Shown one piece after another: positions 1-64,000 of a stretch of DNA of 64,000 nt. The stretch lies in NCBI RefSeq assembly GCF_013694245.2, contig NZ_CP059322.2:2910001-2974000 (forward strand), read 5' to 3'. The DNA is from Micromonospora ferruginea. GTDB taxonomy: Bacteria; Actinomycetota; Actinomycetes; Mycobacteriales; Micromonosporaceae. Position 1 is the first letter of the stretch. Each line of letters begins with the position of its first letter. The translations under genes and the position numbers were made by a program. The notes under the pieces were generated by a model. The model ran no database searches and was not told the origin of the DNA. It saw only the letters and a program-made list of their open reading frames with translations.

Positions 1-425
1 GGCCCGGCCGTCTCCACGCCCAGCGGGGTGAACTCCTCGATGTGGCCCATCGCGCCGTCCTCGGCCCGCCACGCCCCGTTGGAGTAGCCGTCCGGGTCGG
101 CGCTGTAGAGCCGGATGAACCCGGCCGTCGCGTTGCGGTTGCCGTCGGTCAGCCACGCCATCAACTTGCGGTGGTGCCGGGTCCGGGCGAAGCGCAGCAT
201 CGCGTCCCGGTCGGCGAAGAACGCGATCGTGCCCAACGTCAGCGGGAACTGCCAGTAGACGGTGTGCCAGCGGTAGCCGGACATCCGGCGCATGTCCCGC
301 ACCATCCGGAACCAGTCGGGGGCCAGTCGCAGCAGCACCAGCGGGTTCGCGTACCGGGTGCCGCCGATGAACATCGCGCCCGCGCGGGCCTGCGCCGGGG
401 CCAGGGAGAAATCTCGGGTACGCAT
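1..425 (-). CDS. DUF4188-like protein, C-terminus cut by window edge
   Basis: The gene starts at an ATG at 425 and runs off the left edge, leaving about 141 residues. The visible part begins MRTRDFSLAPAQARAGAM, then has a stretch about placing and scaling a small alpha/beta fold (FRMVRDMRRMSGYRWHTVYW, then an F-A-R-T-R-H-H segment). This pattern recalls DUF4188 proteins, a family related to small monooxygenase or aldoxime dehydratase-like ferredoxin folds with no firm function. The start lies 3 bases after the stop of the adenylate-forming enzyme gene upstream, so the two are almost certainly co-transcribed and translationally coupled. The pairing suggests a role in modifying an activated acid, but that is inference. 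Family assignment is by resemblance only. Confidence 0.55.
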   Translation of the reverse strand, partial: MRTRDFSLAPAQARAGAMFIGGTRYANPLVLLRLAPDWFRMVRDMRRMSGYRWHTVYWQFPLTLGTIAFFADRDAMLRFARTRHHRKLMAWLTDGNRNATAGFIRLYSADPDGYSNGAWRAEDGAMGHIEEFTPLGVETAG

Positions 426-428
426 GGG

Positions 429-1982
429 TCACCTCACCAGGTAGGCGTTCTTGATCTTCTGCGGGCCGGCGAACGGGCCGGTGCCCGGGTCGTGCAACTC
501 CACCCGCAGGTCACCGGCGGTCGGGTCCTCCACCAGGGACTGCGCGAAGTCCCGCGAGACCGAGGTGAGGTGTCGGCGCACCCCGTCGCGGCAGGCGGTG
601 GCGAGCGCCGCGCGGTCCGCGGCGGCCAGCGGGCCGCGCAGCTCGACGTGGATCACCGGCCGGGTCTCCAGCGCCTCGTCCTCGACCAGCGCCAGGCAGA
701 ACCGGCTGATCGCGGCGGCGTGCGGGTTGCCGCTGTAGAGGCCGTACTCGACGTCCTGCGGATAGAGGTTCGCGCCCAGGTAGGACACCGTGGAGTCACG
801 CCGGCCGAACAGCAGCAGCACCGGCAGCGTCATCCGCTCGTCGGCCACCGCGGTGCGGAACTCGGCCGCGCGCACCGGGTCGTCCGCGGCCAGCTCGGCG
901 ATCCGCCGGTACGGCACCAGCACCGCCTCGTCGCCGACGTTGTAGCGCAGCCGGGGTTGCAGCACGTCCGGGCTGCCCACGGTGCAGACCAGCTCCCGCC
1001 GCTCGTTGGTTTCCAACCAGGTCGCGAACGGGTTGTACTGGAACACCATCGGCAGCCGCTGCTCACCGGCGCCGAGCAGTTCCGCGCGCAGCGCGGCGTC
1101 GGTGCGCAGCCGCCGCCGCAGCCACACCGTGAACCGGGTCTCCGCGCCGATGCCGATGGTCAGGTCCGACGCCCCGTACGCCGAGCGCACCCGGACGAAC
1201 CGCTGCTCCAGGTAGTCGCGCAGCGCCTCGGTCATCCCCTCGCCGCCGCAGCTACCGAAGATGCGGTAGCGCGACCAGGGGAAGTCCTCGGCGTCCAGCC
1301 GGTCCCGCAGGTGCTTGAGGAACGGCGGGTACGCGGTGACGAGGTAGTCGAAGTCCGGCCCGAACTCGCGCAACGTGTCGATGATCTTGCCGAGGTCCGG
1401 GCCGGTGTTCTTCACCACCGCGATCCGGGCCATCGCCGCGCCGGTCGTGGTCCCGGTCGCCCAGGCACCCATCGAGTAGGCGTTGATCACGAACGGCCGA
1501 CGCATCGGGAACGCCAGGCCGGTGTAGCCGACGATGTCCCGGTGCACCGCCCGCAGCTCCCGCTCGCCGCGCGGCCAGTTGAACGGCCGGCCGGACGAAC
1601 CGGCCGACTCGTCCACCACCACCCCGCGCTCCGGCAGCCGCCCCCGCCAGCACCGCGCGGCGGCGTCGTGGCCCACCACGTACCCGAGCTTGTCGGTCTC
1701 CGGGAAGTCCCGCAGCCGGCGGCGGACGCCCACCGGGCGGGCCCGCAGGAACGATCGGTAGGCCGGCACCCGCCGGGCCGCACGGACGCACACCGACCGC
1801 GCGTTCGCCTCGGCCAGCCGGTCCAGGACCGGGTGATGCCGCCGGGCCAGCCACCGCCACCCGGCCGGATGCCGGCCGACCAGCCGGACCAGCGCGGCCA
1901 CCGTGCGCCCGGCGGCCTCCTCCCCCGGCAACGACATCTCGACGGTACGCAGGGCGGCGGGTCGGTGCAGTGTCTCGGCCAT
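429..1982 (-). CDS. PaaK-like adenylate-forming enzyme
   Basis: A 517-residue protein of the phenylacetate-CoA ligase (PaaK) branch of the ANL superfamily. Family members adenylate a carboxylic acid with ATP and usually pass it to CoA. The phosphate-binding loop is seen as DESAGSSGRPFNW (about residues 126-138). A mid-protein FGSCGGEGMTE segment and an AYGASDL segment match the family's A4/A5 region, and GRRDSTVSYLGANLYPQDVE matches the start of the C-terminal lid, as in PaaK and CoF-synthetase-like proteins. The ATG at 1982 is preceded by an AGGA motif; a second Met at codon 16 is possible. It is coupled to the DUF4188-like gene 3 bases downstream. The acid substrate cannot be told from the sequence. 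Confidence 0.8.
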   Translation of the reverse strand: MAETLHRPAALRTVEMSLPGEEAAGRTVAALVRLVGRHPAGWRWLARRHHPVLDRLAEANARSVCVRAARRVPAYRSFLRARPVGVRRRLRDFPETDKLGYVVGHDAAARCWRGRLPERGVVVDESAGSSGRPFNWPRGERELRAVHRDIVGYTGLAFPMRRPFVINAYSMGAWATGTTTGAAMARIAVVKNTGPDLGKIIDTLREFGPDFDYLVTAYPPFLKHLRDRLDAEDFPWSRYRIFGSCGGEGMTEALRDYLEQRFVRVRSAYGASDLTIGIGAETRFTVWLRRRLRTDAALRAELLGAGEQRLPMVFQYNPFATWLETNERRELVCTVGSPDVLQPRLRYNVGDEAVLVPYRRIAELAADDPVRAAEFRTAVADERMTLPVLLLFGRRDSTVSYLGANLYPQDVEYGLYSGNPHAAAISRFCLALVEDEALETRPVIHVELRGPLAAADRAALATACRDGVRRHLTSVSRDFAQSLVEDPTAGDLRVELHDPGTGPFAGPQKIKNAYLVR

Positions 1983-2064
1983 GACAAGGATCCTGCCGAC
2001 GCGGCGGCGCCGGCACCTGAGCCGTGGGACGGGAATCGGGCTGAGTACGGGTACCCAGCGGCGG

Positions 2065-3027
2065 CTACGGCGACGGGAGCAGCGGCCGGCGCGGGCCGTC
2101 GTCGACGCCGCCCGGCATCCGCCGGGCCACGCCGGCCAACAGGTCGGCGACCTGCACCCGTGGGTCGTCGCGGGAGTCGGTCATCACCAGCCCGGCCAGC
2201 GGCGACTCCCCCGCCGGCAGTCCGCCGCCCTCGGCCAGCGCCCGCTGGAGGCGGCGCAACCGGTCGGCGGTGAGCGCGCTCTGCTCGTCGTGCGTCACCA
2301 GCACCCGCCGCCGGCCGCCGCTCCAGAACAGGACGGTCTCGGCCAGCGCCGGCAGCAGCGGTTCCAGCGGCGGCGGGATCGACCGGTCCTCGGCGTACAG
2401 CCGGGCCTGCACGTCGGCCACCCGGGACCGGTCGAGCGCGTGGAGCACCGCGTCGGCCGGGGCGTGGCGCAGCAGCGCGTCGCGCGCCGCGAAGAACCGG
2501 TCGACGCTGCCGTCGCCGGAGCGGTCCCGCCGCTTGGTCCGCAGCATCTCCACGAACGCCGCCAGGAAGGCGTCCCCGTCCGGACCGGCGGCGCGGCAGG
2601 CCCGGTGCAGCGCGAGCGCGTCGGCCCGGCGCGCCGGGGCCAGGCGGGTGCCGGCGGCGTAGGACGGCTCCTCCAGCAACAGGTCGACCACGCGGGTGAC
2701 CAGGAAGAACTGCTTGTCGACCAGGTGCACGTGCGCCCGTGAGCGCAACTGGGCGAGGAACCACTCCCGCGCGTCGGCCGCCTCCGGCCGGCGGAGGAAC
2801 TGCCGGGACTTGAACTCGTGCGCCGACCACGGGAAGCCGGAGCGCAGGGACGCGAGCAGCCGGGTGGCCTCCTCGACGGTCAGGTCGACGCTGGCGTGGC
2901 TGATCAGCGGGGTGGCCGGGTCGAGCAGGTTGGTGCCGGAGAACCCCGACTCGTCGCAGGCGATCTCCACGACGGCGCCGGTGGGCGCCTCCGTCGGCGG
3001 CAGGCCACCCTGTAGGGGCAGCCTCAT
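2065..3027 (-). CDS. DUF3800-like protein
   Basis: About 320 residues. Near the N-terminus VEIACDESGFSGTNL resembles the acidic 'DESG' strand that opens DUF3800 proteins. The C-terminal MTDSRDDPRVQVADLLAG matches the conserved D-x-x-x-x-QVADLLAG region. DUF3800 has an RNase H-like fold, and its members are often near defence or mobile genes, but no biochemical role is assigned here. The start is placed at the ATG at 3027 (MRLPLQGGL) because the longer reading frame to 3114 begins in low-complexity Arg/Gly coding with no ribosome site. It stands alone, divergent from the helical protein gene at 3191. No toxin, restriction or mobile gene flanks it. Confidence 0.6.
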   Translation of the reverse strand: MRLPLQGGLPPTEAPTGAVVEIACDESGFSGTNLLDPATPLISHASVDLTVEEATRLLASLRSGFPWSAHEFKSRQFLRRPEAADAREWFLAQLRSRAHVHLVDKQFFLVTRVVDLLLEEPSYAAGTRLAPARRADALALHRACRAAGPDGDAFLAAFVEMLRTKRRDRSGDGSVDRFFAARDALLRHAPADAVLHALDRSRVADVQARLYAEDRSIPPPLEPLLPALAETVLFWSGGRRRVLVTHDEQSALTADRLRRLQRALAEGGGLPAGESPLAGLVMTDSRDDPRVQVADLLAGVARRMPGGVDDGPRRPLLPSP

Positions 3028-3190
3028 GCCCGGTCCCGCGTCATCCGACCATGGTCGCCGACCCGCCGCGCCCCGGCCACCGGTTTGACCGACTCGGCCG
3101 GTCCGGTCGCCCACCCGCCGACCGGCGACGCTGAGTCACCATCGCGACACTCTTCTGGCGTGCCACCAGCGGCCCGGTGACACTTCGGCC

Positions 3191-3601
3191 ATGACAGACG
3201 GCGAGCGTGAGCGCACGAACGAGCGCTTCGAGAAGGTGGCCGAGGAGACCTCCGAGACGGTGACCCACGCGGCCACCGTGCTGGAGGAGGAACTCGCGGC
3301 GGGGCTGGCCGGTGCCCGGCGGCTCGAGGAGAAGTTGAGCGAGAGCCGGCGGGTGGACCCGGAGGCGTTCGACGAACTCGTCGCGCGGGTCCGCACCGAC
3401 GGGCACGCCCTGATCGACACCGTGGTCGGGCAGGTGAAGATGGCGGACGACCAGCGTGGCGAGGTCATCCGGCGGTACACGTCGGACGCGCACGACGCGC
3501 TGGACACCGTACTCAATCTCGCCCGGCTCGCGCCCGACGTGGCGAACGGGCTCGCGGACCGGCTGGCCCCGCCGGCACCGAGAAGCACGACGGACCGGTA
3601 G
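3191..3601 (+). CDS. Small charged helical protein, unknown function
   Basis: 136 residues, rich in Glu, Arg and Ala, with long uninterrupted helical stretches (for example EELAAGLAGARRLEEKLSES) that look coiled-coil or amphipathic; there is no signal peptide, membrane segment or Cys. I do not recognise the family. Its stop is 7 bases before the polyprenyl synthase start, so the two form a two-gene operon. A role as a partner or regulator of the synthase is possible but only inferred from position. Start ATG at 3191; the upstream 160 bases are shared with the divergent DUF3800-like gene. Confidence 0.7.
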   Translation: MTDGERERTNERFEKVAEETSETVTHAATVLEEELAAGLAGARRLEEKLSESRRVDPEAFDELVARVRTDGHALIDTVVGQVKMADDQRGEVIRRYTSDAHDALDTVLNLARLAPDVANGLADRLAPPAPRSTTDR

Positions 3602-3608
3602 CCGCGCG

Positions 3609-4652
3609 ATGGCGCCGACCACCGGGGTGGCCGGCGGGTCCGTGGCCGCCGTGCTGGAGCGTTACCGCGGGCTCGCCCTCGACGCGCTGCTCGACGACCT
3701 GCCCGACGGCGGGCCGCGCTACCTCTACGACCTGGTCGCGGAGTATCCGCGCCGGTGGGGCAAGGGGCTGCGGGCGGCGATGTGCCTCGCCACCTGCCGG
3801 GCGTTCGGCGGCGGGCAGGTCGTGGGGCTCAACGCCGCGGTGACCGTGGAGCTGTTCCACAACGCGTTCCTCATCCACGACGACATCCAGGACGAAAGCG
3901 AGCAGCGGCGGGGCGCCGCGACCCTGCACGCCGAGTACGGCGTCGGCGTGGCGCTGAACGTGGGCAACATGACGAACCTGCTGGCGCTGCGGCGGCTCGC
4001 CGCGAACCGGGCGGCGCTCGGCTCGGGGATCGCCTGGCGGCTGTTCACCGAGACCGAGCTGATGATGCGCCACTCGTTGGAGGGCCAGGCGATCGAGATC
4101 GGCTGGATCCGCGACAACGCGTGCGACCTGGACGCCGACGACTACTACCGGATGTGCCTGAAGAAGACCTCCTGGTACACCTGCATCTATCCGTGCCGGA
4201 CCGGCATCCTCGTCGCCACCGGCCGGGAGAACGCGGTCGACGTGCTGGACCGCTACGGCTGGTACCTGGGCGCCGCGTTCCAGATCCAGGACGACGCGCT
4301 CAACCTGACCGGCGACTACGCCAGCTACGGGAAGGAGATCGCGGGCGACCTGTTCGAGGGCAAGCGGACGCTCATCCTGATCGACTTCCTGCGCCGATGC
4401 ACCCCGGACGAACGCGACCGGGTGACGGCCTTCCTGGGCCGTACCCGCGCGGAGCGCACCGCCTCCGAGGTGCGCTGGCTGCACGGGCGCCTGCTCGCGT
4501 ACGACTGCGTGGAGGCGGCGCGGGACAGCGCCCGGCAACTCGCGCGGGCCGCGCGACGCGCGGGAGAACAGGCGCTGGGCGCCGCGGCGGACACCGAAGA
4601 CGGCCGCTTCCTGCTCGACCTGACCGACTACGTGGTGGAGCGCAACCGCTAG
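3609..4652 (+). CDS. Polyprenyl diphosphate synthase family protein
   Basis: 347 residues. Trans-prenyltransferase family, which condenses isopentenyl diphosphate onto allylic diphosphates using Mg2+ bound by two Asp-rich motifs. The first motif is DDIQD at residues 91-95, after FHNAFLIH. The second is DDALN at 228-232, where the usual final Asp is Asn. GKEIAGDLFEGKRTLILID follows and matches the conserved GKDxGDDLxEGKxTLP region. The ATG at 3609 was chosen over longer frames because it follows the upstream stop by 7 bases and starts the homologous part. Chain length cannot be predicted with confidence. No terpene cyclase or carotenoid gene is nearby, so the product may feed a quinone or a remote pathway. 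Its stop overlaps tail-to-tail with the next gene. Confidence 0.88.
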   Translation: MAPTTGVAGGSVAAVLERYRGLALDALLDDLPDGGPRYLYDLVAEYPRRWGKGLRAAMCLATCRAFGGGQVVGLNAAVTVELFHNAFLIHDDIQDESEQRRGAATLHAEYGVGVALNVGNMTNLLALRRLAANRAALGSGIAWRLFTETELMMRHSLEGQAIEIGWIRDNACDLDADDYYRMCLKKTSWYTCIYPCRTGILVATGRENAVDVLDRYGWYLGAAFQIQDDALNLTGDYASYGKEIAGDLFEGKRTLILIDFLRRCTPDERDRVTAFLGRTRAERTASEVRWLHGRLLAYDCVEAARDSARQLARAARRAGEQALGAAADTEDGRFLLDLTDYVVERNR

Positions 4653-5080
4653 TCCTCGACCCAGCCGTGCTGCCGGGCCATCGCGACCAGCGCCCGCCGG
4701 GCCTGGACGATCTGCGCGCCGGTCATGGTGGGCACGTTCGCCAGCAGCAGCTCGGTGAACGAGGCCTCGAACTGCCCGACGGTCAGCACGTCGAACTCGT
4801 CGTCGGCCACCGGCGAGGACGCGGCGCGCGCCGGCACGGCCTGACTCGCCGTGCCCAGCGACACCGGCGGCGCGTCCAGCGTCACGCTCGCGACCTTGAG
4901 ACCACGGTCAGACTGCACGACCTCGTAGCTCACCTTCATCCCGACGGCGACCGTGTGCCGCTGGTCGCCGAAGTCGTTCGCGTGCACGAACACGTCGTCA
5001 CCGCCGCGTGCCGGCGCGATGAACCCGTAACCGCGAACGTCGTCGAAACGAACGATCGTGCCTCTTTCCACCACAACCAC
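4649..5080 (-). CDS. Cold-shock domain protein with C-terminal extension
   Basis: 143 residues. The N-terminal 65 residues form a cold-shock domain with GTIVRFDDVRGYGFIAP and DDVFVHANDF, the RNP1 and RNP2 nucleic-acid-binding strands. Cold-shock proteins bind single-stranded RNA or DNA. A linker follows, then a roughly 50-residue C-terminal helical segment (FTELLLANVPTMTGAQIVQA) absent from classical 67-residue CspA proteins. This longer form is common in actinomycetes. The GTG at 5080 gives MVVVERG; GTG codons at 5074 or 5071 are equally plausible starts. The stop overlaps the stop of the prenyl synthase gene at the tetranucleotide CTAG. Confidence 0.85.
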   Translation of the reverse strand: MVVVERGTIVRFDDVRGYGFIAPARGGDDVFVHANDFGDQRHTVAVGMKVSYEVVQSDRGLKVASVTLDAPPVSLGTASQAVPARAASSPVADDEFDVLTVGQFEASFTELLLANVPTMTGAQIVQARRALVAMARQHGWVED

Positions 5081-5116
5081 CCCACCACCCGAACCAGAAA
5101 CAACGCCGTGGACAGC

Positions 5117-5542
5117 CTACCGACCGGACGCCGGTCCGGGGGTGCCCACCGCCGTACGGCTCGCGGCTCCTTCCGGCCCGCCGGTCCGCCGGGCGCGCAG
5201 CCGGTCGAGGTCGCCGGCGAGTTCGTCGGTGACCAGCAGGTCCCGCCGGATGTCGTGGTGGGGGTACGCGGCCCGCCCGACCATGTGCGCCGCCACCGGC
5301 GCGGTGGCCAGTTGGAACATGCCGACCAGCACGAGCGTGGTGACGTCCACCCCGGACCGCAGCCGTAGCGCGCAGCCGAGCAGCACCAGCAGCAGCCCGA
5401 GGACCTGCGGCTTGGCCGCGGCGTGCATCCGCGACAGCACGTCCGGGAAGCGGACCAGCGCGATGCCGGCGGCGAGGCTGAGCAGCGCGCCGGCGACGAG
5501 GCAGACGCCGGCGACGGTGTCGAGGACGGCGTCGACCGTCAC
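5117..5542 (-). CDS. mrpG: Mrp antiporter subunit G
   Basis: 141 residues, last gene of the Mrp operon. MrpG is a small three-helix membrane subunit of the multisubunit Na+(K+)/H+ antiporter; the helices are visible at about residues 5-28, 42-60 and 65-85. LVRFPDVLSRMHAAAKPQ is the family hallmark, in which an invariant Pro and RMHAATK-like motif follow helix 1. The C-terminal 55 residues are a soluble Arg-rich tail longer than in the Bacillus protein. The GTG start overlaps the stop of mrpF by 4 bases (GTGA), so it is translationally coupled. Confidence 0.9.
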   Translation of the reverse strand: MTVDAVLDTVAGVCLVAGALLSLAAGIALVRFPDVLSRMHAAAKPQVLGLLLVLLGCALRLRSGVDVTTLVLVGMFQLATAPVAAHMVGRAAYPHHDIRRDLLVTDELAGDLDRLRARRTGGPEGAASRTAVGTPGPASGR

Positions 5543-5802
5543 TTCGGGTCCCTCCGCGCCGCGAACCGCGCGACGCTGACCGAGCCGACGAAGCCGACGA
5601 TGGCGAGGACCACCAGCACCGGCAGCGCGGTGGCGTCCCGGCTGTAGGCGGCCTCGGTGGCGATGGCGGCGACCGCGACCGCGAGCAGCACGTCGGTGGC
5701 GACGGCCCGGTCGAGGATCGACGGCCCGCGGATGATGCGGACGAGGGTCAGTCCACCGGCCACGGTGAGCAGCGCGGTGACGATCACGGCGACGACTGTC
5801 AC
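5539..5802 (-). CDS. mrpF: Mrp antiporter subunit F
   Basis: 87 residues, three predicted membrane helices, with the MrpF signature IIRGPSILDRAVATDVL (about residues 20-36) that carries the conserved Asp implicated in ion transport in this subunit. The start is a GTG at 5802 within a GTGA overlap with mrpE. Longer reading frames here are artefacts, because the homologous region begins at this codon. It is part of the Mrp complex in the cytoplasmic membrane, between MrpE and MrpG as in the standard order A(B)-C-D-E-F-G. Confidence 0.9.
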   Translation of the reverse strand: MTVVAVIVTALLTVAGGLTLVRIIRGPSILDRAVATDVLLAVAVAAIATEAAYSRDATALPVLVVLAIVGFVGSVSVARFAARRDPK

Positions 5803-6404
5803 GTCGGTGCCCCTTCCAGGTCGACCGGCTCGCTCGGGCCGGTGGGATCGGGTTGGCGGAGCCGGCTCAGCTCCTCGGCCGAGCCGACGGCGGCGACGAC
5901 GCGCTCCTCCAGCTCCCGCACGCCGTGCCGGAACCGTTCCACCTCGTCGCGCGTGCGGACGCCGATGACGTGCACGTAGAGCGTGCCGGTCTCCCGGTCG
6001 GCCTCCAGGATCAGGCTGCCCGGCACCAGCGACAGCGCCTCGGCGGTGAGGGTGAGGTTGAGGTCGGTGTTCACCCGCAGCCGCACCGCGATGATCGCCC
6101 CGCGCGGGGTGTGCCCGAACCGGACCGCCAGCCAGGCGACCTGGGCGGAGGCGACCACGAGATCCCACAGGAAGCGCGCCAGGAACCGCAGCAGCGGCAC
6201 CGGCCGGAGCCGCCCGGCGAACGTCACCGGCGGCAGCGGGAAGACCACCAGCAGCACGGCCGCGACCACCAGGCCGCTGATCACGTTGGCCCAGGTGAAG
6301 GTGCCCCACAACAGCACCCAGACGGTGACCAGTCCGGTCACCGCGACGGCCCGGTTGCGCCACCGGACGCGTCGGGTCAGCGGGGCACGCGGATGAGTGG
6401 TCAC
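5799..6404 (-). CDS. mrpE: Mrp antiporter subunit E
   Basis: 201 residues. Two or three N-terminal membrane helices (about residues 15-60) are followed by the MrpE cytoplasmic domain with NTDLNLTLTAEALSLVPGSL and TLYVHVIG, typical of this subunit. MrpE is needed for assembly or full activity of the Mrp antiporter. The GTG start at 6404 overlaps the mrpD stop (GTGA), and its own stop overlaps the mrpF GTG. The C-terminus is extended by about 35 polar residues relative to short MrpE proteins. Confidence 0.9.
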   Translation of the reverse strand: MTTHPRAPLTRRVRWRNRAVAVTGLVTVWVLLWGTFTWANVISGLVVAAVLLVVFPLPPVTFAGRLRPVPLLRFLARFLWDLVVASAQVAWLAVRFGHTPRGAIIAVRLRVNTDLNLTLTAEALSLVPGSLILEADRETGTLYVHVIGVRTRDEVERFRHGVRELEERVVAAVGSAEELSRLRQPDPTGPSEPVDLEGAPT

Positions 6405-7972
6405 GGCGTACCCCCCGGGAACACGGCCTCGACGTACGGGGCGCGGCGCAGCAGGTCGTCGGCCGCGTCGGTGCTGATGTCGAAGAGCGGCCCGGCCACC
6501 ACGGTGAGCCCCAGCCCGAGCACCACCAGGGCGGCGGTGGAGGCGGTCATCAGCCGGGGCAGCGCCGCGCCGGACGGCGCCGCGTCGTCGTGCGGCTGCT
6601 CCGCGCCGTCGGTGCGCGCCGACCGGACGCCGTCGCCGGGTTCGGGCATGTCCGGGTGCGGGGCGCGCCAGAACGCGAGGTTCCACACCCGGGCGATGGC
6701 GTAGAGGGTGAGCAGGCTGGTGAGCAGCCCGCCGGCGACGAGCGCCCAGGCCAGCACGCCGCCGTCGGACACGCCCGCCTGCACGAGGCCGACCTTGCCG
6801 AGGAACCCGGAGAACGGCGGGATGCCGGCCAGGTTGAGGGCGGGCACGAAGAAGAGCACCGCCAGCACCGGCGACAGCCGGGCCAGCCCGCCGAGCCGGT
6901 CCAGCGCGGTGCTGCCGCCGCGGCGTTCGACCAGGCCGGCGGCGAGGAACAGGGTGGTCTGGATGGTGATGTGGTGCACCACGTAGAAGATCGCGGCGGA
7001 CAGGCCGAGCGCGGTGGTCAGGCCGACCCCGAACAGCATGTAGCCGATGTGGCTGACCAGGGTGAACGACAACAGCCGTTTGATGTCCGACTGGGCGACC
7101 GCGCCGAGGATGCCGACCACCATGGTCAGCGCCGCGATCACCAGCAGCAGGTCGGCGGTGCGGCCGCCGGGGAACAGCAGCGTCTCGGTGCGGATGATCG
7201 CGTAGACGCCGACCTTGGTCAGCAGGCCGGCGAAGACCGCGGTGACCGGCGCGGGCGCGGTCGGATAGCTGTCCGGGAGCCACGCCGACAGCGGGAACAC
7301 CGCCGCCTTGATGCCGAACGCCAGCAGCAGCATGCCCTGCAGGACCAGGCGCAGGTCGTCCGGCAGCGCGTCCAGCCGGTCGACGAGCTGGGCCAGGTTG
7401 AGCGTGCCGGTGGCCGCGTAGATCAGGCCGATCGCCACCAGGAAGATCAACGAAGACAGCAGGCTGACCACGACGTACGTGGTGCCCGCCCGGATCCGGT
7501 TCTCGGTGCTGCCCAGCGTCAACAGTACGTAGCTCGCCACCAGCAGGATCTCGAAGCCGACGTAGAGGTTGAACAGGTCGCCGGAGAGGAACGCGTTGCA
7601 CACGCCGGCGGTCAGCACCAGATAGGTCGGGTGGTAGACCGACAGCGGTGTCTCCTCGTTGCCGTCGGCCATGCCCTGCCCGATGGAGTAGACCAGCACG
7701 CAGAGGGTGACCGCGGCGGAGACCACCAGCATCAGCGCGGCGAGCTGGTCGGCGACGAGCACGATGCCCAGCGGCGCGACCCAGCCACCCACCTCGACCA
7801 CCAGCGGGCCGTCGAGCGTGGAGCGGACCAGCAGCAGCGCCGCGACCGCCACCGTGGCGGCGAGGACGGTGATGCTGACCCACCGCTGGGCGCGGGCCCG
7901 GCCCACGAGCAGCAGCGTCAGGGCGGCGCCGAACAGCGGCATCACCACCGGCAGCGGGACGAGCCAGGTCAT
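6401..7972 (-). CDS. mrpD: Mrp antiporter subunit D
   Basis: 523 residues with about 14 membrane helices. MrpD is homologous to the proton-pumping antiporter-like subunits of respiratory complex I (NuoL/M/N). It shows the proton_antipo_M core: FNLYVGFEILLVASYVLL, GIKAAVFPLSAWLPDSYPTA with the essential helix-7 Lys, and SDIKRLLSFTLVSHIGYML. The ATG at 7972 overlaps mrpC by ATGA. A polar insertion near the C-terminus (about residues 435-465) is a variable loop. It forms the ion-translocating half of the complex together with MrpA. Confidence 0.93.
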   Translation of the reverse strand: MTWLVPLPVVMPLFGAALTLLLVGRARAQRWVSITVLAATVAVAALLLVRSTLDGPLVVEVGGWVAPLGIVLVADQLAALMLVVSAAVTLCVLVYSIGQGMADGNEETPLSVYHPTYLVLTAGVCNAFLSGDLFNLYVGFEILLVASYVLLTLGSTENRIRAGTTYVVVSLLSSLIFLVAIGLIYAATGTLNLAQLVDRLDALPDDLRLVLQGMLLLAFGIKAAVFPLSAWLPDSYPTAPAPVTAVFAGLLTKVGVYAIIRTETLLFPGGRTADLLLVIAALTMVVGILGAVAQSDIKRLLSFTLVSHIGYMLFGVGLTTALGLSAAIFYVVHHITIQTTLFLAAGLVERRGGSTALDRLGGLARLSPVLAVLFFVPALNLAGIPPFSGFLGKVGLVQAGVSDGGVLAWALVAGGLLTSLLTLYAIARVWNLAFWRAPHPDMPEPGDGVRSARTDGAEQPHDDAAPSGAALPRLMTASTAALVVLGLGLTVVAGPLFDISTDAADDLLRRAPYVEAVFPGGTP

Positions 7973-8433
7973 CGGGTCCTCCCCGACCCACCGGCGGCCA
8001 CCGGCCGGTCGTCGTGCGCCACGGCCGCCGGGGTCCGGTCGGTGGTCTCCGGGTCGGCCGTGCCCGGACCCTCGTCCCGGTCCGCCAGCTCCATGATCCG
8101 GCGGTCCTCGACGTCGTCCTGCACCTCGTCGTGCCCGTTGAGGTGCCAACTGCGGTAGGCCAGGGCGAGCAGGAACGCGGTCATGCCGAGCGTGATGACG
8201 ATGGCGGTCAGCACCATCGCCTGCGGCAGCGGGTCGGCCATCTCCCCCTCGGCGGTGGTGCCGACGATCGGCGGGCCGCCGGCCCGCCCGCCGGTGAGCA
8301 GCAGCAGGTTCGCGCCGTTGCCGAGCAGGATGACCCCCATCAGCACCCGGGTCAGGCTGCGCTCCAGCAGCAGCGTCACCCCGGCGGCGAAGAGGACGCC
8401 GACCACCACGACGTAGACCAGGTTCGGGCTCAC
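7969..8433 (-). CDS. mrpC: Mrp antiporter subunit C
   Basis: 154 residues. It is homologous to complex I subunit NuoK, with three membrane helices and the motif LMGVILLGNGANLLLL followed by DPLPQAMVLTAIVITLGMTA, both diagnostic of MnhC/MrpC. The C-terminal 50 residues are an acidic soluble tail. The GTG start at 8433 overlaps the mrpA stop (GTGA), and the stop overlaps mrpD (ATGA). Confidence 0.92.
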   Translation of the reverse strand: MSPNLVYVVVVGVLFAAGVTLLLERSLTRVLMGVILLGNGANLLLLTGGRAGGPPIVGTTAEGEMADPLPQAMVLTAIVITLGMTAFLLALAYRSWHLNGHDEVQDDVEDRRIMELADRDEGPGTADPETTDRTPAAVAHDDRPVAAGGSGRTR

Positions 8434-11264
8434 ACCAACTCCTCTTCCCGTACGTCGCTCGGGGCGCTCTCGTCCTGGTCGACCTCCTGCTGGCGGTCCA
8501 TCTCGGCGCCCAGGCTGCGCAGGATGTCCAGCACCAGGCCGACCACGATGAGGTAGACGCCGACGTCGAAGAAGACCGACGTGACGAAGTGGACGTCACC
8601 CAGCACCGGCAGGTGGAGGTCGAGCATCGCGCTCTGCAGGAACTCACCGCCGAGCAGCATCGCGGTGACCCCGGTGCCGACGGCGACGAACAGCCCCGCG
8701 CCGAGCACCCGACCGGCGTCCACCGGCGCCGCGCCGTTGAGTTCGGTACGGCCGCCGGCCAGGTAGCGCACGGCCAGCGCCAGCCCGGCGACCAGCCCGG
8801 CGGCGAACCCGCCACCGGGCTGGTTGTGGCCGGAGAACAGCAGGTAGATCGAGAAGAGCAGGATCGCGTGGAACAGCAGCCGGGTGACCACCTGGAGGAT
8901 CACCGACTGGGCACGCGTGGTGGCGCCGCCGGTGAGCCAGCGCGGGCGCACCGAACTCTGCCGGCCCGCGCCGGGGATGCCGCTGCGCATGTCCAGCGCC
9001 CGGGAGCGGCGGAAGATCAGGCTGGCCACGCCGGTCGCGGCCACCACCAGCACCGCGATCTCGCCCATCGTGTCCCAGGCCCGGATGTCGACGAGCGTCA
9101 CGTTGACCACGTTCTTGCCCCCGCCGTAGGACACCGCCTCCTCGGGGAAGCCGACCGAGATGGGCGTGGCCACCCGGGCGCCCGCCGAGACGTACGCCAT
9201 GCCGGCGGTGACCACGCCGACCGCCACGCCGAGCGCGACGCGCACCCGCCGGCTGGAGCGCATCGGGCGGGCCGAGAACTTCCTCGGCAACCGCCGCAGC
9301 ACCAGCACGAACATCACGATCGTGACGGTCTCCACCAGGAACTGCGTCAGCGCCAGGTCCGGCGCGCCGTGCAGGACGAACATCAGCGCCGTGCCGTAGC
9401 CGGTCACCCCGACGAGGATCATCGCGGTCAGCCGGCGCCGGGCCCGTGCCGCCGCCACCGCCGCCACCACGATCGCCGCGCCGGCGGCGGCCTGTAACGG
9501 CGTGTCCCACAGTTGGTGGCGCTGCGACCACGGCACGCCGACCAGCAGCGCGCCGCCGGGCAGGACGACCAGCACCAGCAGGATGACGCCCAGGTAGAAC
9601 GGGAGGGAACCACGCTGGGTGGCGCCGGTCAGCTCCACCGCCGCGCGGTCCACGGCGGCGACCATCCGGTCGTAGCCGGTCGCGCCGTCGAAGGGCAGGC
9701 GCGGCAGGCGCGGCCGACGCCGGTGCAGCAGCAGGAACAGCGCGACGCCGGCGGCGACGGCCAGCGCGGACAGCCCCAGCGCCGGGGTCAGGCCGTGCCA
9801 GAGCGCCAGGTGGTAGCCGGGGTCGGTGCTCGGGTACTGGTCCGCGTACGGCGCGAGCACCCGGTCCACGGCCGGGGCGAGGACGCCGACGGCCAGGCCG
9901 GCGACCGCCAGCACCGCCGCGGGCGCGACGAACGCCCGGTCGAGCGGCCCGGGTCGGGTGTCGGGCACGTCGGGCTTGCCGGCGAACGCGCCCCAGAGGA
10001 AGCGCCCCGTGTAGGCGACGGTCAGGGCCGAGCCGGCCACCAGCCCGGCGAGGACCACCAGGTCGACGGCGCCGCCGTGCCGGAACGCCTCAAGCGCCGC
10101 CTCCTTGGCGACGAAGCCGGCCAGCGGCGGCAGCCCGGCCATCGAGGCCGCCGCCAGCCCGGCGACCACCGCCAGCGCCGGCGCCCGCCGGCCCAGGCCG
10201 CTCAGCTCCCGCAGGTCGCGGGTGCCGGCGACGTGGTCGACGACGCCGACGACCAGGAACAGGGTGGCCTTGAACAGGGCGTGCGCCAGCACCATCGCGG
10301 CGCCGGCCAGCGCGGTGTCCCGGGTGCCGGCGCCGAGGACCACCATCAGCAGGCCGAGCTGGCTCACCGTGCCGTAGGCCAGCAACAGCTTCAGGTCCGT
10401 CTGCCGCAGCGCCGACCAACCGCCGAGGAACAGGGTGACCAGGCCGCCGGCCACCAGCACCACCCGCCAGGCGGTGGCCTGACCCACCGCCGGCCCCATC
10501 AGCGCGACCAGGAACACGCCGGCCTTCACCATGGCGGCGGCGTGCAGGTACGCGCTGACCGGTGTGGGCGCGGCCATCGCGCGCGGCAGCCAGAAGCTGA
10601 ACGGGAAGATCGCCGACTTGCTGGTCACGCCGAGCAGGATCAGCACCAGGGCGACGGTGAGGTAGCCGCCGTCGGGCAGGTTCTGCGACATCTCCGACCA
10701 CCGGTAGGAGCCGGCGTGCTGCCCGAGCATCACGAACCCGGCGAGCATCGCCAGCCCGCCCAGCGTGGTCACCAGCAGCGCCTGCATCGCGGCGTGCCGG
10801 CTGGCCCGCTTCGCCGGGTCGCTGCCGATCAACAGGTAGGAGAAGACGGTGGTGAGTTCCCAGAAGACGTAGAGCAGCAGCAGGTCGTCGGCGACCACCA
10901 GGCCGAGCATCGCGCCGGCGAACGCGACGAAGACCGCGGCGAAGCGGCCGAGACCGGGGTCGTCGGAGGAGAAGTAGCGGGCGCTGTAGGCGAGCACCAG
11001 GGCGCCGACGCCACCGACCAGCAGCACCATCAGCCAGGAGAGCGTGCCCATCCGCAGGGCCAGGTCCAGGCCGAGCTGCGGCACCCAGGTGACGGTCTCC
11101 ACGACCGGTGTGCCCGAGCGCACCTGGCCGGTGCGGGTCAGTGCCCAGATCCCGGCCGCGGCGGGCACGGCCGCCAGCGGGTAGAGCGCGTGCCGTCCCC
11201 AGATGCGTACCAGCGCCGGGGCGGCCACGGCTGCGAGCGCATGAACCGCCACCAGAACCAGCAC
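8430..11264 (-). CDS. mrpA: Fused Mrp antiporter subunits A and B
   Basis: 944 residues. Residues 1 to about 770 are MrpA: an NuoL-like antiporter core (FWELTTVFSYLLIG, SKSAIFPFSFWLPRAMAAPTPVSAYLHAAAMVKAG, split here as the conserved helix-7/8 region) plus the MrpA C-terminal extension. Residues about 780-944 are MrpB (TRLLFHAILLFSIYLLFSGH, then NQPGGGFAAGL). No separate mrpB exists, so A and B are fused as in many actinobacterial operons. The start is a GTG at 11264 with a GAGGGGG ribosome site upstream. Mrp complexes exchange cytoplasmic Na+ or K+ for H+ and serve alkaline and salt tolerance. Confidence 0.93.
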   Translation of the reverse strand: MLVLVAVHALAAVAAPALVRIWGRHALYPLAAVPAAAGIWALTRTGQVRSGTPVVETVTWVPQLGLDLALRMGTLSWLMVLLVGGVGALVLAYSARYFSSDDPGLGRFAAVFVAFAGAMLGLVVADDLLLLYVFWELTTVFSYLLIGSDPAKRASRHAAMQALLVTTLGGLAMLAGFVMLGQHAGSYRWSEMSQNLPDGGYLTVALVLILLGVTSKSAIFPFSFWLPRAMAAPTPVSAYLHAAAMVKAGVFLVALMGPAVGQATAWRVVLVAGGLVTLFLGGWSALRQTDLKLLLAYGTVSQLGLLMVVLGAGTRDTALAGAAMVLAHALFKATLFLVVGVVDHVAGTRDLRELSGLGRRAPALAVVAGLAAASMAGLPPLAGFVAKEAALEAFRHGGAVDLVVLAGLVAGSALTVAYTGRFLWGAFAGKPDVPDTRPGPLDRAFVAPAAVLAVAGLAVGVLAPAVDRVLAPYADQYPSTDPGYHLALWHGLTPALGLSALAVAAGVALFLLLHRRRPRLPRLPFDGATGYDRMVAAVDRAAVELTGATQRGSLPFYLGVILLVLVVLPGGALLVGVPWSQRHQLWDTPLQAAAGAAIVVAAVAAARARRRLTAMILVGVTGYGTALMFVLHGAPDLALTQFLVETVTIVMFVLVLRRLPRKFSARPMRSSRRVRVALGVAVGVVTAGMAYVSAGARVATPISVGFPEEAVSYGGGKNVVNVTLVDIRAWDTMGEIAVLVVAATGVASLIFRRSRALDMRSGIPGAGRQSSVRPRWLTGGATTRAQSVILQVVTRLLFHAILLFSIYLLFSGHNQPGGGFAAGLVAGLALAVRYLAGGRTELNGAAPVDAGRVLGAGLFVAVGTGVTAMLLGGEFLQSAMLDLHLPVLGDVHFVTSVFFDVGVYLIVVGLVLDILRSLGAEMDRQQEVDQDESAPSDVREEELV

Positions 11265-11286
11265 ACATCCCCCTCAAGATCGACAT

Positions 11287-11308
11287 CCGGTTAGTCAACC
11301 CTAACCGG
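11287..11308. promoter_or_regulatory. Perfect inverted repeat upstream of the Mrp operon
   Basis: CCGGTTAG and CTAACCGG form a perfect 8-bp inverted repeat around a 6-base spacer, 23 bases upstream of the mrpA start. It is AT-richer than its surroundings, so it is unlikely by chance to be coding relic. It could be an operator for a dimeric repressor overlapping the operon promoter, or a hairpin in the 5' leader. No candidate regulator is adjacent. Confidence 0.45.
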
Positions 11309-11436
11309 CGTCGACGGGATCGACCACGTCGAGAGCGTCACCTCCGCCGATGCGTATCGGCGCCGGCCGGGCCGGGTAGGAACCCAGGTTTCCCGGATAG
11401 GCTCGCCGCCCGGCGAGACGACGAGGAGACGGCATC

Positions 11437-12399
11437 ATGCCCCGCAAGGCCCTGCTGTCCACGCGGACCGCTTTGGCCGGCACCACCGGGAACGCGATGC
11501 TGATGGGCGCCGCCGAGATCAGCAGCCCGCTCGGCTGGGTGCTGCTGCCCGGCCTGCTCGGCGTGTCCGCCCGGCCCCGGGTCGCCGCGCTGGTGTCGGC
11601 CTGGGCGGGGGTGCTGGTGCTGGCGTCCGTGGTCGTACCGGTCGTGCCCGGTCACCGCAGCGACCCGACGGCGCTGGTCGCGTCCGCGCTCGCCCTGGCC
11701 GCGGCGCCCGCCCTGGCCTGGGCCCGGCGGCGCCGCCGGTCGGCAGCGGTGGTGCGCGCCACCACGCCGCCGGACGTCGCGGTGTTCACCATGCCGGCCG
11801 GCCCCGGCCGGGCCGCCTTGGCGATCTGCGGCACGCCCGGCGAGATCGGCGCCGCCGTCCCGCTGCGCGGAGGCGGGCTGCGCGTCCTGGTCGGCACCGT
11901 GACCGGCCCCACGCTGGCCACGCCCGCCGGCCGGCGGGCGATCGAGCTGGCGTTCCGCCGTCACGCCGGCCGGACCCGCCGGTCGCTGCCGCAGGTGGTC
12001 GAGGCACTCGACACCGTGGTACGCGAGATCGCGCCGGCCGGGCACCTGCGCGCCACGATCGTCCAGGTCGACCGGGACGGGCAGGTGGAGGCGGCGCGCT
12101 GCGGCTCACCGGACCTCGTCGTCGCGGGCCGGGACCACGCGAGCCTCGCCGGGGTGCCGGCGGGCCCGGCGATCGGGTCGACCGCCACGGCCGACGGGGT
12201 GACGCCCACCCCGGTCACCGCCCGGCGCGTCGCCGTCGTCGCCGAAGCACACCGGGACGACCCGGCGACGATGCTCGGTCAGATGGTCCGCGACGACGAC
12301 CCGGCGCGAGCGGCGCAGCGGCTCACCCAGGGGCCCGGAGGTGAGCGGCGGGTCGGCCCGGCGCTCGTCGTCGACCCGGCGGCGGCGTCACGCAGGTAG
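11437..12399 (+). CDS. Membrane protein with PP2C/SpoIIE-like C-terminal domain
   Basis: 320 residues. Two hydrophobic segments lie near residues 25-50 and 55-100 (including LVLASVVVPVVPG and LALAAAPALAWA), followed by an Arg-rich stop and a soluble domain. The soluble part has HLRATIVQVDRDGQVEAARC then GSPDLVVAG, like the strand-turn-strand of SpoIIE-type PP2C serine phosphatases. The metal-binding Asp-Gly motifs of active enzymes are not clear, so the domain may be degenerate. I call this by resemblance only. The stop overlaps tail-to-tail with the convergent DUF6891-like gene (12388-12399). Confidence 0.6.
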   Translation: MPRKALLSTRTALAGTTGNAMLMGAAEISSPLGWVLLPGLLGVSARPRVAALVSAWAGVLVLASVVVPVVPGHRSDPTALVASALALAAAPALAWARRRRRSAAVVRATTPPDVAVFTMPAGPGRAALAICGTPGEIGAAVPLRGGGLRVLVGTVTGPTLATPAGRRAIELAFRRHAGRTRRSLPQVVEALDTVVREIAPAGHLRATIVQVDRDGQVEAARCGSPDLVVAGRDHASLAGVPAGPAIGSTATADGVTPTPVTARRVAVVAEAHRDDPATMLGQMVRDDDPARAAQRLTQGPGGERRVGPALVVDPAAASRR

Positions 12400-13065
12400 C
12401 GGCGCATACCACTGGGCGCCGGTGACCAGGACGCGCTTCGACTGCTGGCGGTTCCACTGCACCCGCATGCCGTGCCGACGCAGCACCGGAAAGACCCTGT
12501 CGTCCAGCAGCCGTTCCAGGTCGGCCTGGTAACGGGCCTGCTGCTCGGCCTGCGGCAGCGCGTCGTAGGCGGCCTCGTCGAAGTCGGCCGGCGGGTAGGC
12601 CCCGTAGCCCAGATAGACCTCGCCGTCGGCGCTCGCGATCAGCGACTCCGTGTCCTGGTTGTGGAACCACACATAGCCCAGCCAGTGCCGGGAGTCGTCC
12701 CGCTCGTCGTGGATCTCCGCCGACGCGCAGGTGCCGCAGCAACTGAAGTCTGCCCGGGCCAGCACGCCGGCCTCGTTCAGCTCGGCGAACGCGTGGGTCA
12801 GGTTGCTGCCCACCGCGCCCCACCCGCGCTGTTGCTCCCGCCGCGCCGCGAGCGCCGACCCGTAGGCCGCGGTGAGCTCCTCGTCGGTGGCGCCGTGCCG
12901 GTCCTCCTCGTCGTCGAAGTAGTCGACGAACTCGGCGGCGTCGTCCTCGCCCCGCACCACCCAGCTCCAGATCTCATCCTCGATCCGGGCACGGCCCGGC
13001 TCCGCGATCCGGTCGGTGAGGAACCGCGCGCCCTCGGGGCGGTCGTTGTAGATCCAGTCGGTCAC
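12388..13065 (-). CDS. DUF6891-like protein
   Basis: About 225 residues. FSCCGTCASAEIHDE (mid-protein) together with EREQQ-type helix spacing and FAELNEAGVLARADF match the DUF6891 pattern of actinobacteria, in which a Cys pair plus Cys sits before a conserved acidic segment. Function is unknown. The start is set at the GTG at 13065 because GAGGA lies 8 bases upstream; a GTG at 13080 would add five residues (MRILA) but has no ribosome site. It is convergent with, and overlaps, the PP2C-like gene by 12 bases. Confidence 0.6.
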   Translation of the reverse strand: MTDWIYNDRPEGARFLTDRIAEPGRARIEDEIWSWVVRGEDDAAEFVDYFDDEEDRHGATDEELTAAYGSALAARREQQRGWGAVGSNLTHAFAELNEAGVLARADFSCCGTCASAEIHDERDDSRHWLGYVWFHNQDTESLIASADGEVYLGYGAYPPADFDEAAYDALPQAEQQARYQADLERLLDDRVFPVLRRHGMRVQWNRQQSKRVLVTGAQWYAPLPA

Positions 13066-13201
13066 GGCGAGGATCCTCACATGCGCCTGTGACAACCCGG
13101 CCCGGACCCCGAACCTCAGGGTCGGATCCGGGTGTTCGCCGATGCCGGTCGGGTGCGGCGCCGGTCGAGGATGGACGGACGTCCACATCACAGGAGGCGC
13201 C

Positions 13202-14611
13202 GTGAACCGTCGATCGTCGGCCCTGGCCGTCGCCGTGCTCGTCCTGATCGGCGGGGCCCCCGCACCGGCCCGCGCCGACCCCGCGCCGCCGCGCCTGGTC
13301 TGGGGCGAGTGCGCGGACGACCTGCCGAACGTCCCGCTCGACCCGGCCGTGCGGTGCGCCCGCCTGCGCCTGCCGGTGGACCGGTCCCGACCGCACGGGC
13401 CGACGTTCGAGCTGGCCGTGGCGCGCCGGGCCGCGCGCGTGCCGGCGCGGCGGGTGGGCACGCTGGTGTTCGGGCCGGGCGGCCCGGGCGACTCCGGGGT
13501 GGAGCGCATCCGCCGGGGCGACCGGTTCAGCGACGAACTGCTCGACCGGTTCGACCTGGTCAGCTTCGACCCGCGTACGGTGGCACGCAGCGCCGCGCCG
13601 GTCTGCGCGCCGGATCCGGCGCCGCGCCGGCCGCCGATCCCGCTGGCCGGTCCGGCCGACTTCGCCGCCGCGGTCGCCTGGAACCAGGCGCTGTGGGAAC
13701 GCTGCCGTCCGACCAGCGCCGTCTTCGACCACGCCGACACGCTGAGCACCGTGCACGACCTGGAGGCGCTGCGCCGCGCGCTGGGCGAGCGGCGGCTGAC
13801 GTTCCACGGCAGCTCGTACGGGACGTTGCTGGGCCAGCAGTACGCCGAACGGTACCCCGACCGGGTGCGGGCGGTCGTGCTCGAAGGGGTGTTCGACCAC
13901 AGCCTCGGCGTGCGGGCGTTCGTGCGCACCCAGGCCGCCGCGTTGCAGGACGCGTTCGACGAGTTCGTCGCCTGGTGCGACCGGTCGGTCGAGTGCGTGC
14001 TGCACGGGCGGGACGTGCGGTCGGTCTGGGCCGGCGTGCTGGCCCGCGCCGACCGTGGCGAGTACGCGCCGCGTACCGCCTTCGACGTCACGGCCGTGGC
14101 CCTCGGCATGCTGGCCGGCCCGCGCTGGCCGCAACTGGCCGCGGAGATCCGGGGCATGGACGCCGGCAGCCCGCCGGGCGAGCTCAGGCTGTCGGTCGCG
14201 GTCGGCGTGTTCTGCGCGGACTGGCCGGCACCGGTGCGCGACTACGACGAGTACGCCGGTCTGGTGCGGGAGGCGACGGCCGCCGCGCCGGACGTCCGCT
14301 ACGGCGCCGGGCTGCTGGCGGTGCAGACCTGCCTCGGCTGGCCGGCCCCGGTCCGGAATCCGCCGCACCGTCTGCGCGTGCACACCCGCACCCCGTTGCT
14401 GCTGCTCAACGCCCGCCACGACCCGCGCACCGGCTACGCCTGGGCGACGAACGTCGCGCGACAACTGGGCCGGCACGGGCGGCTGGTCACCTACGAGGGG
14501 TGGGGCCACGGCACCTACCAGCGAACCGACTGCACGACCGCGGTGGTGGACCGTTATCTCGTCGACGGCGTGCTCCCCGCGCCCGGCGCCCGCTGCCCGG
14601 CCGCGCCGTGA
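13202..14611 (+). CDS. Secreted alpha/beta hydrolase, tripeptidyl aminopeptidase-like
   Basis: 469 residues with a Sec signal peptide (VAVLVLIGGAPAPARA, cleavage near residue 25). It belongs to the TAP/proline-iminopeptidase-like S33 hydrolases secreted by actinomycetes. The oxyanion region is FGPGGPGDSG, the nucleophile elbow is HGSSYGTLLGQ (Ser in G-S-S-Y-G), an Asp lies in NARHDPRTG, and the catalytic His is in EGWGHGTY. All triad parts are present. These enzymes remove short peptides or amino acids from proteins or hydrolyse esters outside the cell. The GTG at 13202 is preceded by a perfect AGGAGG at 13192-13197; the longer frame from 13142 lacks one. Confidence 0.85.
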   Translation: MNRRSSALAVAVLVLIGGAPAPARADPAPPRLVWGECADDLPNVPLDPAVRCARLRLPVDRSRPHGPTFELAVARRAARVPARRVGTLVFGPGGPGDSGVERIRRGDRFSDELLDRFDLVSFDPRTVARSAAPVCAPDPAPRRPPIPLAGPADFAAAVAWNQALWERCRPTSAVFDHADTLSTVHDLEALRRALGERRLTFHGSSYGTLLGQQYAERYPDRVRAVVLEGVFDHSLGVRAFVRTQAAALQDAFDEFVAWCDRSVECVLHGRDVRSVWAGVLARADRGEYAPRTAFDVTAVALGMLAGPRWPQLAAEIRGMDAGSPPGELRLSVAVGVFCADWPAPVRDYDEYAGLVREATAAAPDVRYGAGLLAVQTCLGWPAPVRNPPHRLRVHTRTPLLLLNARHDPRTGYAWATNVARQLGRHGRLVTYEGWGHGTYQRTDCTTAVVDRYLVDGVLPAPGARCPAAP

Positions 14612-14694
14612 CGGTTCTCACCGCGTCACCCTGGCAGGTCACCGGCGTTGACCGGGTACGAGCGGTACCCATGACGTCGTCTCTCGAGGTAGCC

Positions 14695-16662
14695 ATGAGC
14701 AGCGTTCCCGGCCCTGTCGACCCGGCCCACCTGCGGGCCGTGCTCGACGGGCCGTGGGCGCGGGTCCGCGACGCGCACCGCGCGCACCTCGACGAGCGGT
14801 TCCTGCCGGTGTACGGCGAGACCGGTGACCAGGCGCGCGAGCGGATCAGCCGGCTGCTCGGCGAGCTTCCGGTCGAGCTGGGCATCGGCGGTGGCTTCCC
14901 CACCGAGTACGGCGGCGCCGCCGACGTCGGCGCCTCGATCGTCGCCATCGAGATGCTGGCCCAGGTGGACCTGTCGCTGATGGTGAAGGCGGGCGTGCAG
15001 TGGGGGCTGTTTGGCGGCGCGGTGGCCGCCCTGGGCACCCGGCGACACCACGACGCCTACCTGCGCGACATCGTCTCGGGTGAGCTGTTCGGCTGCTTCG
15101 CGATGACCGAGACCGGCCACGGCTCCGACGTTCAGCAACTGCGCACCACCTGCGTGTACGACCCGGCGACGCAGACGTTCGACCTGCACACCCCGCACGA
15201 GGCGGCACGCAAGGACTACATCGGCAACGCGGCCCGCGACGGCCGGATGGCGGTGGTCTTCGCCCAACTGGTGATCGACGGCCGGCGGCACGGCGTGCAC
15301 GCGTGGCTGGTCCCGATCCGCGACGAGCGGGGCGACCCGCTGCCCGGCGTGACCATCGGCGACGCCGGACCGAAGGCCGGCCTGCTCGGCGTGGACAACG
15401 GCCGCCTCAGCTTCGACCACGTGACGGTGCCACGCGACATGCTGCTCGACCGCTACGCCCAGGTGGCGGCGGACGGGACCTACTCCAGCCCGATCGAGAA
15501 CGACTCCCGACGGTTCTTCACCATGCTCGGCACCCTGGTCCGGGGCCGGGTGAGCGTCGGCGGCGCCGCCTCGGCCGCCACCAAGGCGGCGCTGACCATC
15601 GCGGTGCGCTACGGCGACATCCGCCGCCAGTTCGGCACGCCCGACGCCGAGCGCGAGGTGCTGCTCAACGACTACCTGGCCCACCAGCGCAAGCTGCTGC
15701 CCGCGCTGGCCACCACGTACGCGTTGACCTTCGCCCAGGCCGAGCTGGTCACCGCGCTCAGCGACGTGCAGGGCGGCGACGGGCCGGTGGACGAGCACCG
15801 GCAGCGGGAGCTGGAGTCCCGGGCCGCCGGCCTCAAGGCGGCGCAGACCTGGCACGCGACGCGCACCATCCAGATGTGCCGGGAGGCGTGCGGCGGCGCC
15901 GGCTACCTGGCCGAGAACCGGCTGCCCAGCCTGAAGGCCGACACCGACGTGTTCACCACGTTCGAGGGCGACAACACGGTGCTGCTGCAGTTGGTGGCCA
16001 AGGGACTGCTCACCGGCCACCGCGACGAGTTCGGCTCGCTGGACGGCTGGGGTCGCGCCTCGTTCGTCGCCGAGCAGGTCCGCGACATGGTCCTCGAACG
16101 CACCGCCGCGCGGGCGCTGATCGAGCGGCTGGTCAGCGCCGTGCCCGGCCGCGACGAGGAGGTCGCCGTCACCGACCGGGGCTGGCAGCTCACCGTCTTC
16201 GAGGACCGCGAGCGGCACCGCCTCGACGGCGCGGTCCGCCGCCTGCGCAACGGCGCCGCCACGAAGAAGGACCACCCGTTCGACATCTTCAACGACGTGC
16301 AGGACCACGTCCTCGCCGTCGCCGCCGCGCACATCGACCGGGTGACCCTGGAGGCGTTCGTCGCCGGCATCGACGCCACCGCCGACCCGGCCGCGCGGGC
16401 GCTGCTGTCGCGGGTCTGCGACCTGTACGCGCTCGGCGTCATCGAGGCCGACAAGGGCTGGCTGCTGGAGCACGGCCGGCTCACCCCGGCCCGGGCCAAG
16501 GCGATCACCGGGGTGGTCAACGGCCTGCTCAAGGAGCTGCGCCCGCACATGCGGACGCTGGTGGACGGCTTCGCCATCCCGGACGCCTGGCTGCACTGCG
16601 CGATCCTGCGCGAGGAACCCGACCGGCAGGAGAGCATGGCCGCGCACGACGCCACGAGCTGA
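14695..16662 (+). CDS. Acyl-CoA oxidase/dehydrogenase family enzyme
   Basis: 655 residues, the length of acyl-CoA oxidases rather than the roughly 380 of short dehydrogenases. The FAD-binding signature is CFAMTETGHGSDVQQLRTTC, followed by an oxidase-type FDLHTPHEAARKDYIGNAA. TFEGDNTVLLQLVAKGLL carries the catalytic Glu region. The C-terminal ACOX domain is present. It would introduce a trans-2 double bond into acyl-CoA, with electrons passed to O2 or an electron carrier. The ATG at 14695 has GAGGT just upstream; an ATG at 14671 is an alternative. It stands alone after the secreted hydrolase, and its stop is 7 bases from the convergent next gene. Confidence 0.88.
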   Translation: MSSVPGPVDPAHLRAVLDGPWARVRDAHRAHLDERFLPVYGETGDQARERISRLLGELPVELGIGGGFPTEYGGAADVGASIVAIEMLAQVDLSLMVKAGVQWGLFGGAVAALGTRRHHDAYLRDIVSGELFGCFAMTETGHGSDVQQLRTTCVYDPATQTFDLHTPHEAARKDYIGNAARDGRMAVVFAQLVIDGRRHGVHAWLVPIRDERGDPLPGVTIGDAGPKAGLLGVDNGRLSFDHVTVPRDMLLDRYAQVAADGTYSSPIENDSRRFFTMLGTLVRGRVSVGGAASAATKAALTIAVRYGDIRRQFGTPDAEREVLLNDYLAHQRKLLPALATTYALTFAQAELVTALSDVQGGDGPVDEHRQRELESRAAGLKAAQTWHATRTIQMCREACGGAGYLAENRLPSLKADTDVFTTFEGDNTVLLQLVAKGLLTGHRDEFGSLDGWGRASFVAEQVRDMVLERTAARALIERLVSAVPGRDEEVAVTDRGWQLTVFEDRERHRLDGAVRRLRNGAATKKDHPFDIFNDVQDHVLAVAAAHIDRVTLEAFVAGIDATADPAARALLSRVCDLYALGVIEADKGWLLEHGRLTPARAKAITGVVNGLLKELRPHMRTLVDGFAIPDAWLHCAILREEPDRQESMAAHDATS

Positions 16663-16669
16663 CCCCTCG

Positions 16670-17548
16670 TCACCGGCCCACGGCGGAGCTGACCACCCAG
16701 ACCACGGCGAGGCAGGCGACGCCGGCCACCGCGGCCCAGAGCGCACACCCCATGCCGTACGTGCGGTCGCCGGCGAGTTTCCGCACGGTCTCCGCGGGTT
16801 CCTGGCTCACCGCGAGGTAGCGGCCGGTCCTGGGCAGCGTGAGCGCGGCGAGCCCGTTGGCGAGGACCACGGGCTGGCCGATCACGTGCAGTTCGACGCC
16901 GGCCGGCACGATCTGTTCGACCACCCACACCGCGTCCACGCGCCTCGCCGCGTCCGCCGGGACCGCTCCCCGGTCGACGAGGTGCTGGAGCCACCGACCG
17001 TTGCGGCGATGGCTGGTGGTCTCCTCGCTGACGACGGTCAGCACCGGCGTGGGAGCGGCGTGCGCCACCGGCAGCCGGGTGCTCGCCCACAGCGACAGGT
17101 GGGGGTCGGTGACGGACGCCTGGAGCAGCTTCGCCGTCACGGCGGCCGTGCCGGTGCGGTCGGCCACCCCGAACGGGTCGCCCGCGGACCGTTCCCAGAG
17201 GATCTCGGTCTGGGTGAGGCCGGGGTCGCCGACGCTGACGGTGGAATACACGATGGTACGGAACCACACCGCCTCGGTGCCGGACAACGGCGCGACGACC
17301 GTCCCGTCGGGGCCGGGCACGGTCCGGCCGTACACGGCGAACCGGCGGGGCAGGCCGGTCCCGGGGCGCAACGCGGCACACGGTGCGACGGCGTGCCGGC
17401 GGACCCACCGGTGCTGGCGGCCCTCCGACACGGCCAGCGCGAGCAGGACCGGCGTCAGCACCAGCATCGCGTATCCGAAGAATCCGGCGACCGCGACAAC
17501 GACCGTCAGAAAGCCCACCGGGTCAGGGTAGGCATCGACCGCCACCAC
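16670..17548 (-). CDS. Membrane protein with GIDE-like domain
   Basis: 292 residues. A membrane helix near residues 12-40 and another at the very C-terminus (residues about 265-290) enclose a soluble beta-rich region. GTEAVWFRTIVYSTV, then the late GVELHVIGQPVVLANG, resembles the GIDE domain shared by bacterial membrane proteins and eukaryotic MULAN/MAPL. There is no RING finger, so no ubiquitin ligase activity is implied. The function of bacterial GIDE proteins is unknown. GTG start at 17548. It is divergent from the secreted esterase-like gene at 17685. Confidence 0.65.
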   Translation of the reverse strand: MVAVDAYPDPVGFLTVVVAVAGFFGYAMLVLTPVLLALAVSEGRQHRWVRRHAVAPCAALRPGTGLPRRFAVYGRTVPGPDGTVVAPLSGTEAVWFRTIVYSTVSVGDPGLTQTEILWERSAGDPFGVADRTGTAAVTAKLLQASVTDPHLSLWASTRLPVAHAAPTPVLTVVSEETTSHRRNGRWLQHLVDRGAVPADAARRVDAVWVVEQIVPAGVELHVIGQPVVLANGLAALTLPRTGRYLAVSQEPAETVRKLAGDRTYGMGCALWAAVAGVACLAVVWVVSSAVGR

Positions 17549-17684
17549 GTCGCCGGGCCGGACGCCGGGGGCTTTCCCCCGGGCCGGAGACGGGTGCTGG
17601 CCTCCTTATCCCCGGCCCGCGAGGTCCATAGCGTGATGCGTGACGGGCCGCCGGTCGGCGCGGCCCCCGGTCCGGGAGGCAGTC

Positions 17685-18992
17685 ATGGTACGGAGGATCC
17701 GCGCGGCGCTCGTCGCGTCGTTGGTCGCGTGCACGCTCACGGTCACCGCGGCGACACCCTCGTCCGCCTCCCACCGGGGCGGGCCACCGGGCCCGGTGGG
17801 AGACGAGCGGGCGCCTCGGCTGACCCTGCCGGCGCCGACCGGCCCGTACCCGGTCGGCACGACGGACCTGCACCTGGTCGACCGCTCCCGCAGCGATCCG
17901 TGGACGGCGGTCCCGACCCACCGCGAGCTGATGGTCAGCGTCTGGTACCCGGCCCGCGACGTGGGCCGCTTCCCCCGGGCACCGCACATGGCGCCGGGGG
18001 CGGCGGCGCACTTCGGCGGCGTCGACGGCGCCGCGTCCGCCCTGTACGGCATACCGGCCGGGCGGGTGGACTTCGCCGCGACCCGGACCGCCGGTCACCT
18101 GGGCGCGCCGGTGGCGCGGCACCGGCGGCCGTTCCCGGTGGTGCTGTACTCGCCCGGCGCCGGCGACCCGCGCACCTGGGCCACCACGCTCGTGCAGGAC
18201 CTGGCCAGCCGCGGGTACGTGGTGGTGACCGTCGACCACACCCACGAGACCTCCGAGGTGGAGTTCCCCGGCGGCCGGGTCGTCACCGGCATGCTGGCGC
18301 GGCTGTCCCAGGAGGCCCAGCAGCCGGACGACTTCCAGCGGCTGGCGGCCACGGTGTTCGACACGCGGCTCGCCGACACCCGATTCGTGCTCGACCGGTT
18401 GGCGGCCCTGGGTGGCGGCACCAACCCGGATGCGCAGGGGCGGGCGCTGCCTGCCGGTCTGGCCGGCGCGCTGGACCTGCGCCGGACCGGCATGGTCGGC
18501 ATCTCCGCGGGTGGGCTCACCGCGTTGCAGGCCATGCACGACGAACCACGGATCCGGGCCGCGGCCGACCTCGGCGGCACCATCGAGTCACCGCTCGTCC
18601 CGGACCCGATCGGGTTGTGGCCGGTCGCGCGGCAGGGCCTGGACCGCCCGTTCATGCTCGTCGGCGACCCCGGGGCCGACCACCACCGGACGCCGTCGTG
18701 GCGGATGGTGTGGGACAACAGCACGGGCTGGCGCGTCGACCTGCACCTCGCCGGGGCCAGGGGCGAGGACTCCTACAAGGACACCGTGCCGCTGCTCCCC
18801 CAGATCGCCCGGCAGCTCGACCTTCCCGACAGCTTCGTCACCGGGGTCATCGGGGACGTCGACCCGCACCGGGCCGTCCGCAGCGAGGAGACCTTCGTCG
18901 CCGCGTTCTTCGACAGGTGGCTGCGGGACCGCGACGGCCACCTGCTGGACGGGCCGTCCCGGTGCCTCCCGGACGTCGTCTTCGTCCCCTGA
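17685..18992 (+). CDS. Secreted PAF-acetylhydrolase-like alpha/beta hydrolase
   Basis: 435 residues with a Sec signal peptide ending near SSAS (residue 26). The domain resembles platelet-activating-factor acetylhydrolase isoform II and other secreted lipases or esterases: LMVSVWYPAR, then FPVVLYSPGAG (oxyanion), GMVGISAGGLTALQA (nucleophile Ser in G-I-S-A-G), and conserved TVDHTHET. A Met-rich strand PFMLVGDPGADHH precedes the catalytic Asp region. It likely hydrolyses short acyl esters or polyesters outside the cell. The ATG at 17685 has a GGGAGG ribosome site. It stands alone. Confidence 0.83.
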   Translation: MVRRIRAALVASLVACTLTVTAATPSSASHRGGPPGPVGDERAPRLTLPAPTGPYPVGTTDLHLVDRSRSDPWTAVPTHRELMVSVWYPARDVGRFPRAPHMAPGAAAHFGGVDGAASALYGIPAGRVDFAATRTAGHLGAPVARHRRPFPVVLYSPGAGDPRTWATTLVQDLASRGYVVVTVDHTHETSEVEFPGGRVVTGMLARLSQEAQQPDDFQRLAATVFDTRLADTRFVLDRLAALGGGTNPDAQGRALPAGLAGALDLRRTGMVGISAGGLTALQAMHDEPRIRAAADLGGTIESPLVPDPIGLWPVARQGLDRPFMLVGDPGADHHRTPSWRMVWDNSTGWRVDLHLAGARGEDSYKDTVPLLPQIARQLDLPDSFVTGVIGDVDPHRAVRSEETFVAAFFDRWLRDRDGHLLDGPSRCLPDVVFVP

Positions 18993-19045
18993 CAGACCGG
19001 CGGAACCGGCACGGACACAAGTAGCCTGGCGGCGGAGGTGTTCCG

Positions 19046-19579
19046 ATGACCGTGCTGGACATCCGTCGGGTCGGCGACCCGGTGCTGCGCCGGGTGGCCG
19101 ACCCGGTGACCACGTTCGACGCGGAGCTGGCCACGCTGGTCCGGGACCTGACCGAGACGCTCGCCGCCGCGCGTGGCGCCGGCCTGGCGGCCCCGCAGAT
19201 CGGTGTCGGCCTCCGGGTCTTCGCCATCAACCCGGACCTGCCCGGCAACGAGCTGCGGCTCGACCACCTCGTCAACCCGGGCCTCGACTTCCCCGACGAC
19301 GAGGAGCAGGACGGGCCCGAGGGCTGCCTGTCCATTCCCGGGATCTACCTGGACACCAGACGACGGATGAACGTGGCGGCCAGAGGGTTCACCAAACAGG
19401 GTGACCCGGTGCAGGTCGTCGGCGCCGGCCTGCTGGCCCGCTGCATCCAGCACGAGACCGACCACCTCGACGGGGTGCTGTTCATCGACCGGCAGGATCC
19501 GCAGGGCCAGGAACGCATCCTCGCCACCCTGCGCGAGGCGGCCTGGGCGGACGCCCGGATCCGGACCAGCCCGCACTGA
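19046..19579 (+). CDS. def: Peptide deformylase
   Basis: 177 residues. It removes the formyl group from the N-terminal Met of nascent proteins, using a metal ion. The three family motifs are intact: GAGLAAPQIG (residues 44-53), EGCLSIPG with metal ligand Cys94, and QHETDHLDG with His136, Glu137 and His140. The ATG at 19046 follows GGAGGTG. No fmt gene is next to it, so it is probably one of two or more deformylases in the genome; actinomycetes often keep extra copies that can affect tolerance to deformylase inhibitors such as actinonin. Confidence 0.95.
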   Translation: MTVLDIRRVGDPVLRRVADPVTTFDAELATLVRDLTETLAAARGAGLAAPQIGVGLRVFAINPDLPGNELRLDHLVNPGLDFPDDEEQDGPEGCLSIPGIYLDTRRRMNVAARGFTKQGDPVQVVGAGLLARCIQHETDHLDGVLFIDRQDPQGQERILATLREAAWADARIRTSPH

Positions 19580-19629
19580 GGCCCGGGCACCGCGTCCGGC
19601 GTCCGGCGCGCCTCGGTAGGTTCGTGGTC

Positions 19630-20094
19630 ATGAGTGACGACACGTTCCGCTCGGTGGAGATCGAGCGCACCGGCCTGGCGAGCTACACCGTCCGCAACGC
19701 CCGCGGCGGGTCGATCTCCATGGGCTCGGGCCAGGGCGACAGTTTCACCCCGGTGGAGCTGCTGCTGGCCGCCATCGGCGGATGCACCGCCGTCGACGTC
19801 GACCACATCACCAGCCGTCGCGCCGAGCCGGACGGCTTCTCCGTCGTGGTCAGCGGCGACAAGATCAAGGACGAGTCCGGCGGCAACCGGATGCGCGACA
19901 TCCGGGTGGAGTTCACCGTGGCCTTCCCGGCGGGACCGGACGGCGACCGGGCACGCGAGGCGCTGCCGCGCTCCCTGCGGCAGTCGCACGACCGGCTCTG
20001 CACCGTCTCCCGGACGGTGCAGCTTGGCACGCCGGTCACCATCGTCGACGTCGCCGACGCGGGCGACGACGCAGCCCTGCCGTCCCCGTCGTGA
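19630..20094 (+). CDS. OsmC family protein
   Basis: 154 residues with the OsmC fold: SFTPVELLLAAIGGCTAVDV carries the first redox Cys, and SHDRLCTVSRTV carries the second. OsmC/Ohr proteins reduce organic hydroperoxides through a Cys pair. The spacing and the sequence around the second Cys are nearer to the general OsmC/YhfA group than to Ohr. The ATG at 19630 is preferred over the GTG two codons earlier. It follows peptide deformylase by 50 bases on the same strand and may be co-transcribed. Confidence 0.88.
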   Translation: MSDDTFRSVEIERTGLASYTVRNARGGSISMGSGQGDSFTPVELLLAAIGGCTAVDVDHITSRRAEPDGFSVVVSGDKIKDESGGNRMRDIRVEFTVAFPAGPDGDRAREALPRSLRQSHDRLCTVSRTVQLGTPVTIVDVADAGDDAALPSPS

Positions 20095-20128
20095 CCGACG
20101 TCGCGGACATCCGCGATCCCGTCGCCGG

Positions 20129-20152
20129 CGTCGGCCCTGCCATCGGCCGACG
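20129..20152. terminator. Hairpin between convergent genes
   Basis: CGTCGGCC and GGCCGACG form an 8-bp stem around an 8-base loop between the OsmC gene and the convergent repeat-protein gene. There is no T-tract, as is usual for high-GC actinobacteria. A bidirectional terminator is likely from its position. Confidence 0.45.
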
Positions 20153-20186
20153 GCGGCGCGGCACGACGCCGGTTAGCGCTGGTGGG

Positions 20187-21041
20187 TCAGGTGCCGGAGG
20201 AACGGTGGCCGGTGCGTACCACAGGGGTGCCGCTCGACCCGGGGCGGAACTCGCGCGCGACGTCGGCGACCATCTCGTCGGGATCGCGAGCGAGCGCCTG
20301 CCGGATGTGCGCCGGAACCACCTCCGACCTCGCCATCGCCATCCGGACCTGCACCGAGCGGTCGTCGAGCAGGCGCCGCAGGTCCACCTCGTCCAGCTCG
20401 ACCGCGAGCACTAGCGCGACGCGGACGTCCACCACCGGGTCCTGGGCGAGCGCGCTGCGCTGAGCGGTGGTGGTTCGCGGATTACGGGCGAGCCCCTTGC
20501 GTACGCGTGCGGTCCGATCGGCCGTCAGGGCCGTGATCACGTCGGGGTCGTGGGTGTGGGTGGCGAGCCGTTCCCGGACCTCCGGCGAGACGTCGTCGAC
20601 CAGCCGCGCGGCCAGCTCGGGCTCCAACTCGCGCGTCTCCGCGAGGAGACCGCGCAACTCCTTGTCGGGGGCCTCGGCCATCACCCGGCGAACCGACTCG
20701 TCGCAGGCCGGGTTGCCGGCGACCGCCCAGCGGACCCATCGGTCGGCGTCCTTGACCAGTCGGAGGAGATTGCCGACCGAGGTCGAGGGGTTCCTCGCCA
20801 CGGCCTCCCGGACGTGCCGGTCGTGGTCCCGGGCCAGCGGTCGGAGCGCCTGCGCCGGCGCGTCGGTGCGGGTCGCCACCGCCTTGCGGACCACGGCCGA
20901 CGGGTCGGCCGCCAGGTCGATGAGGGTCAGGTGTGTCGTGGCGGGGTCCCGCGCGAGGGCGAGCCGGCCGTCGACACCGTCGCCGGTCGCTGCCGCGCTG
21001 CCATCGCCGACGCCCTGCCGCTTCCCCATGGACGCCATCAT
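20187..21041 (-). CDS. HEAT-like / leucine-rich repeat variant protein
   Basis: 284 residues made almost wholly of degenerate repeats of about 23-25 residues, with recurring units such as DRHVREAVARNPST, DRWVRWAVAGNPAC and TARVRKGLARNP. This is the all-helical 'leucine-rich repeat variant' / HEAT-like pattern, in which V-R-x-A-V-A-x-N/D-P marks each unit. Such solenoids serve as protein-binding scaffolds; no enzyme domain or membrane segment is present. Start at ATG 21041, with further Met codons at 21038 and 21029; no strong ribosome site separates them. No partner gene is obvious. The neighbouring resistance gene is 95 bases upstream on the same strand. Confidence 0.75.
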   Translation of the reverse strand: MMASMGKRQGVGDGSAAATGDGVDGRLALARDPATTHLTLIDLAADPSAVVRKAVATRTDAPAQALRPLARDHDRHVREAVARNPSTSVGNLLRLVKDADRWVRWAVAGNPACDESVRRVMAEAPDKELRGLLAETRELEPELAARLVDDVSPEVRERLATHTHDPDVITALTADRTARVRKGLARNPRTTTAQRSALAQDPVVDVRVALVLAVELDEVDLRRLLDDRSVQVRMAMARSEVVPAHIRQALARDPDEMVADVAREFRPGSSGTPVVRTGHRSSGT

Positions 21042-21136
21042 GTCACGAGCCCGACCCGGGGAGACCGGCCCCCTGACCAGCGCTTCGACGGTGACCAGGC
21101 AGCCGATCTGCCCGTGCTGACCGAACGTCCACCGGC

Positions 21137-23092
21137 CTACCGCGGCACGGCCCGGAACCAGACCTCCCGGTCCTCCGGGTCGGGTCCCCGGCGGGGCAGC
21201 GTCGGCGGCTCCTCCCCGGTGACCGGCGCGTAGTGGTCGAAGGTGGTGGTCAGGACCGCCTCGCCGCCGGTCAGGTCGGGAAGCGCGGCAACGACCTCCG
21301 GAATCCGCGCCGACGGCAGGGTGCCGCTCACCTCCAGGTATCCGCCGGCGACGGCGGTGTCGTGCACGATCGCGCCCCGGCGGCCCAGCAACGCCAGCAC
21401 CGCCTCCACGGTGTGCTGCGGCAGGTTGACGTCGAACCGCTCGATCGGCTGGCACACCCGGGTGCCGGCCGCGCGCAGCGCCGCGGCGACCACGACCGGG
21501 GCGAGGTGGCGGAAGTCCGCCGCCACGGTCGAGATGGACTTGTCGAACTTCTGGTGCGGCCGGCTCTGCCGCGGCCAGTACGTCGACGCCGTCATGGTGA
21601 CGACGCAGTCGGTGACCGGCCAGCCGTGCCGGCCCTGACGGAACGCCGCCCGCACGCCCTCCTCGGTGGCCGCGACGAAGGCCGGTGGGAGCCGGCCGGG
21701 CTCGACGCCGGGACGGAACTCGATGCCGTGCCCGACCGGGGCGGCCTCGATGCGCAACCCCAGCCCCGCCAGGTACGGGTTGCCGCGCTCGCGGACCCGC
21801 TCGTCGGCGCACCCCGCGCCGACGACCCGCTCGATGCACGCGGTCAACGTGCCGGAGAACCGCACCCGGACGCCGTACCGGTCCGCCATCAGGGCGGCCA
21901 GCACCTCCTTCTGGACCTCGCCGTGCAGGCGGATCACCGCCTCCGCCTGCGCCTCGTCGAGTCGCAGGTCCACCAGCGGGTCCTCGTCGGCCAGCTCGGC
22001 CAGGCCGGCGAACATCGCCAGGCGCTGCGCCGGTTCGACCGGCTCGACGACGGCCTGCCTGGTCGGCGGCGGGAACCGGTAGGCGTGCCGTCGCGGGGGC
22101 TCCCCGATGTGCTGGCCGATTCGGGCCGACACACCGCGTACCGCGGCGATCTGCCCGGCGGAGACCGACGGGCGCACGAGGACGCCGGCGGGCTCGATGA
22201 CGGCGATCTGGGTCACCGTCTGGGGGCGGGCGTCGGCCAGGCGCACCCGGTCGCGCACCCGCAACCGCCCGGACCACAACCGCAGCCAGGCCCGCCGGCC
22301 CTGCCCGTCCCGGTCGACGGCGAAGACCGTGCCGGCCAGTGCGCCGTCCCGCTGCGCGCCCCGCGGCAGCAGGTCGGCGAGGAGGTCGCACAGGTGCCGG
22401 ACCCCGGCGCCGGTGATCGCCGAGCCGCACGCCACCGGGTTGAGCCGGCCGTGGCGCACCGCGTCGCGGATCACGCGCCGGACGTGGCGTACGCGCACCG
22501 GCTCGTCCGCCAACCACCGCGCGGCCACCGCGTCGTCGATCTCGGCCACGGCCTCCACCACCGGGGCGGCGTCGAGGGCCACCGGGCGTACCCGGGCCTC
22601 GACGGCGCCCTGGCCGGTGACCGCGCTGAGCCGAACCGGTCGCGCCCCGAGCCGCTGGTGGATCTGGGCCGTCACCCGGTCGACGTCGGCGCCCCGGCGG
22701 TCCACCTTGTTGAGGAAGAACACCGTGGGTACGCCGATGCGGCGCAGCGCCCGCCAGATCGCGACGGTCTGCGGCTGGACCCCCTCCACGCTCGACACCA
22801 CGAGCACGGCGGCGTCCAGCACGGCGAGCGACCGCTCGACCTCGGCGATGAAGTCGGGGTGACCGGGGGTGTCCAGCAGGTTGACGCGCAGGTCACCGAT
22901 CGCGATGGAGGTGACGGCCGCGCGGATGGTGATGCCACGCCGGCGTTCCAACTCCATCGAGTCGGTGCGGGTGGTGCCGGCGTCGACGCTGCCGAGCTGG
23001 GTGACGGCGCCCGCCTCGTAGAGGAGGCGTTCGGTCAGGCTGGTCTTTCCGGCGTCAACATGGGCGACGATTCCGAGGTTCAACAACGCCAA
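21137..23092 (-). CDS. OtrA/TetM-type ribosomal protection GTPase
   Basis: 651 residues, the length of tetracycline ribosomal protection proteins, which are EF-G-like GTPases that release tetracycline from the ribosome. Motifs are G1 AHVDAGKTS (residues 10-18), RRRGITIRAA (switch I), DTPGHPDF (G3) and NKVD (G4). The C-terminal domains IV-V follow. The closest family I recognise is OtrA of Streptomyces rimosus. The start is a TTG at 23092 with GGAG 7 bases upstream. It lies inside a leader ORF in another frame (see 23055-23147), which suggests translational control. No tetracycline biosynthesis genes are present, so it may be general intrinsic resistance or ribosome rescue. Confidence 0.88.
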   Translation of the reverse strand: MALLNLGIVAHVDAGKTSLTERLLYEAGAVTQLGSVDAGTTRTDSMELERRRGITIRAAVTSIAIGDLRVNLLDTPGHPDFIAEVERSLAVLDAAVLVVSSVEGVQPQTVAIWRALRRIGVPTVFFLNKVDRRGADVDRVTAQIHQRLGARPVRLSAVTGQGAVEARVRPVALDAAPVVEAVAEIDDAVAARWLADEPVRVRHVRRVIRDAVRHGRLNPVACGSAITGAGVRHLCDLLADLLPRGAQRDGALAGTVFAVDRDGQGRRAWLRLWSGRLRVRDRVRLADARPQTVTQIAVIEPAGVLVRPSVSAGQIAAVRGVSARIGQHIGEPPRRHAYRFPPPTRQAVVEPVEPAQRLAMFAGLAELADEDPLVDLRLDEAQAEAVIRLHGEVQKEVLAALMADRYGVRVRFSGTLTACIERVVGAGCADERVRERGNPYLAGLGLRIEAAPVGHGIEFRPGVEPGRLPPAFVAATEEGVRAAFRQGRHGWPVTDCVVTMTASTYWPRQSRPHQKFDKSISTVAADFRHLAPVVVAAALRAAGTRVCQPIERFDVNLPQHTVEAVLALLGRRGAIVHDTAVAGGYLEVSGTLPSARIPEVVAALPDLTGGEAVLTTTFDHYAPVTGEEPPTLPRRGPDPEDREVWFRAVPR

Positions 23093-23147
23093 GGCAGAAC
23101 TCCACGGTAGGACGGGTCAGGGTCCGGGGCGTGGAAGCTGCTCGCAT
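23055..23147 (-). CDS. Leader ORF overlapping the ribosomal protection gene start
   Basis: A 30-codon ORF in a different frame from the resistance gene. It starts at an ATG at 23147 with a strong ribosome site (GAGGAG, spacing 5-6) and ends at a TGA at 23055, 38 bases inside the downstream coding sequence. The peptide begins MRAASTPRTLTRPTVEF and ends in RNRRPC. The resistance gene itself has only a TTG start and a weaker GGAG. Leader ORFs that couple ribosome stalling to expression are known upstream of tet(M), erm and several actinobacterial ABC-F and resistance genes. I infer the same role here. It is not proven that the ORF is translated. Confidence 0.55.
   Translation of the reverse strand: MRAASTPRTLTRPTVEFCLGVVEPRNRRPC
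23101..23135 (-). promoter_or_regulatory. Possible attenuator hairpin hiding the resistance-gene ribosome site
   Basis: On the minus strand TCCACG (23135-23130) can pair with CGTGGA (23106-23101). The second arm contains most of the GGAG ribosome site (23103-23100) that serves the TTG start at 23092. A ribosome moving along the leader ORF would cover the first arm and open the site. The stem is only 6 bp with a 23-base loop, so its stability is uncertain. Confidence 0.35.
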
Positions 23148-23237
23148 CGTCTCTCCTCGTCGTGGTGGTCGCGGCGGTGTGCCGTCACCAGGCTCACACG
23201 CGACCGGCGGCCGTCGCCACCGAATTCGGCTCCGCCA

Positions 23238-23876
23238 CTACGGGCAGTTCGCGCTGTTCCGCCGGACCGTACGCTCGCGGTCGTCGGAGGTGATGCCGGA
23301 CGGCACACCGTCGAAGTGGGTCTCCACCTTCGTCCAGCCCCGACGCTGCTCGTAGTGCAGGTGCGGCGCGCCGGAGTCGCCGGTGCTGCCGACCCGCCCG
23401 AGTTGCTGGCCGCGGGCCACCCGCTGCCCGGCGCGCACCAGCGGCGGCTCCAGCAGATGCAGGTACTGCGTCTCCCACCTCCCGCCGTGGTCGAGGGTGA
23501 CCCAGTAGCCGCCGCCCCGGCCCTTCGGCCCGTCCGGGTCCTGCGGGGTCCGGCCGCCGAGCGAGCCGTTGATCCCGGCCACGCCGACCGTGCCGTCGGC
23601 GGAGGCCAGCACCGGCCGGCCCCAGGCCGCGCCGGTGGTCGGGAACAGGTCGACGTCGTAGTCGTCGTGCCCGGGATAGGTGGACAGCCGCCACGTCTCG
23701 CCGCAGGCCACCGGGAGCTGGAACGCCGGCCGTGGACCGGGTCGCGTCAGCAGCGGCACCACGAGCACCGCGCCGGCGACCAGCGCCGCGAGGGCGACGA
23801 CGACCGCCGCCGCGCGGGCCGCCCGGCGGCGGGGGCGGACGTTCTGCGGAGCTTCGGCGGTCACCGTTCCGAGCAT
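23238..23876 (-). CDS. M23 family metallopeptidase-like protein, membrane anchored
   Basis: 212 residues. A basic N-terminus and one membrane helix (VVVALAALVAGAVLVVPLL, about residues 26-44) are followed by a LytM/M23 domain. HDDYDVDLF gives the H-x3-D metal ligands, and GAPHLHYEQ gives the H-x-H metal ligand motif. M23 enzymes cut peptide cross-links in peptidoglycan. WETQYLHL matches the conserved Y-x-H-L strand. The domain appears complete, so it is probably an active cell-wall hydrolase or activator on the outer face of the membrane. It lies upstream of the resistance gene on the same strand, 90 bases before the leader ORF. Confidence 0.8.
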   Translation of the reverse strand: MLGTVTAEAPQNVRPRRRAARAAAVVVALAALVAGAVLVVPLLTRPGPRPAFQLPVACGETWRLSTYPGHDDYDVDLFPTTGAAWGRPVLASADGTVGVAGINGSLGGRTPQDPDGPKGRGGGYWVTLDHGGRWETQYLHLLEPPLVRAGQRVARGQQLGRVGSTGDSGAPHLHYEQRRGWTKVETHFDGVPSGITSDDRERTVRRNSANCP

Positions 23877-23952
23877 GACACGCGCGTCCGCGACGGTCAG
23901 GGCGTCCGCGCGGGCCGACGACGTGGCGCGTATGGGACTTCCTTCGCCTCGC

Positions 23953-25128
23953 TCAGCCGACGGCGCAGCCGGCGCCGTTGAGCGAGAAGCCGGTCGGCGG
24001 CGCGTCGCTGGCGCCCCAGCGGCCCTGGACGCCGAACGTCGCGGAGCCGCCCGGCGCGAGGACGCGGTTCCAGTCGACGTTGCGGGCGGTGACGGCGGCC
24101 CCGGTCTGGCCGACGGTGGCGTTCCACGCGGAGGTGACCTGCTGGTCGCCCGGGTAGCCGAAGGTGACGATCCAGCCGTCGACGGGCGCCGTCGACGTGT
24201 TCTGCACCGTCACGGTGGCCACGAAGCCGCCGGACCACTCGGACTGGTTCCGGTAGGTCACCCGGCAGGTCGACGGCGGTGGGGGTGTCGGGGTGGACGT
24301 GGTGGGCAGGGTGACCGTGTTCGACGCGATCGACACGTTGCCGGCGGCGTCCCGGGCCCGGACGTAGTAGAGGTTGCGCAGCGGCGTCGACGGGGGCAGC
24401 GACGCCGTGTACGTGGTGCCCGGCACGGTGGCGACGAGCGTCGAGGAGAACCAGCCGTCGAAGCGGTAGACGTTGTATCCGAGCACGCCGACGTCGTCCG
24501 TCGACGGCGACCAGGACAGGCCGGCGGTGGACGCGGTCACCTCGCCGACGGTCAGGTCCCGCGGCGCGCTCGGCGGGGTGGTGTCTCCGCCGGTGTCGGT
24601 CACCGGGGTGACCACGGTCAGCGTGTCCGTCGACGGCGAGCGGTGTCCGAGGGTGTCCCGGGCGGCCACCCGGAAGGAGTACTGCCGGCCCGGCTGAAGG
24701 TAGTTGGTGATCGTGGTGGTGGTGACGGCCCCGACGCTGGCGCTGTAGACGACGTCGTCGAACGCCTGGTAGTAGGTGATGTCGTAGCCGGCGATGGCGC
24801 AGCAGCCGGGCGTGGCGGCCGTCCAGGCGAGGGTGACCGACCCGGACCGTACCGCGGTGGCGGTCAGATTGGTGGGCGCGCTCGGCGGGAACGGCGAGGT
24901 GTTCGGTGTGCTGGCCGCCGTGGTCGGCGTCGGTTCCGCGGCCGGCGCGGCCGCCCCGCCGGGCGCCGGGGCGACCCGGGGGTACGCGGCGGGCGCGGCG
25001 GCGCCGGCGCCGGCGGCCGGCACGGCGACCAGCGCGGTGGCGAGCATCGTCGCCGACACCGCGACGGCGGCGGCCAGCGGGCCGGGGCGCAGCCGGCGGA
25101 GCAACGGGGACGGGAGGACGCCTGTCAT
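23953..25128 (-). CDS. Secreted fibronectin-III plus CBM2 protein without catalytic domain
   Basis: 391 residues. An N-terminal signal peptide (to about residue 45, ending near PAAGAGA) and an Ala/Pro/Thr linker are followed by two fibronectin type III domains (SAPTNLTATAVRSGSVTLAW and SAPRDLTVGEVTASTAGLSW), a Thr/Pro linker, then a C-terminal CBM2 cellulose/chitin-binding domain (CRVTYRNQSEWSGGFVATV and the late GFSLNGAGC disulphide Cys). Fn3-CBM2 tails normally belong to glycosidases or LPMOs, yet no catalytic domain is seen. It could anchor cells to a polysaccharide or be the remnant of a larger enzyme. An ATG at 25152 would add eight residues; neither start has a clear ribosome site. Confidence 0.82.
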   Translation of the reverse strand: MTGVLPSPLLRRLRPGPLAAAVAVSATMLATALVAVPAAGAGAAAPAAYPRVAPAPGGAAAPAAEPTPTTAASTPNTSPFPPSAPTNLTATAVRSGSVTLAWTAATPGCCAIAGYDITYYQAFDDVVYSASVGAVTTTTITNYLQPGRQYSFRVAARDTLGHRSPSTDTLTVVTPVTDTGGDTTPPSAPRDLTVGEVTASTAGLSWSPSTDDVGVLGYNVYRFDGWFSSTLVATVPGTTYTASLPPSTPLRNLYYVRARDAAGNVSIASNTVTLPTTSTPTPPPPSTCRVTYRNQSEWSGGFVATVTVQNTSTAPVDGWIVTFGYPGDQQVTSAWNATVGQTGAAVTARNVDWNRVLAPGGSATFGVQGRWGASDAPPTGFSLNGAGCAVG

Positions 25129-25217
25129 GCCTCGACGATGCCGCCAACGCATCGATGATCGCCAACGTGTCCCACGACTCGGATCGGCGGTCCGGAGCAC
25201 GGTGGGCCGGTCGCCGG

Positions 25218-27071
25218 TCAGACCGATTCGAGTTCGCGGTCCCCGGCCGTCGCCGGCGCGTCGGCCCGCTTGTCGACCCGGGTCATCAGCGCCCGCGCGT
25301 ACAGGGCCAGGCCGGCCAGGATGCTCGCCACCGCGATCGGCACGCCGAAGGCCGGCCGCACGTACATCGCCAGGAACCAGGACCTGACGGTGACGCCGGA
25401 CAGGATGAAGACCAGCGGGACGATCCCCTGCGGGATCAGCAGGATCGAGCCGAGGCCCCAGCTCAGTCCCTCGACCGTGCCGCCCCTGCGGGACCCGTCG
25501 GCGCCGGCGGTCCGGACCACGGTGGGCCGGCCGGTGCGCATGGTGTGCAGCAGGTCGGACCCGTCGGCGCCGAGCTTGCGGGCCGCCGCCGCGCCCAGCG
25601 CCCAGGCGACCGCGACGCCGGTCAGCACGCCGACCGGCACCCCGGACCAGGTCAGCCACGGACTGTCGAACCGGGTGCCCAGGTAGACCAGGGTGAGCGC
25701 GGGCGCGGGTGGCAGCAGCCCGACCCAGAACAGCACGTTGGACCGGCCGGTGGTGTCGGCGCGCTCGAGCGGGTTACTCGGCCGCTTGTGCGCGTCCGGG
25801 CCCGGGACCAGGCCGAACACCGACGAGTGGACGGCCAGGCCGGCGCCGCCGCCGAGCAGGGCGGGCACCGCCGCGGCGACCCACGGCCAGGTCCAGGCGA
25901 TCGGACTCCACCAGGCGGACGCGACGCCCAGGACGACGGCCGGCGGCGCGAAGACGAGCAGGTACGCCCACTGCCGCCCGCGCACGTCGGCGCGTTCGGT
26001 GCCGGTCGTGATGGTCTGCCAGAGCGCGGTGCCGTCCTGGCCGTAGAGGTTGCAGGCGGACGTGATCGCGAAGAGCGCGACCGCCGGACCGGCCCACGGC
26101 AGCAGGAGCCGCGCGTCGAAGGTCAGCGGCAGCAGCACGGTGCCCAGCGCCCAGACGACCGGCACCACCGCGGTGGTGGTCCGCAGCGGGTCCCGCCACC
26201 AGGTGCGCAGCTCCTTGCGGACGACCGCGCCGGTCGCGCCGGCGAGCGGGCCGCCGGCGACCGGGGCGCGCCCGGCGCCACCCCGGACGGTGACCCGGGC
26301 GCGGCGCGGGGTGCCCAGCTCGACCGACCAGACGAGCAGCAGCAGCACGCAGAGCAGGGCCAGGCCGGCCGGCGCGGCGAGCGCGAGCGGCCAGTCGCCG
26401 CGCCCGGCGGCGTCCACCGCCACCACGCCCCAGCTCGACGGGACCGCCCGCAGCGTGACGGTGGTGGTGTCGGAGAACCCGGTCCGCAGGACGTCGGAGT
26501 ACATCACCGCCACGACGATCATCCAGCCGGACTGGGTGAGCACGAGCATCGCGGCGAACAGCACGCCGGTGATCGCCGCGCCCACCGGGGACGCCGCGAC
26601 GACGCCGAACAGCGCGTGGACCACCCGGGACAGCAGCACCACGAAGACCAGTTGCAGCGTCGCGACCGGCACCGCCAGCAGCGCCGGGCCGAGGCCCTGC
26701 CGCGCCGCGTACGTGATCAGGCCGACGAAGCCCAGCGCGGTGACCGCGGTGGTGATCCCGACGAACGCCGCACCGAGCAGCCCCACCGCGAGCCGGCGGC
26801 GCGGCACCGGCAGCAGCGTGAAGTGGTCGGCGCGCAGCACCGCCGAGCCGCCCCACAGCGGGCCGATCAGCCAGCCGAGCGTCCACATTCCGAACACTCC
26901 GGCCAGCAGGTCGCCCAGCACCTCGTCGGGCAGGTCGACCAGGGACAGCCAGATCGTGGCGGCCGCGAACAGCAGGCCGAGGACCGCCCCCACCAGCATC
27001 CACGCGGCGCGGCCACCGGTCATCGAGTTCCTGATGATCGACAGCTTCATCCGGATCAGGACGCCAGCCAC
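25218..27071 (-). CDS. ABC-2 type exporter permease
   Basis: 617 residues with about 12 membrane helices in two halves joined by a polar segment (SVELGTPRRARVTVRGG). No ATPase motif is present. It pairs with the ATPase gene upstream; its GTG start at 27071 overlaps the end of that gene by 16 bases and has GGAAGGGA just upstream. Two-gene exporters of this form move drugs, lipids or peptides out of the cell. The substrate is unknown. Confidence 0.82.
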   Translation of the reverse strand: MAGVLIRMKLSIIRNSMTGGRAAWMLVGAVLGLLFAAATIWLSLVDLPDEVLGDLLAGVFGMWTLGWLIGPLWGGSAVLRADHFTLLPVPRRRLAVGLLGAAFVGITTAVTALGFVGLITYAARQGLGPALLAVPVATLQLVFVVLLSRVVHALFGVVAASPVGAAITGVLFAAMLVLTQSGWMIVVAVMYSDVLRTGFSDTTTVTLRAVPSSWGVVAVDAAGRGDWPLALAAPAGLALLCVLLLLVWSVELGTPRRARVTVRGGAGRAPVAGGPLAGATGAVVRKELRTWWRDPLRTTTAVVPVVWALGTVLLPLTFDARLLLPWAGPAVALFAITSACNLYGQDGTALWQTITTGTERADVRGRQWAYLLVFAPPAVVLGVASAWWSPIAWTWPWVAAAVPALLGGGAGLAVHSSVFGLVPGPDAHKRPSNPLERADTTGRSNVLFWVGLLPPAPALTLVYLGTRFDSPWLTWSGVPVGVLTGVAVAWALGAAAARKLGADGSDLLHTMRTGRPTVVRTAGADGSRRGGTVEGLSWGLGSILLIPQGIVPLVFILSGVTVRSWFLAMYVRPAFGVPIAVASILAGLALYARALMTRVDKRADAPATAGDRELESV

Positions 27072-27865
27072 GACAGTCCCTTCCGGGTGTGCTCGTCGCC
27101 GCCGACCAGCCGGACGAACGTCTGCTCCAGGGTGCTGTCGCCGCGCAGCTCGGCCAGCGGGCCGGCCGCCACGACCTTCCCCGCGGCCATCACGGCCACC
27201 GTGTCGCACAACTGCTCGACCAGCGGCATCACGTGGCTGGAGAGCACCACCGAGCCACCGGCGGCGACGAACCCGTTCAGGATCGCCTTGAGGGCCGCCG
27301 CGGACACCGGGTCGACCGCCTCGAACGGCTCGTCCAGCACCAGCAGCCGGGGACCGTGCAGCAGCGCCGTCGCCAGCCCGATCTTCTTGCGCATGCCGGT
27401 CGAGTAGTCGACCACCAGGGTGCGTTCCGCCGCGCCCAGCTCCATCACGTCGAGCAGCTCCTGGACCCGGCCGGCCAGCACGCCGGCCTCGATGCCGCGC
27501 AACTGCCCGAGGTACGTCAGCAGCTCGCGCCCGGTCAGCCGCTCCGGCATGGACAGCCCGTCGGGCAGCACGCCCAGCAACGCCTTCGCCTCGACCGGGT
27601 CGGCCCACACGTCCACCCCGAACACCCGCGCGGTGCCCTCGTCCGGGCGGAGCAACCCGACCGCCATCGACAACGAGGTCGTCTTGCCCGCCCCGTTCGG
27701 GCCGACCAGGCCGAAGAACGAGCCCTGCGGCACCACCAGGTCGACGTGGTCGACGGCGGTGGTCGAGCCGAACCGCTTGTGCAGACCGGACAGCCGCAGC
27801 GCCGCCGGCCGCCCGTCCGCGTCCGGATCGTCCGCTGCGGCGTACTGCGTGGTCGACGACTCCAT
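27056..27865 (-). CDS. ABC transporter ATP-binding protein
   Basis: 269 residues, a single nucleotide-binding domain of the DrrA/CcmA-like exporter class. Walker A is GPNGAGKTTS, the signature loop is YSTGMRKKIGLATAL, where the usual LSGG is replaced by YSTG as in many ABC-2 exporters, and Walker B is LLVLDEPFEAVD, followed by an H-loop SSHVMPL. It energises the permease encoded directly downstream, with a 16-base overlap. ATG start at 27865. Confidence 0.9.
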   Translation of the reverse strand: MESSTTQYAAADDPDADGRPAALRLSGLHKRFGSTTAVDHVDLVVPQGSFFGLVGPNGAGKTTSLSMAVGLLRPDEGTARVFGVDVWADPVEAKALLGVLPDGLSMPERLTGRELLTYLGQLRGIEAGVLAGRVQELLDVMELGAAERTLVVDYSTGMRKKIGLATALLHGPRLLVLDEPFEAVDPVSAAALKAILNGFVAAGGSVVLSSHVMPLVEQLCDTVAVMAAGKVVAAGPLAELRGDSTLEQTFVRLVGGDEHTRKGLSWLAS

Positions 27866-27968
27866 GGATCCCCTCGGTGCGACTAGGTGGCGGCCCCAGT
27901 CTCACCGACGTGCCCGGTGGAGGGAAGCAGACGGCGCCGGGCGGGTCGGTCGACCGGCCGGCCGCCGC

Positions 27969-30479
27969 TCACCCCGTGACCCGGAAGCTCCGCGTGGCGA
28001 ACGGGCCGAGCGTGATCGCGGCGCCGGCCGCGGCCCCGCCCACCGGCTGCTCGGCGAGGTCGCACTCGACGAGCCGCCCGTCCACCCCGGACACCGTGGC
28101 CACCACCTCCGCGGAGGTGGGGTTCACCAGTCGCAGGACCGCGCCGTCGCCGTCCTCGGCCGGCTTGTACGCCGACACCTGCGCCCCGTCCACCCGCAGC
28201 CCGGGCGTCGCGGCCGGCGTCGCGGCACCGGGACGCAACTGCCAGGCCCGCAGCGGCGCGCGTCGACGGGCCGCCGCCTCGGTCACCGCGGCCTCGCCGT
28301 CGTCGAGTCGTACGCCGACGGCGGCGGTGATCCGGCGGCGGCACTGCGCCTCGGGCGTGGGCAGTTGCGGGCCGGCGCCGGCGGTGCGGGCGCGCAGGTC
28401 CGGCCGGGACAGCCAGCCGACCGCGCGCAGCACGGTGACGGCCAGCGACGGACGGTCGCCGGCGATGCCCTGGACCTCGGGCAGTCCGGGAGCGAGGACC
28501 GCCAGGCCGGGCAGCGTGGCCAGGGAGCGGACCGGGGCGACCCCGGCGTCGGCCTCGTGGCCGCGCTCCTCGGGCAGCGGGCCCAGCGGCGCCTTGAGCG
28601 GCCGGGTGAGCAGGCTGAAGTGGGCGTCGGCGGTCCAGCTCGTGGCCGGCGCGTCGGTCGGGAAGTGGGCCTGGATCCGGTGGTCGTCGGCGGCGTTGTC
28701 GAACTCCAGCCGCCAGTCCAGCTCCGGCACGCCGGCCCAGATGGTGGCGGTGACGGTCAGCGGCAGCACCACCCGCTCGGCGGCGCGGGACCCGCGGTCC
28801 GCGTCGAGGCCGGCCGGGATGTCGAGGTCGGCCCGGACGACGAGGCGGGAGGCGACCGCGCTGTCGTGCACCCACGCCTCGCGCAGCACCGGCGTGACCG
28901 TCTCGTCGGCCCGGGGCGGGTCGTAGGTGTAGGTGTCCCCGGCGTCGCCGGAGTCGACCAGGCGGCCCAGCCCCGGCAGGGTACGGCCGGTGGCCGCGTC
29001 GGTCAGGGTGAACGAGGCGTCGTCGGCGACGGTCAGCGTCCAGTCGCCTCGGGTCACCGTGCGGCCCGGGACGCCGGCCGGCACGGCGGGCGGCTCCCCG
29101 GCGGCGACCGTGGCGGTGTAGCCGGTCCAGCCGCCGGCCGGCGCGTCGGCGACGAACGCGACGCGGTGCCGCAGCGTGTCCCGGGTGTCCGGGAGGATGT
29201 CCAGGTCGGCGCAGAACAGCGGCGTCGGCTCGGTCTCGCGCAGCTCGTACGCGACCGGCGCGCCGGCCGCGTCGCGCAGGCCGGTGAGCGTGTGCCCGGG
29301 CGCGGTGTGCACGTCCACCTCGACCGGCCCGCGCACCGGCGCGGCGTGCGGGTTGACCACCACGACCGCGGCCGCGTCGGCGACCGGGTCGCCGGCGAGC
29401 CGGGTGTCCAGCCCGAGGTCGAGCAGGGCCCGCTCGACCAGGTGCTCGCCGGCCTGCCGGGCGCGGGCGAAGCGCACCTCGTTCTCGCGGTGCACCTCGT
29501 CGACCGAGCAGCCGCAGATGGAGTCGTGCGGCGCGTTCTGCAGCAGTTGGTCCCAGGCGTGCCGGAGCAGCCCGACCGACTCGGCGCGTCCGGCGCGTAC
29601 GGTCAGCGGCTCGGCCCAGGCCTCCAGCAGCGTCTCGGTGGCGGCGTTGGCCTGCTTGAGGTGCAGGCGGGCGGACAGGGTGCCGGCGAGCACGAAGGTG
29701 AGCCAGTCCCCCGGATACCGCAGTTCCCCGGTGACCATGTCACCGGCCGGGACCGTGTCGCGGATCGCGTCGAAGTAGTCGGCCAGCGTGCTCTCCACCG
29801 CCACGCCGTCGGCGAGCCCGGCGGGCAGCGGGCGCGGCGCGAGGTGGTCGCCGCCGTTGAGCAGCAGGTACGGCCCGTCGGCGTCCCGGCCGGCCTGCTT
29901 CTCCCGGAACGCGCGGAGGCGGTCCGGCGCGGACGCCGCCTCCCAGAGCACCTCCGGCTCGTAGTAGCCCTGGTTGACCGCGAGCACCTCGGAGCCGTCC
30001 GGCGCGCGCCAGCGGAACCGGGCCAGGTGCGGTGGCGCGCCCCGCCAGACCAGGGCGGTGTCCAGGCCGAAGCCGCGCAGCACCCGGGGCAGGTCGGCGG
30101 GGTGGCCGAAGGCGTCCGGGCAGTAGCCGACATCGGCGAGGGCCAGCCCGAGGTCGGCGGCGACCCGGCGGGCGGCGAGCAGGTTACGGATGAGGTTCTC
30201 ACCGGAGACGAGCTGGTTATCGGCGAGCACGTGCCACGGCCCGACGTGCAACCGTCCGGCGGCGGCGTGGGCGCGGATCCGGTCGGCGAGGTCGGGCCGG
30301 ACGGCGAGCGCGTCCAGGGCGGTGACGGTCTGCCCGTCGAGGTGGAACCGGCCCAGCTCGCCCGCGTCGAGCTGGTCGCAGACGCGGGCGACCAGCTCGG
30401 CGAGCCGGGCGCGGAACGACTCCATCGGCCGGTACCACTCACGGTCCCAGTGGGTGTGGCTGACGACGTGCACGGTCAT
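27969..30479 (-). CDS. GH38 alpha-mannosidase-like glycosidase
   Basis: 836 residues, without signal peptide, so cytoplasmic. Family GH38 retaining alpha-mannosidases use a zinc ion and an Asp nucleophile. HTHWDREWY gives metal ligands His10 and Asp12. GYCPDAFGH places the nucleophile at Asp122. NAPHDSICGCSVDEVH gives metal ligand His318. All active-site parts are intact. The closest well-known relatives are mannosylglycerate hydrolase (MngB) and related intracellular enzymes. It is the last gene of the operon that imports a sugar, overlapping nanE by ATGA, so it probably cleaves an imported alpha-mannoside or a phosphorylated glycoside. The exact linkage is unknown. Confidence 0.88.
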   Translation of the reverse strand: MTVHVVSHTHWDREWYRPMESFRARLAELVARVCDQLDAGELGRFHLDGQTVTALDALAVRPDLADRIRAHAAAGRLHVGPWHVLADNQLVSGENLIRNLLAARRVAADLGLALADVGYCPDAFGHPADLPRVLRGFGLDTALVWRGAPPHLARFRWRAPDGSEVLAVNQGYYEPEVLWEAASAPDRLRAFREKQAGRDADGPYLLLNGGDHLAPRPLPAGLADGVAVESTLADYFDAIRDTVPAGDMVTGELRYPGDWLTFVLAGTLSARLHLKQANAATETLLEAWAEPLTVRAGRAESVGLLRHAWDQLLQNAPHDSICGCSVDEVHRENEVRFARARQAGEHLVERALLDLGLDTRLAGDPVADAAAVVVVNPHAAPVRGPVEVDVHTAPGHTLTGLRDAAGAPVAYELRETEPTPLFCADLDILPDTRDTLRHRVAFVADAPAGGWTGYTATVAAGEPPAVPAGVPGRTVTRGDWTLTVADDASFTLTDAATGRTLPGLGRLVDSGDAGDTYTYDPPRADETVTPVLREAWVHDSAVASRLVVRADLDIPAGLDADRGSRAAERVVLPLTVTATIWAGVPELDWRLEFDNAADDHRIQAHFPTDAPATSWTADAHFSLLTRPLKAPLGPLPEERGHEADAGVAPVRSLATLPGLAVLAPGLPEVQGIAGDRPSLAVTVLRAVGWLSRPDLRARTAGAGPQLPTPEAQCRRRITAAVGVRLDDGEAAVTEAAARRRAPLRAWQLRPGAATPAATPGLRVDGAQVSAYKPAEDGDGAVLRLVNPTSAEVVATVSGVDGRLVECDLAEQPVGGAAAGAAITLGPFATRSFRVTG

Positions 30480-31165
30480 GACATCTCCCGGTCGGTGACG
30501 AGCGCGGCGGCGAAACGGGCGGTGACCACGGCGGGCCGGGTGATGGCGGTGCCGACCACCACCGCGTGCGCGCCGTGGCGCAGCGCGGCGGCGGCCTCGT
30601 CGGGGGTGTTGATCCGGCCCTCCGCCACGACGGGCACCGGCAGCGCGCCGGCGAGCGTGGCGATCAGCGCCAGGTCGGGGTCGTGGGGCACCGCGCCGCC
30701 GGTGTACCCGGAGAGCGTGGTGCCGACCAGGTCCACGCCGGCGGCGACCGCCTCGTAGGCGTCCGCCGCGTCGGCGACGTCGGCCATCACCAGCACCCGC
30801 GGGTGACGTCGCCGCAGCTCGGTGACCGTCTCGGCGAGCGTGCGCCCGTCCGGGCGGGGACGGCGGGTGCCGTCGAGCGCGACGACGTCCACGCCGGTCG
30901 CGGCGACCGCGTCGGCGTGCGCCAGGGTCGGGGTGATGTAGACGCCGCTGCCGCCGTGCTTGACCAGCCCGATCAGCGGCGTGTCGGGCAGGGCCGCCCG
31001 CAGGGCGCGCAGGTCGGGCAGGCCCTGGGCGCGGATCCCGGCGGCGCCGCCGCGCAGCGCGGAGCGGGCCAGCGCCACCATGTGCGCCGGGTCGTCCAGC
31101 GGCTCGCCGGGGTCGGCCTGGCAGGAGACGACCAGCCGGCCGTGGATCGTGTCGAGCACGGTCAT
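30476..31165 (-). CDS. nanE: N-acetylmannosamine-6-phosphate 2-epimerase
   Basis: 229 residues, a TIM barrel of the NanE family, which converts ManNAc-6-phosphate to GlcNAc-6-phosphate. The catalytic Lys lies in LIGLVKHGG, near residue 69, and the catalytic Glu in VVAEGRINTPDEA. VVVGTAITRP forms the phosphate-binding loop. It overlaps the FAD oxidoreductase upstream and the GH38 gene downstream by 4 bases each. No sialic acid lyase (NanA) is in the operon, so the ManNAc-6-P must come from another source, for example an imported ManNAc-containing glycoside phosphorylated by the ROK kinase encoded here. Specificity is from family membership. Confidence 0.88.
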   Translation of the reverse strand: MTVLDTIHGRLVVSCQADPGEPLDDPAHMVALARSALRGGAAGIRAQGLPDLRALRAALPDTPLIGLVKHGGSGVYITPTLAHADAVAATGVDVVALDGTRRPRPDGRTLAETVTELRRRHPRVLVMADVADAADAYEAVAAGVDLVGTTLSGYTGGAVPHDPDLALIATLAGALPVPVVAEGRINTPDEAAAALRHGAHAVVVGTAITRPAVVTARFAAALVTDREMS

Positions 31166-32832
31166 CGGGTGAGGTCCTCCATCAGTGCGCCGAAGGCGCG
31201 TTCGGGGTCGACCGTGGACGGGTCGGCGCCCAGCGTCCGGGCGGCCGCGCGCAGCGCCGCCAGGTCCCGCGCTCCGGCGGGCCGGTCGGGTTCGACGGCC
31301 AGCCCGGCGGCCCGCTCACCGCCGAGGGCGCCGTGGGCGGCGGCGAGGTGCACCGCGGCGAACCGCGCGTCGCCGGCGGGCACGTCGGCGACCCAGGCCA
31401 GCGGCACGCCGGCGGCGACCAGGTCGCGCTGCACGGCGAGCAGGAAGGCGGGGTCGTCGCGGACCGCGCCGACCGGGCGGCGGTCCAGGGCGGCCCGCGC
31501 GGCGAGCGCGCCGGCCGCCTCACCGACCGCCCATTCGCCGTGGTGCACCCGGTACGCGGCGGCGGCGACCTGGGTGGCGCCGAGGTTCTTCGCGGCGGCC
31601 AGCAGGTTGACCGCGCCGCGTGGGACCAGCGCGCCGGCGGGGATGGTGAACGGCGCGGTCTCCCGGTAGACCGGTTCCGGGTGGCCGGTGCGTTCGTGCA
31701 GGTCGACGTGGTACCAGGTGACGCCGAGCGAGCCGGGCAGGTGGCGGGCCCGGGCCTGCCCGGCCACCGGGGCGAGGTCGTGGCCGGTGACCAGCCGGTC
31801 GACCACGATCCGCCGCGACTCGCGCAGGTACGGCGCCTCGGCGAAGCCGTCCGGCGTGCCGGCCGCCTCCGGGGCGAGGCGCAGCCCGGGAAAGCCCCGG
31901 CCGCCGTCCTCGCGGGGCGCCTCGGTGCGCAGCCAGTGCACGAACGCGGCGGTCAGCTCCCGGCCGGCCCGTTCCGCGCCGGCCGGATCGCCGATCGGGT
32001 CCTGGCCGGCGCAGTCGTTGGACGCCCAGTTCAGCACCGCCAGCTCCGGCGCGGTGGCGCGCAGCCGCCGGTAGGTCCAGAACGGCGGGCGGCCGTCCGG
32101 ACCGTCGGTGAACATCCGGTAGCGGTGCACGCCGCCGTCCCAGCCGGCGATGTCGAAGGACAGCCGGTGCCGCAGCTCGGCGTAGCGGGCCGGTTCGGGG
32201 CCGGTGAAGTCCGCGCCGGGGTGGTGCTCCACCAGGGCGCACCAGGTGAACGACTGCTGCGCGGCGGGGTCGGGGCCGCCGGGCACCGCGTCCGGCTCGC
32301 CGTGCGCGTCGCACCCCTCGGAGCCGGTCACGGTGGCGAACCCGGCGAGCGGGGCCAGGTCACCGCGCTCGGTGGCGTCGCAGAAGACGGCGGCGGCCAG
32401 CACGGTGCCGTCGGTGAGCGTCACGTCGCGGACCCGCCCGGCCTCGGCCCGTACGGCGGCCACCGCCCGGCCGGTCAGCACCGTCACGCCCGCCTCGGCC
32501 AGGGCGGCGTCGAGCACCCGCTGAGCGACGGCCGGCGCGAAGCAGAGCCGGCTCACCCAGCCGCCGCCGGGGTTGGCGACGCCGCCGTGGTGGGCGCGGA
32601 CGGCGTCGCGGAACGCGCGGTAGCTCGCCGAGGCGCCGAAGCTCTCGATGTGCGGGTGCTCGTCGAGGGCGGGCAGCGCCTGCGTGGTGACCTGGCCGCC
32701 GATCCGGGACAGCTCCTCCACGAGCACCACCGAGGCGCCGGCCCGGGCGGCGGCGAGCGCGGCGGCCACCCCGCCGAGCCCGCCGCCGACCACGGCCACG
32801 TCGGCGGTCAGGGTCGGGTCAGGACTGCTCAC
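31162..32832 (-). CDS. FAD-dependent oxidoreductase (PF12831-like)
   Basis: 556 residues. The N-terminal dinucleotide fold is DVAVVGGGLGGVAAALAAA with Glu at the end of strand 2 (VLVEE), typical of FAD binding. GGQVTTQALPALDEHPHIES and FCDATERGDLAPLAG match the FAD_oxidored group (PF12831), many of which are annotated only by position in carbohydrate loci, sometimes as 'xanthan lyase'. A redox step on a sugar or a glycoside is plausible. GTG start at 32832. It overlaps DUF4127 by 14 bases and nanE by 4. Confidence 0.82.
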   Translation of the reverse strand: MSSPDPTLTADVAVVGGGLGGVAAALAAARAGASVVLVEELSRIGGQVTTQALPALDEHPHIESFGASASYRAFRDAVRAHHGGVANPGGGWVSRLCFAPAVAQRVLDAALAEAGVTVLTGRAVAAVRAEAGRVRDVTLTDGTVLAAAVFCDATERGDLAPLAGFATVTGSEGCDAHGEPDAVPGGPDPAAQQSFTWCALVEHHPGADFTGPEPARYAELRHRLSFDIAGWDGGVHRYRMFTDGPDGRPPFWTYRRLRATAPELAVLNWASNDCAGQDPIGDPAGAERAGRELTAAFVHWLRTEAPREDGGRGFPGLRLAPEAAGTPDGFAEAPYLRESRRIVVDRLVTGHDLAPVAGQARARHLPGSLGVTWYHVDLHERTGHPEPVYRETAPFTIPAGALVPRGAVNLLAAAKNLGATQVAAAAYRVHHGEWAVGEAAGALAARAALDRRPVGAVRDDPAFLLAVQRDLVAAGVPLAWVADVPAGDARFAAVHLAAAHGALGGERAAGLAVEPDRPAGARDLAALRAAARTLGADPSTVDPERAFGALMEDLTR

Positions 32833-34297
32833 CGGTCTCCTCCAGGACGAAGTCGATCTCGTAGGTGCGGTGCCACGGCAGCGTCACCGAGCCGGGCGCG
32901 ACGGACCACCCGGGCAACGCGGCGAGCTGTCCCCACCGCTCGCGCAGCAACCGCTCGATCCGCGCGGTGACCACGGCGGTCTCCGCGTCCGGCACGTGGT
33001 CGTGGCGGGTGGGGTCGGTGCCGCGCTCGTGGCGCAACCGCGGCCGGGCGTACGACATCCAGACGTGGTCGTCGACGAGCCGGTGCGCCAGCAGCCGCCG
33101 CGCGGCGGTCGCGTCGAGGGTGCCGGTGACCGCGCCGACCTGGTACGCGACCAGCGTGGCGAGGGCGCTGCCGACGGTGTTGCCGGCGGTGTTCCAGCCG
33201 GCGAAGCCGACCAGCCCGGCGTAACCGCCGTCGCCGGTCAGGTCGGCGACCAGGCGCGGGTCGGCCCCGTTGCCCAGCGCGCAGTCGGCGAGCGCGACCG
33301 GTCGTCCCTCGGCGAGCAGCCGGCGGACCAGGGCTGCGGTACGCGCGGCCGCGGCGGGGTCGGTGTCGGAGGGCGGGGCGGTGGCCCAGTCGGCGTCGCC
33401 GGGCTGCGGCGGGTGGACCACGAGCACCGCGTCGGCGTGGGCCCGGTCGACCAGGTGCGCCCCGGTCGCGGCGGCCTGGCTGGCGATGCCGTCGCCGATG
33501 CTGACCGGCTCGTAGCGGGCCACCCGCGCCAGGCCGTCCGGTTCGGCGCAGGCGACGGCGATCCGCGGCGCGTGGCCGGCGGCGGCGGTGAGCGCGCGGG
33601 CCACCAGCACCGCGCCGATCTCGTCGGCGCCCGGGTGGGCCAGCACCCGGTCGCCGACCTCCAGCCAGGACGTCCAGGTCCGCAGCCACTGCCACTCGGC
33701 GGTGCCGACCGCGGCGACGGCGGTGTCGTCGGCGCCCACCACGAGCGTGTCCAGCACGCCCTGGGCGGCGAGGCCCAGCGCGGCCTGGTTGAGCACGTGG
33801 TTGCGGTGCCGCCGGCGCAGGAAGTCCCGGCGGATCGGCGCCGGCACGTCGGTGGTCGGCAGGTCCGGCGTCCCGACGGCCCGGTGCAGCCGCGCCGAGT
33901 ACGCGTGCAGCGCCCGGCCGTGCCGCGCCCAGTAGTCGGGTTCCTCGCCGGCGTCGTCGGCGTCCGGGGTGCGCTGCACGACGGTGGCGGCGTACACCGG
34001 TGTGGGTCCCTCGGCCAGCGCACCCCACCGGCGCAGCACGACTCCGACCGGGTCGTCGCGCAGCCGGGACGCGATCAGGCCGCCGAGGCCGAGCGTCTCC
34101 AGCGCGACCACGGCGGCGTCGGCGCGGCGCTCGGCGAGCCAGCGGGCCAACCCGTCCGGGTCGCCGGGTCGACGCCCGGCGGGCAGCAGGTCGGCCGGCG
34201 GGGTGTGCACGCGCGCGCCGGCGACGGCGGCGACCATGGCCGGCAGCGTGCGGCAGACCGGCCGGTCGTCCAGCGGCACGAGCGCGATGTCGATCAT
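32819..34297 (-). CDS. DUF4127 family protein
   Basis: 492 residues. It starts MIDIALVPLDDRPVCRTLP, the hallmark N-terminus of DUF4127 (L-D-D-R-P). Other conserved parts are ADAAVVALETLGLGGLIASR, RDFLRRRHRNHVLNQAAL and DCALGNGADPRLV, then GFAGWNTAGNTVGSALA. The family has no known biochemical role that I can name. Its members often sit in sugar-uptake operons beside ROK kinases, FAD oxidoreductases and GHL10 glycosidases, as here, which points to a step in glycoside catabolism. Conserved Asp, Arg, His and Asn residues suggest an enzyme. It is locked between ROK and the FAD enzyme by 4- and 14-base overlaps. Confidence 0.82.
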   Translation of the reverse strand: MIDIALVPLDDRPVCRTLPAMVAAVAGARVHTPPADLLPAGRRPGDPDGLARWLAERRADAAVVALETLGLGGLIASRLRDDPVGVVLRRWGALAEGPTPVYAATVVQRTPDADDAGEEPDYWARHGRALHAYSARLHRAVGTPDLPTTDVPAPIRRDFLRRRHRNHVLNQAALGLAAQGVLDTLVVGADDTAVAAVGTAEWQWLRTWTSWLEVGDRVLAHPGADEIGAVLVARALTAAAGHAPRIAVACAEPDGLARVARYEPVSIGDGIASQAAATGAHLVDRAHADAVLVVHPPQPGDADWATAPPSDTDPAAAARTAALVRRLLAEGRPVALADCALGNGADPRLVADLTGDGGYAGLVGFAGWNTAGNTVGSALATLVAYQVGAVTGTLDATAARRLLAHRLVDDHVWMSYARPRLRHERGTDPTRHDHVPDAETAVVTARIERLLRERWGQLAALPGWSVAPGSVTLPWHRTYEIDFVLEETGEQS

Positions 34298-35208
34298 CGG
34301 GTCACCGCGCCGGAACCGAGCGCCCGCAGCGCGGCCTCGGCGGCGCCGACCAGGGCGGCGTCCGCGCCGAGCGCGGCCGGGACCAGCGGCACCGGGCCGA
34401 GCACCGGCATGCAGGCGGCGGCGAACGCCGGCGCGGCGGCGGCGAGCAGCTCCGGTACGGCGGCGCCGCCGCCGACCACGATCCGGTCCGGGTCGAGGAC
34501 GTTGGCCAGGCCGGCGAGGGCGGTGCCGAGCGCGGCGCCCGCGTCGGCCAGCAGAGCGCGGGCGATCTCGTCTCCGGCGCGGGCCCGCCGCACCACCTCG
34601 GGCAGGTCGACCGGCTCACCGGTGCGCGCGGTGTAGGCGGCGGCGACGGCCGGACCGGCGGCGACGGCCTCCACGTGCCCGGTGGCGCCGCACGGGCAGG
34701 GCCGCCCGACGGCCTGCGGCACGGGCAGGTGGCCGACGTGCCCGGCGGCGCCCGACCGGCCGGTGAGCAGGGTGCCGGCGGCGTGCACGCCACCACCGAT
34801 GCCGGTGCCGACGGCCACCCCGACGACGGTGGGCAACCCGCGCCCGGCGCCGTGCACGGCCTCGCCGAGGGTGAACGCCTGCACGTCGTTGAGCACGACG
34901 CCGGGCAGGTCGAGCCGGTCGCGCAGCCCGCCGGGCACGTCCACCCCGGACCAGTCACTGATCGAGGAGGTGGCGGCGGTGAGCAGGCCCGTCGCCGGGT
35001 CGACCAGGCCGGGGGCGCCGACGCCGACCGCGACCGGCTCCCCGCCGAGCGAGCGGACCAGGGCGGCGGCGTGGTCGAGGACGGCGGTGGCGCCGTCGCG
35101 GGCCGGCGTGGCGGCCCGGGTACGGGTCAGCACGGCGCCGGCCCGCACCAGGGCCGCGGCGGTCTTCGTGCCGCCGATGTCGAGCGCGGCCAGGAGCGGG
35201 GCGGTCAC
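34294..35208 (-). CDS. ROK family sugar kinase
   Basis: 304 residues. ATP-binding DIGGTKTAAALV opens the protein, GVGAPGLVD and LNDVQAFTLGEAV carry the sugar-binding and catalytic Asn-Asp, and VGTGIGGGV follows. The zinc site reads GHVGHLPV, then CPCGATGHVEA: the usual fourth ligand in C-x-C-G-x-x-G-C-x-E is replaced by His. ROK kinases phosphorylate glucose, GlcNAc or ManNAc. With NanE in the same operon a ManNAc or GlcNAc kinase is likely, but unproven. It lacks the N-terminal winged helix of ROK repressors, so it is an enzyme. GTG start at 35208 in a GTGA overlap with the GntR gene. Confidence 0.87.
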   Translation of the reverse strand: MTAPLLAALDIGGTKTAAALVRAGAVLTRTRAATPARDGATAVLDHAAALVRSLGGEPVAVGVGAPGLVDPATGLLTAATSSISDWSGVDVPGGLRDRLDLPGVVLNDVQAFTLGEAVHGAGRGLPTVVGVAVGTGIGGGVHAAGTLLTGRSGAAGHVGHLPVPQAVGRPCPCGATGHVEAVAAGPAVAAAYTARTGEPVDLPEVVRRARAGDEIARALLADAGAALGTALAGLANVLDPDRIVVGGGAAVPELLAAAAPAFAAACMPVLGPVPLVPAALGADAALVGAAEAALRALGSGAVTR

Positions 35209-35933
35209 GGCGTCCTTCGGGTCACGGTGATGCGGAAGTCGTAGCGGTCGGCGCGGTAGATGCTCTCGGCGCGCTCGACCGCGACCCCGGCGTCGTCGTA
35301 CGTGGTCCGGTCCACCCGCAGCGCGGGCGAGTACGGCGCCACGCCGAGCAGCGCGGCCTGGTCGGCGTCGACCACGGTCGCGGAGATCACCTGGTCGGCG
35401 TGGTCCGGCCGGACCCCGCGCGCGGCGAGCACCTCGTAGAGCGAGCCGCTGACCAGGACCGCGTCCAGGTCGCCGACCCGTTCGGTGGGCAGCCACACGT
35501 CCTCGACGCACATCGGCAACCCGTCGGCGAGCCGGAGCCGCCGGACGTGGGCCACCCGCGCGCCGGGTGACAGCGACAGCTCGCGGGCCACCGCCACGCC
35601 CGCCGGTACGACGGTGAGGTCGAGCAGGCGCGAGTCGGGGCTGAGCCGGCGGCTGCGCATGTCCTCGCTGAACGAGGTCAGGGCCAGCGACTTGGAGATG
35701 GTCGCCGGGTCGGCCACGAACGTGCCCGCGCCCTGGGCGCGGTAGACCAGGCCCTCCTCCTCCAGCCGGCCGACGGCCTGCCGGACGGTGGCCCGGCTGA
35801 CCCCGAACCGGGTGACCAGCTCCCGTTCGCTGGGCAGCGGGTCGTGCGGTCGCAACGACGAGCCGATCTCGGTGCGCAGGGCGGTGTACAGCGCCTCGTG
35901 CTTGAAGGCGGTCCTGCTGCCGGTGGCGGTCAC
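35205..35933 (-). CDS. GntR/HutC family transcriptional regulator
   Basis: 242 residues. The N-terminal winged helix is PLPSERELVTRFGVSRATVRQAV, followed by a UTRA ligand-binding domain (LLDLTVVPAGVAVARELSLS onward to YRADRYDFRITV). HutC-type regulators such as DasR bind sugar phosphates, commonly GlcNAc-6-P or GlcN-6-P, and then release DNA. The operator candidates at 39169-39184 and 39277-39292 resemble the DasR site. Its gene is inside the operon, so it probably controls its own synthesis. The GTG start at 35933 overlaps the permease stop (GTGA). GlcNAc-6-P made by NanE would be a fitting inducer, though this is inference. Confidence 0.88.
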   Translation of the reverse strand: MTATGSRTAFKHEALYTALRTEIGSSLRPHDPLPSERELVTRFGVSRATVRQAVGRLEEEGLVYRAQGAGTFVADPATISKSLALTSFSEDMRSRRLSPDSRLLDLTVVPAGVAVARELSLSPGARVAHVRRLRLADGLPMCVEDVWLPTERVGDLDAVLVSGSLYEVLAARGVRPDHADQVISATVVDADQAALLGVAPYSPALRVDRTTYDDAGVAVERAESIYRADRYDFRITVTRRTP

Positions 35934-36883
35934 CCCTTCACCCCTCCCTCTCCGATGCCGCGGAAGAACATCCGCTGCAGGGCGAAGAAGACGGCGAGCA
36001 ACGGAATGACTGCGATCATCGTGCCAGCGGCGACCACGCGTTGGTCGTTGGTGAAGGTGCCGGAGAGATACTGCAGCCCCACGGTGAGGGTGAAGTTGTC
36101 CGGGCTCTTCAGCACGATCAACGGCCAGAGGAAGTCGTCCCAGGCGAACAGGAAGCTGAACACGCCGACCACCGCGAGCGAGCCGCGCACGCTGGGCAGC
36201 GCGACGCGCCAGAACCGCGCCCACTCCCCGGCCCCGTCGATGGCCGCCGCCTCCTCGGTCTCCTTCGGCAGGGCGAGGAAGGCGGTCCGCATGACCAGGA
36301 TGGACAGTCCGGAGACGGCGCCGGGCAGCAGCACGCCGAGCAGCGTGTCGACCAGCCCGAGGCTGCGGACGGTGAGGAAGACGTTCACCATGATCACCTC
36401 GAACGGCACCACGAGCGAGGCGAGCACGGCGGCGAAGACGGCGCCCCGGCCGCGGAAGCGCATCCGCGCCAGCGCGTAACCGGCCATGGCGCCGAGCAGG
36501 CAGTTGGTCAGCACGCTGGCGACCGCGACGAGCGCCGAGTTGCCGATGTAGCGCCACACCGGGATGACCTCGGCCACCTTGCCGAAGTTGCCGAGGGTCG
36601 GCTCGGCCGGCAGCAGCGTCGTGTCCGGCCCGTAGATCGGCTCGCCGGTGCCCTTCAGCGCGGTGGAGAGCTGCCAGAGGAACGGCCCGACCAGCAGCAG
36701 GGCCATCGCCAGCAGCAGCAGGTAGCGCAGGGCCGGTCCGGCGACGCGGCCGACGCCGGCACGTCGCCGGGCCGGGCGGACCGCCGAGGGCTCGGGCGCC
36801 CGCTCGCGCACGGTGCGCTCGCTCACGCCCTGCCCACCAGGCATGCCCTCACGGCCCTCGCTCCGCTCGGTGCGCTCGCTCAT
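35930..36883 (-). CDS. Carbohydrate ABC transporter permease (MalG type)
   Basis: 317 residues. A long charged N-terminal tail rich in Glu and Arg (about 45 residues) precedes six membrane helices. The EAA loop that contacts the ATPase is EEAAAIDGAGEWARFWRVAL. It is the second permease of a CUT1 sugar importer. No ATP-binding gene lies in the operon, so a shared MsiK-like ATPase elsewhere in the genome is expected, as is normal in actinomycetes. The N-terminal tail has two further Met codons, so the start may be shorter. It overlaps the first permease by ATGA. Confidence 0.88.
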   Translation of the reverse strand: MSERTERSEGREGMPGGQGVSERTVRERAPEPSAVRPARRRAGVGRVAGPALRYLLLLAMALLLVGPFLWQLSTALKGTGEPIYGPDTTLLPAEPTLGNFGKVAEVIPVWRYIGNSALVAVASVLTNCLLGAMAGYALARMRFRGRGAVFAAVLASLVVPFEVIMVNVFLTVRSLGLVDTLLGVLLPGAVSGLSILVMRTAFLALPKETEEAAAIDGAGEWARFWRVALPSVRGSLAVVGVFSFLFAWDDFLWPLIVLKSPDNFTLTVGLQYLSGTFTNDQRVVAAGTMIAVIPLLAVFFALQRMFFRGIGEGGVKG

Positions 36884-37764
36884 GCGGTGTTCCTCTCGCT
36901 GCGGCGGCGCAGCACGAGCGCCAGGACGGAGAGGCCGAGCGTGCCGACGAAGAGCGTCAGGCTCATCGCGGAGGCGTACCCGATCTCGCCGTCGACGCCG
37001 AGGCCGACCTCGCGGATGTAGTAGACGATCGACTTCGCCTGCCCGCCGGGTCCGGCGGTGCCGGAGGACATCACGTAGATCTCGGCGAAGACCTTGGTCG
37101 CGGAGATCGCGGCGAGCGTGCCGACCAGCAGCATGGTGGGGCGGACGGTGGGCACGGTGACCGAGCGGAACCGGCGGACCGCGCCGGCGCCGTCGACCCG
37201 GGCGGCCTCGTGCAGCTCGCCGGGCACGTTGGACAACGCGGCCAGGTAGATGACCATGTAGTAGCCGAGGCCCTTCCAGACCGTCACCAGCATGCAGGAG
37301 AACAGCAGCAGGGTGGCGTCGGTGAGGAACGGCAGCGGCTCGGCGACCACCCGCAGCTTGACCAGCACGGCGTTGACCAGGCCGTCGGAGGAGAGCAGCC
37401 AGCTCCAGATCAGCCCGACCACGACCATCGAGGCGATGACCGGCGTGTAGAACACCGCCCGGAACGCCCCGATGCCGGGCAGCTTGGCGTGCACGAGCTG
37501 CGCGAGCAGCAGCGGCAGCAGCACCAGCGCGGGCACCACGACGACCAGGTAGAGCGCGGTGTTGCCGAGCGCCCGGAAGAAGTCGGTGTCGTCGGCAAGG
37601 CGGACGAAGTTGTCCAGCCCGGTGAACTGCCCGCCGCCGAGCGCCTGCGCGTCGGTGAACGCCAGCACGCCGGTGTTGGCGAGCGGTCCCCAGGTCATCA
37701 GCGCGGTGACGAGCAGCGCCGGAGCCAGGAAGAGCCAGGGTACGTACCAGCGACGGCCGATCAC
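36880..37764 (-). CDS. Carbohydrate ABC transporter permease (MalF type)
   Basis: 294 residues with six membrane helices and the EAA loop ELHEAARVDGAGAVRRFRSV. It is the first permease of the CUT1 importer, following the binding-protein gene by 67 bases that hold a strong hairpin. FTGLDNFVRLADDTDFFRAL is the periplasmic-loop motif usual for this subunit. It is coupled to the MalG-type gene by a 4-base overlap. Confidence 0.9.
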   Translation of the reverse strand: MIGRRWYVPWLFLAPALLVTALMTWGPLANTGVLAFTDAQALGGGQFTGLDNFVRLADDTDFFRALGNTALYLVVVVPALVLLPLLLAQLVHAKLPGIGAFRAVFYTPVIASMVVVGLIWSWLLSSDGLVNAVLVKLRVVAEPLPFLTDATLLLFSCMLVTVWKGLGYYMVIYLAALSNVPGELHEAARVDGAGAVRRFRSVTVPTVRPTMLLVGTLAAISATKVFAEIYVMSSGTAGPGGQAKSIVYYIREVGLGVDGEIGYASAMSLTLFVGTLGLSVLALVLRRRSERNTA

Positions 37765-37792
37765 GTCGGGAAGCTCCTGTCGTCGGGGTGGT

Positions 37793-37823
37793 GGCGCCGC
37801 CCGGCGGGGTGCCGGGCGGCGCC
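37793..37823 (-). terminator. Attenuating hairpin after the binding-protein gene
   Basis: GGCGCCGCCCGGC and GCCGGGCGGCGCC form a perfect 13-bp stem around a 5-base loop, 8 bases past the binding-protein stop and 29 bases before the permease start. It has no T-tract. In sugar importer operons such hairpins stop or protect the transcript so that the binding protein is made in excess over permeases. That role is inferred. Confidence 0.6.
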
Positions 37824-37831
37824 GGGCGCGG

Positions 37832-39142
37832 TCAGCGGGCGAGCAGCTTGTTGGCCTCGGCCACGGCCTGGTCCAGGGCGGCCTTCGGGTCGAGGTCGCC
37901 CTTGACGGCGAGCTGCATCTTCCCGATCACCACCGCCTTGGTGCGGTCGTCCCACTGCACCGGGGTGAGGTTCTCGGCCTTGGCGATCTGCTCGGCGGAG
38001 ATCTTGCGGGCCGGCGAGGTCGGGTCGGCCGGGTCCACCTGGGTGAAGTACGGGTCCTTGAGCGAGTCCGCGGTGGACGGCAGGATCGTCACGATCTTGG
38101 CGAAGGCGAGCTGGTTCTGCGCGTTGCTGACGAACTTCGCGAACTCCAGCGCGGTCGCCGGGTTCTTGCTCTTCCTCGGCACGAGCAGGCCCATCACCGA
38201 CATGTTCGTGGTGCCGTCGGCGCTGGCGATCTGGGGGGCGACCCCGGTGGCCTTGGCGACGGCGGGGGCGTTCTGGCCGACCACCTTGAGGAAGTTGGGC
38301 CCGGAGGGGAACAGCGCGACCCGCCCGGCGGAGTACGCCTCGGTCTCCTTGGCGTGGTCCTGGGTCAGCCAGTCCGGGGCGATGGCCTTCTTGGCGTACA
38401 GGTCGCGGACCCGGGTCACGTACTGCACGGCCTCGGGGGTGTTGAACGTCCACGCGGTGGCGTCGTCGTTGAGCAGCGGCACACCGAGCTTCGCCAGGTT
38501 GGGCACGAAGCTGTTCTCCAGCGCCGGGTGCCAGCCGTAGAAGCGGCCCTTGCCGGCGGCGGAGAGCTTCTCCGCCTGGGTGAGCAGTTCGTCGACGGTC
38601 TTCGGCGGGGCGGCGTCGGCCATCCCCGCCTGGGCGAAGAGGTCCTTGTTGTACATGGTGACCTCGCTGGTGAGGTACCACGGCAGGCCGTACGAGCCGG
38701 GCTGGCCGGGGACCTTGAAGGCGTCCCACGCGCCGGGCACGAACGTGCTCTTCGCGTCGCCGGCGTTGGTCTCCATGTCCACGAAGACGCCCTGCTTCTC
38801 CAGCTTCTGGGCGAAGTTGGGGTTCAGGTTGACCACGTCGGGCAGCGTGCCGGCCTGCGCGTCGTTGGTGATCTTCTCCTGCGCGCCCTGGAACGGCAGG
38901 TCGATCCACGTCACGGTGGTGCCCGGGTGCTGCTTCTGGAAGTCGGCGATCAGGCCGTTGATGTAGTCGTCGAAGGTGGGCTTGAGCGCGAGGGTGGCGA
39001 AGGTGATCTCACCCTTCACCTCGCCGCTGATCTTGTCGTCGGAGCCGGCCGAACCGGCGTCGTCGCCGCTGGACAGGCCGCAGCCGCTGAGGAAGAGCGC
39101 GGCGGCCACTGCGGCCGCGGCGAAGGCGCGGGTACGCCTCAT
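37832..39142 (-). CDS. Sugar ABC transporter solute-binding lipoprotein
   Basis: 436 residues. The lipobox LFLSGC places the lipidated Cys at residue 21. The CUT1 binding-protein fold is seen in WYLTSEVTMYNKDLFAQAG, GLPWYLTSE and MGLLVPRKSKNPATALEF. It captures an oligosaccharide outside the membrane for the two permeases downstream. It is the first gene of the catabolic operon. The ATG at 39142 has GGAGGACC just upstream. Promoter and operator elements lie at 39169-39220. Confidence 0.9.
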   Translation of the reverse strand: MRRTRAFAAAAVAAALFLSGCGLSSGDDAGSAGSDDKISGEVKGEITFATLALKPTFDDYINGLIADFQKQHPGTTVTWIDLPFQGAQEKITNDAQAGTLPDVVNLNPNFAQKLEKQGVFVDMETNAGDAKSTFVPGAWDAFKVPGQPGSYGLPWYLTSEVTMYNKDLFAQAGMADAAPPKTVDELLTQAEKLSAAGKGRFYGWHPALENSFVPNLAKLGVPLLNDDATAWTFNTPEAVQYVTRVRDLYAKKAIAPDWLTQDHAKETEAYSAGRVALFPSGPNFLKVVGQNAPAVAKATGVAPQIASADGTTNMSVMGLLVPRKSKNPATALEFAKFVSNAQNQLAFAKIVTILPSTADSLKDPYFTQVDPADPTSPARKISAEQIAKAENLTPVQWDDRTKAVVIGKMQLAVKGDLDPKAALDQAVAEANKLLAR

Positions 39143-39168
39143 GTGGGTCCTCCATGCAAGGGGGGTGA

Positions 39169-39184
39169 AGTGGTACGGACCAGT
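39169..39184. promoter_or_regulatory. DasR-like GntR operator 1
   Basis: AGTGGTACGGACCAGT, an imperfect palindrome (12 of 16 positions symmetric). Read on the other strand it matches the DasR consensus ACTGGTCTAGACCACT at 13 of 16 positions. It lies between the likely promoter and start of the binding-protein gene, where a bound repressor would block transcription. Confidence 0.6.
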
Positions 39185-39192
39185 GAGCCAGA

Positions 39193-39220
39193 GCTTTACT
39201 CATGATCGCCGCCGGGTCAA
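39193..39220 (-). promoter_or_regulatory. Likely promoter of the sugar-uptake operon
   Basis: On the minus strand TTGACC (39220-39215), a 16-base spacer and TAAAGC (39198-39193) resemble a housekeeping promoter. The predicted start of transcription falls at about 39186, just upstream of operator 1. Confidence 0.45.
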
Positions 39221-39276
39221 GCCCTAGCTGAGCTTTTACATAAGGGATCCGGTTTCGACATCGACGAGAACCCTTG

Positions 39277-39292
39277 ACTTGTCCGTACCAGT
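39277..39292. promoter_or_regulatory. DasR-like GntR operator 2
   Basis: ACTTGTCCGTACCAGT. It shares GTCCGTACCA with the reverse complement of operator 1 and is near-palindromic (12 of 16). It overlaps a TTGACT at 39274-39279 that could be the -35 box of the divergent glycosidase gene, with AACGAT (39298-39303) as a weak -10 and the ATG at 39311 at the transcript start. The divergent genes are therefore probably controlled by the same regulator. Confidence 0.55.
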
Positions 39293-39301
39293 GCGCCAAC
39301 G

Positions 39302-41722
39302 ATGGGCCGTATGCCATCCCCCACACCCCTGCGCCGGACCGCCGTCTCCGCGGCCGCCGGCGTGGTCCTGCTCGGCCTGCTGGCCGCACCCGCCGCGGCG
39401 GGCGCCGCGCCCACCGCCGATCCCGGCCTGCCCACGGTCACCGCCGCCGACGGCGCCACCGCCACCATCGACGCCCTCGACCCGTCCTCGCGGGCAGCCG
39501 GTGTCCTCGCCCTCTACACGCCCGACTCCGGCGCCGAGACCAAGACCAACGCGTTCGGCGGCGAGGCGGTGTTGCGCGCCGCCGGCGACGGCGCGTACGA
39601 CGTGGTGAGCGTCTGCACCGCGCTCGACTCCTGCCCGAAACCCGGCAACAACGCCATCCCGTCCGACGGGATGGTGCTCTCCGCGTCCCCGCCCGAGACC
39701 GGCGGCGTGGACGACCGCCGGTGGCTGCGCGAGCACCTGCGTGCCGGCGACCGGGTGCAGGTGCGCAACCTGCTGATCCGGCGCGCCACCGCCACCCTCG
39801 ACGCCACCGACCCGACCGCCGCCAGCAACCCGCCCGGCGTCGACCCGGCCAAGGGCGAGTGCTTCCCCGGGTGCCGGGGCGCCGAACAACTCGTCGCCTA
39901 CACGCCCGCGGCCGGCCGGGACCGCACCGGCACCAACGACTACGGGTTCGAGATCGGCGTACGCGACGGCCGGGTCGTCTCCCGGCAGGGCGGCGACAGC
40001 GCCATCCCGGCCGGCGGGTTCGTGCTCTCCGGGCACGGCTCGCGGGGCTCGTGGCTGGAGGGCAACGCCCCGCTCGGCGCGAAGGTGACCGTCGACGGCG
40101 ACGCCGTCACGGTGGACGTCGACGCGCAGAGCTTCCTGCTCGGCGCCGAGCGGGCGGTGTCCGCCGCCCGCGCCGGGAAGACCGCCGCGGTGGCGAGCTG
40201 CCTCGACATCGACCCGGCCGCCGTGGACGCCGCGCTCGGCGAGGCCACCGAGCTGCTCGCCCGGGCCCGGGAGGCGGCCGGCGACGCGCCGGAACGCGCC
40301 GCCGAGCTGGCCCGCGACGCCACCCGCCGCGCGGACGTGGCCGGCTACCGCAGCCGGGAATCCCGCCCCGTCGAGGGCCGCGGCCTGTGGGTACGCCCCA
40401 TCGAGACCAGCCCGGAGCAGATTCGCGCCTCACTCGACCGGATCTCCGCCGCCGGCTTCAACATGGTGTTCCTGGAGACGGTCTGGGGCGGATACACGAT
40501 CTACCCGAGCGCGGTGGCCGAACGGGCCGGCATGCCGGCGCAGCGGCCCGAGATGCGCGGCTTCGACCCGCTGAAGGTCTGGGTCGACGAGGCGCACGCC
40601 CGGGGCATCGAGCTGCACGCCTGGACCCACACCTTCTTCGTCGGCGTGGAGAGCGGCGGCGGACCGGTGCTGACCGCCCACCCCGACTGGGCCGCGGTGG
40701 AGCGCGAGGACGTCGGCAAGGCCGGTCCGCAGCCGTCCCGGATGGAACCGGGCTACTACTGGATGGACGCGGCCCTGCCCGCGGTGCGCAGCCACGTGCT
40801 CGCCACGTTCGAGGAGATCCTGCGCGGCTACGCCGTCGACGGGCTGCACCTGGACTACATCCGCTACCCGGTCTCGCTGCCCTACGGCGCGGACTTCTCC
40901 TACTCCGCGTACAGCCGCACCACGTTCGCCGCCGAGCACGGCGTCGACCCGTACACCCTGACGCCCGACTCGCCGCAGTGGCCCACCTGGAACGCCTGGC
41001 GGGAGAAGCAGATCACCACCTTCGTCGACCAGGTCCGCACGATGCAGCGGCGGGTCGCCGCCGACCGGCAGCTCTCCGCCGCCGTCTTCGCCGACCCGAC
41101 CGACGGCCTGGCCAAGAAGTTCCAGAACTGGGGCGCCTGGGTCGACGCCGGCACGCTCGACTTCCTCACCGGGATGTCGTTCGGCACCTCGGCCGACTCC
41201 GTCGGCCACGACACCGCCGTGATGCGGAAGCGGGTCGGGGACGTGCCGCTCTACACCGCCACCTACGGGCCGTTGCGGGGCACCTCGCCGGATCTGATGC
41301 TCGACCAGGTGCAGGCGGTGAACGACGCCGACTCCGACGGCGCGGCGCTGTTCGCGTACAACCAGCTCAACGCCCGCCAGCAGGAGGCGCTGCGGGAGGG
41401 GACGTTCCGGACCCGCGCGGTGGTCCCGCACGCCGACTACCGGGCCGCCGCGCGCGCCGGGGTCGCCGCGCTGCGCTCCACGCTGAAGCGGGCCACCGGC
41501 TGCGCGCCCGCGGCGCGTACCGCCGAGGTCCGGGCCCGGCTCGCCGCGGCCGAGCGGCTGCTGGCCGACGGGATGCCCGCCCCGGCGGTCGACGCGGCGG
41601 CCCGGCAACTCGCGAAGGCCGCCGAATCGGCGGCCGGCTGGGGCGACGCGGTGCAGCCGGAGCTGAGCCGGCGCACCGCTCGGGACCTGCGCATGTACGC
41701 CCGCTGGGCCGACCTGGCCTGA
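39302..41722 (+). CDS. Secreted GHL10-family glycosidase
   Basis: 806 residues. A signal peptide ends near AAAGAAP (about residue 35). An N-terminal region (to about 270) has two beta-rich segments and Cys pairs (CTALDSC, CFPGC). A helical linker follows, then the GHL10/DUF187 barrel (about 345-690): EGRGLWVRPIETSPEQIRA, then NMVFLETVWGGYTIYPS, HAWTHTFFVG and GLHLDYIRYP, with Asp and Glu residues in the family's active-site positions. GHL10 members such as YngK act on oligo- or polysaccharides, with few characterised. It is divergent from the uptake operon and shares its operators. The start could be the ATG at 39311 on a leaderless mRNA; no ribosome site precedes 39302. Confidence 0.85.
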   Translation: MGRMPSPTPLRRTAVSAAAGVVLLGLLAAPAAAGAAPTADPGLPTVTAADGATATIDALDPSSRAAGVLALYTPDSGAETKTNAFGGEAVLRAAGDGAYDVVSVCTALDSCPKPGNNAIPSDGMVLSASPPETGGVDDRRWLREHLRAGDRVQVRNLLIRRATATLDATDPTAASNPPGVDPAKGECFPGCRGAEQLVAYTPAAGRDRTGTNDYGFEIGVRDGRVVSRQGGDSAIPAGGFVLSGHGSRGSWLEGNAPLGAKVTVDGDAVTVDVDAQSFLLGAERAVSAARAGKTAAVASCLDIDPAAVDAALGEATELLARAREAAGDAPERAAELARDATRRADVAGYRSRESRPVEGRGLWVRPIETSPEQIRASLDRISAAGFNMVFLETVWGGYTIYPSAVAERAGMPAQRPEMRGFDPLKVWVDEAHARGIELHAWTHTFFVGVESGGGPVLTAHPDWAAVEREDVGKAGPQPSRMEPGYYWMDAALPAVRSHVLATFEEILRGYAVDGLHLDYIRYPVSLPYGADFSYSAYSRTTFAAEHGVDPYTLTPDSPQWPTWNAWREKQITTFVDQVRTMQRRVAADRQLSAAVFADPTDGLAKKFQNWGAWVDAGTLDFLTGMSFGTSADSVGHDTAVMRKRVGDVPLYTATYGPLRGTSPDLMLDQVQAVNDADSDGAALFAYNQLNARQQEALREGTFRTRAVVPHADYRAAARAGVAALRSTLKRATGCAPAARTAEVRARLAAAERLLADGMPAPAVDAAARQLAKAAESAAGWGDAVQPELSRRTARDLRMYARWADLA

Positions 41723-41727
41723 CCGGT

Positions 41728-41768
41728 GGGCGGTGGGGCGTGCCGGGAGTCGGCGCGCCCCACCGCCC
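41728..41768. terminator. Strong bidirectional terminator
   Basis: An 18-bp stem (one G-T wobble) around the 5-base loop GGAGT, with arms 41728-41745 and 41751-41768. The outer 13 bp, GGGCGGTGGGGCG with CGCCCCACCGCCC, pair perfectly. It lies between the convergent glycosidase and GyrI-like genes and separates the sugar locus from the lanthipeptide locus. Confidence 0.8.
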
Positions 41769-41771
41769 GTG

Positions 41772-42407
41772 TCACCGCGCGGGCGCGACCGGCTGCCGGA
41801 GGATGGTGCGTCGCCGCTCCGGCGCGACCCGCCGGAAGTCGCTGAGGTAGATCTCGTGGTGGGTGCCGGCCAGGCGCAGCCCGTGGTCGGGGACGTACCC
41901 GTGATGCAGTCGCGCGAGCACGTCGGCCTCGTCGTCGAAGGAGCCCACGTGCAACGTCTGCACGCACCGCCCCTCGGACAGGCCCGCCAACCGGACGTCG
42001 TCCAGGCGCGCCGGCCGGTTCCCGGCCCCCGCCTGCTCGACGGCGGCGGCGACCATAAACTCGCCGATCCAGTCCGGGACCATCAGCATCAGCGTCCAGC
42101 GCCAGCGGGCCTTCTGCCGCGCGGTGGTGAAGGCGGCCATGTCGTCGGCCCACCACAGCCCTTCCAGCGGCGGGACGACGTAGTCGCGCCCGAGATCGCG
42201 CCTGCTGGCGAACTTCAGTTTGTACGCCGTCGGGTAGAGCGCCTCGACCGCCCCGGTGAAGGCCGGCGAGGTGTTCGGGTCGCCCTGGCCGTCGACCATG
42301 AGATAGCGCATGTCCGGCACGTCGACCGTCCGGAACACGCCCCGTCGCGCCCGGTAGGCGTCGAGCGTCCTCCTGAAGTCGACCTTGCCCGGGGTGGGGT
42401 CGGTCAC
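41772..42407 (-). CDS. GyrI-like small-molecule binding protein
   Basis: 211 residues with the GyrI-like (SOUL/AraC-effector-binding) fold: FRTVDVPDMRYLMVDGQGDP at the N-terminus and HEIYLSDFRRVAPE at the end are the conserved strands of the family. Free-standing GyrI-like proteins bind drugs or hydrophobic cations, and some hydrolyse reactive small molecules. The GTG at 42407 lies 24 bases after the lanthipeptide synthetase stop on the same strand, so it should be on the lanA-lanL transcript. It may give self-protection or bind a pathway molecule, but it may be incidental. There is no DNA-binding domain. Confidence 0.8.
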   Translation of the reverse strand: MTDPTPGKVDFRRTLDAYRARRGVFRTVDVPDMRYLMVDGQGDPNTSPAFTGAVEALYPTAYKLKFASRRDLGRDYVVPPLEGLWWADDMAAFTTARQKARWRWTLMLMVPDWIGEFMVAAAVEQAGAGNRPARLDDVRLAGLSEGRCVQTLHVGSFDDEADVLARLHHGYVPDHGLRLAGTHHEIYLSDFRRVAPERRRTILRQPVAPAR

Positions 42408-42431
42408 CGCGGCAGTCTAGTGCCGCGACGC

Positions 42432-45020
42432 TCAGCCGCGGACCAGTGCGGGGCGCTCCCCCGCCCGGGCGCGCGGCAGGTGGCTGTACGGCACCACCTC
42501 CGGGGTGTCGGGACGGTTGAGCCGGCGGAAGAAGCAGAGGACCCCCGCGTTGCCGGTGGCCCAGGACCACGGCGCGTCCTGCCGCTCGGCGTCGACGAAC
42601 CGTGGCGCGTCGTCCGGCCCGTGGCTGCGGGTGAGCAGGTGCGCGACGACCGCGTGGGCGGCCCGCCGGTGCCGGTCGTCGCCGGTGTGCCGGGCGCAGT
42701 CGACGAGGAACCCGCCGACACCGGTCACGCCGCAGCACTGGCCGAGGTTGGCCAGGCGGGGAATCCAGTCGGCGCACGCGTCGGCCGCCGCCACGGCGGT
42801 CTCGGTGAACCGGCTGTCGTCCAGCACCTCGGCGGCGTGCAGCAGGGTTCGGCCGATCCCGGCGAGGCCCTGGCACCAGGACACCGACAGCGGGATCGCG
42901 CGCGGGTCACGGGCGCGGGCGACCAGCACCTCGGTGCGCTCGCGCAGCTCCCGGGACCGTTCCCCGGCGGCGGCGAGCACGCCCGGGTCGCCGGTGCGCG
43001 CGGCGTACGCGAGGAACAGGTCGACGAGCCCGGCCCGGCCGTGGGAGTAGCTGGCCGTCGGGTCGGTGTCGATCTCCTCGGGCAGGCCGGCGTCGAGCGT
43101 CACCGACAGCGTCAGCTCGCTCTTGCCGAGGAGCCGCTCGACGCAGACCCGGGCGGCGTCGAGGTGGGCCGCGTCGTCCAGCACGTCGGCCAGGTGGAGG
43201 TGGCCGAGGCCGGCGCCGGCCGTGCCGGTCATGATGTCGTCGTGCTCGTCGTCGGTGTCGTACGGCGTCGCCGGGATCGCGGGCAACGTCACATCGAAGC
43301 CGGCCTGCCGCAGCCGGGCGAGGAAGAGGTGGCTGCCGGTGGAGCCGAGGAACAGGCCGGGCGGCACGTCGGTACGGGCGTTGGCCCGGACCGTGTGCGT
43401 GGCCAGCCGGTCGAGCAGCTCCGGCACGCCCGGCGTGTCCAGGTGGTGCAGCAGTTCCAGGCCCACCCCGGCGCTGCCGGTGTAGACGCTGCCGTCCACG
43501 TTGGCGAACGCGGACGCCGGCTGCCGCAACTGCCGCATGTCGACGTCGCGCATCAGCTCGGCGAGCACCTGCCGCTCGACCGCGACCGGGTCGGCGTGCG
43601 GCGCCGCCCGGCGGCGGGCCGGCGCGGCACCCGTCGCCCACCGCTCGCCGGCCAGCGCCCGCAGCGCCTCGTCGGCCCGCGCCGGGGCACCCCGCAGCAG
43701 GTCGTCGACCAGGTCGACGAAGGCCGCGTGCGCGGGGCCGAGGATGCGGTCCAGCGACTGCAGCGTCCGCAGCGCCGACAGGCCGCGCTCGGTCTCGCCG
43801 ACGACCGGCGCGAGGCCGGTGGCGGCGAACGCGAGGGTCATGCCGATGCCGTGGTGGTCGTCGGAGACGGTCGCCGGCCCGTCACGCATCTGGTCCCAGG
43901 AGGCGTAGCCGTGGGTGCCGCCGGGCACGTGCAGCCCGTCGAGGGCGGAGATGCCGAAGTCCACCAGGTGGGCCCGGTCCGGGCCGAGCACCACGTTGCG
44001 CGGGGTGACGTCGCGCATCACCACGCCGCGCTCGTGCAGCGCCAGCACGGTACGCGCCAGCTCGCCCGCCGTCCGGGTGAACTCGGCGGAGACCGGCGTG
44101 CCGGCGCGCAGCATGGCGCCGCGGTTGCCGACCCGGTAGGCGAGATCCTGCTCGCCGACGTCGGTGGTGACCAGGAACTCGTCCTCGCCGTGGGCGAAGT
44201 GGTCGACGAACCCGGGCACCCCCGGCACGCCGTCGCAGGCGGTGAGCACCCGGCGTTCGTTGCGCAGGCGGGAGCGGGCGTCGAGTCCGTTGCCGGAGTC
44301 CCCCACGTACGCCCGGGCCTGCTTGACGACGACCACCCGGTCGGTGGCGGTGTCCCGGGCGCGGAAGACGCTGCCCTGCGCGGTGCGCTGGAGGCCGGCC
44401 TCCGGCCGGTAGCGGTCGCCGAGCAGCGCCGGCGTCTCGTCGTCGTCCGGCCGGAACGGGTCGCTCACCCAGTCCGGCTGGCGGTAGTCCAGGTCGGCGA
44501 CGGCGTCGAACGACTCCCCGTCCGGTCCCGGGATCCGCATCGCCAGGCGTCCCCGCTCGCCCCGGTACCAGCGGGCCACGAACGGGCCGTAGCGGTAGTA
44601 GACGGGGGCGTCGTCGGCGACCCGGCGGTCGCTGAGCACCCGCGGGCCCGGGTGCCCGCGCAGCAGCGCGGCCAGCGCGAGGCCGAGCTCGCGGACCCGG
44701 TCCGGCTCCGGGTAGATCGTCATCGCCTTGCCGACGGTGGCCGGCGAGTCGATGCCGTAGTTCAACCCGGTGAGCACGTCGCCGCCGGCGGCGAGCTTGA
44801 AGCTGCACCCGGCGTCGAGCAGGAACGGCACCGCCCGGGCGGCGAGCGCCGGGAAGTCCTCGGCCCGCGAGGAGACGTGCAGCTTCCAGCCGTGGTCCGG
44901 AAGCCGCACGCCCTCGCGGTCGACATAGCACCACTGCGGCCCGAGGCGCACCGTGAACCGGCCGCCGTACCGTTCGTCGACGAGCCGTTGGATGAACGGC
45001 GCGGGTTCCCAGTCGGACAC
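42432..45020 (-). CDS. Lanthipeptide synthetase (lyase-kinase-cyclase, class III/IV type)
   Basis: 862 residues. The N-terminal lyase domain (1-200) has GWKLHVSSR, with Lys and His that match the phosphothreonine lyase site, and VYYRYGPF. The kinase domain (about 205-470) has VVVKQARAY, HERGVVMRDVTPRNVVL (catalytic Asp-Asn) and VDFGIS. The LanC-like cyclase domain (about 500-862) has SYSHGRAG (conserved His), SWCQG with Cys716 and GQCCG with Cys762 and Cys763. The 46-residue gap equals that in NisC and ProcM, so a zinc site of three Cys is expected. Class III enzymes lack these ligands, and class IV has Cys-Cys-His. The GTG at 45020 follows GAGGAGG, 42 bases after the precursor gene. Confidence 0.92.
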   Translation of the reverse strand: MSDWEPAPFIQRLVDERYGGRFTVRLGPQWCYVDREGVRLPDHGWKLHVSSRAEDFPALAARAVPFLLDAGCSFKLAAGGDVLTGLNYGIDSPATVGKAMTIYPEPDRVRELGLALAALLRGHPGPRVLSDRRVADDAPVYYRYGPFVARWYRGERGRLAMRIPGPDGESFDAVADLDYRQPDWVSDPFRPDDDETPALLGDRYRPEAGLQRTAQGSVFRARDTATDRVVVVKQARAYVGDSGNGLDARSRLRNERRVLTACDGVPGVPGFVDHFAHGEDEFLVTTDVGEQDLAYRVGNRGAMLRAGTPVSAEFTRTAGELARTVLALHERGVVMRDVTPRNVVLGPDRAHLVDFGISALDGLHVPGGTHGYASWDQMRDGPATVSDDHHGIGMTLAFAATGLAPVVGETERGLSALRTLQSLDRILGPAHAAFVDLVDDLLRGAPARADEALRALAGERWATGAAPARRRAAPHADPVAVERQVLAELMRDVDMRQLRQPASAFANVDGSVYTGSAGVGLELLHHLDTPGVPELLDRLATHTVRANARTDVPPGLFLGSTGSHLFLARLRQAGFDVTLPAIPATPYDTDDEHDDIMTGTAGAGLGHLHLADVLDDAAHLDAARVCVERLLGKSELTLSVTLDAGLPEEIDTDPTASYSHGRAGLVDLFLAYAARTGDPGVLAAAGERSRELRERTEVLVARARDPRAIPLSVSWCQGLAGIGRTLLHAAEVLDDSRFTETAVAAADACADWIPRLANLGQCCGVTGVGGFLVDCARHTGDDRHRRAAHAVVAHLLTRSHGPDDAPRFVDAERQDAPWSWATGNAGVLCFFRRLNRPDTPEVVPYSHLPRARAGERPALVRG

Positions 45021-45062
45021 GGAGATCTACCTCCTCGGACAGCAGGGGCGGTCAGGCCGGGA

Positions 45063-45254
45063 TCAGACGGTGCGCCCGGTGGCGACGCACCGGTCGCTGT
45101 AGCGGTCGGTGCACGGCCCGCAGGTGTACGGGCAGCGGTTCGCGGAGTGCAGCGACTGCTGCACCTCCTCGAAGTGGATCCGCGGCTCCACGGTGGCCGG
45201 TCCGCCGCTGCGCGGCGCGAGCTCCAGCAGGGTCGCCTGCAGTCTCTGGGTCAT
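45063..45254 (-). CDS. Lanthipeptide precursor peptide
   Basis: 63 residues. The ATG at 45254 has GGAGG 4 bases upstream; a longer frame to 45281 is unlikely. The N-terminal leader (MTQRLQATLLELAPRSGG) has the L-Q-x-x-L-L-E-L amphipathic helix seen in class III/IV leaders. The C-terminal part, NRCPYTCGPCTDRYSDRC and then VATGRTV, has four Cys (41, 45, 48, 56) and Ser/Thr at 34, 37, 44, 49, 53, 59 and 62. Three Thr and one Ser lie within or after the Cys cluster, so up to four rings are possible. It is directly upstream of the synthetase gene. The core does not match SapB/AmfS, labyrinthopeptin or venezuelin precursors that I know. Confidence 0.85.
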   Translation of the reverse strand: MTQRLQATLLELAPRSGGPATVEPRIHFEEVQQSLHSANRCPYTCGPCTDRYSDRCVATGRTV

Positions 45255-45333
45255 GTCGCCTCCATCGAGGTAGCGGGGCACGACGGCCTGGTTGCCGACC
45301 GGCCCCTGGGGTGTTCGGGACGCTAGTGCAGCC

Positions 45334-45351
45334 CGCTAAGCAATCACTAAG
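45334..45351. promoter_or_regulatory. 11-bp spaced direct repeat between divergent lan genes
   Basis: CGCTAAG and CACTAAG repeat with an 11-base period (CTAAG at 45336-45340 and 45347-45351), one helical turn apart. They lie in the AT-richer part of the 209-base region between the precursor gene and the divergent exporter gene. Such repeats suit OmpR-type or similar activators. An AGGAGGTGATC at 45356-45366 follows; no convincing ORF uses it. Confidence 0.35.
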
Positions 45352-45463
45352 AATGAGGAGGTGATCACGAAGGGTGTCGAGCCATCGACGCCGGCGATGC
45401 TCTACTCTCGACCTCCAGCCCGGGCCCCGGCGCGGCCGGGCGGCAGCGGGAGGAGGCGCACCG

Positions 45464-47395
45464 ATGACCGAGGCCGCCGTCGCGAACGACCGGCAGGCCG
45501 GCCCGCGTACCCCCGGGGGCGGCCCGCCCGCCGCGGAGTCGGTGCTGCCGGAGCTGCGCGAGATGTGGTGGGAGACGGGCCTGCGGGCCCGGGCCGAGGC
45601 CGGCCTGCTGACCGTGCTGGCCGAGCTGCCCCGCCTGGTCGGCGCCGCGATGCGGATCAGTTGGCGGGCGGACCGGGCCCGCACCGCGACGGTGGCCGCC
45701 GCGACGGTCGGCGGCGGCCTGCTCGCCGCATTCGGGCTGCTGGCCACGCAGCGGGTGCTGGTCGAGCTGTTCGCCGGCGGCCCGACCGCCGACAAGGTGG
45801 TCGCCGCGCTGCCCGCGCTCGCGGCGCTGGCCGGCGCGACCGCGCTGCGCGCCGGCCTGGGCATCGCCACCGGGTACGCGCAGAACGGGCTGACGCCGCG
45901 GGTCAGCCGGGACGTGGAGCGCCGCCTGTTCGAGACCAGCACGGCCGTGCGGCTGGAGGCGTTCGACGCGGACGCGTTCGCCGACGACATGGAACGGGCG
46001 TCGCGGGGCCCGGAGTCGGCGACCGGGCTGGTGCAGGCCGCCACGAACCTGCTGGCCGGCCTGGCCGGGCTGGCCGCCGTCGCGGTCGCGGTGGTGGTCA
46101 TCCACCCGCTGCTGCTGCCGGCGCTGCTGATCGCCACGCTGCCCCGGGCCTGGGCCGCGCTGCGGGCGGGGCACCTGCAGTACCGGACGTACGCGGCCGG
46201 CTCGGTGCGCCGGCGCCGCATCTGGATCCTGCACCGCCTGATGGCCGAGCGGGTCTCGGCGCCGGAGCTGCGTTCCTACGGGCTGCGCGGGTTCCTGCTC
46301 GACCAGTACGACCGCGTGATGGGTGCGGAGACCGACGTCCAGCTCACCCTCGCCCGCCGGGTCACCACGACCACCACCGTGGGCTCGCTGACCGGCGGCG
46401 TGGCGACCGGCGCGGTCTACCTGCTGCTCGGGTTGCTGCTGGTGGGCGGGCACATCCCGCTCGCCGCGGCCGCGACCTGCGTGCTCGCCCTGCAGGCCGC
46501 GCAGCGCTCGCTGACCACCGCCACCACGCAGGCCGACAAGGTCTACACCGAGGGGCTGCACTTCGCCGACTACACCGGGTTCCTGACCCGCGCGGCGGCG
46601 TACCTGCCGGACGCCGCGGGCGGGGACCGGCCCGGACCGCTGCGCGAGCTGAGCGTCCGTCACGCCGGCCTGCGCTATCCCGGCCGCGACGACACCGCCG
46701 TGCGCGACGTGACGCTGACCGTCCGGGCCGGCGAGACGGTGGCCCTGGTCGGGGAGAACGGCTCCGGCAAGACCAGCCTGGCCGCGCTGATCGCCACGCT
46801 GCGCACGCCCACCGCCGGCGCCGTCTGCTGGAACGGGCGACCGCTGGCCGAGTGGGACACCGACGACCTACGGTCGCGGATCGCCGTGGTCACCCAGGAC
46901 CACCACCGCTGGCCGTTCACCGCGGCCACCAACATCGCGCTGGGCGACGTCGGCGGCGAGCCCCGCCGGGAGCGCATCGAGGCCGCGGCGGACCGGGCCG
47001 CCGCCCACCAGATGATCACGGAGCTGCCGTACGGGTACGAGACGCTGCTCGACCGCACCTTCGCCCACGGCCAGGACCTCTCCGGCGGGCAGTGGCAGCG
47101 GATCACCGCGGCCCGGGGTTTCCTGCGCGACGCCGACCTGCTGATCATGGACGAGCCGTCCTCCGCTCTCGACCCGCGCGCCGAGGAGGCCCTGTTCCAG
47201 GCGATCCGGGAGCGGCAGGGGCGCGCCACCACCATCCTCATCACCCACCGTCTGGCCAACGTCCGGCACGCCGACCGGATCTTCGTGCTGCACGACGGCG
47301 CGCTCGTGGAGGAGGGCAGCCACGACGACCTGGTCGCCGCCGACGGCCGGTACGCCGAGCTGTTCGCGTTGCAGGCGGCGGGCTACCGCGCGTGA
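45464..47395 (+). CDS. ABC exporter (fused membrane and ATPase domains)
   Basis: 643 residues. After a 70-residue cytoplasmic N-terminus the membrane domain has about six helices (residues 75-370). The ATPase domain has Walker A GENGSGKTS (430-438), signature LSGGQWQR (539-546), Walker B LLIMDEPSSALD (Asp563-Glu564) and ITHR. It is a homodimeric half-transporter. There is no C39 peptidase domain, so it cannot itself cut the leader. It is divergent from the lanthipeptide genes, so the natural role is export of the modified peptide. The ATG at 45464 follows AGGAGG at 45451-45456. Confidence 0.88.
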   Translation: MTEAAVANDRQAGPRTPGGGPPAAESVLPELREMWWETGLRARAEAGLLTVLAELPRLVGAAMRISWRADRARTATVAAATVGGGLLAAFGLLATQRVLVELFAGGPTADKVVAALPALAALAGATALRAGLGIATGYAQNGLTPRVSRDVERRLFETSTAVRLEAFDADAFADDMERASRGPESATGLVQAATNLLAGLAGLAAVAVAVVVIHPLLLPALLIATLPRAWAALRAGHLQYRTYAAGSVRRRRIWILHRLMAERVSAPELRSYGLRGFLLDQYDRVMGAETDVQLTLARRVTTTTTVGSLTGGVATGAVYLLLGLLLVGGHIPLAAAATCVLALQAAQRSLTTATTQADKVYTEGLHFADYTGFLTRAAAYLPDAAGGDRPGPLRELSVRHAGLRYPGRDDTAVRDVTLTVRAGETVALVGENGSGKTSLAALIATLRTPTAGAVCWNGRPLAEWDTDDLRSRIAVVTQDHHRWPFTAATNIALGDVGGEPRRERIEAAADRAAAHQMITELPYGYETLLDRTFAHGQDLSGGQWQRITAARGFLRDADLLIMDEPSSALDPRAEEALFQAIRERQGRATTILITHRLANVRHADRIFVLHDGALVEEGSHDDLVAADGRYAELFALQAAGYRA

Positions 47396-47443
47396 CGACA
47401 CCGACGACCAGCGGCCGTCGGAGGTGGTGACCGCGCTGCTGGC

Positions 47444-47493
47444 GGTCCGGCACCGCCGGACCGGGGCGCCCACCGGTGCCGGGCGGGCGCCCC
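47444..47493. terminator. Tandem hairpins between convergent genes
   Basis: Two perfect stems in series: GGTCCGG/CCGGACC around a 5-base loop (47444-47462), and GGGGCGCCC/GGGCGCCCC around 13 bases (47463-47493). They lie between the exporter stop and the convergent hydrolase stop and probably end both transcripts. Confidence 0.65.
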
Positions 47494-47501
47494 GCCCACG
47501 G

Positions 47502-48242
47502 CTAGCGCAGGTGCCGGGCGAAGAACCGGGCCGCGTCCTCCCCGGCGAACTCCGGCACCCCGGCGTGTCCGCCCATGTTGGCGTGCAGCGTCTTCTCCGC
47601 GGAGCCGAAGGCGTCGAACAGGTCCAGGGCCGCCTGCCGGTCGTTGCCCTCGTCGTCCCACTGCAGCAGGACGTGCAGGGGGATGGTGACCTGCCGGGCC
47701 TCCTCGAACATGACGCGCGGTACGAGACTTCCGGCGAAGAGGCCGGCGGCCACGATGCGCGGCTCGACCACCGCGAGCCGGACCCCGATCGAGATCACTC
47801 CGCCCGAGTATCCGACCGGGCCGCCGATCCCGGGCAGTGACAGGAGGGCGTCCATGGTGGCCCGCCACTCCGGCACCGCCCGGTCGACGAGGGGCAGGAC
47901 GAGCGCGTCGACGAGCGCGTCGACGACCGGCTCACCGGCCGCCATGGTCCGGCGCAGGTCGGCGCGGGCCTCATCGAGTGCCGGCCAGCGCGGCCGGTCG
48001 CCGCTGCCGGGCAGCTCGACGGTGGCGGCGGCGAAGCCCTCCGCCGCGGCGTGCCGGGCCCGGGCCACCAGGCGGGGATACATCCGGCGCAGGCCGAGCG
48101 GAGGGTGGCCGAGCAGGATCAGCGGCAGCGGCGCGGACGGGGACGCGGATGCGGGCGTCCACAGGAAGCCGGGAATGTCGCCGAGGGTGAACTCGCGTTC
48201 CAGGACGCCGTCGGCCAGGTGTTGCTCAGAGGTGAATCGCAT
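47502..48242 (-). CDS. Alpha/beta hydrolase
   Basis: 246 residues, cytoplasmic, no signal peptide. The fold is of the dienelactone hydrolase/acylaminoacyl-esterase type: LILLGHPPLG (oxyanion His), GGPVGYSGGVISIG (nucleophile Ser in G-Y-S-G-G), LLQWDDEGNDRQA (Asp) and MGGHAGV (His). The triad looks complete. It is next to the lanthipeptide exporter, but convergent and after terminators, so a role in that pathway is not supported. The ATG at 48242 has GAAAGG upstream. Substrate unknown. Confidence 0.8.
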   Translation of the reverse strand: MRFTSEQHLADGVLEREFTLGDIPGFLWTPASASPSAPLPLILLGHPPLGLRRMYPRLVARARHAAAEGFAAATVELPGSGDRPRWPALDEARADLRRTMAAGEPVVDALVDALVLPLVDRAVPEWRATMDALLSLPGIGGPVGYSGGVISIGVRLAVVEPRIVAAGLFAGSLVPRVMFEEARQVTIPLHVLLQWDDEGNDRQAALDLFDAFGSAEKTLHANMGGHAGVPEFAGEDAARFFARHLR

Positions 48243-48444
48243 GGTCGTGCCTTTCGGGAGTGCTCGAGAACGGCGCTCCCGGACGACCTACCGCCCGACC
48301 GTGACCCCGGAGGGGAGCACCCACGTCGACATGTTCACGGGTACCACCTCCTCGGTCTCTCGCACGGCCTCCGCAACCTAGCAACGGCCGCCGTGATCCG
48401 CCAACCGTTTTCCGCCGGGGTGCCGGGACCCGGGATCGTCGGCG

Positions 48445-49395
48445 TCAGCTCTGCTGGTAGTTCACCGCGGCGAACCCGCACGGCTGGTGCAGGTGCAGGT
48501 AGTAGGCGCCTTCGCCGTAGTCGTCCAGGTCCGCGCCGCCGATCAGACCCAGGTAGTCCATCGGCTGGCCGCAGCCGGGGCAGTCGGGGTGCTCGGCGTC
48601 CTGGATCCAGTCGGGCCGGCCACCCAGCGTCGAACCGCCCCGCGCCCAGGCGCTGGCCTGGTAGGGGCTCGGCCGGGGCTCTCCCGGGACCGGCACCGAC
48701 GCCGGCGGGTCCTCCGGCTCGGTGACCCCGAGGTAGCTCGGACGGGCGTTGCCGGACCACCAGACGCTGCCGCCGGCCGGGTCGACCCGGCTGTAGAGCG
48801 TCGCGTAGCAGGCACAGAAGTGGCAGGTCTCGATCAGCAGCCGCCCGGACCAGCCGGTGTGGGCCAGCGCCGTGCCGACGGCGGGGTCCGCCGTGTCCAG
48901 CTCCGCGGCGGTCCACCGCGGCGACGCGCACCACGGGCAGGTCGCGCCGTCGGGCCGGCGCCGCGCCCCATCCATGACCCAGGCGTACGCGGCGTCGCCG
49001 CACAGCTCCCGCCGGCGCCCGTCCGGCCCGACCGTCCAGCCGCCCTCCCGCGCGTAGGCGAGCGCGTCGACGTGCAGCTTGTCCGCGCCGGCCGGCCGGC
49101 GCTGCGACCAGCGACGCAGCGCGCTCTCGGCCACCGGGTGACCGGAGTGGGCCAGGATCACCAGCAACTGGTTGAGCCGGCTCGGCGTCGCACCGCCGTC
49201 GACGCGCTCGACGACCCGGCGGACCACCTCGGCGTCCGCCGCCCGGTAAAGCCTCCCCGGCCACAGCACGTCGCGGTCGAGCAGCGCGCCGAGGTGCGGC
49301 GTCAGCCTGCCCGGATCCGCGTCGGCGATCACGCACAGCTCCTCGACCGCCTCGTCGTCGCCGCCGGCGGCCTTGTCGATCAGCTCCTCGATCAC
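48445..49395 (-). CDS. Zinc-ribbon-like protein of unknown function
   Basis: 316 residues. The N-terminal 115 residues are helical and repeat-like (LTPHLGALLDRDVLWPGRLY resembles a HEAT unit). The C-terminal half has three C-x-x-C knuckles: CPWC, CHFC and CPGC. These suggest one or two structural zinc sites. A late YYLHLHQPCGFAAVN resembles the end of DUF1963-like proteins, which is a weak match. I do not assign a function. GTG start at 49395. It is followed by the methyltransferase-type gene on the same strand only on its upstream side; no operon partner is clear. Confidence 0.65.
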   Translation of the reverse strand: MIEELIDKAAGGDDEAVEELCVIADADPGRLTPHLGALLDRDVLWPGRLYRAADAEVVRRVVERVDGGATPSRLNQLLVILAHSGHPVAESALRRWSQRRPAGADKLHVDALAYAREGGWTVGPDGRRRELCGDAAYAWVMDGARRRPDGATCPWCASPRWTAAELDTADPAVGTALAHTGWSGRLLIETCHFCACYATLYSRVDPAGGSVWWSGNARPSYLGVTEPEDPPASVPVPGEPRPSPYQASAWARGGSTLGGRPDWIQDAEHPDCPGCGQPMDYLGLIGGADLDDYGEGAYYLHLHQPCGFAAVNYQQS

Positions 49396-49434
49396 CCGGC
49401 GATGCTAGCGAGACCCACCGACGCGCCGGCGGCC

Positions 49435-50262
49435 CTACGGTTTGCGGGCGAGCAGTCCGACGAAGGTGTGGTAGGTGTCGGTCTGCTGCGGCGCGGGCGT
49501 GCCCGGGTCCGGGCGCCACTCGGCCAGCGGCACCAACCCCGGATCCACCAGCGTCAGCCCGTCGGCGAAGGAGAGGATCTCCTCGTCGGTACGCCAGCGG
49601 CCGGTGCCCAGCGACTCGTTGAAGACCCGCTCGACCTCGCGGGCCTTGCGGGAGCCTTCCGGGTCCCGCTCCCCCGGGTCGCGGAAGTGCGAGATCGCCA
49701 CGTAACTGCCCGACGGCAGTGCGTCGATCAACTCCGCCGACACCGCCCGCGGCCGCTCGTCGTCGCCGAGGTGGTGCAGGATCGCGAAGAGCAGCAGACC
49801 GATCGGCCGGTCGAAGTCGAGGAACCGCCGCACGTCCGGATCGTCGAGGATCTCCCGGGGTCGCCGGACGTCGGCCTGGACCACCGTCGCGGTGCCCTCC
49901 GCGGCGAGCAGCGCCCGCCCGTGCGTCAGCACGATCGGGTCGTTGTCCACGTAAACCACCCGGGCGCCCGGGTCGTGCTCGATGGCGACCTCGTGCACGT
50001 TGCCCTGGGTGGGCAACCCCGACCCGATGTCGAGGAACTGGTCGATGCCGGCCTCGGTGACCAGGAAGCGGATCACCCGACGCAGGAAGGCCCGGTTCGC
50101 CTGGCCGGCGGCCGGCCCGTCCGGAGTGATCCGCAAGGCGTGCTGGGCGACCTGCCGGTCGACCTCGAAGTTGTCCTTGCCGCCCAGGAAGTAGTCGTAG
50201 ACCCGGGCCACGCTGGGAACGGTGAGGTCGATTCCGGGGGGTGCGGCTTTGTCGCGGGTCAA
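49435..50262 (-). CDS. DUF574-type SAM-dependent methyltransferase
   Basis: 275 residues. It belongs to the S-adenosylmethionine methyltransferase family PF04672 (DUF574), abundant in actinomycetes. Conserved parts are VARVYDYFLGGKDNFEVDR, the SAM loop FLDIGSGLPTQGNVHEV, VYVDNDPIVLTHGRALL and a late TYHTFVGLLARKP. Substrates are unknown for most members. The start is taken as the TTG at 50262, because GGAG lies 6-7 bases upstream and no ATG or GTG fits before the conserved region. It is divergent from the NmrA-like gene at 50551. Confidence 0.83.
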   Translation of the reverse strand: MTRDKAAPPGIDLTVPSVARVYDYFLGGKDNFEVDRQVAQHALRITPDGPAAGQANRAFLRRVIRFLVTEAGIDQFLDIGSGLPTQGNVHEVAIEHDPGARVVYVDNDPIVLTHGRALLAAEGTATVVQADVRRPREILDDPDVRRFLDFDRPIGLLLFAILHHLGDDERPRAVSAELIDALPSGSYVAISHFRDPGERDPEGSRKAREVERVFNESLGTGRWRTDEEILSFADGLTLVDPGLVPLAEWRPDPGTPAPQQTDTYHTFVGLLARKP

Positions 50263-50550
50263 CGCCTTCTCCGTCCGATTCTGTGGGCGACTCCGACTTT
50301 TCCGGGAGTGTAGCGATCGGACGGTGGGGATCGTCGCCCCGCTGGTATCGCTCCCAGCGGATCGGCCCCGCGACCAGGAAGCACGCCGATCGACGCCGAC
50401 CGGCGTGTCGGGCCGGGCGGGGTGGCCGATAGTGGAGGTGGTGACCGCGCCGTCGCCGTGGGCGGCGGCGCGGGCCCGGCGCCACCCGGCCATCGACAGC
50501 CGGCGGGGACCGGCACCGTCGTTGATCAACGACCTGAGGAGTGGTGCACA

Positions 50551-51420
50551 GTGCGGGACGCGAACTCGGCCGGCACGACGCGCGTGCTGGTGACCGGGGT
50601 CCGTGGCAAGACGGGGGTGCCGCTGGCGGAGCTGCTCGGGGCGCGGTCCGGCGTCGAGGTGCGCGGCGGAAGCAGCGATCCGTCGACGGTCCACCTCGCC
50701 GGCGTCCGTCCGACCGCCTTCTCCTGGGACGATCCGTCCGGGTGGGCGGCGGCGGCCGGGGACGTCGACGCGGCGTACGTGGTCCGGCCGGATCGGGCCG
50801 ACGCGCCGGAGCTGATCGGCGCGCTGCTGGCCGAGATGCCGGCGCGGGCCCGGGTCGTGCTGCTCTCCGAACGGGACCCGGACCACACCGGGCCGGACGG
50901 CTGGGCGCCGCGTGCCGAGCGCGCGGTACGCGACAGCGGCCGGACCTGGACGATCCTGCGACCGAGCTGGTTCATGCAGGTCTTCACCGACCCGCGCTTC
51001 TACCGCGACCCGATCGTCGACACCGGGGAACTTCCCTTCCCCGGCGGGGGCGCGACGGTGGCCTGGATCGACGCGCGGGACATCGCGGCCGTGGCCGAGC
51101 GGGCACTGCTCGACGAGGGGCACGACGGTCGGGTGTACGAACTCTCCGGCCCGGAGTCGTTGTCGTTGCCGAGCACCGCGACCCTGCTCTCGCCCGCCGC
51201 CGGGCGGCCGGTCACCCACCGCGAGGTGACCGTCGCCGAGGCGGTCGCCGGCATGGCGGGGTTCGAGCGGGATCTCTCCGTGTTGACGTTCGAGCGTGTC
51301 CGGGCGGGCCGCTTCGCGGCGACGACCGACACGGTCGCGCGGGTCACCGGCCGGCCGGCGCGGACGCTGCGGGACTTCCTCGCCGACACCGGCCCGATGG
51401 TGCGACCCGGGAGCCGTTGA
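50551..51420 (+). CDS. NmrA-like NAD(P)-binding oxidoreductase
   Basis: 289 residues. The nucleotide-binding loop is TRVLVTGVRGKTGVPLAELL (T-G-x-x-G-x-T-G, where the second Gly pair is shifted), typical of atypical short-chain NmrA/QOR2-like proteins. WTILRPSWFMQVF and AWIDARDIAAVAERAL match the family. There is no clear Tyr-x-x-x-Lys pair, so it may be a redox sensor or a quinone reductase rather than a classical dehydrogenase. The GTG at 50551 has AGGAG 9 bases upstream. It lies 69 bases before the LysR gene, on the same strand. Confidence 0.8.
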   Translation: MRDANSAGTTRVLVTGVRGKTGVPLAELLGARSGVEVRGGSSDPSTVHLAGVRPTAFSWDDPSGWAAAAGDVDAAYVVRPDRADAPELIGALLAEMPARARVVLLSERDPDHTGPDGWAPRAERAVRDSGRTWTILRPSWFMQVFTDPRFYRDPIVDTGELPFPGGGATVAWIDARDIAAVAERALLDEGHDGRVYELSGPESLSLPSTATLLSPAAGRPVTHREVTVAEAVAGMAGFERDLSVLTFERVRAGRFAATTDTVARVTGRPARTLRDFLADTGPMVRPGSR

Positions 51421-51489
51421 CGGGGGAACGGGCCGGCGCCGGCCGCACCGCACCGGCTCGTCCATGCTTCCCGGGTATAGGTTCGACAG

Positions 51490-52407
51490 GTGGATGTGGT
51501 CGCTGCCTGCCGGGCCTTCGTCGCGGTCAGCGGGCACGGGAGCTTCACCTCCGGCGCCGCTGCCGCGGGCATCCCCCAGTCGGTCGCCAGTCGCCGCGTC
51601 GCCGCCCTGGAGGAGCACTTCGGGGCGCGGCTGTTCGACAGGTCGTCCCGGGCGGTGCGGTTGACGTCGTTCGGGCAGGACATGCTGCCCTCGGCGCGAC
51701 GGCTGGTGGACCTGGCCGACGCCATGGGCGACGACGCCGAGCGGGCCCGGCTGCGTCCGCTGCGGGTCGCCGTCCCCGAGACCTGCCCGCCGCGCCGCCT
51801 CGCCGAGCTGGTGGTCGCGGCCCGGCGGCAGCGGATCCACCTGGAGGTACGACCGGCCGGCCCGCCGGAACGGGAACGGCTCTGCCGGACCCTGGAGGTG
51901 GGTGCCGGGATCGTGGCGGTTCCGGAGGCGACGGCGGCCTGGCGGGTGCCGCTGGGGCTGGCCGCCCGGACCCCCATCCCGGCGCCGGCGGTGTTCCTGG
52001 AGACGCTGCGCAGCGGACGGTCCCGGACGCAGGCCCGCCGGCGGATCCTGATCCAACCCGAGGACGACGTCGCGCACCTGCGGGACCCGCTGACCCGGGC
52101 CGGGCAGTTCGCCGGTCTGGTGCCGGCCCAGGTGACGGTCGCGCCGTCGCTGGTCGACGCCGCGGCGGCGGCCCTCGGCTCCCCCGACCTGCTGCTCTGC
52201 TCCCGTCAGCAGGCCGAGGACTTCGCCCTGCACTGGCGCCCCGTCGCCGACCCCCGCCTGGTGCGGGGTTACGACGTCGCCGGCGGCGTCCGCGAGGACC
52301 GCGACCAGCTCGGCACCGTCCTGTACGCGGAGATCGCCCACTGCCTCGGCGCGCCCGACCCGGACCCGGGTCCGGCCGGGGGCCGTGCGGCCGGGGAACC
52401 CACGTGA
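51490..52407 (+). CDS. LysR-family regulator, BlaA-like
   Basis: 305 residues. The N-terminal winged helix is FVAVSGHGSFTSGAAAAGIP, then QSVASRRVAALEEHFGARLF, the LysR signature. The substrate-binding domain follows. Its stop overlaps the GTG start of the serine-active-site protein by 4 bases. In Streptomyces cacaoi, BlaA (LysR) and BlaB (a penicillin-recognising-like protein) together control the beta-lactamase gene blaL. Here the pair is convergent with a class A beta-lactamase gene, so a similar switch is likely. Start GTG at 51490. Confidence 0.83.
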   Translation: MDVVAACRAFVAVSGHGSFTSGAAAAGIPQSVASRRVAALEEHFGARLFDRSSRAVRLTSFGQDMLPSARRLVDLADAMGDDAERARLRPLRVAVPETCPPRRLAELVVAARRQRIHLEVRPAGPPERERLCRTLEVGAGIVAVPEATAAWRVPLGLAARTPIPAPAVFLETLRSGRSRTQARRRILIQPEDDVAHLRDPLTRAGQFAGLVPAQVTVAPSLVDAAAAALGSPDLLLCSRQQAEDFALHWRPVADPRLVRGYDVAGGVREDRDQLGTVLYAEIAHCLGAPDPDPGPAGGRAAGEPT

Positions 52408-53318
52408 GTGCGGTCGTGCGGCACGCGCGGGACCTGCTCGACGAGGCGGGACTCGACGGCGCGTTCCTGGTCCGCGACCTCGACACCGGCGCGGAGATCG
52501 GCTTCGAGACGGACACCCCGTACCCGACGGCGTCGCTGGTGAAGGTGCCGCTGGCGGTCGCCGCGCTCGAACGGATCGCGCGCGGGGACCTCGACCCGGC
52601 GACGCCTGTCGACGTCCGGCCCGGCCGGATCACCACACCGGGCCCGACCGGGCTGAGCCGATTCCGCCATCCGGCGCGGATCGCCGTGGACGACCTGCTC
52701 TACCTGAGCACCTCGGTCAGCGACTCCGTCGCCGCCGACGCCCTGTTCGACCTCGTCCCACCGGCCGCGGTCGCCGACGAGCTGCGGCGACTGCGCATCG
52801 ACGGCATCACCGTCCGGCACCGTGCCGCCGACCTCACCGACACGCCCGCGGAACGCCTCGGCCCCGACCAGGTGCACCTGGCCCACTCCCTCGCCATCGG
52901 CGCGGCGACCCCGGGGCAGGGCCACCCGGTCGCACAGCTCGACGTCACCCGCGCCAACGCCGGGTCGGCCCGGGCCTTCGTCGACCTGCTGCACGCCCTC
53001 TGGCGGCCGTCGGCGATCCACCCGGACACCGCGGCCCGGGTACGCGCCCTGCTCGGCGACAACCTGCACCGGCAGCGGCTCGCGCCGGACTTCACCTCGG
53101 ACGCCTCCCGATGGTCGTCGAAGACCGGCACCCTGCTGCACCTGCGCCACGAGGTGGGCGTGGTCGACCACGCCGACGGGCAGTCGTACGCGGTCGCCGC
53201 GTTCACCGCCTCCCGGGTGCCCGCCGTCGCCCAGCCCGGCAGCGAGGCGACGATGGCGCAGGTCGCCCGCTCCCTGCACGACCACCTCCGCACCGGCGCC
53301 CCGCCCTGGTGGGGCTAG
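52404..53318 (+). CDS. Serine beta-lactamase-like protein, BlaB-like
   Basis: 304 residues. Penicillin-recognising motifs are S-L-V-K at 44-47, S-D-S at 106-108 (class A enzymes have S-D-N) and K-T-G at 240-242. No E-x-x-L-N omega-loop signature is seen, so deacylation and true beta-lactamase activity are doubtful. No signal peptide is present, so it should be cytoplasmic, unlike a resistance enzyme. It is translationally coupled to the LysR gene (GTGA). In S. cacaoi BlaB has similar motifs without known enzymatic activity and is needed for induction. A sensor role is therefore more likely than hydrolysis. Start GTG at 52404. Confidence 0.8.
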   Translation: MSAVVRHARDLLDEAGLDGAFLVRDLDTGAEIGFETDTPYPTASLVKVPLAVAALERIARGDLDPATPVDVRPGRITTPGPTGLSRFRHPARIAVDDLLYLSTSVSDSVAADALFDLVPPAAVADELRRLRIDGITVRHRAADLTDTPAERLGPDQVHLAHSLAIGAATPGQGHPVAQLDVTRANAGSARAFVDLLHALWRPSAIHPDTAARVRALLGDNLHRQRLAPDFTSDASRWSSKTGTLLHLRHEVGVVDHADGQSYAVAAFTASRVPAVAQPGSEATMAQVARSLHDHLRTGAPPWWG

Positions 53319-53338
53319 CCCGCGCCCACCTCCGGAAG

Positions 53339-53367
53339 GGCGCCGGTCGCGGAGCCGGACCAGCGCC
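53339..53367. terminator. Hairpin between blaB-like and beta-lactamase genes
   Basis: GGCGC-C-GGTC pairs with GACC-A-GCGCC, with one internal mismatch and a 9-base loop, between the two convergent genes. It probably ends both transcripts. Confidence 0.45.
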
Positions 53368-53392
53368 ACCACGGCGAGGTCGGACCGCGCCG

Positions 53393-54298
53393 TCACAACG
53401 CGGCGACCACGACCTCGGCCGCCCGGGCGATCAGGGCGTTGTCGTACTCGGCGTCCTTCTCGCCGCGGCTGGACAGCACGGCGAGGACGATCGGTGCGCG
53501 GTCCGGGGGCCAGATCACCGCGATGTCGTTGCGGGTGCCGTAGCCGCCGGACCCGGTCTTGTCCCCGACCACCCACCCGGCGGGAACGCCGGCGCGGATC
53601 AGCTCACCGCCGGTGGTGTTGCCCCGCAGCCAACCGGTGAGCACGTCACGGTCCGCCGGTTCGAGGGCGTTCCCGACGGCGTACGCCCGCAGCGACCCGG
53701 CCATGGCCCGCGGGGTGCTGGTGTCCCGCCGGTCACCGGGCCTCGCCTCGTTGAGCGCGGTTTCCCAGCGCGCCGGGTCGGTGACCTTGTCGCCGATCTC
53801 GCGCAGTTCCTTCTCGAACTTCTGCGGTCCACCGAGCCGACGCAACATCAGGTTGCCGGCGGTGTTGTCGCTGTAGCGCACCGCCGCGTCGGCGATCGCG
53901 CGCAGCGTCATGCCCTCGTCGACGTGCTGCTCCGTGATCGGCGAGTAGGTGACCAGGTCGTCCGCCGAGTACCGCACCACCTTGTCCAGCTCGGCGTCGG
54001 TGGTCTCGTCGAGGACCTCGGCGGCGGCCAACGCCTTGAACGTCGAGGCGTACGCGAACCGCTCATCGGCCCGGTACTGCACCGTCCGGCCGGTGCCGGT
54101 GTCGATCGCGTACACCCCCAGCCGCGCGTCGAACCTCTCCTCCAACTGCCGGAACTCGCGGTCCCGGTCCGGCGCGGACGACGCGGGGGCGGTCGTCGCG
54201 CTGTCTCGTGCCGGCTGTTCGGCGGCGTCAGCGGGACTGCAGGCGGCCAGGGAGACCACTGCAACCGCGGCCACCAGGCGGCGTGTCGAAGACACCAT
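53393..54298 (-). CDS. bla: Class A beta-lactamase
   Basis: 301 residues. It hydrolyses beta-lactams by an acylated Ser. Signal sequence with a lipobox-like SLAAC (Cys20), so probably a lipoprotein or secreted. All class A motifs are intact: S85-T-F-K88, S143-D-N145, E179-T-A-L-N183 (the E166 region) and K247-T-G-S-G. The ATG at 54298 has GAGGAG upstream; the longer frame to 54430 was rejected, as it lacks a signal. It is convergent with the LysR/serine-protein pair that is likely to regulate it. No penicillin or cephalosporin biosynthesis gene is seen, so this is intrinsic resistance. Confidence 0.95.
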
Positions 54299-54471
54299 CA
54301 ATGCTCCTCGGTCGATGGGTGGGCCGGAGGCCGGACGGCCCCGGTCGGGTCGGATCTGACCCTGCCAGTGGTCCGCCATGCGGTCGAAGACAGAAGCAGC
54401 GGGGTTCATGCTGATCGGGTATCGACGCACGGCGAGGGCGGTCCCGGGGCGAGGTCAGGCCGGCGGTCCGG

Positions 54472-56094
54472 TCAGAGCCGGCAGCGTCGGTCCTCCGCGG
54501 GGACCTTCAGGTCGACCAGGTAGGCGGCGAAGGCGGCGTTGACACAGGGGTTGACCCCCTCCTGCGCGACGGTGTGCCGGGCGCCCTCGACGGTGAGCAC
54601 CGTGCCGCCGATCTCGTCGGCCAGCACCCTGCCCGCGGCGTACGGGGTGGCCGGGTCGCCGGTGACGGAGATGATCAGGCTCGCGGGCAGGCCCTTGACG
54701 TCCTGCGCGTAGGGGATGCCGAGGCTGGGCTTGCCCGGCCAGGACTCGCACGCGTCCCGGGTGACCCCGTCGACCTCTCGACCGGTGGCCACGTACGGGC
54801 TGATCCGGATGATGTCGGCGCGCAGCCGGGCTTCCTGCTCGGGGGTGCGGCGCACCTCGTCGTTGCAGTTGACGGCGAGGTTGGCCTCGAGGAAGTTGGT
54901 CCACACGCCGGAGGGGTCCCGACCGCCGAACACCTCGCCGACCTTGACGATCTGCGACCCGTCGCCCTGCTTGAGCCGGGCGAGGCCCTTGATGAGCGCG
55001 GGCCACGCCTCGGGATAGTAGAGGCCGGCGGTCACGCCGCCGATGGCCTGGTTGAAGTTCAGTGTGCGCCCGTCGCCGGCCGGGACGGGCTTGTCGATCA
55101 GTGGCTGGACCAGCTTCTGGAACACCTCGGTGGCCCGGGTCGGGTCGGCGCCCAGCGGGCAGTCCTTGCCGGCCGCGCAGGCGGCCGCCAGCTTGTCGAA
55201 GTTCTGCTGGAACCCGGCCTGCTGGGTGAGCCGCCGCTGCGGGTTCTGCAGGGTGGGGTCGATCACGCCGTCCAACACCATCGCCCGCACGTTCTTGCCG
55301 AACATCTCGGCGTAGACCGCGCCGAGGCGGGTGCCGTAGCTCTGCCCGGCGAACGTGAGCTTGTCATCACCGAGGGCCGCGCGCAGGACGTCCATGTCCC
55401 GGGCGACGTTGCGGGTGCCGACCGCAGCCAGCATCTCCGTCCCGCCGGAGCCCTTCGCGCAGCGCTCCGCCAGGCGCCGGGTGTCCTCCCCGGTCCACTG
55501 GCCCGCGGACGCCAGCAGGGTGGTCTGGTCCTCACCGCGATCGCGTTCGGCGTCGGTGAAACATCTGATCGCGGGCGTGGACGAGCCGACCCCGCGCGGA
55601 TCGAACCCCACCACGTCGAACCGTTGCAGCAGTGGGCTCTTCGCGTGCGCGACGCTGAAGGCCGGCGTCTGGGCCATGCCCGAACCGCCCGGACCGCCCG
55701 GGTTGAGCACCAGCGACCCGATGCGCTGCCCGGGATCGCCCTGGGCGGGGAGCCGGAGCACCGCGACCTGGATGGTCCTGCCCTTCGGATCCTGGTAGTC
55801 CAGCGGCACCGTCAGCCGCGCGCACTCGAAGGGCGCGACATACTGCTTCTTCTCCCCCGGCGTGGTGCCGTAGTCCGCGCACGAGCCGAACGACAGCTTC
55901 TGCCCGTAGTACGCCTCCAGCCCGCCGGCGGACGGCCGCGGCTCGGACTCCGCCGAGGTCGGGGCGCCGGTGCAGGCGGCCGACAGCATGAGCACCGCCG
56001 TCACCCCCACCCCGGTGCCGACGCGAGCGGCGGTACGCCGGGAAGCAGGCGGGGCGGATCGGCCCATGGGTGGGCCGGAGTCGAACAGGGCCAT
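54472..56094 (-). CDS. Secreted tripeptidyl aminopeptidase-like hydrolase
   Basis: 540 residues. A signal sequence with a candidate lipobox (LSAAC, near residue 36) is followed by an S33-type alpha/beta hydrolase: NPGGPGGSG (oxyanion), FDPRGVG, FAGQSYGTRLG (nucleophile Ser in G-Q-S-Y-G), then ISVTGDPATPYA (Asp) and EGARHTVAQEG (His). TAP-like C-terminal domain present. It would release short N-terminal peptides outside the cell. The ATG at 56094 has GGAG 7 bases upstream; the frame extending to 56163 starts inside the upstream promoter repeat and is rejected. Its promoter (56137-56167) carries the shared MerR-type element. Confidence 0.87.
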   Translation of the reverse strand: MALFDSGPPMGRSAPPASRRTAARVGTGVGVTAVLMLSAACTGAPTSAESEPRPSAGGLEAYYGQKLSFGSCADYGTTPGEKKQYVAPFECARLTVPLDYQDPKGRTIQVAVLRLPAQGDPGQRIGSLVLNPGGPGGSGMAQTPAFSVAHAKSPLLQRFDVVGFDPRGVGSSTPAIRCFTDAERDRGEDQTTLLASAGQWTGEDTRRLAERCAKGSGGTEMLAAVGTRNVARDMDVLRAALGDDKLTFAGQSYGTRLGAVYAEMFGKNVRAMVLDGVIDPTLQNPQRRLTQQAGFQQNFDKLAAACAAGKDCPLGADPTRATEVFQKLVQPLIDKPVPAGDGRTLNFNQAIGGVTAGLYYPEAWPALIKGLARLKQGDGSQIVKVGEVFGGRDPSGVWTNFLEANLAVNCNDEVRRTPEQEARLRADIIRISPYVATGREVDGVTRDACESWPGKPSLGIPYAQDVKGLPASLIISVTGDPATPYAAGRVLADEIGGTVLTVEGARHTVAQEGVNPCVNAAFAAYLVDLKVPAEDRRCRL

Positions 56095-56136
56095 CGGATT
56101 CTCCGAATCGAGTCGTCCTGGAGGTGTGCGTCCTCG

Positions 56137-56167
56137 ACGAGACACCCGGCCGTAGCGGCACACTCAA
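56137..56167 (-). promoter_or_regulatory. MerR-type promoter copy A
   Basis: On the minus strand TTGAGT (56167-56162), a 19-base spacer with the near-palindrome TGCCG-CTA-CGGCC, then TCTCGT (56142-56137). The 27 bases across its spacer are identical to copy B at 61201-61231. A 19-bp spacer holding a dyad is the hallmark of promoters activated by MerR-family regulators. It drives the peptidase gene at 54472. Confidence 0.5.
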
Positions 56168-56239
56168 CCCCGCCCGGGTGTGATCTGTTCGGTGACGCCC
56201 GGTCGCCCCATGAGGTTCGACACACCGTGTCGTACGGGC

Positions 56240-56270
56240 TTGAGTATGCCGCTGCGGCACACCAGCTAAT
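56240..56270 (+). promoter_or_regulatory. MerR-type promoter copy C
   Basis: TTGAGT (56240-56245), a 19-base spacer with the perfect dyad TGCCG-CTG-CGGCA, then GCTAAT (56265-56270). Transcription would begin at about 56277, which is the A of the ATG of the DUF3159 gene, so the mRNA is probably leaderless. That coincidence supports the promoter. Confidence 0.55.
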
Positions 56271-56276
56271 GGATCA

Positions 56277-56990
56277 ATGCTGAACGAGGTCGAACCGAAC
56301 GGGCTGCCGGAGCGGCACCACAGCCCCACCCGTCCCGACGGCAGTGCCCAGCCCGCCCTGCTGCACCAGATGGGCGGCGTGGCCGGGTTCGTCTACTCGA
56401 CGGTTCCGGTGATCGTGTTCGTGACGGCGAACGCGTTCCTGCCGCTGCCGGTGGCCATCGGGGTCGCGCTCGCGACCGGGCTGGCGCTGTTCGTCATTCG
56501 GCTGCGGCGCGGCGAGCGTCCCCTGTCCGCGCTCGGCAGCCTGCTCGGCGTGGCGGTGGCCGCCGGGCTCGTCGCGTGGACCGGCTCCGCGCGGGACTTC
56601 TTCGTGATCGGGATCTGGGCCTCGCTGGCCGGGTTCGTCGTCACGTTCGGGTCGCTGCTGGCACGTCGGCCGCTGACCGGTGTCATCTGGAACGTCCTGC
56701 ACGGCGGAGGGCACGCGTGGCGGGCCGACCGGGCCGTACGCGTGGCCCACGATCTCGCGACCCTCGCCGCGGCGGCGGTGTTCGGTTCGCGGTTCGTGGT
56801 GCAGCAGTGGCTCTATCTGAGCGACAGCACCGGCGGGCTGGGCGTCGCCCGGATCGTCATGGGCACGCCGCTCACCGTGCTGGCCGCGCTGGTCGTCGTG
56901 TGGAGCTTCCGGCGCAGCACCAGACGCCTCACCGCGGCCGGCAGCGCCGGCCGCGACCGGCGACCCGACCAGGTGTCGGGCGACCGCTGA
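56277..56990 (+). CDS. DUF3159 membrane protein
   Basis: 237 residues, five or six membrane helices. The N-terminus HQMGGVAGFVYSTVPVIVFV and FVIRLRRGERPLSALGSLLG match DUF3159, an actinobacterial integral membrane family with no known function. Later GIWASLAGFVVTF and RRPLTGVIW also match. The ATG at 56277 has no ribosome site; it coincides with the predicted transcript start of promoter C, so it is likely leaderless. Confidence 0.85.
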   Translation: MLNEVEPNGLPERHHSPTRPDGSAQPALLHQMGGVAGFVYSTVPVIVFVTANAFLPLPVAIGVALATGLALFVIRLRRGERPLSALGSLLGVAVAAGLVAWTGSARDFFVIGIWASLAGFVVTFGSLLARRPLTGVIWNVLHGGGHAWRADRAVRVAHDLATLAAAAVFGSRFVVQQWLYLSDSTGGLGVARIVMGTPLTVLAALVVVWSFRRSTRRLTAAGSAGRDRRPDQVSGDR

Positions 56991-57104
56991 GCCTCGGGCG
57001 GCCGACGTCGTGCCCGGCCGGTCCGGCGACGCACAGGCGGCCACGCCGCGCACCGCCGGGACCGCTGGTACGGCGAGCGCCAGCGGGCGTCGAGCCACGG
57101 AGGA

Positions 57105-57836
57105 TCAGTCGTGCGGCTCGGACAGCAGGCGGTTGGTGCGCCGCAGGACGTCCAACTGCGCCGGGTTGTAGAGCTCCGCCAGGGCTTTGCTGACGGCCTG
57201 TTGGACGTAGTGCGCGCTGTACCGGGTGCCGGCGTTCGTGATCCGCGCGCCGGGGTTCTGCGCGTACAGCGTTCTCACGTAGGGGGCGAGGTCCCGGGCC
57301 ACCGCGGCGCGGGTCTGCTCGTCGGCGTCGGCGGGAAGCGTGGTGAATCGTTCGGCGACCGGGTCGGTGACGGGCTTGTGGAGCATGTCCGCCCAGGCCC
57401 GCATGGTCTCGGTGCCGAGCACCCGGGTCAGCACGACGATGAAGGAACGGTCGGCGTGCGGCATCGTCGACACGACACCGGGTGCGACGACGCCGGGTGG
57501 CAACTCCGCCGACGTGGGCTGCCGCAGGATGGCGCCGAGTTCGAGGCGGGCCCGTTGGAGCCGTTCGATGGTGGCCGCGAGTTCAGCGTCGAGGGTGCGC
57601 AGCGCCTCGACCGGCTGATCGTCGGTGTCCGGCATGGCGGCGATCTGCGTCAGCGAGAAACCCAGCTCCGTCAGGCGCCTGATCCGCAGGATCCGGACGA
57701 GGTGGGCCACCCCGTACTGCTTGTCGCCGTTGGCGCGGCGGTGGGGTTCCGCCAGCAGGCCGATGTCGTGGTAGTGGCGTACCGCCCGCAGCGTGGTGCC
57801 GGCGAGTTGAGCGATCTCCCGGGTGCTCCAGGCCAC
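57105..57836 (-). CDS. MerR family transcriptional regulator
   Basis: 243 residues. The N-terminal MerR domain is STREIAQLAGTTLRAVRHYH with DIGLLAEPHRRANGDKQYG, followed by a helical dimer region (ALRTLDAELAATIERLQRAR). The C-terminal 130 residues are an effector or protein-binding domain that I do not recognise and lack a Cys metal site, so a drug or a small molecule is the likely signal. It follows the FAD oxidoreductase gene by 15 bases on the same strand and should be on its transcript. The GTG at 57836 has GGAGGTG upstream. It is the obvious candidate to bind the three 19-bp-spacer promoters nearby. Confidence 0.88.
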   Translation of the reverse strand: MAWSTREIAQLAGTTLRAVRHYHDIGLLAEPHRRANGDKQYGVAHLVRILRIRRLTELGFSLTQIAAMPDTDDQPVEALRTLDAELAATIERLQRARLELGAILRQPTSAELPPGVVAPGVVSTMPHADRSFIVVLTRVLGTETMRAWADMLHKPVTDPVAERFTTLPADADEQTRAAVARDLAPYVRTLYAQNPGARITNAGTRYSAHYVQQAVSKALAELYNPAQLDVLRRTNRLLSEPHD

Positions 57837-57851
57837 TGCGCACCTCCGTTC

Positions 57852-59120
57852 TCAGAGCCGTCCCGGGGCGTGGAACACCAGGTCGGGGTCGTACCGCTTC
57901 TTGGCGGCGCGCAGGCGCTCGGCGTTCGACCCGAAGGCGGCGGCGGTGCGCTCGGTGTCGTCCGGACCGAGCAGGTTGGGATAGCCGCCCGGGAGCCGGT
58001 CGGTTCCCCGTACCCAGGTCCGGTGTCGATCCTCGGCGGCGTCTCCGGGTTCCCAGACCGCGATGGTCTCCACCATCAGGTGCGGCGTCCGGTTGCGGAA
58101 GGCGGTGGCGTCGGCGGGGACGCGGGCGGCTGCGCCGTGGAGGCTGTGCAGCGAGATCGCCGACAGCGGCGAGGTCTTGGCGCGGGCGGCGTCGAGCAGG
58201 ACGTCCTGGACGGTACGGTCGAACCCGGTGACCGTGCGCGACCCGATCTCGACGTGGCGGCCCGCCGGGAACATCGCGTCGATCTGCGCGAGCTGGTCGG
58301 TCATCGTGGTCGGGCCCACCTGCGCCGTCAGCGGCTCGCCGAGCTCGGTGAGCCGCTGCAGCGCCGTCGTCCCGACCTCGGGGTCGCCGCACCAGGTCGG
58401 CGCGGCGAAGAGCACCGGCTCACCGGTCGGGGCGGTGATGAAGCCGGCCTGCACGGTCAGCTCGTCCGGCCCGCGGAGCAGCGACTCCTCCAACGCCGGC
58501 AGCACGTCGAACGGAAACATGATCATCCCGGCCAGGATCGCCGGCACCGCGTGCAGTCGGATGCGCATCGAGGTGACCACGCCGAAGTTGCCGCCCCCGC
58601 CGCGCAGCGCCCAGAGCAACTCGGGATCGTGCTCCTCGTCCGCGGTGACCAGCGTGCCGTCGGCGAGCACCACCTCGGCCGACAGCAGGTTGTCGGCGGC
58701 CAGGCCGAACCGGCCGCTCAGCGGCCCGTAACCACCGCCGAGCGTCAGACCGACCATGCCGACCGAACCGGCCGTCCCGGTCACCGCGACCAGACCGGCC
58801 CGCTGCGCGGCCACGGCCACGTCGGCCGAGGTGGCGCCGCCGGCCACGGTGGCGACCGCGGTTTCCGGGTCGACGCTCACCTGCCGCATCGGGTTCAGGT
58901 CCAGCGTCAGGCCGGCGTCGGCGAGCGCGCGCCCGGCCCAGTCGTGCCCGCCACCACGCACCGACAGGGCGAGGCCTCTTTCCCGGGCGGTCCGCACCCC
59001 GGCCTGCACGTCGGCCGCGTCGGCGCACCGGAGGACGGCGAGCGGGCGGCTGGTCACCGCGCCGTTCCAGATCGTCCGAGCCGCCTCGTATTCCGTTCCG
59101 GACGTCAGCATGTCACCCAT
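57852..59120 (-). CDS. FAD-binding (BBE-like) oxidoreductase
   Basis: 422 residues. The FAD-binding domain has SVRGGGHDWAG, with the His that is often covalently flavinylated in the berberine-bridge-enzyme group, then GLTLGGGYG. The second flavin-linking Cys of bicovalent enzymes is not seen. The C-terminal BBE motif ERLRAAKKRYDPDLVFH is present. Such enzymes oxidise sugars, alkaloids or antibiotics. The ATG at 59120 coincides with the predicted transcript start (see 59127-59155), so it is leaderless. A TetR operator overlaps its promoter, and the divergent TetR gene should control it. Confidence 0.87.
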   Translation of the reverse strand: MGDMLTSGTEYEAARTIWNGAVTSRPLAVLRCADAADVQAGVRTARERGLALSVRGGGHDWAGRALADAGLTLDLNPMRQVSVDPETAVATVAGGATSADVAVAAQRAGLVAVTGTAGSVGMVGLTLGGGYGPLSGRFGLAADNLLSAEVVLADGTLVTADEEHDPELLWALRGGGGNFGVVTSMRIRLHAVPAILAGMIMFPFDVLPALEESLLRGPDELTVQAGFITAPTGEPVLFAAPTWCGDPEVGTTALQRLTELGEPLTAQVGPTTMTDQLAQIDAMFPAGRHVEIGSRTVTGFDRTVQDVLLDAARAKTSPLSAISLHSLHGAAARVPADATAFRNRTPHLMVETIAVWEPGDAAEDRHRTWVRGTDRLPGGYPNLLGPDDTERTAAAFGSNAERLRAAKKRYDPDLVFHAPGRL

Positions 59121-59126
59121 GTGATC

Positions 59127-59155
59127 ATGGTAGCCATCTACTCGTCAGAGTCCAA
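59127..59155 (-). promoter_or_regulatory. Leaderless promoter of the FAD oxidoreductase gene
   Basis: On the minus strand TTGGAC (59155-59150), a 17-base spacer and TACCAT (59132-59127) put the transcript start at about 59120, the A of the start codon. The -35 box lies inside the TetR-type operator. Confidence 0.5.
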
Positions 59156-59166
59156 CTCTGATGAGT
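59140..59166. promoter_or_regulatory. TetR-type operator
   Basis: ACTCGTCAGAGT and ACTCTGATGAGT form a 12-bp inverted repeat with a single mismatch around CCA. It lies between the divergent FAD oxidoreductase and TetR genes and overlaps the -35 box of the first, as expected for repression and autoregulation. Confidence 0.75.
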
Positions 59167-59190
59167 GGTTCGGGCTATGCTCGGCCGACC

Positions 59191-59853
59191 ATGACAGAAG
59201 CACCGAAAAGCCGCCGGGCGGAGTACGCCGCGGCCACCCGCGCCGCGATCATCGACGCGGCGCGCCTGCTCTTCGCCCGCAACGGATACTTCGCGACGAA
59301 GATCGAGGACATCGCGGCGGAGGCCCGCGTCGCACCGGCCACGGTGTATGCGGTGACCGGTGGCAAGCAGGGGCTGATCCGGACCCTGGTCGACCTGTGG
59401 AGCGAAGCGCCGATCGTGGCGCAGACCCTCGCCCGGCACGAGACCCTCACCGACCCGGACGAGATCCTGCGGAACACGGCGGCCACGGTCCGCGCCATGC
59501 GCGAGACGTACGGCGACATCATCCGACTGATGCTGACGACGGCGCCGCACCACCCCGAGGTCGCCGAGGCCCTGCGGCTGGCCACGAGACGTTACCGGGA
59601 CGCCGTCGAAGTCGTCGCCGTCCGACTGCGCGATGTCGGCGGCCTCGATGCCGGAATGGGCGTCGCGGAGGCGACCGACATCCTCTGGTTCTACTTCGGA
59701 TACTCCGGCTACTTCACCCTGCTCGACGACAACGGCTGGACCTTCGAGCGCTCGGAACGCTGGCTGGTCGCCCAGGCCGCCACGGCGCTCCGCGGAGAAC
59801 CGGCCGCCACCGGGCCGGCCGCGGGTCTGACCGGCCGGTCGGGTCGCGGTTAG
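59191..59853 (+). CDS. TetR family transcriptional regulator
   Basis: 220 residues. The N-terminal helix-turn-helix is RAAIIDAARLLFARNGYFAT, then IEDIAAEARVAPATVYAVTG, typical TetR. The C-terminal ligand domain is unclassified. It is divergent from the FAD oxidoreductase gene, with the operator at 59140-59166 between them, so it probably represses both. The ATG at 59191 is preferred over an ATG at 59161 that lies in the operator. TATGCT at 59176-59181 is a possible -10, which would make this mRNA nearly leaderless. Confidence 0.9.
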   Translation: MTEAPKSRRAEYAAATRAAIIDAARLLFARNGYFATKIEDIAAEARVAPATVYAVTGGKQGLIRTLVDLWSEAPIVAQTLARHETLTDPDEILRNTAATVRAMRETYGDIIRLMLTTAPHHPEVAEALRLATRRYRDAVEVVAVRLRDVGGLDAGMGVAEATDILWFYFGYSGYFTLLDDNGWTFERSERWLVAQAATALRGEPAATGPAAGLTGRSGRG

Positions 59854-59886
59854 CCTCGGCGGCACGGCCACCCGAACCCGGTCGCC

Positions 59887-61095
59887 TCAACCCCGAAGGG
59901 CGCTCAGGCGACCGGCGATGTCGGCGGGAAGCCCACTGACCTCGCCGTGCGCCGTCAGTACGAGCCGCAGCGATCCGGCGTGCGTGACGACGCCCAGGAT
60001 CCGCTCGTCGCGGACCTGCGTGGTCATCGTCGGCCCCCAGATCGCGACCGCGGACGACGTGTCGGGCCCGGTCACCCCCAGGTTGGTGATCTCCAGGTCG
60101 GCGCCGGTGGCGGCGAGCATCGCCGCCTCTGCCTGCACCGCGTCGGCGGGATCGAGCGAGGCCAACATCAGTGCCGCCTCGCGCGCGGTGTCGCGTGCCG
60201 CGCGCAGCTGCGCCGTCGCGTCCTGCGCGAGGGACCACAGCGTGCGGTCGGCGACTTCCCGCAGCACCACGGTCGTCGCGGTGAAGCGGTTCACGACGTC
60301 GTCGTCCAGGCCGAGCGCGGAGCGGAGGTCGATGGGGACGTTGATGCGGAAGCTCTCGGCACCGGTGGTCGCGGAGAGTGCCTGCGCCGCGGCGGCGCAG
60401 AGTGCGGCCTGGACGGTCGACCCGTTGGCGCGCGCGGTGGAACGAAGGTGCGCGGTCGTCGCGGGATCGAGTTCGGCGATCTCGACGGTCGGTGCCGCGC
60501 CGTCGAACGGGCGGATCGTGGCGACCGTCGGCGCGGCCGTCGGGGCCGGGCCGGCAGCGGCCGGCCGCTCGACCTGGGGCAGGCGCGCGAGCAGGCTCTC
60601 CTGGTCGACGGGCGCCGGTCGGGCCGCGAGGATCTGCCCGTCGAGGATCGCGAGCAGGTCATGTGCTGCGCGCAGCGCACCGCGTCCGTCGGTGATCTGG
60701 TGGGAGAACGTGAGGAGGAGGACGGTTCCCCGGTCGTCGGTGGCGCCACTGACCAGCGTCGCCCGCGCCAACGGGCTCCCGCCGGCGTCGACGGGGAGCG
60801 TCTGCTCCTGCGCCGCCACCTCGCGCCAGTCGTCTGCACGGACCTGCCGCAACGGGACCGGCTCGGTCGACTCCCGGAAGGTCGGGCGGTCGCCGGTGCG
60901 ATCGATGCCGACGGCCAACAGCGGGTGCGTCTGCTGGAGACGCGCCAACGCGCTCTCCAACCGGGGTGCCGGGATCGGCGACGCGAGTTCGACGACGAGC
61001 GTGAACTGTACGGGGTTGCGACTGATGTAGAGGTCGATGATGTGCTCGAACGCACCCAGCGGGCGGACGGTCCGGTGTGCGGAGAAGTGGCGCAT
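59887..61095 (-). CDS. Condensation-domain (PapA5-like) acyltransferase
   Basis: 402 residues. It belongs to the CoA-dependent acyltransferase fold shared by NRPS condensation domains, PapA5 and alcohol acetyltransferases. The catalytic motif is SHQITDGRGAL (H-x-x-x-D-G). The N-terminus PLGAFEHIIDLYISRNPVQF and a late INVPIDLRSAL resemble PapA5-type enzymes that esterify lipid alcohols. No NRPS or PKS gene is nearby, so the acyl donor and the acceptor are unknown. The ATG at 61095 has GAAGGA upstream. The frame extending to 61227 begins in promoter copy B and was rejected. A 100-base leader is expected. Confidence 0.8.
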   Translation of the reverse strand: MRHFSAHRTVRPLGAFEHIIDLYISRNPVQFTLVVELASPIPAPRLESALARLQQTHPLLAVGIDRTGDRPTFRESTEPVPLRQVRADDWREVAAQEQTLPVDAGGSPLARATLVSGATDDRGTVLLLTFSHQITDGRGALRAAHDLLAILDGQILAARPAPVDQESLLARLPQVERPAAAGPAPTAAPTVATIRPFDGAAPTVEIAELDPATTAHLRSTARANGSTVQAALCAAAAQALSATTGAESFRINVPIDLRSALGLDDDVVNRFTATTVVLREVADRTLWSLAQDATAQLRAARDTAREAALMLASLDPADAVQAEAAMLAATGADLEITNLGVTGPDTSSAVAIWGPTMTTQVRDERILGVVTHAGSLRLVLTAHGEVSGLPADIAGRLSALRG

Positions 61096-61200
61096 GCTGT
61101 CCTTCGGATCGACGGGTGGATCGGCTGGCCGCGTCGGTCCGCGGACCGCCCGGCCCGGTGCCGACGCTCGCGGCGACATCGGCGGCCAGGTACGGCTTCG

Positions 61201-61231
61201 ATCAGACACCCGGCCGTAGCGGCACACTCAA
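61201..61231 (-). promoter_or_regulatory. MerR-type promoter copy B
   Basis: On the minus strand TTGAGT (61231-61226), a 19-base spacer with TGCCG-CTA-CGGCC, then TCTGAT (61206-61201), 4 of 6 matching the consensus -10. It drives the PapA5-like gene and is identical to copy A over 27 bases. Further upstream similarity (CCCGC and GTGTGATC in both) extends the repeat to about 45 bases. Confidence 0.5.
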
Positions 61232-61289
61232 GCCCGCACTCGTGTGATCCATGTCAACAGGTCGATGGTCCGCCGTCCGATCGGCGCGC

Positions 61290-61892
61290 TCACAGCCAGT
61301 CGTGTTCGCGGGCGTACCGGGCCGCGTCGTGGCGGGTCCGGGTCTGGGTCTTGCGCATGGCGTTGGAGAGGTAGTTGCGCACGGTGCCCGGAGCGAGGTG
61401 CAGCCGGGCGGCGATGTCGGTGACCGAGTAGCCCTCACCGGTGACCCGCAGCACGTCGGCCTCCCGCTCGGTGAGCGGGCAGTCCTCGGTGACGGCGAGC
61501 GCGGACACGTCCGGGTCGATCCAGCGCCGGCCCGCGTGCAGGGTGGCGAGGACCGAGGTGATGTGCGCCGGTTCGGCGGACTTGCTGACGAAGCCCTGCA
61601 CACCGAGTCGCAACGCCTTGCGCAGCACGCCCGGGCGGGCGTGCCGGGTCAGCATGAGGATCACCTGCTCCGGCCGCGCGCGACGGATCTCCGCGACCGC
61701 GTCCAGGCCGTCCATGCCCGGCATCTCCAGGTCGATGACCAGCACGTCGGGCTGGTGTCGCAGGGTCGCGGCGACCGCCGTCCGGCCGTCGGTGGCCTCG
61801 GCGAGCACGGTCACGTCGCCCTCCATCGGCAGCAGCGCGGCCAGGGCCGTCCGCAACAACGCCTCGTCGTCGGCGAGCACGATGGTCGTCAT
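61290..61892 (-). CDS. Response regulator, NarL/DesR type
   Basis: 200 residues. The receiver domain has Asp8, Asp9, the phospho-acceptor Asp54 (VIDLEMPGMDG) and a Lys in FVSKSAEPAH. The C-terminal LuxR-type helix-turn-helix is LTEREADVLRVTGEG and SVTDIAARLHLAPGTVRNYL. It overlaps the sensor kinase gene by ATGA. The nearest type is DesR/LiaR-like. It most likely controls the divergent ABC transporter genes at 63151, a common arrangement. Confidence 0.93.
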   Translation of the reverse strand: MTTIVLADDEALLRTALAALLPMEGDVTVLAEATDGRTAVAATLRHQPDVLVIDLEMPGMDGLDAVAEIRRARPEQVILMLTRHARPGVLRKALRLGVQGFVSKSAEPAHITSVLATLHAGRRWIDPDVSALAVTEDCPLTEREADVLRVTGEGYSVTDIAARLHLAPGTVRNYLSNAMRKTQTRTRHDAARYAREHDWL

Positions 61893-63043
61893 CGGGCGTC
61901 CTCCCTCGAAACCGTCGGGGCCGCGCCGGCGCGGACGGGTGGGAAGACCACAGCCGTACGGAACCGCCCGTCGCACTCCTCCACGGACAGCTCGCCACCG
62001 TCGCCGGCCACCCGTTGCCGCAGCGCCGCCAGTCCTCTCAGCTCGGGAGGCCCGGCGGCGGTCACGCCGTCGTTGACGATGGTGATGCCGGTCTCGGCGA
62101 GCGTGATCCGCACCTGGGTGGCCTGCGCGTGGCGCAGGATGTTGGTGGTGGTCTCCCGCAGCACCTGGCCGAGCAGTTCGCTGACGCGGGTGTCGACCTC
62201 GGCCTCCCGGCTCACCCGGACCTGGATGCCGGCGGCCTCGAAGAGGTTCTTCGCGTTCTCGATCTCCGCGGTGAGGTTCAGCCGCCGCTGGGCGTACGCG
62301 AGTTCCTTGGTCTGCGCGATGGTGTCACTGACCAGCGCGTACGTCTCCCGCAACTCCTTCTCCGCCCGGGCGGTGTCGCGGTCCAGCAGCCGCTGCGCCA
62401 GCGCGATCTTGAGTTTGACCACGTGCAGGGTGTGCCCCTGGATGTCGTGCAGGTCGCTGGCGAACCGGACCCGCTCCCGGACCACGGCCAGCTCCGCCTC
62501 CCGCTCCCGGGTCTGTTCCAGCTCCCGGATGAGGTCGTAGAACCGCTCCCCCAGCACCGTCAGGACCGTCACGACGACGGTGAGCCCGGTCGGCACGAGG
62601 ACGTAGGCGACCAGCACGCCGGCCACGTCGTCGCGCTGCACGAGCAGCCGCGCCGCGCCGACGACGGCGACGTAGCCGAACAGCCCGCCCATCGCCAGGA
62701 CCCGACGCCGCCGTACCTCCCGCATGGCGAGCGACCCGACGGCGCAGAACCCCCAGTAGGCGTTGGGGCTGCCGGTCACCAGCACCCCCAGCGGCCACAC
62801 CGCTCCCGCGACCACCAGGCAGGGCAGCACGAACCGGGCGAGGTCGTTGGCCGTCCACCGTTCGAAGGCCACCAGGGCCGCCACCGCGCCCGGGGCCAGG
62901 ACGAGCAGGTGCCACCAGCTCCGCGCGTCGGTGTAGAGCAGGACCACGGCGGCGATCGCGACCGGCGGCAGGGACGCCACCAGGTTGAGCCGGCGCAGTC
63001 GTCCCTGCGTCGACTCCGTGAAGCGCGGCGATCGTGCGGTCAC
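61889..63043 (-). CDS. Sensor histidine kinase, DesK type
   Basis: 384 residues. Five or six membrane helices (about 20-165) without a large external loop suggest sensing in the membrane. HisKA_3 dimer domain has DLHDIQGHTLHVVKLKIALA with phospho-acceptor His199. The ATPase domain has LRETTTNILRHAQATQVRI (N box) and ELRGLAALRQRVAGDGG (G box). DesK-like kinases detect membrane state or cell-envelope stress. GTG start at 63043. Partner response regulator downstream with a 4-base overlap. Confidence 0.92.
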   Translation of the reverse strand: MTARSPRFTESTQGRLRRLNLVASLPPVAIAAVVLLYTDARSWWHLLVLAPGAVAALVAFERWTANDLARFVLPCLVVAGAVWPLGVLVTGSPNAYWGFCAVGSLAMREVRRRRVLAMGGLFGYVAVVGAARLLVQRDDVAGVLVAYVLVPTGLTVVVTVLTVLGERFYDLIRELEQTREREAELAVVRERVRFASDLHDIQGHTLHVVKLKIALAQRLLDRDTARAEKELRETYALVSDTIAQTKELAYAQRRLNLTAEIENAKNLFEAAGIQVRVSREAEVDTRVSELLGQVLRETTTNILRHAQATQVRITLAETGITIVNDGVTAAGPPELRGLAALRQRVAGDGGELSVEECDGRFRTAVVFPPVRAGAAPTVSREDAR

Positions 63044-63150
63044 CGTCCCAGTATCCGGCAGCGACCGGCCACGACCAGTGACACCACGTCACCTCCGGTC
63101 GTGACGCGGTGCCACTGCCGGGTCGGCCGCGCCCGCGCTGTCATGGGTGC

Positions 63151-64000
63151 ATGTCCACCACACCCGTCATCGAAGTCGACCGGTTGAACCTCACCTACGG
63201 CGACTTCCCCGCCGTCAAGGACCTCACCTTCGAGGTCCGCCCCGGCGAGCTGTACGCCCTGCTGGGCACCAACGGCGCCGGGAAGACCTCGACCCTGGAG
63301 ATCATCGAGGGCCACCGCCGGCCGACGTCCGGCACGGCGCGCGTCTTCGGGCACGACCCGGGCGACCGCCGTCAGGTCCGTCCCCGGATGGGCGTCATGC
63401 TCCAGGAGAGCGGATTCTCCCCGGACCTCACGGTTCGTGAGTCCGTCCGACTCATCGGCCGGCTCAGCGGGCGCGGCGACGACGTCGAGCGGGTGCTCGA
63501 CCTGGTCGACCTCACCGGCCGGGCCGGCCGGAAGGTGTCGCAGCTCTCCGGCGGCGAGAAGCGGCGGTTGGACTTCGCGACCGCCGTCTACGGCACCCCG
63601 GAGCTGATCTTCCTGGACGAGCCGACCACGGGCCTGGACATCCAGTCCCGCGACGCCGTGTGGGCGACCGTCGACCGGCTCCGGGAGAACGGTGCGACCA
63701 TCGTGCTGACCACCCACTACCTGGAGGAGGCGCAGCAGCGCGCCGACCGTATCGGGCTGATGCACCAGGGCACCCTCCACCGCGAGGGCACCGTGGCCGA
63801 GCTGACCCGCACCCTGCCGGCCGTCATCCGCTTCTCCCTCCCGGCCGGGGCGTGGGCGCTGCCGCTCCCGGCCGCGACCGAGGCCGAGGGGAACGTCGTG
63901 GTCGAGACCTTCGCCCTGCAGAAGGACCTGCACGTCCTGCTCGGATGGGCCCAGGACCACGCCATCGAACTGCAGGGCCTGGAGGCCGGGCCGACCCGCC
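63151..64000 (+). CDS. ABC transporter ATP-binding protein, C-terminus cut by window edge
   Basis: 283 residues are visible before the edge. Walker A GTNGAGKTST, Q-loop MLQESGFSP, signature LSGGEKRRLD, Walker B LIFLDEPTTGLD and H-loop TTHYLEEA are all intact. It is an ABC-2 type exporter ATPase (CcmA/DrrA-like). A permease gene probably follows beyond the window. It is divergent from the DesK/DesR-like genes, which probably control it. The ATG at 63151 was chosen; no clear ribosome site is present. Confidence 0.92.
   Translation, partial: MSTTPVIEVDRLNLTYGDFPAVKDLTFEVRPGELYALLGTNGAGKTSTLEIIEGHRRPTSGTARVFGHDPGDRRQVRPRMGVMLQESGFSPDLTVRESVRLIGRLSGRGDDVERVLDLVDLTGRAGRKVSQLSGGEKRRLDFATAVYGTPELIFLDEPTTGLDIQSRDAVWATVDRLRENGATIVLTTHYLEEAQQRADRIGLMHQGTLHREGTVAELTRTLPAVIRFSLPAGAWALPLPAATEAEGNVVVETFALQKDLHVLLGWAQDHAIELQGLEAGPTR

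Follow-up and report, generated by a model that had tools for sequence, protein, structure and literature searches.

The Micromonospora ferruginea window analysed here, 64,000 nucleotides drawn from a genome of 6.70 Mb on a single contig, contains what we read, with a probability of roughly 93%, as a class IV lanthipeptide cluster belonging to the same lineage as the curvocidin synthetase, working in the manner proposed below. The precursor gene, lanA (63 codons, 63 amino acids), lies on the reverse strand at 45066–45254, with its ATG at 45254, its stop codon at 45063–45065, and a GGAGG sequence four bases 5' of the ATG. The leader carries an LLELAPR motif, and the core, CPYTCGPCTDRYSDRCVATGRTV, begins at Cys41. 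Separated from the lanA stop by 42 bases, lanL (42432–45020, reverse strand) encodes a lanthionine synthetase of 862 amino acids, assigned to class IV by its domain matches and a class IV model, and is followed after a further 24 bases on the same strand by a gene for a GyrI-like small-molecule-binding protein of 211 amino acids (41772–42407; GyrI-like match, 5.6e-13). An ABC exporter gene (45464–47395, forward strand; 643 amino acids; ABC_tran match, 1.9e-29) is transcribed divergently, and an alternative upstream start at 45374 is possible. All four genes stand where the first-pass annotation had placed them, and the precursor core has the C-x3-C-x2-C-x7-C spacing that it had read. No promoter or terminator was found between 45000 and 45600 by a consensus scan, which says little for such a genome.

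The assignment to class IV rests on the synthetase. Matches to RamC_N (3.7e-44), Pkinase (9.8e-12), and LANC_like (1.6e-23) place a lyase at approximately residues 16–192, a kinase at 215–425, and a LanC-like cyclase at 509–841 of a single LanL protein. The lyase, kinase, and zinc-site motifs are all present. The product passes the NCBI (NCBIfam) class IV LanL equivalog at 666.8 bits, a small margin just above the cut-off of 650; in a class-wide search the same cut-off was passed at 24 places in 21 of 394 genomes, 17 of these places scoring above 900 bits. A class III lanthipeptide locus, of the labionin type or metal-independent, would have the identical lyase-kinase-cyclase order, and the class III model does match LanL, but at 339 bits against a cut-off of 575, whereas the class IV cut-off is exceeded. 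The cyclase, moreover, retains the zinc-ligand positions (SWCQG at 714 and QCCG at 761, a predicted Cys-Cys-Cys zinc site), which class III cyclases lack according to the parts of the 2020 class IV survey drawn on here (PMC7268733). Six synthetase rows (L056–L061), taken as class III-like on the basis of scores below the class IV cut-off and unmatched zinc motifs, also fall outside the clade of the window's enzyme. On these model scores and zinc motifs class III was rejected as an extremely improbable reading. The proposal that this is a lanthipeptide locus is thus borne out by the synthetase domains, the class IV model score, and the conserved precursor described below.

By sequence, the best-matching solved structure is PDB 8car (E=1.2e-118, LanL residues 27–841), which is labelled in the PDB only as a serine/threonine protein kinase and which we take to be the curvocidin synthetase CuvL from Thermomonospora curvata. 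Its cyclase motifs are SFCQG and QCCG, the latter common to 8car and the window's LanL. In a tree of 45 synthetase rows, 43 of them different, with an arbitrary root and two long-branched outside rows (L054 and L055), the window's enzyme belongs with the 8car-like enzyme to a clade of 21 rows (19 distinct) supported at 100/100. This clade includes a gene from G913 that is identical to 8car over the 163 residues searched. Nested within it, a set of seven rows around the window's synthetase, G534 among them, is likewise supported at 100/100. A CCG cyclase site is present in 18 of the 19 distinct clade members, the exception being G391; outside the clade, a CHG site is found in 17 of 24 rows, including the venezuelin-type row, and the remaining seven (L052 and L056–L061) matched no zinc motif. 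In the LanL-like stretch at L052 (G482) no zinc motif was matched; WCHG and LCCG occur on its strand but in a different reading frame, and a 75-amino-acid open reading frame containing Cys and Thr lies upstream. The LCCG match, being out of frame with the part of the synthetase that entered the tree, was dropped as an exception to the CCG clade.

Further LanC-like loci were noticed in passing. The host genome holds two more such places, G000:C1:1412278-1413420 (L001) and G000:C1:2588261-2590633 (L003); one lies in a 488-codon frame, and the other in a 934-codon frame that scores 377.9 bits with the class IV model, below the cut-off. A separate class IV precursor type is strongly conserved and, in the rows read, ends CVNTCKRTVC-CCPSIV. 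It stands beside CCG-clade LanL genes in L027, L028, L049, and L094, and 18 of the 297 family f31 genomes gave strong matches to it.

The small open reading frame had been proposed as the precursor, its conservation beside homologous synthetases being offered as the means of judging the assignment. When this comparison was run, a precursor-like reading frame was found to adjoin 18 of the 19 distinct synthetases of the window's clade, so the claim survived: relatives of the precursor adjoin related synthetases in other genomes. In the remaining case, G391 (L029; 37% synthetase, in the clade), no convincing precursor was found and no zinc motif was matched. The window's precursor is 89% identical to that of another genome of the same genus (G057), 48–49% to those of G301, G418, and G448, 46% to that of G094, and 41% to that of Streptomyces hoynatensis; in each of these genomes it lies upstream of lanL. 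A PR motif occurs near the start of nearly all clade leaders, often as PRDAG and in G790 as IRDAG. Other cores vary in their cysteines, the G534 relative having only three with another spacing, and the G433 and G790 precursors just two. The G433 locus (L026) has two neighbouring precursors, at 7242–7394 and 7509–7679, each with an LLELAPR leader and two core Cys. Weak precursor matches in G015 (E 3.8e-4) and G116 (0.0085) were dropped on account of internal stops and of the lack of a synthetase match at their loci (L030 and L031). The plasmid collection yielded no precursor match.

Conservation extends to the residues from which rings would be made. Seven cores (the window, G057, G301, G418, G448, S. 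hoynatensis, and G094) share four Cys and a register of five positions that hold Ser or Thr; four of these positions show both residues and no others, and the fifth is Thr only. A shuffling of the non-Cys residues covered the cores of G301, G418, S. hoynatensis, and G094, leaving out the window, the near-duplicates G057 and G448, and G534. In the four cores all 20 of 20 places were occupied, compared with a shuffled average of 6.22, and 0 of 100000 shuffles reached 20; the five places were picked after the rows had been seen, and shared descent contributes too, so the register shows conservation of ring-forming residues, not of rings. In all seven rows a Ser or Thr stands three residues before the fourth Cys, and others stand three residues after Cys41 and after Cys56 (window numbering). 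From these positions a ring between Dha53 and Cys56 may be guessed, as may rings running from Cys to a downstream residue, Cys41-Dhb44 and Cys56-Dhb59; Cys56 cannot join both partners, so Dha53-Cys56 and Cys56-Dhb59 are alternatives. The Cys-to-downstream direction is allowed in class IV, given that three of the four rings of venezuelin run this way according to the parts of PMC2843593 used here.

Of the two known lanthipeptides with which the window's core was compared, it resembles curvocidin. The precursor beside the 8car-like gene, like that of the window, has a leader with an xPR motif, and it ends SCTVCHWGRTVLCDDFSTQA, with the spacing C-x2-C-x7-C. The last three cysteines of the window's core are spaced in the same way, preceded at x3 by an additional N-terminal Cys. 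Outside the genus, the nearest relatives have x6 in place of x7 as their final spacing, and chance may therefore account for part of the exact agreement with the 8car-linked core. The two systems also differ: the synthetases are 35% identical in their best-matching piece, the core sequences are dissimilar, with four Cys in the window against three in the 8car-linked core, and the 8car-like place has two precursor copies where the window gave one match. The curvocidin core is tricyclic. Venezuelin has the three-domain class IV chemistry and four core Cys, as does the window locus. The VenA residues given in the accessible part of its description (Cys32, 34, 45, and 50; Thr31, 39, and 43; Ser49; PMC2843593) fit the numbering of the venezuelin-type precursor at L032, whose spacing is C-x-C-x10-C-x4-C, in contrast to the window's C-x3-C-x2-C-x7-C, and the venezuelin-type row (L032/L095), with CHG at its cyclase site, falls outside the clade of the window's enzyme. 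The claim that the core departs from the venezuelin pattern therefore agrees with the Cys spacing, and judged by its sequence the core is unlike venezuelin and curvocidin-like with one extra N-terminal Cys. SflA, streptocollin (described in PMC10676316), and the other characterised class IV peptides covered in the portions of PMC9576775 and PMC10676316 drawn on here can be likened to the window's peptide by class alone.

These features are consistent with a model in which LanL would bind the leader of the 63-residue precursor, its kinase domain would phosphorylate Ser and Thr residues of the core, and its lyase domain would eliminate the phosphate to give dehydroamino acids, the last two steps by analogy with VenL as treated in the available part of PMC2843593. 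The LanC-like domain, with three cysteines at its zinc site, would then add the thiols of the four cysteines, closing as many as four thioether rings. We infer from the genes that the peptide is produced, and the number of its dehydrations, its ring pattern, and its activity are likewise predictions from sequence. We consider the chances evenly balanced that the product has a four-ring topology new to class IV, in which a curvocidin-like three-ring part would be joined by an N-terminal Cys41-Thr44 ring, made by a cyclase with a three-Cys zinc site. In class II enzymes, cyclases of this three-Cys type have been linked to loose substrate choice, according to the parts of PMC12328550 consulted.

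The leader would be removed by a protease encoded elsewhere, and the divergent ABC protein would export the product. No peptidase domain was matched in the exporter, and no peptidase family among two sets of proteins (seven and six), some of which gave no family match of any kind; in the ven cluster, as far as it is described in the material drawn from PMC2843593, a protease gene is likewise lacking. The exporter was matched beside the synthetase at four of ten other places, in G057 (80%), G301 (73%), and G414 and G308 (both approximately 48%). In G448 and S. hoynatensis there were weak matches (approximately 29%) confined to the ATPase part, and the exporter was unmatched at the remaining places among the ten searched.

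The GyrI-like gene had been counted as part of the locus, a view that the comparison did not sustain. It was unmatched in all 13 loci searched, 11 of which hold a related synthetase and correspond to ten distinct places, since L019 and L021 coincide. We therefore rejected it as a conserved part of the system, to which it is probably a bystander. It could, compatibly with the class IV reading, be functional nonetheless, for example in immunity or sensing, by binding the peptide, and its closeness to lanL, in the same orientation and with a gap of 24 bases on the downstream side, favours such a role; the lack of a match to it at the ten other synthetase places, whereas the exporter was matched at four of them, makes this unlikely.

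Two of the nearest relatives carry damaged synthetases. The lanL gene of G057 (L021:3716-5884) lacks approximately 142 residues, in frame, across the lyase and kinase, and that of G448 (L024:8123-9861) lacks query residues 121–391, its two remaining parts lying in different frames. In both genomes parts of the lyase and kinase have been lost while the cyclase and the precursor remain. This damage suggests that the pathway may be dispensable, and it raises the question of whether the window's locus is itself decaying and the peptide no longer made. The locus is also rare: of the order's 397 genomes, 10 gave a synthetase match at E<=1e-100, counting the one that holds the window. Against decay, the window's lanL has all the motifs looked for in a frame open over 862 amino acids, and the precursor has accumulated fewer replacement than silent changes relative to G057 (dN 0.06, dS 0.21; of 17 differing bases in 189, 10 fall at third positions). 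We accordingly regard decay as highly improbable.

The product had been described as likely a new multi-ring peptide. The part of this claim that stands is the difference of the core from venezuelin; novelty is tempered by an enzyme that is class IV by the NCBI model and groups with the 8car-like synthetase, and by the spacing of the last three Cys, shared with the 8car-linked core. A new multi-ring peptide is plausible from the sequence, and the locus, apparently uncharacterised so far, belongs to a class of peptides already known, not to a new one. A search of the literature on class IV lanthipeptides, curvocidin, and Micromonospora gave no description of this locus among the matches listed. 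The 2020 survey reports, in the sections drawn on, 401 class IV precursors (PMC7268733), and the window's precursor may already be catalogued computationally in its supplement. Characterised class IV lanthipeptides are few: the corresponding part of PMC9576775 counted two earlier and two added ones in 2022. To these the locus would offer a compact pair of precursor and synthetase from a lineage with a three-Cys zinc-site cyclase. The CCG and CHG lineages of LanL suggest two branches of class IV, which would allow a direct comparison of how each forms its rings.
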